Source: a virus
Length of the DNA stretch: 28,097 bases
Reading direction: 5' to 3' (one strand)
IMG/VR virus record: IMGVR_UViG_3300010389_000096
Coordinates: 1-28,097 of that record
The notes beneath the pieces are model-generated. The model made no database searches. It worked only from the letters and a program-made list of their open reading frames with translations, and was not told where the DNA came from. Below are positions 1 to 28,097 of the stretch, one piece after another. Position 1 is the stretch's first letter. Each line of letters opens with the position of its first letter. The position numbers and the translations under genes were made by a program.

Positions 1-871
1 CATTATACTGATCACAAAAAATCTTGTCAAGACTAAAAATTTTCTCAAATTTGTGGTAATCCACTTTTTTTGATCCGTAAAGCCAAGCAAATACTTGCTG
101 CTTGGCTGTTTCCCTATCGATTCCAAGTCTCTTAGAATTCCATTCATGAATATCTTCAAGAGGTTGAGACTCACCTGAAAGAGAGATAAGAGTTCTTAGT
201 TCTGCTGCGTTATAATCAAATTCAACAAATAGATCATTGGAAGGTTCGATGATTTTCCGAAATTCTTTTTTAAGAGTAAGGATCGGGAAAGTGCCATTGA
301 TAGTGGTTAGCCGGCCTGTTTTTGTTCCAAACATGTTATAGGACACATATGGTTTGGAAAATTTTAATTTGGTTAAGACAGAACTGTTCTTAGGCAGGAG
401 TAAAGAATTAGGCAAATTATTAAAGTTTAATTTGAGTTTTCTTTCTGAAATGCTGGTTATTAACTTTTGTATCTCTAACAAGTGTTCGTAGTTTTCTGGC
501 TTTTCAAAATTTGAAATCACAAAATCAATAATTTTAACTTTTTGCTCACAGAGTTCTAAGAGAAATTGCTGTGGAACAAGGTCAAAAAAACAGTTTTCTT
601 CTAAATCTATTTTAGAAGTTTTGAAAGACTTGTGATAAGCCATTAGTTTTTTTGTGTAAGTGTCCCATCTTTGTTTCATATTATCTGGGCATACTTCGCT
701 CATAGTTTTCCCATGAGTATACAACGAAGCATATTTTATTTTTTTATTTTTCAAAAAAGTAGCGTATTTCCATGTTTTACTGATTTCTTGTGGAATGTTA
801 TCGTAATGCAATTGACCTTTATGGTAAATACCTTTACACCATTCCTTATTGTCCAACATTACAAATGTCAC
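1..871 (-). CDS. Family A DNA polymerase, 5' part (runs off left edge)
   Basis: Template-directed DNA synthesis. The 290 visible residues carry polymerase I landmarks: TGR at 185-187; motif A D219-Y-N-A-A-E224-L-R226, matching the DYSQIELR pattern of E. coli Pol I (catalytic D705, E710); and the O-helix R253-x3-K257-x3-F261-x3-Y265-G, exact spacing of R754, K758, F762, Y766. Phe at 261 predicts normal discrimination against dideoxynucleotides. Motif C lies beyond the edge. The start is GTG at 871, with AGAGG upstream, 10 bases after the preceding stop; the ATG at 859 is an alternative, and an internal ATG at 703 would discard good coding sequence. Only about 180 residues precede the TGR, and I see no DxE exonuclease motif in them, so proofreading may be absent or encoded elsewhere. 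Classification rests on motifs A and B and is firm; completeness is unknown because the gene is truncated by the window. Confidence 0.88.
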   Translation of the reverse strand, partial: MTFVMLDNKEWCKGIYHKGQLHYDNIPQEISKTWKYATFLKNKKIKYASLYTHGKTMSEVCPDNMKQRWDTYTKKLMAYHKSFKTSKIDLEENCFFDLVPQQFLLELCEQKVKIIDFVISNFEKPENYEHLLEIQKLITSISERKLKLNFNNLPNSLLLPKNSSVLTKLKFSKPYVSYNMFGTKTGRLTTINGTFPILTLKKEFRKIIEPSNDLFVEFDYNAAELRTLISLSGESQPLEDIHEWNSKRLGIDRETAKQQVFAWLYGSKKVDYHKFEKIFSLDKIFCDQYN

Positions 872-880
872 GTTTACCTC

Positions 881-2098
881 TTAAAACAAGAATCTTATAT
901 TCGTAGAAGGTTCTATTTTGGCATCAGATAAGGTTTTGTTTAGATACCTGATCGCCTGCTCTTTGTCAAGCTCAGATGAGAGACTATACACGTCCTGTGA
1001 CAAGCTGTCAAACTTTTTTTGGTCCCATGGTAATTTCTGTTCGCAGCATCTAACAAAGCAATAAAATCTTATCCATTTTTCTGTCGGAGGGGATGATAAT
1101 ATTTGTTTTATAGTTGTTTGGTCAAACCTTTCTCTTTCAGAAAAAATTGTTTTTGATCTTGTACTATCTGAACAAACCTTGTAAAATGTTTCTTTATATT
1201 GTGGGTATCTTTCTGTAAACCTTGTGTAGAGATCATAGGTTGCTTTTTGTAAAAAATAAAAGTCGTAATCATCGACTTTGAGAAAAAGATCTTTAAAAAC
1301 AGAGTTTCTTGTGGTATAACGCTCTAGGTAGATCGCAGAAGCAGGTGAGCGTAGGTTATAGTATAGATGCCAAGGGATGTTTTTGTCAACTATAAAGCCA
1401 TAGAGATTTGCTGTTTCATTTAGAAGTTGGAAGTTGGGGTGGTTTATCCAATTATTTTTTGTCTCATCATTCAAAGGCTGGTTAGAAAGACTTATAAGCA
1501 TTCCACTAACCAAAGGAGAGCAGTTTTTACTTCTAACAAAAGAGGAAGCATTTATCGGATTAGAAAAGGAAGAAGAGGACAGATAGATAGAAAAATATCT
1601 TAAGAATTCATCAAAATCAGTAATTTTATCTCGTAACCCTGCTTGAAAAATATAATTCAAAAAAAGATCATAATGTAGATCTAATTGTTCTTCATAGACG
1701 GTTTCGAAATTTAGGTGTCCAGACAAAGCTACTGCTTTAAAGTCTGGTGTATCTAAAACTCTCCCTTCCTGTATGTATTTTGACCAAACGGTAAAGAAGT
1801 CTTCATAGGCATCAGTAACAAAAGAAAGACAAAAAGGACCGTTTTCTACTATTTGTATTTGTTTTAGGTTTTGCCCAATAGGTAAAACAACATCATTGTT
1901 GTAATCAAGTTTTCCATAAAGGACGTCTCCATAGTTTTTATTGAAAAGAGGTGTTGTTACTTTTTTTTGAATATTGTATTGATAAACTGCTTCTGTGTTA
2001 AACGAAGCTCTGCTGTTTTTCTTAGTAGGAGTTGGTGGTAAAGAAGAAATAATTCTTTGTTCTGCAGAAAGGTTGCTTATGTTGTTTACTTTTTTCAC
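881..2098 (-). CDS. Hypothetical protein, 405 aa, last gene of the tail operon
   Basis: I do not recognise this protein. It is soluble-looking, rich in Tyr, Phe, Ser and Asn, with no signal peptide, membrane segment or familiar motif. It starts with GTG overlapping the previous stop in a TAGTG junction, so it is probably translated by coupling with the M23 hub-like gene, and it ends 10 bases before the polymerase start. Its position directly after baseplate genes suggests a tail, baseplate or adsorption role, but it could equally be a small unit travelling with the polymerase. Codon and base use look like its neighbours. The ORF is certainly coding; function is unknown. Confidence 0.8.
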   Translation of the reverse strand: MKKVNNISNLSAEQRIISSLPPTPTKKNSRASFNTEAVYQYNIQKKVTTPLFNKNYGDVLYGKLDYNNDVVLPIGQNLKQIQIVENGPFCLSFVTDAYEDFFTVWSKYIQEGRVLDTPDFKAVALSGHLNFETVYEEQLDLHYDLFLNYIFQAGLRDKITDFDEFLRYFSIYLSSSSFSNPINASSFVRSKNCSPLVSGMLISLSNQPLNDETKNNWINHPNFQLLNETANLYGFIVDKNIPWHLYYNLRSPASAIYLERYTTRNSVFKDLFLKVDDYDFYFLQKATYDLYTRFTERYPQYKETFYKVCSDSTRSKTIFSERERFDQTTIKQILSSPPTEKWIRFYCFVRCCEQKLPWDQKKFDSLSQDVYSLSSELDKEQAIRYLNKTLSDAKIEPSTNIRFLF

Positions 2099-5000
2099 TA
2101 GTCTATGCCTCTGACTCTGAATATCTCATCCTCTTCCTTTGTTTCGTCTTTACCAGAAAGTTGCCAATGAGCTTTTATCTGAGTTCCAAATTCTTCTTTG
2201 TTTATATAGCTTGAAATCTCATAGGCCCTATAGTAACCTCCAAGACCTATGTCATAAAGAACAGGACTTTGTAATCTTGCACCTGGAAAAGTAGGAGATA
2301 CATGGAACAACATCCCTGGTTCAAAAATTGTGTTTCCAAACATCTCTAAGTCCAGATGATATATTCTTCTTATGATTGCACTCTCTGCTTGACCATTGTT
2401 TACTCTTAAAATATTAGTAGCATCAAGCTGTTTGTTATCGTCTTTTTTGAATTTTATTTTTTTTACCAAACCCTTATCTTCTCCAGTGTAAAAATGATAA
2501 ATACTTTTGTCGAGATCTGGGCTATATTCTCCTTTTAGTTGTGTACTTCTTTCGTTCGTGGATAAGATAAACATGTAATTTACTTTTCGTTCTTTTATTG
2601 TTGTTTTTTCTTGGTTTCCTACTTGTTTTTGTCTTAATTTGAAAAAATTTGAATTTTGATATTTTCTGCCTGTAAAGTCGATTGAATACTTACCAGTTAT
2701 TTTTTTGTTGTTTTCTAATTCCTGTTCGATTTCATTGTCAAAAGGGACAGTAAGATAGTTAAAGGAAGTTATGATATTTCTATTTGAAATATATGGAACA
2801 ATGTTACTTGCAAGATTACTCGCAACTAAATCGTTTACAAGATTCTTTAGAAATGAATGAAAAGACATCTTTGTAAGATCAGCATCTAATATCTTTGTGT
2901 TATACCATGAAACCATACTTTTTAACGAAATAGGTATATCAGAAAGGTTGGCATATTTCTTTTTTGTCGATAACTTTTTGTACAGGACTCCATCACCAAA
3001 AAGATTTGTTGCATCATTTGTTGTAGAAGCTCCAAGGTAAACATTTTTCTCATAGTCAAGACTGCCTATATCTCTATAGGAAAAAGAGCCAAGAACTATC
3101 CTTAGATCACTGTTTGTAGGAATATCCTTTTCTTCAAAAAATAATTTTACAAAATAGGAGATAATGTCTCCAAGAAAAGTATAAGGAATTATACTATCTT
3201 GTGTTGAATTCCCAAGATTAGTTGTTATGTTGTCTATAAACTCTTGCGAATTTATATGTCTTTTGTCTGAAGGAGGAAATTGGTTTATATTAAAAAGTTC
3301 TCTAACATCTCCTAACACTGTGTCCGTAAAGCCTAATTCTTGCTGTGTATCAAAAGCTTCATTTATAGTCTCTGGCTCTATATTGTTCGCTTCTTCTCTT
3401 ATATTCTGCTTGATGTAGGTCAAGCTTTCTCTTAGATCTTCAAGTTGGTAGTAATCTATATCTTTTGGTAATTGAGAAATTTTTTGCAACACCCTAACTT
3501 GTTCTTCCGGTATATATAGATAGTGGATATTGCCATTTTCTGCTAACTGTTCAAGCAAATTAGAAAAACCATCCTTATAAGAATCTATAAGTTCTTCTTC
3601 ATATTGTACAATAGCTTCTTTTAATATTTCTTTTGCTTTTTCTCGTGTTCCCTCTTTGTCATCTTCATCTATATATATAGTTGCAGTACTGCCATCTGGT
3701 AAGTTATTGATTGTGATATAGTCATAAGTTATAGCTGCAGATTTTGCTGCGTAAGGATCAGCTACTGAAACAAGTACTTTTTGCCACCACGACAATTGAG
3801 AGATTATTGACTCATTCTTTTCGCTTATAATTGATCTTGTAAGTCTATCTGAAGATAAAGTCGATACACTCTCTGGTCCCCATGCCTCTAATTCTTTTAG
3901 TATTTTTTTCCAAGCATTGACAAGATTCTCTTTTACCTTTTTTTGTGGATTCAGTTTATCCAGTATGTTATAAGTATTTATGTGGTTTATCTCAGATTCA
4001 ATCATGCCTATGTAAGTGCCAGTTAACTCTACACCGCCATCTTCTAAAAATTCAAATTCATGTTTATACAGTGTTGCATATATAGACTCAGACAGTTCTT
4101 GTTTAGTTATTTTTTGTTCTATTTCTGATAAAGTTATATTTGATTCTTTTTTGTATGCCCATCCAACTTTAAGCTTTATGTTGAAGTTGGATGGATCATA
4201 ATCATCCTTGCTTCTGGAACCAGCAGGATATAAGAAATCCAAAAGAGAAATGTTATTCCTTCTTGTTTCAATGTCTTTTATGTCTTGTATGTAGAACTTT
4301 ATTTGCAATGAGATTTGTGCTAAGTTACTTGGATTGGTTGCTAAAGTTTTCCACTCTACATCACTTATACCTATAGAGCCACCCCTACTTGTTTTATCTT
4401 GCAAGATACTTTCTAAGTTTTGTTTATTTGTGTAATCATCAAAAGGAAAAGAGACTTCAATTTGGTTACCATCATCTAAACGTTTTACAGCATACAGTTC
4501 AACATAAGGAACCATGTTTGAAAGTTCAAGCGTAGTTATTGTACTAAAATCTTTTCCTTTTTTTCCAAAACCTTTTGAAAAAATAAGATTATGCAAATAA
4601 GACGTATTTTCTTCTCCGTTCAAAAAGATTATATTGCTTGCCGGTTGTGTTCCTATTGGTATTTCAAGGCTTTGATATGGATCGTATGCAAGGCTTTGTT
4701 GATTGATTTCTTCATAATCTATACTTTGTTCACTGTATTCTGTTTCAGAGATGTATTGGTTTTGAAAACTTATTCTCTCGGCGGTATCAGTAACTTTTTT
4801 CTTTTGTATTATATCGGACAAAAAAAATGCTAAAGCACTATCCTCTACGTCTTCTTTACTAATTGTATCTTCTGAAGGTTCGGTAGAGATATTTGAAAAT
4901 GAAGGAACCGGAGGCAAAGTATCTGGATCGATAAAAGGAAGTGGTTCTGGTGGATCATCAGAACTGTTTGATCTATAAAATCCTTCTTTGTTTGTTTCAT

Positions 5001-5448
5001 CTTGTTGTCCAGAAGTTTGGTTTATGAAACCTAAAGGATCAAATGGATTTCTGTCTTGATCTGTTAGCTCAAAATGTAGATGTGCTCCTGTGCTCCTACC
5101 TGTGTTGCCAAGTTTTCCTATTTCTTGCCCTTTTTCTACTGATTGTCCAAGGCTTATATGGTTGGTTGAGCCGTTATAAAGATGCAAATAACGAGAAAAA
5201 TAAATTCCATCATTTCCTTGGTGTCTAAGAGTAACAAACTCTCCTGCATTGCTGCCTTCAAAGGCTTTTCTTAATTCAACAACTTCACCGTCGTCTATGG
5301 CAAAAATCTGAGTTCCCTCTGGTGCAGCGATATCCAAACCAGAATGATTTACTGTTCCTGTCCCTGTGATTGGATTTGTTCTTTGGCCAAAAGGACTTGT
5401 TATTCTGAAAAATCCAACAACAGGAGAGCAAAAATCACTGTAAGCCAT
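2098..5448 (-). CDS. Baseplate hub-like tail protein with N-terminal M23 peptidase
   Basis: Probable tail-tip protein that cuts peptidoglycan during DNA injection. Residues about 10-142 form an M23/LytM endopeptidase domain: H35-x3-D39 (NHSGLDIA) and H123-L-H125-F-E are the zinc and catalytic motifs, with an extra His at 89 (SRYLHL). An acidic, Pro/Ser-rich linker follows (about 143-260). The remaining roughly 850 residues resemble large phage hub proteins, including a beta-rich segment around 415-490 and a C-terminal section (about 1010-1116) rich in aromatic strand residues. At 1116 aa it is far larger than T4 gp5 (lysozyme hub) or gp27, so it may combine functions of both; that is inference. 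It starts at ATG 5448, one base after the gp53-like stop, and shares one base with the next gene. All M23 active-site residues are present, so the enzyme should be active. Confidence 0.85.
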   Translation of the reverse strand: MAYSDFCSPVVGFFRITSPFGQRTNPITGTGTVNHSGLDIAAPEGTQIFAIDDGEVVELRKAFEGSNAGEFVTLRHQGNDGIYFSRYLHLYNGSTNHISLGQSVEKGQEIGKLGNTGRSTGAHLHFELTDQDRNPFDPLGFINQTSGQQDETNKEGFYRSNSSDDPPEPLPFIDPDTLPPVPSFSNISTEPSEDTISKEDVEDSALAFFLSDIIQKKKVTDTAERISFQNQYISETEYSEQSIDYEEINQQSLAYDPYQSLEIPIGTQPASNIIFLNGEENTSYLHNLIFSKGFGKKGKDFSTITTLELSNMVPYVELYAVKRLDDGNQIEVSFPFDDYTNKQNLESILQDKTSRGGSIGISDVEWKTLATNPSNLAQISLQIKFYIQDIKDIETRRNNISLLDFLYPAGSRSKDDYDPSNFNIKLKVGWAYKKESNITLSEIEQKITKQELSESIYATLYKHEFEFLEDGGVELTGTYIGMIESEINHINTYNILDKLNPQKKVKENLVNAWKKILKELEAWGPESVSTLSSDRLTRSIISEKNESIISQLSWWQKVLVSVADPYAAKSAAITYDYITINNLPDGSTATIYIDEDDKEGTREKAKEILKEAIVQYEEELIDSYKDGFSNLLEQLAENGNIHYLYIPEEQVRVLQKISQLPKDIDYYQLEDLRESLTYIKQNIREEANNIEPETINEAFDTQQELGFTDTVLGDVRELFNINQFPPSDKRHINSQEFIDNITTNLGNSTQDSIIPYTFLGDIISYFVKLFFEEKDIPTNSDLRIVLGSFSYRDIGSLDYEKNVYLGASTTNDATNLFGDGVLYKKLSTKKKYANLSDIPISLKSMVSWYNTKILDADLTKMSFHSFLKNLVNDLVASNLASNIVPYISNRNIITSFNYLTVPFDNEIEQELENNKKITGKYSIDFTGRKYQNSNFFKLRQKQVGNQEKTTIKERKVNYMFILSTNERSTQLKGEYSPDLDKSIYHFYTGEDKGLVKKIKFKKDDNKQLDATNILRVNNGQAESAIIRRIYHLDLEMFGNTIFEPGMLFHVSPTFPGARLQSPVLYDIGLGGYYRAYEISSYINKEEFGTQIKAHWQLSGKDETKEEDEIFRVRGID

Positions 5449-5793
5449 TTAGTAAACTCCTAAAAATGCCAAAACATCTTCCAGCGGATAGGGGATAAGA
5501 ATTCTATCGCCTGATGCAAAGTGATAATCAGTAGGTTTTTGATTAAAAGCCGCTATAACCCACCAATATTCTACAGAACTATAATACTGATAAGAATACT
5601 TATAAAGCATATCTCCCTGTTTCCAAATACGTTCCACGAAATCAAAGCTGTAATTTTTTTGCGAATCGTCAAACTTGTAAACAGCAGTATTGTAATGCTC
5701 TATATACCTAACACCACGATTTTCAAACTGTTCTTTATACACATCGTTTGAATTTTGTATTATTTTTCTTTTGTTGTATCTTGTTACTGGCAT
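5449..5793 (-). CDS. gp53-like baseplate wedge protein with LysM-like fold
   Basis: A 114-aa protein matching the pattern of T4 gp53-type baseplate wedge subunits. An N-terminal arm of basic and polar residues is followed by a LysM-like half: W-K-Q-G-D-M-L-Y at about 56-63, then YYSSVEYWWVIAAFN, and the closing G-D-R-I-L-I-P-Y at about 93-100. In T4, gp53 joins neighbouring wedges around the hub. Its place directly before the hub/peptidase gene fits. The gap to the upstream gene is only 3 bases, so it belongs to the tail operon. A general LysM virion protein is the alternative; the wedge assignment is family knowledge combined with synteny. Confidence 0.75.
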   Translation of the reverse strand: MPVTRYNKRKIIQNSNDVYKEQFENRGVRYIEHYNTAVYKFDDSQKNYSFDFVERIWKQGDMLYKYSYQYYSSVEYWWVIAAFNQKPTDYHFASGDRILIPYPLEDVLAFLGVY

Positions 5794-5796
5794 CTT

Positions 5797-6468
5797 TTAA
5801 CCCCTAAAAGGACCACCTCTTTTTGTGTTGTCCACTTTCCAACCAAGAGGTTCGTTATGTATTACAGTAAAGCTAAGGCTCACACTGTAACCTTTTGGAT
5901 AGATATTCTTTCCTTTAATATCTCCTACATAAAAACCCATTTCTTGGATAGGATTTATATCTACACCCTGTAGGTATCCATAAAGAGGTCCACCTTTACT
6001 ATCGCTTATCATATCTGCAAACTTAATAGAAACAAGAGGACTCGATGACATAATAGAAACATTTGGTCTAAGCCTTAGTCTTTCTTCTAAAGAGGTTGAA
6101 AGTCTTAGAGTTTTGTATAAATTTTGAGTGGTTGGCTGTAAAGTATTATTTGTTATTTGTAGATCTTCTGCACTAACGTTGATATTATCTTTTTCTTGCG
6201 TTTTTATTTCTTTGTAAACAGGATAAAGAAAAGAGGCTAAATCTTCCATTTTTTGTTTAGCGTCTTTAATGTTTTCTACACTAATAGGCAATACATCAAA
6301 CGAAATACTTATGGTTCTTGTTGTTCTTTTGAAATTTGAGATAGGATCCATTCTACCTATAACGTAGTTTTGTTGCCAATCGCTCTTAAAAGAATCAGAA
6401 AAATTGGTAAGATATGGTAGAAATGCAACTTCTTTATTCGTTGGAACATGTTTTATCGTTATAAGCAT
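5797..6468 (-). CDS. Tail tube/baseplate-type structural protein
   Basis: A 223-aa protein of beta-rich composition. Residues about 32-65 (GRMDPISNFKRTTRTISISF) and the closing strand (YPKGYSVSLSFTVIHNEPLGW) match a pattern I associate with baseplate/tube-initiator or tail-completion proteins of contractile phages, where a GR-x-D/E-P-I segment leads into TTR-x-I-S-x-S/T-F/W. In T4 the genes in this position encode gp48 and gp54, which cap the baseplate and start the tube. The 14-base gap from the tape measure gene and 3-base gap to the gp53-like gene place it in the same operon. The structural role is well supported by context; the exact T4 counterpart is not. Confidence 0.6.
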   Translation of the reverse strand: MLITIKHVPTNKEVAFLPYLTNFSDSFKSDWQQNYVIGRMDPISNFKRTTRTISISFDVLPISVENIKDAKQKMEDLASFLYPVYKEIKTQEKDNINVSAEDLQITNNTLQPTTQNLYKTLRLSTSLEERLRLRPNVSIMSSSPLVSIKFADMISDSKGGPLYGYLQGVDINPIQEMGFYVGDIKGKNIYPKGYSVSLSFTVIHNEPLGWKVDNTKRGGPFRG

Positions 6469-6481
6469 CTTATTCCTATCC

Positions 6482-8947
6482 TTATCCTATTGCTGGAGCT
6501 AACCCAGGAGTTCTCAATGAAGCAAGAAGAGAAGTTGTTTTCTCTGTTGTGAAGTTACCAAGTTTTGTTTTATCCAACATGATTGGTGAATCTATTTTAA
6601 TAGTTACATTTATAGAGTTCTGCTCTTTTCCTTGTGCCATACTGGTTGATGCAGTATTTTCTGCTCCACCACTTTGTGAAGAATTACCAACTCTAAATTC
6701 CATAACAGGTGCAGCTGCTGTTTGCATCGAAGGAGAAACAGATACTCCTCCAATTTTCCCAAGGACTTCTAATTTTTTTATATCAATTTTGTCTAATTGT
6801 TCAACCAATTCTTTTAAGGCTACTATCGTAGGATTTATTTTTACAAACATTTCGGCCAATGAATCAGAAGCTGACTTGATAGAAGAAGCTATCATAGCCG
6901 CAGATACTGCAACACCTAAAAGAACAAATGCTCCAGCAGCACCAATGCCTGAAAGACTGGCAAGAGCAAAACCAAGACCAACAATTCCAGCCGTTGCTGC
7001 TAATAGCCCTCCAAGTGCATAGAGTGCATTCTCACCAACTTGGGCAAAAGACTTTACAAGTTCTGCCATACCAAACAGAATGCCTGTTACAGCCAATCCT
7101 ATTGCCAATATTGCTGCTGCTATAGACCAAAAACTTGGACTCGCAGCCGCAGCTGCAGTACCTGCCGTAGCAGTAGTAGTTGTCCATGTAGTGATACCAG
7201 GAATACTACTTAACGCACCAGTCCCTGTAGAACCAAATGATACCCCAAGGCTTTTAAGCAAACCGGCAAGCGTAAACGACTGAAGAGAAAGTCCTCCAAA
7301 CAAAACACCTAAAGACACAATTATTGTTGCCAAAGGAACAACTACAATACCTATAAGTGAAATACCAGAAGCAACAACTGTGAGTACAACTGCAAGAGAC
7401 TTTAAGACAAAAACAAGTTCTTTATTTTTCTCGGCAGCTTGTACGATTGGCCCTATAGTGTTTGTCAAAAAATCAGCAAAAGAACCAATCGCATTAACTA
7501 TTGGTTTTATTATAGGATAAAGAGCCAACATGGCATTTTTAAATTTATCCATAATAGAAGTCATTTCTGAACTTACAAGAGCAAGCTGCTCTGTTGTTTT
7601 TTGTTGTTCTTGTAATGCAGCAACAGAAAGATTTATATCTTGTGAAAATGCTTTTCCTGCTTGAATCTCGGACATACCAACAGCAGCTGCCATTGTCCGT
7701 CTCATGCCATTGTCAAGCTCATTAAAGCTTATACCAGACGCATCTAATGCCTGTTTGAACATTTTAAATGCTTCAATTGGGTTGTTCATAGAGGCATTTA
7801 ATAAATCTATCGAGTTAAGCACGTCTCTTCCAAGAAGAGCGTTTAATTTAGCTGCAGCTTCTGCTGCTCCCTCAAAAGTTGTAAACCTTTCTGTGATATT
7901 AAACATTTCGTTCATATCCATACCAAGTTGCTTAGAAGCTGCAGACATACTTCTAAAAACTGATGTAAATTGATCTCCATACTTTGCCAACTGATTAGCA
8001 GAAGAAGAAAGCTGTCTATCAAGCATTTGAACTGTTTGTCCTGTTTCAGTTGCAAAATCTTTGAGAGAACTTATAAAGCCTTTTGTTTGCTCTGTAGAGA
8101 TACCAAGAGACTTTGTTGTTGTGTTGAATATCATTGCCTGCGTTGAAGCATTTACACCAATTTTATCCATTATTGCTGCAAAGTTATTTAGCTCAGATCT
8201 TTGATCTTCTGTTAGCTCTGTGTAGTCACTAAATTCTTTTTTTAGTGTTGACATGGCGTTAACAAGGTTTTCTAATGGAATTCCTGCAATTGCAGCAGAT
8301 ACACCTGCTTGAGTTATACCCCTTGATGCTTCTTCAAAAGAAAAGTTAGCAAACTGCATAAGATTCTTGGCTGCTTTTTCAACATCAAGTGCCATATTAA
8401 TAAAAAACTGAGATAACCTTGAAACGCCATCTATCATAGAGGTAATCGTAGATGCTATAAATTGCTGTTGCAATACTCTTTGCTTGTCTGCGTCTAAAGT
8501 TAGTTGGCTTAGATTTTTGATTTGTTGGAGTTTCCCTCCATAAACCATGGCGTTATCTTTTATGCCAAGACTGCTTTTTAGTAATGCTTCTGAGCTTTCT
8601 GCTTGTTCTTTTATGATATCCGTTTGGTTTTTTAGCTTTTCGAGTCTTTCTATATCTAAAGTATTTTGTGTAAATTTTGTTTTTTCTTGTTCTTTTGTTA
8701 GATCTAATATTTCGTTTTCCAATCTCAGTTTTTCTATCATGTTATCTAACGAACGCTGTTGTAAATCAACAACGTTTGTGTTCAAGGTAAGAGTGCTTTT
8801 TATTGTTTCTTCTAACCTTTCTACTGTAGACGTGTCTATGTTTAGCTCGTATTGCTCTTCTAATTTCTCTGTAAAAGCTTTTAGTTGTAACTCTAACTGT
8901 TGTATGAGTTTTGTTGTCTTTTCTATATTATTTGGATCTATCGCCAT
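6482..8947 (-). CDS. Tape measure protein
   Basis: Sets tail length and occupies the tube lumen before injection. The 821-aa protein has the usual design: N-terminal coiled coil (about 1-130, heptad-like Leu/Ile/Glu/Lys), a long helical middle, then hydrophobic, Gly/Ala-rich segments able to cross a membrane (about 505-560 and 605-695), and a Ser/Asn-rich C-terminus. Using the common rule of about 0.15 nm per residue, a tail near 120 nm would be expected; this is an estimate. It follows the gp26-type gene and its overlapping chaperone-like ORF, the standard location for a tape measure gene. Start ATG 8947 is preceded by GAGGG and, 21-31 bases upstream, by an ACTATTTA element, just after a terminator, so it probably has its own transcription start. 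It is longer than T4 gp29 (about 590 aa). Confidence 0.87.
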   Translation of the reverse strand: MAIDPNNIEKTTKLIQQLELQLKAFTEKLEEQYELNIDTSTVERLEETIKSTLTLNTNVVDLQQRSLDNMIEKLRLENEILDLTKEQEKTKFTQNTLDIERLEKLKNQTDIIKEQAESSEALLKSSLGIKDNAMVYGGKLQQIKNLSQLTLDADKQRVLQQQFIASTITSMIDGVSRLSQFFINMALDVEKAAKNLMQFANFSFEEASRGITQAGVSAAIAGIPLENLVNAMSTLKKEFSDYTELTEDQRSELNNFAAIMDKIGVNASTQAMIFNTTTKSLGISTEQTKGFISSLKDFATETGQTVQMLDRQLSSSANQLAKYGDQFTSVFRSMSAASKQLGMDMNEMFNITERFTTFEGAAEAAAKLNALLGRDVLNSIDLLNASMNNPIEAFKMFKQALDASGISFNELDNGMRRTMAAAVGMSEIQAGKAFSQDINLSVAALQEQQKTTEQLALVSSEMTSIMDKFKNAMLALYPIIKPIVNAIGSFADFLTNTIGPIVQAAEKNKELVFVLKSLAVVLTVVASGISLIGIVVVPLATIIVSLGVLFGGLSLQSFTLAGLLKSLGVSFGSTGTGALSSIPGITTWTTTTATAGTAAAAASPSFWSIAAAILAIGLAVTGILFGMAELVKSFAQVGENALYALGGLLAATAGIVGLGFALASLSGIGAAGAFVLLGVAVSAAMIASSIKSASDSLAEMFVKINPTIVALKELVEQLDKIDIKKLEVLGKIGGVSVSPSMQTAAAPVMEFRVGNSSQSGGAENTASTSMAQGKEQNSINVTIKIDSPIMLDKTKLGNFTTEKTTSLLASLRTPGLAPAIG

Positions 8948-8965
8948 CTAAAAGCCCTCGATATA

Positions 8966-8978
8966 AATAAATAGTTAC
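8966..8978 (-). promoter_or_regulatory. Candidate late promoter element upstream of tape measure
   Basis: On the minus strand this reads GTAACTATTTAT. The octamer ACTATTTA recurs in the leaders of the tube, sheath and scaffold genes. It lies between a terminator and the tape measure start, where a new transcript would be expected to begin. Function is inferred. Confidence 0.45.
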
Positions 8979-8983
8979 ACAGC

Positions 8984-9010
8984 AAAAAAGGGCCATAAAG
9001 GCCCTTTGTT
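8984..9010 (-). terminator. Intrinsic terminator upstream of tape measure gene
   Basis: Perfect 8-bp stem AAAGGGCC / GGCCCTTT with a 5-base loop, followed on the minus strand by a run of six U (contributed partly by the stem). It overlaps the stop of the upstream small ORF and would end transcripts from the sheath-tube unit, separating them from the tape measure. Confidence 0.75.
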
Positions 9011-9230
9011 ACTTTGCTTTCATTGCTTCTGATTCTTCTTTTTTTTGTTTTACAAGACGTCTTAGAAACCATTCTCTTATTTTTATTGGCAAATTATAAG
9101 CTTCTATAAAACTCCATCCACCATGATATTGTAAAATAAAAAACTGCTCATATACGTTTTGTATATATTCATCACTTAGGCCAAAAAAACTCGACCGTAA
9201 AGGGCACCTCCATGTCACCTTCGTGACCAC
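9009..9230 (-). CDS. Overlapping tail-chaperone-like ORF, probably a frameshift extension
   Basis: This reading frame overlaps the 3' end of the gp26-type gene and continues 160 bases beyond its stop. The part after the overlap (residues 17-73) is a convincing small helical domain with YEQFFILQYHGG and then a charged Lys/Glu tail. The frame contains no ATG before its last few codons; the nominal start is a GTG at 9230 inside the upstream gene without a well-placed SD. A run of seven T at 9189-9183 lies where the two frames could join, so ribosomes slipping +1 (or -2) would give a 330- or 331-aa fusion. Position between baseplate assembly and tape measure genes is typical for tail assembly chaperones, which are often made by frameshifting. 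Independent translation from GTG remains possible. Confidence 0.6.
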   Translation of the reverse strand: MVTKVTWRCPLRSSFFGLSDEYIQNVYEQFFILQYHGGWSFIEAYNLPIKIREWFLRRLVKQKKEESEAMKAK

Positions 9231-10002
9231 AAGATGAACAACTAAATGTTTGTCTCATGTCTACATCTGGAGTAAGTCTTTTTACGACTCCCCTTAAAAG
9301 CTTGGCGTCAACAACTGGTAGGTTGTCAACAAAATTGGATATAAGACCTCTGTCTCTCTGGCCCTCAACAGAAACAATTATTCTTTTTAACTGTGATGTT
9401 GAAAGGTTTTCCTCTTTTTGTTTTGTCCTGTTCATTTCGGTCAAAATTTCGCTTTCATCTTTTCCTGTTAAAAGCTTAAACTCAACATTTACACCTGTTT
9501 TTATAAGCTGCAACATGAAAGTACCTGATTCAGTTAGAGTTGCCCCTATGCTTTTTGGTTCTGTTACCTCAGTAGGTTCCATCTCAGATAAGTCAAAAGT
9601 AAATTTTGTTTTTTCTTCACATTCTGGGCAAGTTACTGAAACAGCATACTCTGGTCCATAACCTGAAATTCTTGCTGCTATTGTTAAGGCATTTTTATCT
9701 CCTACAAGAAGATCTTCTACTTTCACGTTTTTGTCTATAATAAGACTTTGCAGCATTCTGTCTATTGCAACACCTTTTTTTATAAGTGCTTTAGAGGTTA
9801 AGATGTCTTCCTCTTTTGCAGTCATAAATTTTATTTCTATTTCACTACAACCATGCAAAGGATGGCCTGGTCCATAAAACTTTCCTTGTGAAGGAAGCGG
9901 AACTATCTCTGTTGGTGCTGAAAACTGAAGAGGCGTTCCTTGTTGAACAGTAGAAACAGCCCCTGGTACTGGGACTTGTATTCTGTTATCATTGTCTCTC
10001 AT
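9172..10002 (-). CDS. gp26-type baseplate protein with two Cys pairs
   Basis: Belongs by pattern to the T4 gp26 baseplate-protein family (assembly of the baseplate hub). After a variable N-terminus, residues 32-100 hold the family signature: LPSQGKFYG, then I-E-I-K-F-M-T-A-K-E-E-D-I-L-T (about 55-69), and VEDLLVGDKNALTIAARISGYGP. A zinc-ribbon-like CPEC (C125, C128) follows, paired with CSSC (C255, C258) near the end. The pairs probably bind one zinc ion. The 0-frame product ends in EFFWPK immediately after the seven-T run where the downstream overlapping ORF could be joined. It follows the second tube-like gene by 37 bases; the start ATG 10002 has AAAGGATA upstream. Confidence in the family is good; the precise hub role is inferred from T4. 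Confidence 0.75.
   Translation of the reverse strand: MRDNDNRIQVPVPGAVSTVQQGTPLQFSAPTEIVPLPSQGKFYGPGHPLHGCSEIEIKFMTAKEEDILTSKALIKKGVAIDRMLQSLIIDKNVKVEDLLVGDKNALTIAARISGYGPEYAVSVTCPECEEKTKFTFDLSEMEPTEVTEPKSIGATLTESGTFMLQLIKTGVNVEFKLLTGKDESEILTEMNRTKQKEENLSTSQLKRIIVSVEGQRDRGLISNFVDNLPVVDAKLLRGVVKRLTPDVDMRQTFSCSSCGHEGDMEVPFTVEFFWPK
9183..9189 (-). other. Candidate programmed frameshift site (seven T)
   Basis: Minus-strand reading is GAG TTT TTT TGG in the gp26-type frame. A +1 shift (skip one T) or a -2 slip within the T run leads into GGC CTA AGT, the frame of the overlapping small ORF; a -1 slip meets a TAA two codons later. The 0-frame stop TGA is only three codons past the run, typical for recoding sites. 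Confidence 0.5.
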
Positions 10003-10039
10003 TATCTATCCTTTCTTTAACGCTTAAAAAATTAAGATA

Positions 10040-10930
10040 CTATCTCTCCAGTGGATCTGTAGTTGTTCTTCCGGTGGAATCTGTTTGGATAGTACCTGCT
10101 GTCATAGAATCACCAAGTTCATAGGCTCTTGGCAATAGTCTTCTTCTCTGTAAGTTAGAACGATATTTATCTCCTCGGTTGCGGCTGAGATTAGCATCAT
10201 ATGCATCTGTCGATCGTTTATCGGGCTGAAAAAAATTATCGTCAACTTCTATATTTAGTGGTGTAGGTCTCCCTTGCTGCCTTACACCTGTAGCTTCGGC
10301 TGCTCTTTCTGCGGCTGGAGTTGTTCTATTTGCAACCTGTTGTTCTCCTGGTATAACGCCGTTTAGTTCTAAAGTGGCCCAATCATAAATTATTGTAAAA
10401 GTATAAGTATTAAGAGACTCATTAGAATAACTAACCTGCGAAGAATCAAATGTTGCAATCCATGGTTCATGGAGGGTCCACTCTTCTATGTTTTGTGTTG
10501 AGCCTCCTTGTAAAAAAGAATCTTCATTTTTTAACTGTTGTATCACAACTTGGTCTAATTTTATTGCAGTTTTTGTTGGGCTTTTTTGAAAAGAAAGTGC
10601 GCCCCATTCGTCGATCCTAAAAGAGTTTTGATCGTTTTCTTTGTTTAAAAACGTGCTTAAATAAGACAAAAGCAAATTGTCTACTGTATCTATACAAACT
10701 ATGCGAACAGGAGACCATGTTACATTTGTTGGGAATTTTCTTTCTTCATTTAGTAGCTTTCCTGTTCTTTGTCCTACTGTGAAAGAAGGCTTGTCAACAG
10801 AAACAACATAATAATATGGTATCTCTAAAACTTGATTTTGTTCATTCCCAAAAGACAATATCAGCTTGAACTTAAAGCTTTGCTTTGGTTCAAAACTGCT
10901 ATCTGTCCAAAATGGTTTGTTTTTTGACAT
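10040..10930 (-). CDS. Second tail tube-like protein with C-terminal extension
   Basis: A 296-aa paralogue of the adjacent 194-aa tube protein. Shared columns are FWTDSSFEPKQSFKFK at about 7-22, KPSF near 47, a F-P-x-x-V-x-W segment near 67, and the closing LNTYTFTIIYDWA near 177-189. Beyond residue about 195 it carries a polar, Arg/Thr-rich extension of some 100 residues that the other copy lacks. In T4 the tube-fold proteins gp48 and gp54 (320-364 aa) form the first rings at the baseplate, so this copy may be a tube initiator or a minor ring; a second major tube subunit is also possible. It starts 10 bases after the first tube gene with AAGGATG as SD. Confidence 0.7.
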   Translation of the reverse strand: MSKNKPFWTDSSFEPKQSFKFKLILSFGNEQNQVLEIPYYYVVSVDKPSFTVGQRTGKLLNEERKFPTNVTWSPVRIVCIDTVDNLLLSYLSTFLNKENDQNSFRIDEWGALSFQKSPTKTAIKLDQVVIQQLKNEDSFLQGGSTQNIEEWTLHEPWIATFDSSQVSYSNESLNTYTFTIIYDWATLELNGVIPGEQQVANRTTPAAERAAEATGVRQQGRPTPLNIEVDDNFFQPDKRSTDAYDANLSRNRGDKYRSNLQRRRLLPRAYELGDSMTAGTIQTDSTGRTTTDPLER

Positions 10931-10939
10931 TTACATCCT

Positions 10940-11524
10940 TTACGAAGAAGTGTCCTCAAACGAAGCCCAATCATATTTAACTGTTATTGTATAAGTGCTG
11001 AGATCTTCCTTAGCATAATCAAGCTCATCCATTTCAAGCTTTGTTATAATAGGATTATAAAGACTCCAACGTTCTACTACATTGCCTTCTGCATTTAGTT
11101 GCTCCACATCAAACTTTACTTGTGCAGAACTGACACTTTCCTGAGAAGAAAATGGTGTGGTGACATTCTTTGTCATTAAATCCTTGGACAAAAAGCTAAG
11201 ACCTTCTGGAGTAAAGGCACTACCAGCACCAGCAAGAATATCTGGGTAATTAGAAGAAGCTATCACATCGACCAAACTGCGTATTGTGTTGTTTTCGACA
11301 TCATCTACAAAGATGAGTGTCACATCGTTCCAACGAACTGTTCCTGGAAAGTTAAACTCACGTCCGCCAGCTTTATGTTGTACTGTGTTTACCTCAAAAG
11401 AAGGCTTGCGCGCTTGTTTTAGATAAAAATATCTAATTGGCTCCTCTGTTGAACCAGGTCCAAAATCGATCTTAAATCTAAAAGCTCGTTTTGGTTCAAA
11501 ATTACTTTCTGTCCAGAATGTCAT
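10940..11524 (-). CDS. Tail tube protein (gp19-like)
   Basis: Forms the inner tube of the contractile tail. The 194-aa length is close to T4 gp19 (163 aa), and it follows the sheath gene as gp19 follows gp18. Landmarks are FWTESNFEPKRAFRFK at 3-18, ARKPSFEVN near 38-46, F-P-G-T-V-R-W-N-D-V near 59-68, and the closing STYTITVKYDWASFED. The start ATG 11524 has TAGGAGAA upstream and, 29-39 bases away, an ACTATTTA element, so it may be made at a higher level than the sheath gene alone would allow. Assignment is from pattern and synteny. Confidence 0.82.
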   Translation of the reverse strand: MTFWTESNFEPKRAFRFKIDFGPGSTEEPIRYFYLKQARKPSFEVNTVQHKAGGREFNFPGTVRWNDVTLIFVDDVENNTIRSLVDVIASSNYPDILAGAGSAFTPEGLSFLSKDLMTKNVTTPFSSQESVSSAQVKFDVEQLNAEGNVVERWSLYNPIITKLEMDELDYAKEDLSTYTITVKYDWASFEDTSS

Positions 11525-11552
11525 GTGTATAGTTCTCCTATTATATCACTAC

Positions 11553-11563
11553 TAAATAGTTGC
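11553..11563 (-). promoter_or_regulatory. Candidate late promoter element upstream of tail tube
   Basis: Minus-strand GCAACTATTTA in the 49-base gap between the sheath stop and the tube start. It contains the same ACTATTTA octamer as the other late-gene leaders. Inferred function. Confidence 0.45.
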
Positions 11564-11573
11564 TTTTTTATTT

Positions 11574-14420
11574 TTAAAGATCTTCGAAAGAAGCACCTGT
11601 GTTTGTAATAACAAAGTCAATACCAATAAACTCTATAGCATATACTGGTTTGATGAACAACTTGGCATACATCATGTTTCTATCGATTTCTTCTGGTGTT
11701 GTAGTTGTTCTATCAAGTACAAGCTTGTAGTCACTTATGCCAAAGCCATTTTTTACACTTTCCAAAATAGAAGTGGCTGGCCTACGGAAACGATTCCAGG
11801 TGTTTTCTACGTTTGGTTCAAAGAGAAGCCCAGCCGCCAAGATAGACATTTGCTTTTTGAGGAAAATAACAAGTCTTCTTACGTTGATTCTATCAAGAGC
11901 AGAAGGTGTAGCTTGTAGTGTTTTTTGTCCAAAAATAACAATACCTTCGCTTGGGAAAGATGCTATTGGATTGATGTTCACCTCGTAAAGAGCATCACGC
12001 TGTTTTGCGCTTAGTTTTTCTCTTACTCCAACAACTGAGAGGCCAGAGGAACCAAGTGAAAGACCACCACGATTAAAACCAGCAGGTGCAAACCAGACTT
12101 CGCTTCTTTCCTGACTTGAAGCCATTGTTCCAAGTGCTACAACTGAAGGTGGCATCCACATAGGAGCACCACTTTCTGTATCAAGTACTTTTACCCAAGG
12201 ATAATAAGCACAGCCATAGCTTGTGTTTAGGTTGCGAGCCTTGATGTTTGAAATGGTAGTAGAAACACTACCAATTCTTGTTTCTTCGCTTGAAGAATCT
12301 TCTGAAGTTGGTTGATATCCACCCTTTAGATCGATGATAGCAAGAGCGTCACCGCGTTGTTCGCAAATATCCATTGCATACTTAGTGATTGGCTCGTGTG
12401 TTACCCCTGGAAGAACAAGAAGGTTCATATCGAGAACTTCTGGATCTTTGACGCTGTCAATAGCTCTGAAAAGAGAATTTGCTGCGTAGTTAGCAACTGC
12501 TGTCCCGCCATTATCATCCAATCTTGTATTGCGGAATGGCTCTTTTTCTGTTATATCAAGTCCGTTGTCACCGCCAAATAGTGGCATGGTAAATCTGTCA
12601 TGTCCCTGATCTAATATGTTTGTATATGAACCACTCTTGGCTGTAAGGGAATCGCCAGCAGCACGAGAACCAGAAGACCAATATGTATATGTTCCAAGAG
12701 TAGCTGATGATGTTACTACAACATCGTCAAGCGAGAATATAAAACTTGCTTCTAAAGATCCTGTGGGATCATAAGAGTTAAGTGATTCTACTTTTGCTCT
12801 TGTTAGTTCTATAAAATCTTCGCTTAAGCGTGCCTGTGGTGAACCTAACAAGCCTGCGTTAGGAACAATACCAAAATAAGCTTGTGTAATATCTGGCACA
12901 CCAGCTTGGGAAGAAGAAACAAGAAGCTTCATTCTTGGAAAATCTAACTGCACGTTTAGGTTTGCAATATCGCCTTTAGCAAGACTTGCAGAAGGAGCAA
13001 GAGGTATAACGCCATTTGCAACTCTTAGAAATTGGCTTCCTCCGATATTGCCAGCATTATTGACTGTTACTGAACTAAGCCGTGGTGGACCAAAGAAACC
13101 AAATGGTACAAGGGCTGGCTCTACACCTCCCTGTTCAACAGCAGGACTTAACTCTACACGAACATACCTTGAAAGGTTTGGGTAATCTCCGTATTCCTTG
13201 TGTCTTTTTTCTGATTCGCTCCACACCATTCTTCTATCACCAATACGAGCAGCTACAAAGTTTGGTGAACTTGGATCAAGGTTACAACCAGCAAATACCT
13301 CAAGGAACTCTGGATTTGAATCGAGATCGTCAATTTTTCTTACTGCTACAGTGAATGTACCATATTTCTCAAACTGGTTTACAGGAGGCTTGATATCAAG
13401 AATTGAAACTTTTACATTGTTTTGTTCCCAGTCTCCACCAAGACCTTCGCTTGCAACAAGTCGGAAAAGCTTGGTCATGTTAGCTGGACTATAGCTGCTT
13501 GTGTTTGCATTAAGATCTTGACCAATTATCCAACCAGTTTTTCCTGGTTGTGCTTGGACATTTTCATGGTCGCCAAGGTTTACAGAACCGCTTTCTAGAG
13601 CACCAATAAAAGCAAATGATTGTGCGCTTGCAGAAGAACCAGAAAGGCTTTCAGATAAGAAAGTTTCAAAAGTCTCTCCTAGCCAGTATGTTTTTTGGAT
13701 AGTTGAATCTGTTATTGTTGCATTTGTGAGGGTTGGATTTGTGTTAAAGACTTTACGAATAAACTTAGACGAATTTGGGTTAAAGTTAAAAGTGACATCT
13801 TCAAGTGAACCAGTTGAAGCATCTACGATTTGCATTCGGAATCCAAAATCGTCTCCGTTGCTTTGAATAAGCACACCACTACCACTTTCTAAGGTAGAAC
13901 CACCAGGAACATTACCAACAAGCCTTACACCACCTTCGTTTAGATAAAAAACAGCAGCAAGAGAACCTGTTGTACTTGCATAACTTGAACCACTTGGTAT
14001 AACCCAAAGACCGTATGCACCGCCATTTTGCGCAGTATCAGTGTCAGTAGTTTGATTAGCTGTAGCCCATCCAGCGTATCCTGTTGTTGTCGCATTTGAA
14101 TCTTGTGTACCTAATAGTCTTACCATCGTAAGAGGTGTTGAATTCTTCAACCATGCTTCAGCAGCATAAGAAGCATACAATGGTGCAGTAGTATTACCAT
14201 TACGCCATACATCGGTATTGCCTACACCGCGATCTGGTGTTCCAAATTTTTCGACAAATTCTTCATAACTTCCTACGGTTACAGGTACCATACCTGGACC
14301 ACGAAGAGTTCTTCCTATTACAACAGGACCGATTTGAGCAGGCAATCTTGAAATTTGAGACTTATCAATCTCTTTTACCTGTACTCCTGGTGATACAAAA
14401 CGAAATTTCTTTGCTGGCAT
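11574..14420 (-). CDS. Tail sheath protein (gp18-like)
   Basis: Contractile sheath subunit. The N-terminus reads MPAKKFRFVSPGVQVKEID, the standard sheath opening (SPGVxxxExD), followed by PVVIGRTLRGPGMVPVTVGS. The conserved C-terminal domain is clear: YEVNINPIASFPSEGIVIFG, RINVRRLVIFLKKQM, then FEPNVENTWNRFRRPATSIL, ending with KPVYAIEFIGIDFVITNTGAS. At 948 aa it is much longer than T4 gp18 (659 aa); the extra length is in the central, Ser/Gly/Asn-rich region (about 110-600), expected to form surface domains on the sheath. SD is GAGGAGAA. A 93-base leader with a promoter-like element precedes it, so it probably begins a transcription unit. Confidence 0.93.
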   Translation of the reverse strand: MPAKKFRFVSPGVQVKEIDKSQISRLPAQIGPVVIGRTLRGPGMVPVTVGSYEEFVEKFGTPDRGVGNTDVWRNGNTTAPLYASYAAEAWLKNSTPLTMVRLLGTQDSNATTTGYAGWATANQTTDTDTAQNGGAYGLWVIPSGSSYASTTGSLAAVFYLNEGGVRLVGNVPGGSTLESGSGVLIQSNGDDFGFRMQIVDASTGSLEDVTFNFNPNSSKFIRKVFNTNPTLTNATITDSTIQKTYWLGETFETFLSESLSGSSASAQSFAFIGALESGSVNLGDHENVQAQPGKTGWIIGQDLNANTSSYSPANMTKLFRLVASEGLGGDWEQNNVKVSILDIKPPVNQFEKYGTFTVAVRKIDDLDSNPEFLEVFAGCNLDPSSPNFVAARIGDRRMVWSESEKRHKEYGDYPNLSRYVRVELSPAVEQGGVEPALVPFGFFGPPRLSSVTVNNAGNIGGSQFLRVANGVIPLAPSASLAKGDIANLNVQLDFPRMKLLVSSSQAGVPDITQAYFGIVPNAGLLGSPQARLSEDFIELTRAKVESLNSYDPTGSLEASFIFSLDDVVVTSSATLGTYTYWSSGSRAAGDSLTAKSGSYTNILDQGHDRFTMPLFGGDNGLDITEKEPFRNTRLDDNGGTAVANYAANSLFRAIDSVKDPEVLDMNLLVLPGVTHEPITKYAMDICEQRGDALAIIDLKGGYQPTSEDSSSEETRIGSVSTTISNIKARNLNTSYGCAYYPWVKVLDTESGAPMWMPPSVVALGTMASSQERSEVWFAPAGFNRGGLSLGSSGLSVVGVREKLSAKQRDALYEVNINPIASFPSEGIVIFGQKTLQATPSALDRINVRRLVIFLKKQMSILAAGLLFEPNVENTWNRFRRPATSILESVKNGFGISDYKLVLDRTTTTPEEIDRNMMYAKLFIKPVYAIEFIGIDFVITNTGASFEDL

Positions 14421-14466
14421 TCTGGTGTTCTCCTCGAAAAATAAAATAACTTTTAGTTGTCTCTAA

Positions 14467-14477
14467 TAAATAGTATG
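14467..14477 (-). promoter_or_regulatory. Candidate late promoter element upstream of sheath
   Basis: Minus-strand CATACTATTTA, 47-57 bases before the sheath start, inside the 93-base gap after the tail-completion gene. The same eleven bases occur upstream of the scaffold gene. I see no strong terminator or other structure in this gap. Confidence 0.5.
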
Positions 14478-14513
14478 CTGTTTACTCAAAGTCATTGTAT
14501 TATTTATTTTTTG

Positions 14514-15311
14514 TTACTCAAAAACAAGATATTCTCTTGGTATTTGAACTTCAACAATATTTTCTCTTACAGATACTTTTGGTTTTTCATCATTTGGCCC
14601 CTTGCCTATAAGGTGGGCAAGAACCTTTATCGTCACTTGACTATTGAATAATCTCTCGTTCTGCTGCAAATCAGATATGTTATTTTTTTGTGAAAAGTTT
14701 GGCTCTACAAAAGCCTCGTACCTGTGACCTTCGTCCTTTATAATAAAATAGTTTGTTGCTCCCGTGAAAGTTATAAAAGGCTGCAACAGAGTGTTCATCT
14801 GTTGCTGGTATTCTGTTTTTATGTCTACAACATAGGTCATTGTAACATACACGGGCATTGACACATATTTTGTTTGGTATATAATTTTGTTATTTTCTCT
14901 TTTGAAGTTTGGTTGTCCTACTAATCTTTTTGATGAAGCATTAGCAAAGTTTGCAGTTTTGTCTTGCTTTATAACTCGGTGAATAGCAATAGAGCCACCT
15001 TTTTCATCATTAAAAGGTCTTACATCACCCCAATATTTACCTTTTTTATCTTTTTCTTTTGAGATATCAGTTCTTTCTAAGGTTATTACTGGCAAGATGA
15101 AGTTGTTGCTGTCATCTCGTAACTCTTTTTTATTTTTTACCTGCCAAGAACGTTCTCCTGTTACCCATATAACAGGAGTCTTTTTCCAACCTCGATTTGT
15201 ATCACAATGAAGATCTAAGCTGTTGTCGAGCCAATTATATATTGCCATGTCAACATTTTCTATCTTGGATGGTTCATATGGAAGTTGTGATTTTTTGTCT
15301 ATTTCTGTCAT
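14514..15311 (-). CDS. Tail completion/sheath stabiliser (gp15-like)
   Basis: A 265-aa protein resembling T4 gp15-type tail terminators, which cap the sheath and dock the head. The helpful segment is YVSMPVYVTMTYVVDIKTEY (about 150-169), followed by QQQMNTLLQPF and a GHRYEAFVEP stretch. T4 gp15 is 272 aa, nearly the same length, and the order neck, neck, gp15-like, sheath matches T4. It begins 5 bases after the previous gene's stop. Other family members are known as tail completion or connector proteins; the assignment is by pattern plus synteny. Confidence 0.7.
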   Translation of the reverse strand: MTEIDKKSQLPYEPSKIENVDMAIYNWLDNSLDLHCDTNRGWKKTPVIWVTGERSWQVKNKKELRDDSNNFILPVITLERTDISKEKDKKGKYWGDVRPFNDEKGGSIAIHRVIKQDKTANFANASSKRLVGQPNFKRENNKIIYQTKYVSMPVYVTMTYVVDIKTEYQQQMNTLLQPFITFTGATNYFIIKDEGHRYEAFVEPNFSQKNNISDLQQNERLFNSQVTIKVLAHLIGKGPNDEKPKVSVRENIVEVQIPREYLVFE

Positions 15312-15316
15312 CGTGT

Positions 15317-15814
15317 TTACCTATCAATATCCATTTCGGGGAAAACTCCCTGTCTTGCATTGATACATTGTGCTGAAATTTCAAATTTGTGTTCTTGTTG
15401 ACCAAAAAGAAGTCTTGGTTCTAACAATTTAACTATCTCAAAATATTGATCTGCATAAAGAACAAAATCTCCCTCTCTTACATATAGATCTTGGTCTTCT
15501 GTCAATCTTCTTCTATGAAAATTAACAGTTATTTTTGTCTGTCTATCAAGGCCATAGTTTGAAGTAGTTGACTCTTGTCCATCCCATTTGACAAGAGCAT
15601 ATACTCTTACAGGTGGCAAAAAACTTTTTTGAATACTTTCTCCATAAAGAGGGTGAAAGTTCGTAGAGGATATGTCTATTGGATAATATAGAATTGTTTG
15701 TCCGACAACTCTTTCTGAAATCTCATCATTTACCTGTTTTGCATAATCGCGCTCTTTTTTTCCAAGAAAAAGAGGTGGAGGAACTTGTGAGGGTCTATCC
15801 CATTTTTCTGCCAT
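15317..15814 (-). CDS. Neck protein (gp14-like)
   Basis: A 165-aa protein between the gp13-like and gp15-like genes, where T4 has neck gene 14. The N-terminus is polar (KKERDYAKQVNDEISERVVG); the rest is a small beta-rich domain with TILYYPIDIS, then VYALVKWDGQES and FEISAQCINARQG near the end. T4 gp14 is longer (256 aa), so the match may be partial. It starts 6 bases after the upstream stop. Function is inferred mainly from gene order; a head-tail connector is the most likely class. Confidence 0.6.
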   Translation of the reverse strand: MAEKWDRPSQVPPPLFLGKKERDYAKQVNDEISERVVGQTILYYPIDISSTNFHPLYGESIQKSFLPPVRVYALVKWDGQESTTSNYGLDRQTKITVNFHRRRLTEDQDLYVREGDFVLYADQYFEIVKLLEPRLLFGQQEHKFEISAQCINARQGVFPEMDIDR

Positions 15815-15820
15815 ATTTTA

Positions 15821-17074
15821 TTACCCCACAAACACATTTAGAGGAAATTTCTCAAGAACTTTAGTAGCATTCTCAGTCATTCCTGCAGTAAGCTCTGAAA
15901 GCTTATCGTAAGTCATTTCCGAAAGAATTGTTTTCAGTTCTTCTTTCAAAGAATTTTGTTCTTCTTTTGCTTGACTTAACAAGTCACCACCGTTAAGATT
16001 GATGCTTTCACCTGGAATTGGAACAGTTGAAAATTTGCTTCTTATCTGCCCCAACATTTCTTTTGAAATGGCAAGAGCGTACCTTCGAATCCACTGTTTA
16101 CCTATTGAGTTTATTTTGCTATATGGTATATTACCAAACGGCAAGCTATTCATGTTGTTCACGCCATCAATTTTAGAGTCTACAGCAGCAGAACCAGTGG
16201 TTGGCTGAACTGTAGAGTCTGTTGGTATTACGAATTCTATCCAAATCTTTGGTATTTCGCTTTCTGGGTAAGGAAAGAGTCTTAACACATTGTTGCGAAG
16301 ATCGTATGAATAGTGAGAAATGCGTGTGTAAATGTTATCTTCGTAGCTCATTGCTTGAAGTTTGTTTTGCCAAGCCGGAATTATTTCAAAAGTACTATCA
16401 TCTGCGTACTGTCCATAAGTAGAAAGATTACCCACGGTGTTTAGTCCGCCATAATATCCATAAAATCTCCACATAGCGCGAGGAGATTTGTAATAGACCT
16501 TTCTTATGCTTAGTTTTTTGCCACCAACAAGGTTGTAAAAAGACGAAGAAGGATCAAGTGACTGATTATAGATGATATCTTGCAAGTTGTAATCTTGCTG
16601 TCCCTGGACAACATCTATAGAGGCACTAAAGTGAGTAAGATTTCCTCCTACATTTGCTTCTTCTGAAGTTTTTGTAGCAATCTGCTTTACATAGCCGATA
16701 TCAAATGATGGCAATTTTTGAGAAATATCGTTACCTGATACAACTTCACCATCACTATCAAAAGAAGCTGTAGTGTTTCCTAATGCGTTAGGTAGTGCGT
16801 TTTTTGACTGATGAATGTTGATAATATAAGAGTATTCAAGTGTTGCGGTTTCATAGGCAGAATATACATTGTGTTCTGTTAGTTCTATGTCAAGAACATC
16901 GCCGCCTAACATCTTATAGGTAAATGCTACCTGATCTGAAGCGCCTGAAAGAAATTGCTGGTCAGATACGTAAACACCAAATGGCAAACTGTTTGCAACA
17001 TTAGCAGTGCTTCCTGTTGATGGAAGCACAATAGCACTTACTTGGCTTTGTGGAGTTAGTGTTGGATAAGACAT
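15821..17074 (-). CDS. Neck protein (gp13-like)
   Basis: Head-completion/neck protein that joins tails to filled heads. The 417-aa product has a segment (about 54-90) YKMLGGDVLDIELTEHNVYS followed by AYETATLEYSYIIN, characteristic of gp13-type neck proteins of T4-like phages, and a C-terminal helical part (SAKxEQNSLKEELKTILSEM-like, from about 365). T4 gp13 is 309 aa, so this is longer. It opens the neck operon; its leader carries ACTACTTATA and AAAGAGGTG, nearly the same as the leader of the preceding HExxH gene. Confidence 0.72.
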   Translation of the reverse strand: MSYPTLTPQSQVSAIVLPSTGSTANVANSLPFGVYVSDQQFLSGASDQVAFTYKMLGGDVLDIELTEHNVYSAYETATLEYSYIINIHQSKNALPNALGNTTASFDSDGEVVSGNDISQKLPSFDIGYVKQIATKTSEEANVGGNLTHFSASIDVVQGQQDYNLQDIIYNQSLDPSSSFYNLVGGKKLSIRKVYYKSPRAMWRFYGYYGGLNTVGNLSTYGQYADDSTFEIIPAWQNKLQAMSYEDNIYTRISHYSYDLRNNVLRLFPYPESEIPKIWIEFVIPTDSTVQPTTGSAAVDSKIDGVNNMNSLPFGNIPYSKINSIGKQWIRRYALAISKEMLGQIRSKFSTVPIPGESINLNGGDLLSQAKEEQNSLKEELKTILSEMTYDKLSELTAGMTENATKVLEKFPLNVFVG

Positions 17075-17082
17075 TCAATTGG

Positions 17083-17103
17083 CACCTCTTTTATATAAGT
17101 AGT
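17083..17103 (-). repeat. Leader repeat, copy 1 (gp13-like gene)
   Basis: A 21-base leader made of ACTACTTATA, two variable bases and AAAGAGGTG on the minus strand. It matches 19 of 21 positions with the leader at 17717-17737. The AAAGAGGTG half is the SD of the downstream gene; the other half could be a -10-like box. Confidence 0.7.
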
Positions 17104-17106
17104 AAA

Positions 17107-17709
17107 CTAAATATCTTTATCCCTTAGTCTGTTATTGACCTCTCTTTCTAAATAGGAATGCTTTTCTGTCCATGTCTTGCCATGAACTTCGCCTTCGTGA
17201 TCGGCATCTGGATTTCCATCTAGATTCCAAAGAACTATGTGTATAAGCTCATGAACAAGTGCTGTTGAATAAAGCTTTAGTTCTTTTTTGTTTTTTTGAA
17301 TTTTTATCTTTTTGTCGTTGATTGTCTGATAGTAATAATCGTATATCCAAACATCTGTATCCTTTTTATTTTTTGTAATCCCGGTTGCCTTTGAGAATGT
17401 TTTTCCGCCAACTTTATATTCCATTCCTAAATCGATAGGTTCGCTTTTCCAATATATATTGACATTGTCAAGAACCTTTCGTACATCTCTTTTATCTATA
17501 ATTTCGTGCCATGCTCTTTCAAATTCGGCAAGAACAATAGCTACATCTTTGGGATCAAATAAGCCTTCAACACTTTCTTGTCTTGTGTTCCATCCAGGGA
17601 TGGACTCACCTGGCCTTTTATACTTTTTCCAAAGCAAATGGGCTAACGGCAGTCCTATTGCAGTTGAAAAGAAACCAGCAGTAAGACAAAGAATAAAAAA
17701 TATTTCCAT
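17107..17709 (-). CDS. Membrane-anchored HExxH metalloprotease-like protein
   Basis: Begins at ATG 17709, chosen because AAAGAGGTG lies just upstream and because a hydrophobic N-terminus then falls at residues 3-27 (IFFILCLTAGFFSTAIGLPL), a signal-anchor; a longer reading frame to 17790 would overlap the endonuclease gene. The 200-aa product contains L-V-H153-E154-L-I-H157, the zinc-protease HExxH motif, followed by a third-ligand candidate in PDADHEGEVHG (D168, D170, H171 or H176). No further recognisable domain. Such proteins can act on cell-surface or periplasmic proteins, or only resemble SprT/minimal gluzincin folds; the substrate is unknown. It sits between a homing endonuclease and the neck operon, outside the usual T4 order, so it may be a passenger of the island. 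Confidence 0.7.
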   Translation of the reverse strand: MEIFFILCLTAGFFSTAIGLPLAHLLWKKYKRPGESIPGWNTRQESVEGLFDPKDVAIVLAEFERAWHEIIDKRDVRKVLDNVNIYWKSEPIDLGMEYKVGGKTFSKATGITKNKKDTDVWIYDYYYQTINDKKIKIQKNKKELKLYSTALVHELIHIVLWNLDGNPDADHEGEVHGKTWTEKHSYLEREVNNRLRDKDI

Positions 17710-17716
17710 AACATAA

Positions 17717-17737
17717 CACCTCTTTACTATAAGTAGT
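17717..17737 (-). repeat. Leader repeat, copy 2 (HExxH gene)
   Basis: Second copy of the 21-base leader, differing from the one at 17083-17103 at two adjacent positions. It lies between the endonuclease stop (17739) and the HExxH start (17709). Confidence 0.7.
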
Positions 17738-17738
17738 G

Positions 17739-19166
17739 CTATGCTATGCTTAAAAGATATATTTTGGAACCACAACCATACACTGGCCAAACATTATTTT
17801 TTTCTGCCACTTGTCTTTCTGTAAGACCCGCAGAGGCTCTGTATTTAAAACGAAACTCTCTTGTATCACCATCGGTATACCAATAATCAACAGGGGTAGA
17901 GCCTACAAGTTTAAATTCTTTATTATATACCTCGCCTTCTCCAAATCTCATATCGGCATAGGTAAGAATGTTTTGAAAACCATTACTCTTTGCCCATTCT
18001 TTTGCCACTTTAAATAGTTTGGAGAAACCACCAGGAACAGAGGTATAAAGTCCAGTAGCAAATCTAGCTATTTCTATTGAGTTTTTATACTTTTTTTGAA
18101 TTGGCTTTTTCAAAGAAAGACAAGCTCGCAACCTATCACCATAAAACAGTCCAAAATAAGCACTTGCACGGTTATCACCTGAAATATGGCACTTTTCAAA
18201 AAACTCCCTTCCCTGTTCCTTTTCTACTTTTCTCACTTCGCATTTGCGAGCATATACGATTCCCATTGACATTCCTAAACGGTGAAGAATCATGGATTTT
18301 ACAATGTCCCTTTTATACTCCCATTCGTCGGAGAATATATGAAAAAGTTTTATTCCCTTTTCCCTACAGGAAATGGTTTTATCTAAATGTGTCCGCTTAT
18401 CAATACGCTCTCCACTGTGCCAATAAAGACCATTATACTCGATAGCAAAGTTTTTTTCTGGAAGGTATATGTCTAATTCTTTTGGTGCGATAATGCTTCT
18501 TGTGTTTTCCGCTATTTCCCCGTCATAAACATCACGTAGCCATTCAACCACTTCTTTTTCAGCTTTAGAAAAGCCAGAGCCAGAGCATTTAGGGCATCCA
18601 ATATATCCACTTAAATGATCATTCGGCCTTTGAAAGAAGAAATAATTATGTTCTTTACATAAAATTTTTATTTTATCTTTTGAGTGCGCATATTCTATTT
18701 CTGAATAATCATATCTGTCTTTAAACTTTTCTTGCGCTCTTTCTATGAATCGCTCATTTCCTAACAAACATTTTGTTTTTCTTGCTTCTGCTGCTTTTTC
18801 TATTATATGACGTGGCATATTTTTATAAAAATGGTTTTGTTCTCCTTTCATCTTTTCTGAATGAGAGCGAATTGAACTATTTGTTTCTTTTGTTAGTCCA
18901 CGTTTCCATCCTGGATCAAATGGCATATTTTCTTTAGACCACTCTGCCCTTCCTAGATTAGCGTGTTCTTTACAATAAGTTCTAAACTTATTTTCTCCTC
19001 TAATAAAAGAAGGGGCATTCTCGCAAGCCTTGCATTTAGGAGCGTTTCCATTATACTCTGTTAAAACAATATATTCTTGAACCGACATTTTATGTGCTGC
19101 TCCAACATGACCAGCCAAAGCTGCTGCGCTTTTAAGTTGTTTATCACAAATTTTACAAGTTGTCAT
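17739..19166 (-). CDS. Free-standing homing endonuclease, zinc finger + EDxHD nuclease + GNAT-like domain
   Basis: A 475-aa multi-domain mobile endonuclease. Residues 4-25 form a C2H2 finger (C4, C7, H20, H25), and C45/C48/C65/H68 a second metal site. Residues about 136-196 are a DNA-binding zinc module with C170, H173 and C191-PK-C194. The nuclease core follows: KELDIYLPEKNFAIEYNGLYW at 229-249 (E230, D232, E243), H250 and then LFHIFSDEWEY (D280, E281), matching the very-short-patch-repair-like EDxHD family to which phage homing enzymes such as I-Bth0305I belong. The C-terminal part (about 303-435) resembles an acetyltransferase fold and ends with YGCGSKIY, a usual feature of this architecture. 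It is preceded by GAGGACA and lies downstream of the displaced capsid 3' end. All key residues are intact, so it may still be active. Confidence 0.82.
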   Translation of the reverse strand: MTTCKICDKQLKSAAALAGHVGAAHKMSVQEYIVLTEYNGNAPKCKACENAPSFIRGENKFRTYCKEHANLGRAEWSKENMPFDPGWKRGLTKETNSSIRSHSEKMKGEQNHFYKNMPRHIIEKAAEARKTKCLLGNERFIERAQEKFKDRYDYSEIEYAHSKDKIKILCKEHNYFFFQRPNDHLSGYIGCPKCSGSGFSKAEKEVVEWLRDVYDGEIAENTRSIIAPKELDIYLPEKNFAIEYNGLYWHSGERIDKRTHLDKTISCREKGIKLFHIFSDEWEYKRDIVKSMILHRLGMSMGIVYARKCEVRKVEKEQGREFFEKCHISGDNRASAYFGLFYGDRLRACLSLKKPIQKKYKNSIEIARFATGLYTSVPGGFSKLFKVAKEWAKSNGFQNILTYADMRFGEGEVYNKEFKLVGSTPVDYWYTDGDTREFRFKYRASAGLTERQVAEKNNVWPVYGCGSKIYLLSIA

Positions 19167-19223
19167 TTTTTGTCCTCTACATCAGCATAGCACGTTATCA
19201 CTCCTTTGTAAATAGCACAAATA

Positions 19224-19253
19224 AAAAAAGCCCCCTTTCGAGGGGGCTTTTTA
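19224..19253. terminator. Bidirectional-looking terminator after displaced capsid 3' end
   Basis: 12-bp stem AAAAAGCCCCCT / AGGGGGCTTTTT around a TTCG loop (as read on the plus strand). With A and T runs on both sides it could act in either direction. It lies 18 bases after the displaced capsid stop, the same layout as at the intact capsid gene. Confidence 0.8.
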
Positions 19254-19270
19254 TTAGGAAAAACTCAAAA

Positions 19271-19297
19271 CTAGCCGAGTAGATCCTGTACGATAAC
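19271..19297 (-). pseudogene. Displaced copy of the capsid gene 3' end
   Basis: Minus-strand codons here read V-I-V-Q-D-L-L-G-stop. The intact capsid protein ends V-V-I-Q-D-L-L-G-stop. The five shared residues QDLLG use a different synonymous codon at every position, while both copies end TAGTTT and are followed at about 18-20 bases by a C-rich/G-rich terminator. I read this as the old capsid 3' end, cut off when the GIY-YIG gene arrived with its own version. Confidence 0.7.
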
Positions 19298-19312
19298 AAA
19301 AATAAGCTTAAT

Positions 19313-19888
19313 CTATTCTTTCCATGATTTTTTTTCTACTATTGCTTGTATAGTACTTCTAGCAACATTAAATTTTAGCGATAAACTTCTATATGTTTCT
19401 TCGCCTTGAGAGTATAATAATCTTATTATCCTCACTTTATTCCAATCTAATTTAGATCTAGGATGTTTATCTCCTTTGTTTTTTTCTCCCATTTTCTTTT
19501 TCAATTCTTCACTTCTATTGTGTGCTATTATTTTAAGTTTCTCTTTTGTTTGTTTAGAGTGAGTTTTACCATAAAATGGATTATTTTTTCCACTTTTATC
19601 TATTGGGTTTTTATCAAAATTATATCCTATATTTCTTTCGTAGCTTTTTGTTTCTTGTAAATAAAATATTTCTTTTTCTATTCTGTTTTGATCTGTAACT
19701 TGTTCAAGTATAGAAAATTCAAAATTTTTTTCTCCATATTTGTCCCAAGCTGCTTGTAAATATGAATTTTCATGTATTTTATTATTTAATTTACTACGAT
19801 GGTTATTCCATCTTTTTCGTACATTATTTGTACTTCCAATATAAAGTTTATTATTTATTTTATTACGTATTTGATAAATTGCTTGCAT
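19313..19888 (-). CDS. GIY-YIG homing endonuclease
   Basis: A 191-aa mobile endonuclease. The start at ATG 19888 is chosen because the GIY-YIG domain begins at once: A-I-Y-Q-I at 3-7 and L-Y-I-G-S-T at 15-20, then KRWNNHRSKLNN (R24, R28-type contacts) and a conserved E in KEIFYLQE. A NUMOD3-like motif NNPFYGKTHSKQTKEKL follows (about 110-126), and the C-terminus is a helix-turn-helix (YRSLSLKFNVARSTIQAIV). It is more AT- and Lys/Asn-rich than its neighbours. There is no clear SD; a TACTTATTTATATG sequence abuts the start. It lies between two copies of the capsid 3' end, evidence of insertion by homing. The flanks are too short for a group I intron, so it is a free-standing gene. Confidence 0.88.
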   Translation of the reverse strand: MQAIYQIRNKINNKLYIGSTNNVRKRWNNHRSKLNNKIHENSYLQAAWDKYGEKNFEFSILEQVTDQNRIEKEIFYLQETKSYERNIGYNFDKNPIDKSGKNNPFYGKTHSKQTKEKLKIIAHNRSEELKKKMGEKNKGDKHPRSKLDWNKVRIIRLLYSQGEETYRSLSLKFNVARSTIQAIVEKKSWKE

Positions 19889-19910
19889 ATAAATAAGTAT
19901 TTTAAAAAAC

Positions 19911-19938
19911 AAAAAAGCCCCTGTAAAGGGGCTTTTTT
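19911..19938. terminator. Terminator after the major capsid gene
   Basis: 12-bp stem AAAAAAGCCCCT / AGGGGCTTTTTT with a four-base loop, 20 bases after the capsid stop, followed on the minus strand by further T. The A and T arms would let it work in both directions. It would cap the abundant capsid transcript and isolate it from the endonuclease gene. Confidence 0.85.
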
Positions 19939-19957
19939 GACTAAATTAATTTTTAAA

Positions 19958-21676
19958 CTAACCTAGAAGGTCTTGGATCACCACTAAGCCGTACATGTCA
20001 GGACGAACCATCTTTTTTGCATATCTCGTCATTACACCCTTACGTGGCACAAAGTCCTCTACACCAAAGATGGTTTGAGTGACCTGTAGTGGGATATATG
20101 GAGCATAAACATATCCACTTTCGAGGAACTGAGAACCACGACGACCTACAAGGATAACATTGCGTGGGAAATAAGGATCTACATAGACATCCCATTTCTT
20201 GCTAACGCTACCAATATTTACAGCACCAGCCATACCAGCGTCATCATCTGGTGCAACTTTGGCACGGAAACCAGCGGTCATCTCAAGGACAGAAGCAACT
20301 TCTGGTCCGCAGACAAGGAAGTTAGCACCGCCACGTAGTGTCTTACGGTGAATCTGAGCAGAAACATCATTAACGGTCTCAAGCAAGGTCTCATACCACT
20401 CTGATACATTACCAGTGAAGTCGGCACCAAGTAGTGACTCATTTGCGCTTGTGCTGATAGCAAGACCAGTTGAGCGATCAAGGAATCGACCTGGACGACG
20501 TGACCAGTAGAAGGTAGCAGCAGTAGCACCCTTGATAAGATCTTCGAGAATTTCACGATCAAGCTCAAGAGCAATTTGCTCACTCATAATTGAAGTAAGT
20601 TCTACTTCTGCATCAAGATTGTGATAAGCATTTAGATCCTGACCAAGTTCTGGAGTCCACTTGACCTTGAGTTTCTTGGTCTTGGCAGTTACAGCAACGC
20701 TGTCGATCTTGACATCAATTTCTGGTAAATCACCCTGGTTCTCAAGAGCCCAATCAGTTGTACCCTTGACAGCACCAAGAGCATTTGCATTGGTGAGATC
20801 GTCATCCTGTGGCCATGAGAGAGTACGTGAACCAGCATTATCATCAAGAGCGGTTGAAGCAAGAGTATCTGAAGCAACAACAAGACGAACGTGTGTGAAC
20901 ACATCACCGGTTGCATCAGCACCGTTGCTATCACACTTGGCAGTTAAGCGACGAACAAGTGAACCACTTGGCAATGAAGCTGAGATGGCTACAAGGTCAG
21001 AACGATTTAGCTGATCAAGTGATGATACTGGAACAGTAAATAGGGCCACATTGGTTGTACCTGAAACAAGATCTGGGTCAAAACGACAAAGCTTGTCAAG
21101 GGTTGTGGTTACTGAACCAAGGGTTACAGAAAGGTTCGAACCAATGGTACCTGAAGCGATAAGGCTTAGGGTAGCACTATCGCTACCGGTAGCAGAAGTA
21201 TAACCGTTGTTCATATTATAGAATGATTTCTCTGCATTGTCACCGGTTAGGCTTACACCACCAGTGATCTGGCTACCAAGAACACCACCACCAAATAGTG
21301 AGTCTGGGTTGGCACCACCAAGTCCACCACGACCATCATCGCTGTACTGGAAGTCTAGGAAGAAGATGAGGCCGGATGGTAGACTCATTGGCTGTACTGA
21401 TACAAGATCATTGGCAATAAGTGAACCGAATACACGACGAACGATTGGGAATGCTACAGCAGCAAAACCTTCTACGTCGCCAGCAGCCATCGAAGAAGCC
21501 TCTTTTAGAAGCTGCTTGGCCTGGTTCTCTAAAAGAACTGACATACCATTTTTAGTAGTCTCGCTATCGAGACCTTCGAGAAGACCAGTGCCTTCCCATT
21601 TAGCACGTAGTGCTGCGCCTTCCTTAGAAAGATCGCGATCTACTACGCCCTCTGTTAATTTTTTTAATAAAGTCAT
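19958..21676 (-). CDS. Major capsid protein (gp23-like)
   Basis: HK97-fold shell subunit, 572 aa (T4 gp23 is 521). After a charged, removable N-terminal region comes FPIVRRVFGSLIANDLVSVQ and then PMSLPSGLIFFLDFQY, the T4-like capsid signature. A candidate prohead-protease site is L57-K58-E59/A60, matching the LxE/A rule and close to the E65/A66 cut in gp23. Later landmarks are WTPELGQDLNAYHNLDAEVE and MSEQIALELDREILEDLIKG, then FPRNVILVGRRGSQFLESGY and the C-terminus YGLVVIQDLLG. SD is AAGGAGAT and the base composition is less AT-rich than surrounding genes, as usual for highly expressed capsid genes. Its terminal codons differ synonymously from the displaced copy downstream, so the 3' end may have been exchanged. 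Confidence 0.93.
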   Translation of the reverse strand: MTLLKKLTEGVVDRDLSKEGAALRAKWEGTGLLEGLDSETTKNGMSVLLENQAKQLLKEASSMAAGDVEGFAAVAFPIVRRVFGSLIANDLVSVQPMSLPSGLIFFLDFQYSDDGRGGLGGANPDSLFGGGVLGSQITGGVSLTGDNAEKSFYNMNNGYTSATGSDSATLSLIASGTIGSNLSVTLGSVTTTLDKLCRFDPDLVSGTTNVALFTVPVSSLDQLNRSDLVAISASLPSGSLVRRLTAKCDSNGADATGDVFTHVRLVVASDTLASTALDDNAGSRTLSWPQDDDLTNANALGAVKGTTDWALENQGDLPEIDVKIDSVAVTAKTKKLKVKWTPELGQDLNAYHNLDAEVELTSIMSEQIALELDREILEDLIKGATAATFYWSRRPGRFLDRSTGLAISTSANESLLGADFTGNVSEWYETLLETVNDVSAQIHRKTLRGGANFLVCGPEVASVLEMTAGFRAKVAPDDDAGMAGAVNIGSVSKKWDVYVDPYFPRNVILVGRRGSQFLESGYVYAPYIPLQVTQTIFGVEDFVPRKGVMTRYAKKMVRPDMYGLVVIQDLLG

Positions 21677-21700
21677 CTTTATCTCCTTAAATGATTTTGA

Positions 21701-22813
21701 CTATTTCTTAATACCAGCAATTTTCTGCCATTTGCTATACAAAGGGTTTGAATTGCTGTTTTCCTTTTGACGAGGCTTTAAGGTTAGTCCGCCCTTTTTC
21801 TCTACTGCTTCACTCAGTGATTGTGGCCCTCTGCTATCAAAGGAGCCCACTGCGCTGCTAAGGGTTTCATATACCATTTTGGCTTCATCGACTGAACCAG
21901 CTTGGGAAATAGCTTCGACAATTTTATTTTTTTGTCGCTCATTCAAGGAGACGCTACCAAGAGTTTGGTTCTTGTAATGCAATTTAGCGTTTAATAGATT
22001 GGTTTCTTCTAAACGCTGTGAAACTTGTGTTAGGGTGTCTTTGAACTCCCTATTTTCTTCTAACAACCTATTATGTTGTTCTAAGAGCTTTGTGAGTTTT
22101 TCTGTTAGGAGCTTGTTCTCGTTAATTGTTTTCTTACGCTCAACTAATAGTTTAGAATTCTGGGTTGATAGGGACTTGTTCTCCTCCATCATTTCTTTAT
22201 TTTCTTCTTCTCTTCCGTCTTCGTTTTCTTCCCCAGACTTTGCTTCGCTTTCTTTTTTTTCTTCTAAGGTTTCTTCCTCTTCCATTACTTCTTCTTCACT
22301 TTCAGCAAGAATAGAAGCAATTAAGTCTTCGCTGATTTCAAAGTCTTCTTGTAAGGCTAATGGAGCTTCTTCTTCCTCTTCTGGAGGAGGGATTTCTTCT
22401 GGCATCTCTTCTGTACCGGTTTCCATTCCCATATCCATAGGCATCTCTTCTTCCGGTGTTGGGCCGGCATTAGCCCTTGCGGTATTTGCTATTGTTTTTT
22501 TTATGGTATCTTCTAAGTCAGCAAGAGAAATAGTGACAATTTCATCATCATCAGGGCAGGGACAAAGCTCTTCCCCTTCTGTATAGGAAGGAGGAGCATT
22601 TAAAGTATCTTCTGCTGCTGCTGCTGATAAATCACCGCCAAGTGGAGGCATAGCTCCTCCAGCCATAACATCTTCTTGTTCTAAAAGATTTTCTATTGCT
22701 GTCTTGACTTCAGGTGCATATTTTTCTAATACTGCCTGTTCTGCACTTTTTAGTGCGGCTTCACGCAAAGCTTCTGCGTCTATTATCGCTTCTTCAAGAA
22801 GTTTTGAATTCAT
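21701..22813 (-). CDS. Prohead scaffold/core protein (gp22-like)
   Basis: Internal scaffold on which the capsid forms, by position directly before the capsid gene as T4 22 precedes 23. The 370-aa protein is very acidic in the middle (Glu runs near 135-215) and then a long coiled coil (about 205-275: NKEMMEENKSLSTQNSKLL and similar). Many L-x-E triplets offer sites for the prohead protease. The C-terminus ends with LYSKWQKIAGIKK, closely similar to the end of the 659-aa protein upstream. The N-terminal half also has a PCPDDDE-like acidic segment. The leader carries CATACTATTTA 37-47 bases upstream and GGAG as SD. Confidence 0.8.
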   Translation of the reverse strand: MNSKLLEEAIIDAEALREAALKSAEQAVLEKYAPEVKTAIENLLEQEDVMAGGAMPPLGGDLSAAAAEDTLNAPPSYTEGEELCPCPDDDEIVTISLADLEDTIKKTIANTARANAGPTPEEEMPMDMGMETGTEEMPEEIPPPEEEEEAPLALQEDFEISEDLIASILAESEEEVMEEEETLEEKKESEAKSGEENEDGREEENKEMMEENKSLSTQNSKLLVERKKTINENKLLTEKLTKLLEQHNRLLEENREFKDTLTQVSQRLEETNLLNAKLHYKNQTLGSVSLNERQKNKIVEAISQAGSVDEAKMVYETLSSAVGSFDSRGPQSLSEAVEKKGGLTLKPRQKENSNSNPLYSKWQKIAGIKK

Positions 22814-22849
22814 TATGACTTTTCTCCGCTTATTTTGTTGTTATGAGAC

Positions 22850-22860
22850 TAAATAGTATG
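22850..22860 (-). promoter_or_regulatory. Candidate late promoter element upstream of scaffold
   Basis: Minus-strand CATACTATTTA, identical over eleven bases to the element upstream of the sheath gene. It lies in the 55-base gap between the bS21 gene and the scaffold gene, and would drive scaffold and capsid expression. Confidence 0.5.
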
Positions 22861-22868
22861 TAAAAATA

Positions 22869-23075
22869 CTAAACATCACTTGCTTCTCGCTCCTTTTGCA
22901 ACTTTTCCAATATTCTTTTACGTTTTCTGTTTTTTTCATGCTTTTTAACACTTGGTTTCGTATAATGCTTTCTTTCCCAGACCTCTTTTAGGATTTCACT
23001 TTTTTTCACTTTTCTTAAAAATCTCTTTATAAGTGCTTCCTGTGATTCACCTCTGCTTAGTTCTACTGTTATCAC
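22869..23075 (-). CDS. rpsU: Phage-encoded ribosomal protein bS21 homologue
   Basis: A 68-aa, very basic protein that matches bS21, the small-subunit protein next to the anti-Shine-Dalgarno end of 16S rRNA. Landmarks are I-T-V-E-L at 2-6, ESQEALIKRFLRKVKKSEIL at 10-29, then EVWERKHYTKPS at 31-42 and an Arg/Lys-rich C-terminal helix; these align with the RF-K/R-x-K-x-x-K-x-G/x-I-L and R-x-x-Y-x-K-P-S pattern of bacterial S21. Start GTG 23075 overlaps the previous stop in TAGTG, implying coupled translation. bS21 homologues are known in large phages and pelagiphages, where replacing host S21 might favour phage mRNA; that role is inference. Placement inside the prohead operon suggests late expression. 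Confidence 0.85.
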   Translation of the reverse strand: MITVELSRGESQEALIKRFLRKVKKSEILKEVWERKHYTKPSVKKHEKNRKRKRILEKLQKEREASDV

Positions 23076-23533
23076 TATGTATCTCTCTTTCTTTTTGCCA
23101 ATATACTGGCCTTATTGAAATCAAAAAGCCCACTTATGTCCACTCCTGCGTCTGTTGCAAGTATGCCTTTCATAGGATTGGCTTGATTTGTTGATGTTGA
23201 TTGTGGTTCATCTGGGATTGTTTCAGATATACCTTCGAATATATTCACTCCACCGTAGCTGGTTTTACCAATGGTATCCATTAGTTGCTTGCGTGTTTCG
23301 CTTAGTTTGGTTTTTTCGCTTTTTTGCAAAACCTCTGCATAACGAGAAGGGGCAGAGGTTTCTTCTTGTGGTTGCTCCACTTTTGTTTCTGTTATAAGTG
23401 GAGACATTCCTTTGACGACTTCACTTATAACTTGAGAAAGAAGGCCGCTTTCAAGCACAATTTCTCTTACGCTTTCTTCCATACACTCTTTTACGAGCGG
23501 CTTAATTAGATCTTTTAAATCTTGTCGTTTCAT
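23075..23533 (-). CDS. Hypothetical protein in the prohead operon, 152 aa
   Basis: Not recognised. The N-terminus is an amphipathic helix (KRQDLKDLIKPLVKECMEES and onward) reminiscent of the starts of other head proteins here, followed by a Pro/Ser/Thr-rich middle and a C-terminal GVDISGLFDFNKASILAKRK. It is joined to the protease gene by a TAATG overlap and to bS21 by TAGTG, so all three are probably translated together. Several L-x-E triplets could be cut by the prohead protease. A minor core or internal head protein is the most likely role, from context only. Confidence 0.75.
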   Translation of the reverse strand: MKRQDLKDLIKPLVKECMEESVREIVLESGLLSQVISEVVKGMSPLITETKVEQPQEETSAPSRYAEVLQKSEKTKLSETRKQLMDTIGKTSYGGVNIFEGISETIPDEPQSTSTNQANPMKGILATDAGVDISGLFDFNKASILAKRKRDT

Positions 23534-24132
23534 TACTCTCCCACTATCTCATTTAATAGTCTGTTTAATCGATCTGCTTTTGTTACTTGTAGTGGCTGTT
23601 TTGCTTCAGCCATATACATAAATGCTTTGTTGGTAGAAGGTTCTGCTACAAGATCAAAACAAACAAGCTGTAGATCGTCTTCTACCATAGTGATACCTTG
23701 TGTTTCACTAACACTTCCCATGGCACGAGAAGAGATACCAAGAGTGACGCCGCTATTGATTAGATCTTTTGCTATCTTGCCTGCTGGGGTATCAAGGATT
23801 TGAATTTTACCCATGACATCATCGCCGTTCCACCAAATGTCTTTTACCATGTGGGAAACATTTTTAAGGTTTATGACGCCATCTGAAGGGTGGTCTAGTT
23901 CTCCTAAAGCACGATTTTCGCCAATTAATTTTTTATAATTTTCAACTTCACGCTTTAGGATGTGACGAGGATATACTCGACCATTACCATTTTTAGCATC
24001 TGCTCGCTGCATGACACCTGTTAAGTACATCGCTCCGTTTTTAACTTGTAGTTTCTCTGCTTCGGTAAGGAAGTCTTGGCAGATCCCTCCTTCGCAGAGT
24101 TCATAGTATTCTCTTAACAGGTACTGCTTCAT
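23533..24132 (-). CDS. Prohead maturation protease (gp21-like)
   Basis: Serine protease that digests the scaffold and trims capsid proteins during head maturation. Family landmarks in the 199-aa sequence: NGNGRVYPRHILKREVENY at 48-66, G-E-L-D-H81-P-S (catalytic His), L-G-I-S134-S135-R (catalytic Ser in the G-x-S-x-R context), and F-D160-L-V-A-E-P-S. T4 gp21 is 212 aa, close in length. The start is ATG 24132, two bases from the upstream stop, and it shares one base with the next gene. Active-site residues are all present. It should act within the prohead on L/I-x-E sites, and remove itself by self-cleavage, as known for T4. Confidence 0.9.
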   Translation of the reverse strand: MKQYLLREYYELCEGGICQDFLTEAEKLQVKNGAMYLTGVMQRADAKNGNGRVYPRHILKREVENYKKLIGENRALGELDHPSDGVINLKNVSHMVKDIWWNGDDVMGKIQILDTPAGKIAKDLINSGVTLGISSRAMGSVSETQGITMVEDDLQLVCFDLVAEPSTNKAFMYMAEAKQPLQVTKADRLNRLLNEIVGE

Positions 24133-24133
24133 T

Positions 24134-24472
24134 TTAAAGAATTCCTTGGTCTTTTGCTTTTTTCATCTCTTCTTTTACGATTTCGGCAAGACGACTTCTT
24201 CTGATCTGAAAAGATTCTTGCATGGCGACTTGTTCCCTAGAAGGAGGTGCAGACATTTGATCTCTTTTTTGATCCAGTTGCTTGCGAAGAGATTCATTTT
24301 CGTCTCTTAGGGAGGCAATCTCTTTTTGTAGTTTTTCGATTGAACTTTCTAACTGCTGCCAACCAGAAAGTTCTTCTTCGCCATTGCCCATTGACATATT
24401 TTCTTGTTCCTTTAGCGAATCTTCCAAAGATTCAAGTATTAGGGTTTTTATAGTGTCTTTATCTATTTCCAT
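24134..24472 (-). CDS. Coiled-coil prohead core protein
   Basis: A 112-aa charged protein with an N-terminal amphipathic helix (MEIDKDTIKTLILESLEDSL), a central heptad coiled coil (about 38-70, SSIEKLQKEIASLRDENESL) and a C-terminal Lys/Glu helix. It lies immediately before the protease gene, where T4 has the small core genes 67 and 68. L-x-E type sites occur in the first helix, so it may be an internal core protein destroyed at maturation. No domain match beyond coiled coil; function from position. SD is GAGGATAT, and a terminator lies just upstream, so a promoter is expected in the gap to 24589. Confidence 0.65.
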   Translation of the reverse strand: MEIDKDTIKTLILESLEDSLKEQENMSMGNGEEELSGWQQLESSIEKLQKEIASLRDENESLRKQLDQKRDQMSAPPSREQVAMQESFQIRRSRLAEIVKEEMKKAKDQGIL

Positions 24473-24491
24473 TGATATATCCTCGTTATTT

Positions 24492-24584
24492 TTAACAAAA
24501 CAAAAGCGCGCTCCGCGCTGCTATTATGCTGCCTTTACAACAACGGCGGCAGACTGGAAGCATCCATTTTTTTGTAACAAACAT
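24492..24584 (-). CDS. Possible 30-codon small ORF over a terminator
   Basis: ATG 24584, five bases after the preceding stop, with GGGGTG as a weak SD; the peptide holds a cluster of Cys (V-C-R-R-C-C-K-G-S). The 3' part covers the hairpin at 24505-24519, which argues against it. In the frame of the preceding gene's stop codon, the same stretch reads NGCFQSAAVVVKAA then stop, so a different small coding remnant is also possible. Low confidence; it fills most of the 117-base gap. Confidence 0.2.
   Translation of the reverse strand: MFVTKKWMLPVCRRCCKGSIIAARSALLFC
24501..24520 (-). terminator. Intrinsic terminator before the prohead core gene
   Basis: Six-bp GC-rich stem AGCGCG / CGCGCT with a three-base loop, followed on the minus strand by TTTGTTTTGTT. 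It would separate the upstream head genes from the protease-scaffold operon. The very short loop makes the hairpin slightly strained. Confidence 0.6.
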
Positions 24585-24589
24585 TGTAA

Positions 24590-24886
24590 TCACCCCTTTT
24601 TTATCATTATGCCTTCATCAGACACAACTTTGTCTAATATATAAGTAGTACCGGAAGATAAGAAACCCAACAAAATAGGATCAAAAGGTGAATTACACAG
24701 GTCAAACAAGCCAAAAAGTGGTTCTAAAGCAGACAAGGCAAAACCAACCCAAAAACCAGTACACATACTACAAGAAAATAATTCTCCTAACTTTCCTGTA
24801 GTTGGTCGAACTGTATCAAAGATCTTTCCATAACAAAGGATCTGTGTTAGTCCAAAACAAGATAATACAAAGAAAATCAAATCCAT
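24590..24886 (-). CDS. DUF1360-type small membrane protein
   Basis: 98 aa from ATG 24886, chosen over 24922 because AAAGGA precedes it and because the first hydrophobic segment then begins at residue 2. The sequence has about three membrane segments (DLIFFVLSCFGLTQILCYG; WVGFALSALEPLFGLFDL; the segment ending GFLSSGTTYIL). The diagnostic part is GELFSCSMCTGFWVGFALSA, the S-C-x-x-C-x-G-F-W-x-G signature of DUF1360 family proteins, whose function is unknown. A head gene cluster is an unusual place; it may act at the membrane during infection or assembly, but nothing in the sequence says which. It starts 3 bases after the stop of the 659-aa gene. Confidence 0.75.
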   Translation of the reverse strand: MDLIFFVLSCFGLTQILCYGKIFDTVRPTTGKLGELFSCSMCTGFWVGFALSALEPLFGLFDLCNSPFDPILLGFLSSGTTYILDKVVSDEGIMIKKG

Positions 24887-24888
24887 AC

Positions 24889-26868
24889 TTAGTCCTTTAT
24901 GATGCCTGCAAGTTTTTGCCAACGACGTGATTCTGCCAAACTTTCGTCCATTGGTTGATCTTGTGTAAATTTTTGTCTTTGTCTTTCTCTATCTATTTCA
25001 CCTACGTTGACAAATTTTGGGTTTGATACGGTCTGCTTCCAGTCGGCTGGTAGGTATAGTCGCTTCATCTGAAAAAGTTTCCAAAAAATAGGAAATGAAT
25101 CTTTGTAACCAACTTTATCCTCAGTCTTAGGCATTTGTGCAAGAGTCTGCATCAGTGGCATCAAGTAAAATCTTAGCCCTTGCTGGCCTTTGATTTCTGG
25201 TGCTAATTTTTGAACAAGAACAAGAGGTTGTTTTACATTATTTATTTGTTGCTCTTGTTCATTTAAGCTCATTTCTCTTTCTGGCGGTCTTAGTAATAGA
25301 CCTTTTTTAAACAGAAAGTTCATCACTTTTCGGAAAGCAACTTCGTTATTTGGTTTTATGATTTCTTTGTATTTTGCTAATTCTATTGGATAATTATCTT
25401 TTTTTACAAACAAATTACTTGTTGAAGACAATTCTGTTGGTTGTCCTTGTTGAACGTTTGGTGATTTTGACGACTTGTTTGAAAGCTCATCTCTTGCTAT
25501 TTTCGTTGTTTGTTCCATATCTCGCATTGACGAAATAACTTTTACTGGGTTAAACTCGGAAGTTCTTTGTTCGCTGTACCAAGTAGAAAGTTTTTTTATA
25601 AAACCATGTAACTTTATTTTATCTTCTTCTGGGGCGTTTATTTTCTCTAGTTCTGCCCTTATATTTAATCCAGGCATTTGATTTTCACGAAAAATTGCTT
25701 TTTCACTTGCAAACATTTGTCTTATTTTGTCTAATAAAGGCTGAAAGGGTTTTATGTCTTTCAAATTTCTTTTACCCCATCTGATCACACTATCAACAAA
25801 TTCTTCTCCTTGTGAAGAGGCAAAATTTGGCTGTGTTTGATCTGTTGGCGCTGCTTGTCCTGCTGCTGGTTGTGCCGATGGTAATTCTGGTGGCTCTTCT
25901 TCTGGCTGAGCTTGTTGTATGTTTTGAAGTTCATTTTTTAACTCTTGTGAATTGACTATTACTTCAGGTTTGTTATCTGACCATTGAAGAAGTAGTTTTA
26001 AAAGTTCTTCTTTTAGTGTTACATTATCTCCAACCAGATCGTTTATGGCACTTATAATGAAAAGCTGTTCTGTTTCTTGGTTCTGCTCAAAAATTTCGAA
26101 GGTTTGCTTATCGGATTTTAGCATATCATCTTTGATTTTTCTGGTAAATTCGACTCCTTTATCGGACGATAATAACTGTATCAAATCTACTGAGCCTTTA
26201 TCAATTAAAAATTTATTTAAATCATTAACAGCAAATTCTACAGGTGTTCCTTCATCGATATCAAAATCATCGCCTTGTTGTGCTGATGATTGTTGTGCTG
26301 CTGCTGGTTGTGTTGATGGTGTTTGTTGTGCTGTTGCTGGTTGTTGTGCTGCTGGCTGTTGTGAAGATGGAGCATCCTGTTGTGATTCTAAACCAAAAAC
26401 TTTTTCTGCATCATCTGAAAGAGAGGTGATGTATCCACGAAATTCAGGATCTTTTGCAATAGCTTGTATACTCTGCACTATCTCAGGTACTGTTATTTTT
26501 TTTATTTTAATGTCTCTTGTGAGGTCTTTTATAAAAGCCTTTTCTTGATCTGTTGTGATATCTTCCTGCAAGGGAACAATGACTTTCTTATAAAGAGGCG
26601 TATTTTTGAACCTTTGATTGTTCATTAGTTCTGTCTGAAACTGTGAGATAAACTTAGAAGTTAGCTCTATGACTCTTTTTTGATCAACAGGTGGAGGAGG
26701 CTTGGATGGTTCATAACCTGCTTTTTGTCTCCAATATACATTTCCACCAAATGGTGTTTTTAGTTTTTCCATTCCTTTTGTTATGAAATTTCTTGCATTT
26801 ATTTCTTCAAGTGAATTTGCAAGCTCTTCTTTTATGATTTCTTGCAATTGTTTTTTTGTTATTTTCAT
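24889..26868 (-). CDS. Large hypothetical head-cluster protein with scaffold-like ends
   Basis: 659 aa from ATG 26868; an ATG four codons earlier (26880) abuts GGAGG with no spacing, so the later start is favoured. The N-terminus MKITKKQLQEIIKEELANSL is an amphipathic helix like those that direct T4 internal proteins into the prohead, and the C-terminus ends RRWQKLAGIIKD, nearly the same as the scaffold's end. Two Gln/Ala/Pro-rich low-complexity linkers (about 163-199 and 323-346) divide it into three mostly helical parts. No enzyme motif is visible. Most likely a core or internal virion protein packaged with the scaffold; portal-associated roles cannot be excluded. Overlaps of frames with the 202-aa gene show tight coupling. 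Confidence 0.7.
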   Translation of the reverse strand: MKITKKQLQEIIKEELANSLEEINARNFITKGMEKLKTPFGGNVYWRQKAGYEPSKPPPPVDQKRVIELTSKFISQFQTELMNNQRFKNTPLYKKVIVPLQEDITTDQEKAFIKDLTRDIKIKKITVPEIVQSIQAIAKDPEFRGYITSLSDDAEKVFGLESQQDAPSSQQPAAQQPATAQQTPSTQPAAAQQSSAQQGDDFDIDEGTPVEFAVNDLNKFLIDKGSVDLIQLLSSDKGVEFTRKIKDDMLKSDKQTFEIFEQNQETEQLFIISAINDLVGDNVTLKEELLKLLLQWSDNKPEVIVNSQELKNELQNIQQAQPEEEPPELPSAQPAAGQAAPTDQTQPNFASSQGEEFVDSVIRWGKRNLKDIKPFQPLLDKIRQMFASEKAIFRENQMPGLNIRAELEKINAPEEDKIKLHGFIKKLSTWYSEQRTSEFNPVKVISSMRDMEQTTKIARDELSNKSSKSPNVQQGQPTELSSTSNLFVKKDNYPIELAKYKEIIKPNNEVAFRKVMNFLFKKGLLLRPPEREMSLNEQEQQINNVKQPLVLVQKLAPEIKGQQGLRFYLMPLMQTLAQMPKTEDKVGYKDSFPIFWKLFQMKRLYLPADWKQTVSNPKFVNVGEIDRERQRQKFTQDQPMDESLAESRRWQKLAGIIKD

Positions 26869-26870
26869 TA

Positions 26871-27479
26871 CTACCACCATCCTCCTATGTATCTTCGTGA
26901 CGCATATCTCGGTATTGATCCTTTATCCTCTTCTTGTGGAACTTCTCCAAGTTCTGTACTTTCTTCTTCACTTGGATCTGTTAGTGTTTTTTCGAATTCT
27001 TTTTTATATCTCTCATCTGCATCTAAAGCAGGTTTTTCACTTTTTAGCCATTTTTCTAAATTCATAGAAAGAAGATGTTCTAACGGTATTTCATCTTTTG
27101 GCACCAACACGTTTGCTTCGAGGGATCCATAAACATTTCCAGCCTGTATACTTTCAGGCATACAAATACCCTTATCTACAAGAAAATCAAAAAGCCTATC
27201 TTGGGTTTCATAAGTTATATCTGAGTAATCTTGTTTCGCAAAAGCTATGATTTTCTTTTTTTCAGGCAAATAAACAATATCTATATGATCATGGTCTCTT
27301 ATGATCAGCCTACCATCTAAACCTCTTCTGACATTTAACGTGACGTTCATTGGAGGTTTAGAAAGAACTGTTTGTTTTGGTTGTTCTTGTGCCATTTCCT
27401 CTTGTGAGGAGATTTCTTCGCTTGAATCGTCTTTTGGCTTTATTACAATTTTCATATTTTTAATTTTTGTTTGCTTCAT
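26871..27479 (-). CDS. Hypothetical head-cluster protein, 202 aa
   Basis: Not recognised. An acidic, Ser/Glu/Gln-rich N-terminal arm (about 14-45) is followed by a compact domain rich in charged strands (NVTLNVRRGLDGRLIIRDHD; HIDIVYLPEKKKIIAFAKQD) and an acidic C-terminus that ends with a basic and aromatic RYASRRYIGGWW. It overlaps the end of the preceding gene by 20 bases; an internal ATG at 27455 could be the true start and would remove most of that overlap. The last codons supply the GGAGG used by the next gene. Position upstream of protease and scaffold suggests a portal-proximal or core role. Confidence 0.7.
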   Translation of the reverse strand: MKQTKIKNMKIVIKPKDDSSEEISSQEEMAQEQPKQTVLSKPPMNVTLNVRRGLDGRLIIRDHDHIDIVYLPEKKKIIAFAKQDYSDITYETQDRLFDFLVDKGICMPESIQAGNVYGSLEANVLVPKDEIPLEHLLSMNLEKWLKSEKPALDADERYKKEFEKTLTDPSEEESTELGEVPQEEDKGSIPRYASRRYIGGWW

Positions 27480-28097
27480 CCAAGAAGTATTGAACTTTTA
27501 ATAGTTCATTTATCATCTCTATATCAAACTCTTTTTGTCTAAATAGTTCGAGTTTTTCTAAAATTTTATTTGTTTTGTCTTTCATGCTCTTGTCTTGCTT
27601 TATTTCTTTCAGCTCAAGAACATCTTGAATTTTGCCCTTTATCCTTGCAAGCTCTTCGTTTAAGAAGATCTTTAGAGATAACCCATCGTCGCTAAAGGAA
27701 ATAAGGTAGTTTGTAAGAAGATCTTTTTGTTCTTTCAATAACACATCAGAGTACTTTTTATTAAATTTTTTGATAAAAGTGTTGTAAGTAAGACGATCAA
27801 GCGGTTTCATTTCTTTTTCTTTTTTTTCTTCATTGCTGCTCATCATTTCTATCAAAAATTCTTCTAAAAGAACTCTGTTTTTTATAGGTGTGGAGTTGTT
27901 GAAAACTTGATATATAGATGCAAGATCCTTGTAGTTTTTTACAAAGTTAGAAAACACAGAAGGAGACAAGGTGTTGTTTATTTTGTTGACAACCTTTGTT
28001 TGTTCCTTAAAAATATCTTGTGGTGGTAGAAAGCTGTATTCCATCCTTGCTTCTCTTAGGATTTTTTCTGCTATCTTTCTTTCAATGTTTTTTGTTT
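27460..28097 (-). CDS. Hypothetical head-cluster protein, 3' part (runs off right edge)
   Basis: An ATG at 28044 exists, but the frame stays open to the window edge and the added residues (IERKIAEKILREAR) continue the same charged helical style, so the gene probably starts outside the window. The visible 212 residues are mainly alpha-helical with long Lys/Glu-rich stretches, an internal coiled coil (about 120-160 of the ATG-based numbering), and no membrane or enzyme motif. In T4-like genomes the portal gene lies further upstream of this cluster. Function unknown. Confidence 0.65.
   Translation of the reverse strand, partial: TKNIERKIAEKILREARMEYSFLPPQDIFKEQTKVVNKINNTLSPSVFSNFVKNYKDLASIYQVFNNSTPIKNRVLLEEFLIEMMSSNEEKKEKEMKPLDRLTYNTFIKKFNKKYSDVLLKEQKDLLTNYLISFSDDGLSLKIFLNEELARIKGKIQDVLELKEIKQDKSMKDKTNKILEKLELFRQKEFDIEMINELLKVQYFLDEANKN

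Follow-up and report, generated by a model that had tools for sequence, protein, structure and literature searches.

Mobile open reading frames (ORFs) that carry the end of a host gene are known from fungal mitochondria, in atp6 of Allomyces macrogynus and in atp6, atp9, cox2 and nad3 of Glomus (PMC3630166). In these elements, an endonuclease ORF is accompanied by a foreign C-terminus that continues the host reading frame, the native C-terminus lies downstream of the nuclease and matches that of ORF-less relatives, and the divergence between the two ends is largely synonymous (PMC3630166). Nucleases near capsid genes are common in phages (PMC10448857). The T4 genes segA-segG encode free-standing GIY-YIG nucleases next to essential genes, and segD lies between genes 23 and 24, antisense to gene 23 (PMC2988022). 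These genes are intergenic, the distance from insertion to cut site is in the hundreds or thousands of bp, and the passages of that source on them describe no displaced end of a target gene. The genes mobE of Aeh1 (in nrdA) and mobA of T4 (in gene 60) lie within the coding regions of essential phage genes, which are split into separate coding regions (PMC2988022). HomeR drives, which are synthetic, Cas9-based and used in insects, home into an essential gene whose function is preserved by a recoded portion (PMC7968924).

We analyzed a 28,097-nt stretch of viral DNA (the window), an IMG/VR fragment of about 28 kb that covers structural genes of a T4-like myovirus. On its minus strand, the major capsid protein gene gp23 (19958-21676; 572 aa, ending in LVVIQDLLG-stop; Pfam Gp23, E=4e-73; PHROG 138) is followed by an intrinsic terminator (T1, 19910-19939), a GIY-YIG homing endonuclease gene (19313-19888; 191 aa), an apparently displaced gp23 end (VIVQDLLG-stop, 19271-19297), a second terminator (T2, 19225-19252) and a second homing nuclease gene (17739-19166; 475 aa; PHROG 3339, E=9e-83). 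The order downstream of gp23 in related phages is a terminator, in the usual case a CTATTTA-like element, and a homolog of the window gene at 15821-17074, a PHROG head-tail adaptor, which mostly lies within about 100-150 bp of gp23. The same interval in the window contains two nuclease genes and an SprT-like gene. We put the probability that this locus represents a free-standing GIY-YIG homing endonuclease cassette resident in the 3' end of gp23 at about 84%.

An inserted C-terminus is present in phase upstream of the nuclease, where the resident tail completes gp23, and a native C-terminus matching those of nuclease-free relatives is present downstream of it. Compared by arrangement, the phage cassette appears to work like the fungal mobile ORFs, including the largely synonymous divergence of the two ends. 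It differs from them in residing in a phage capsid gene instead of a mitochondrial gene, in encoding a GIY-YIG enzyme where the Glomus atp6 ORF is of the LAGLIDADG type (PMC3630166), in swapping a tail of only 8-10 codons compared with 51-298 aligned C-terminus positions in the fungal elements (PMC3630166), and in also bringing a transcription terminator. It shares with the seg genes a free-standing GIY-YIG nuclease beside an essential gene, and with segD the same capsid gene, but the window nuclease is co-directional with gp23. Like mobE and mobA it lies within an essential coding region, yet gp23 stays whole by means of a replacement end. The likeness to HomeR drives is one of analogy, with no kinship by descent. 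Our literature search, which left subscription journals and preprints largely outside its reach, found no phage nuclease described as bringing the end of a gene along with it.

The resident gp23 ends in GTG GTG ATC CAA GAC CTT CTA GGT TAG, and the second copy (minus strand, 19297-19271) reads GTT ATC GTA CAG GAT CTA CTC GGC TAG. An initial annotation of this DNA had reported that all five QDLLG codons differ synonymously, that both copies run into TAGTTT, and that a similar terminator follows each stop after about 18-20 bases. All of this can be read off the two copies, and each terminator begins exactly 18 nt past its TAG. The stem of T1 has 13 pairs, with -19.3 kcal/mol and a z of -4.5, and that of T2 has 12 pairs, with -19.0 kcal/mol and a z of -2.9. 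The annotation had given 19258-20010 for the whole observation; the second gp23 end is real, and the displaced segment proper spans 19225-19297. It is separated from the nuclease stop by 15 nt (19298-19312) to which no origin could be assigned and which have no counterpart in other carriers of the nuclease. A Markov model of the window predicts QDLLG-stop 0.25 times per Mb (a chance of about 1.5e-5 per 60 nt). On the minus strand of the window the motif occurs only at these two places, and each of its 12 occurrences in related loci (2.5 million six-frame residues) is a gp23 C-terminus.

Among 190 pairs of QDLLG tails, 12 differ at all five QDLLG codons, which makes this detail by itself unusual, not extreme. 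Over the eight sense codons, the resident copy and the remnant share 14/24 bases, below the median of 16 when either is compared with 67 distinct gp23 tails. A local duplication in tandem of the resident gp23 end, with the copies afterwards split by the nuclease and subject to synonymous drift, would account for the nearly identical peptide and for a terminator after both copies. However, it is very improbable, since the two copies are less alike than typical gp23 tails of different phages, the remnant groups with tails from phages lacking the GIY-YIG gene while the resident groups with a carrier, and a sister pair of loci (L167 and L168) shows replacement by a divergent tail. The nearest tails to the remnant over the last eight sense codons are those of GIY-less L174 (22/24) and L175 (20/24), and the nearest to the resident is that of the GIY-YIG carrier L085 (21/24).

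The rest of gp23 points to the resident end as the foreign one. Codons 1-540 of the window gp23, outside its variable domain, are closest to those of GIY-less L001-L005, while seven carriers (L082-L088) rank first for the last 32 codons, and the longest exact match to the L085 gp23 is a 29-nt stretch at the tail (GACATGTACGGCTTAGTGGTGATCCAAGA). The comparison shows a window gp23 that is chimeric at its 3' end, with the resident tail (19958-19987, minus strand) probably borne by the cassette together with T1. The bias of the tail towards carriers ranks 13th, not first, of 400 nine-codon windows outside the variable domain. With no gp23 relative closer than about 72% identity, the left breakpoint is unsharp in the window, and a whole-gene breakpoint scan, for which close relatives are lacking, is moderately informative only.

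Occupied and empty alleles of one site are present in close relatives. In the sister pair, L167 is occupied and L168 has no nuclease, and the two are 98.7% identical over 300 nt to the left and 97.3% identical over 300 nt to the right of the junctions. Between the junctions, L168 has 20 nt (TGGCATTGTTGTCATACAAG) and L167 has 163 nt, which include a divergent gp23 tail (11/20 identical to that of L168), T1 and an internally deleted GIY-YIG gene. The gp23 of L168 ends in ...GACATGTATGGCATTGTTGTCATACAAGACATGGTCGGCTGA and runs into its own terminator. L167 matches it as far as GACATGTA and continues with a differing end (CGGATTAGTGGTGGTCCAGGATATGGTAGGTTGA), T1 and the deleted nuclease, after which the ACATGGTCGGCTGATATTAACC of L168 resumes. 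The L167 cassette sits exactly in the gp23 end and consists of the rewritten last ten codons, T1 and the GIY-YIG gene, and the piece of gp23 transferred is short, about 8-10 codons. By this comparison, about 20 nt were lost to the insertion, which brought in a new gp23 ending and cut off the native terminator and the last three and two-thirds codons from the rest of the gene. In L167, the nuclease later decayed while the exchanged tail was retained. In a second pair, L088 carries an intact GIY-YIG gene followed by ATATGGTCGGCTGATAG plus T2. This stretch aligns with the end of gp23 in empty L175, its terminator and the promoter region beyond.

In the reading of the initial annotation, the nuclease gene brought a capsid 3' end and terminator from elsewhere and thereby displaced the old end, leaving a remnant that marks the insertion point. 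Both pairs bear this out. What follows the GIY-YIG gene in L167 and L088 corresponds to the native end and terminator of gp23 in L168 and L175, rather than a segment that nuclease-free relatives lack or hold in another gene, and the junctions fall in the gp23 end. Comparison thus shows the insertion point and the displaced native end, and by equivalence with these relics the 19271-19297 segment of the window is probably an untranslated relic as well. In L209, which has no GIY-YIG gene, the order is gp23, terminator, CTATTTACA and second nuclease, and this aligns with the window from the remnant onward, with T2 collinear with the gp23 terminator of L209. The CTATTTACA copy of the window (19207-19215, minus strand) is a promoter-like element; in relatives it lies 3' of the gp23 terminator. 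The L209 arrangement probably represents the pre-insertion state of the window locus.

The position of the right junction also bears on ordinary intronless homing of the T4 seg type, in which the nuclease would have inserted between genes, the cut site would lie elsewhere in gp23, and the tail exchange would be a by-product of co-conversion. Most free-standing phage nucleases are indeed intergenic and cut at a distance of hundreds of bp, usually with co-conversion (PMC2988022). However, in L167, L088 and the window the right junction falls within gp23 codons and leaves a truncated set of them downstream, and the two occupied/empty pairs place the insertion point within gp23 codons rather than between genes. 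The truncated codons argue against an intergenic insertion, which would not strand the last codons of gp23, and we consider this explanation unlikely.

The GIY-YIG gene product matches Pfam GIY-YIG (8.7e-14) and NUMOD3 (2.1e-8) and the catalytic domain of I-TevI (1.4e-12), its closest solved structure, and its PHROG matches are homing endonuclease and helix-turn-helix (HTH) families. Both a nuclease domain and a DNA-binding region, with the NUMOD3 motif and a C-terminal HTH-like region, are thus found in it; its predicted structure has a pLDDT of 50. A dN/dS of about 0.2 points to purifying selection and indicates that the nuclease is maintained as a working protein. GIY-YIG nucleases such as I-TevI are often intron-borne, and a displaced gp23 end would resemble the 3' exon of a decayed group I intron with the GIY-YIG gene as its ORF. 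However, the nuclease is a separate ORF outside any intron or intein, gp23 is complete with its stop and terminator upstream of it, and the gap from the gp23 stop to the nuclease start in carriers is only about 70 nt and occupied by the terminator. An Rfam search gave no group I intron among its matches, and nothing reached the gathering score of any family. With no such match, and with gp23 whole before the nuclease, we rejected an intron origin, the least probable of the explanations considered.

A protein search of viral contigs with the cassette nuclease gave seven matches at 74-78% identity (L082-L088), all directly 3' of gp23 at near-equal spacing; the rest reached at most 52%, over shorter lengths. 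L253 (66%), also 3' of gp23, came from a profile search, and a search for relatives with the L085 gp23 led to L167, whose nuclease is reduced to MQAIYEIRNKINNKKSWKE. This GIY-YIG gene thus lies directly behind gp23 in 10 of the 10 IMG/VR contigs in which it was found (the window, L082-L088, L167 and L253), and the gp23 tail, T1 and the nuclease start form one aligned block across carriers. Searches of GenBank phages gave no close relative of the nuclease; the best matches are under 60% identical and mostly confined to the catalytic part. The DNA identity between the window and L085 is 80% for the GIY-YIG gene and 66% for gp23, and the protein encoded after the insertion is 55% identical between the window and the sister carrier L087, which indicates that the cassette moved between lineages. 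Comparison across these contigs shows both recurrence at the gp23 end and movement between phage lineages. Displaced codons are not recognisable in L082, L083-L087 and L253, which retain a second terminator only, and two divergent phages with a GIY-YIG gene next to gp23 (L131 and L294) have no visible tail exchange. The window GIY-YIG gene starts about 20 nt past T1 (19888-19910, minus strand) with no obvious Shine-Dalgarno sequence. A CTTATTTAT-like element abuts its ATG, and the spacing from T1 to the start is conserved among other carriers, hinting at late or leaderless expression.

The third codon of the resident tail is GTG in 7/7 distinct carriers, including distant L253 and decayed L167. 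The same codon is GTG in 1/119 distinct tails without the GIY-YIG gene (1/65 of those with Val there). Fisher's test gives 5e-9 for this difference, a value that overstates independence because the seven carriers share the cassette by descent. The GTG codon persisted while adjacent codons changed. We infer that it may lie within the recognition or cut site and so protect the resident copy, and its restriction to carriers is consistent with resistance by recoding, as the initial annotation had suggested. L169 and L209, which have no GIY-YIG gene, share the carrier-type start of the 3' UTR (TGATCTTAAA), and L169 has GTG at the second tail codon. These two may represent the source lineage of the cassette tail or phages after nuclease loss.

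In the mechanism that we propose, the mobile unit would comprise the recoded last 9-10 codons of gp23, the stop, T1 and the GIY-YIG gene. During co-infection, the enzyme would cut nuclease-free gp23 alleles a few codons before the stop, within the last dozen codons, and repair would copy the cassette in, with conserved gp23 sequence (MVRPDMYG) as left homology and the old gp23 end plus downstream DNA as right homology. The recipient's own ending and terminator would be displaced downstream, where they would be untranslated and no longer form an intact target, and the relic would serve as right-hand homology arm. The synonymous ending supplied by the cassette should escape the enzyme, and because of it the recipient's gp23 would stay full-length. 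The recipient would thus hold a chimeric gp23, a new terminator and the nuclease. By carrying its own rewritten ending and displacing the original, the cassette could invade an essential gene without breaking it. We infer the cleavage site, the immunity by recoding and the role of the relic from the comparisons above. The position of T1 fits a gp23 transcript that ends with the inserted C-terminus and leaves the native end untranslated. In GIY-less near relatives of the window, gp23 would be expected to end in GTTATCGTACARGATCTACTC, followed by T2 and the second nuclease. We lean, with some reserve, towards regarding the cassette as a natural home-and-rescue element, in which a nuclease that targets the capsid gene always travels with a recoded ending and terminator that rescue and immunise it, spreads across T4-like lineages and leaves a displaced ending as its scar.

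Such an element would mean that a selfish nuclease can occupy its own target in an essential gene without splicing or splitting, by means of a synonymous replacement end, and that the logic of engineered rescue drives has already evolved in phages. Displaced endings, as scars that mark insertion points, predict cut sites, and because one small group contains alleles with the cassette, without it and with a decayed nuclease, the homing cycle is directly testable. Because gp23 is a widely used phage marker gene, it also matters that its last codons can differ in history from the rest.

The second nuclease of the window has homologs in L037, L038, L161-L164, L188 and L209, all after gp23, and no duplicated tail is seen at these homologs. 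It is probably older at the locus than the GIY-YIG insertion because L209 keeps the gp23-terminator-CTATTTACA-nuclease order with no GIY-YIG gene. There is a weak match of its middle part to 3r3p, a mobile intron protein (E 0.14), and in a moderate-confidence model part of the chain matches the GNAT fold with phage Mu Mom as best match (8bv8, E 9e-7), so the protein may combine a nuclease with a Mom-like domain in one fusion. A candidate SprT-like metallopeptidase gene (17107-17709, minus strand; Pfam 20.9 bits, below the 25.6 cut-off) separates the second nuclease from the adaptor gene and has no match in the first 80 gp23 relatives.

The interval 3' of gp23 is an insertion hot spot in this phage group, with virion-like proteins in many relatives in addition to the nucleases. 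The virion-like proteins begin, for example, with MFFYSE... or MGSKR/MGSKF..., and their genes often have their own terminator and CTATTTA element. Loci of this kind at the junction between gp23 and the homolog of 15821-17074 include L012, L039, L044, L047, L057, L062, L166, L169, L172, L174, L175, L180 and L182. In two large contigs (L215 and L217, about 7740-8387), another GIY-YIG gene, only distantly related, separates the adaptor gene from the structural gene that comes next.
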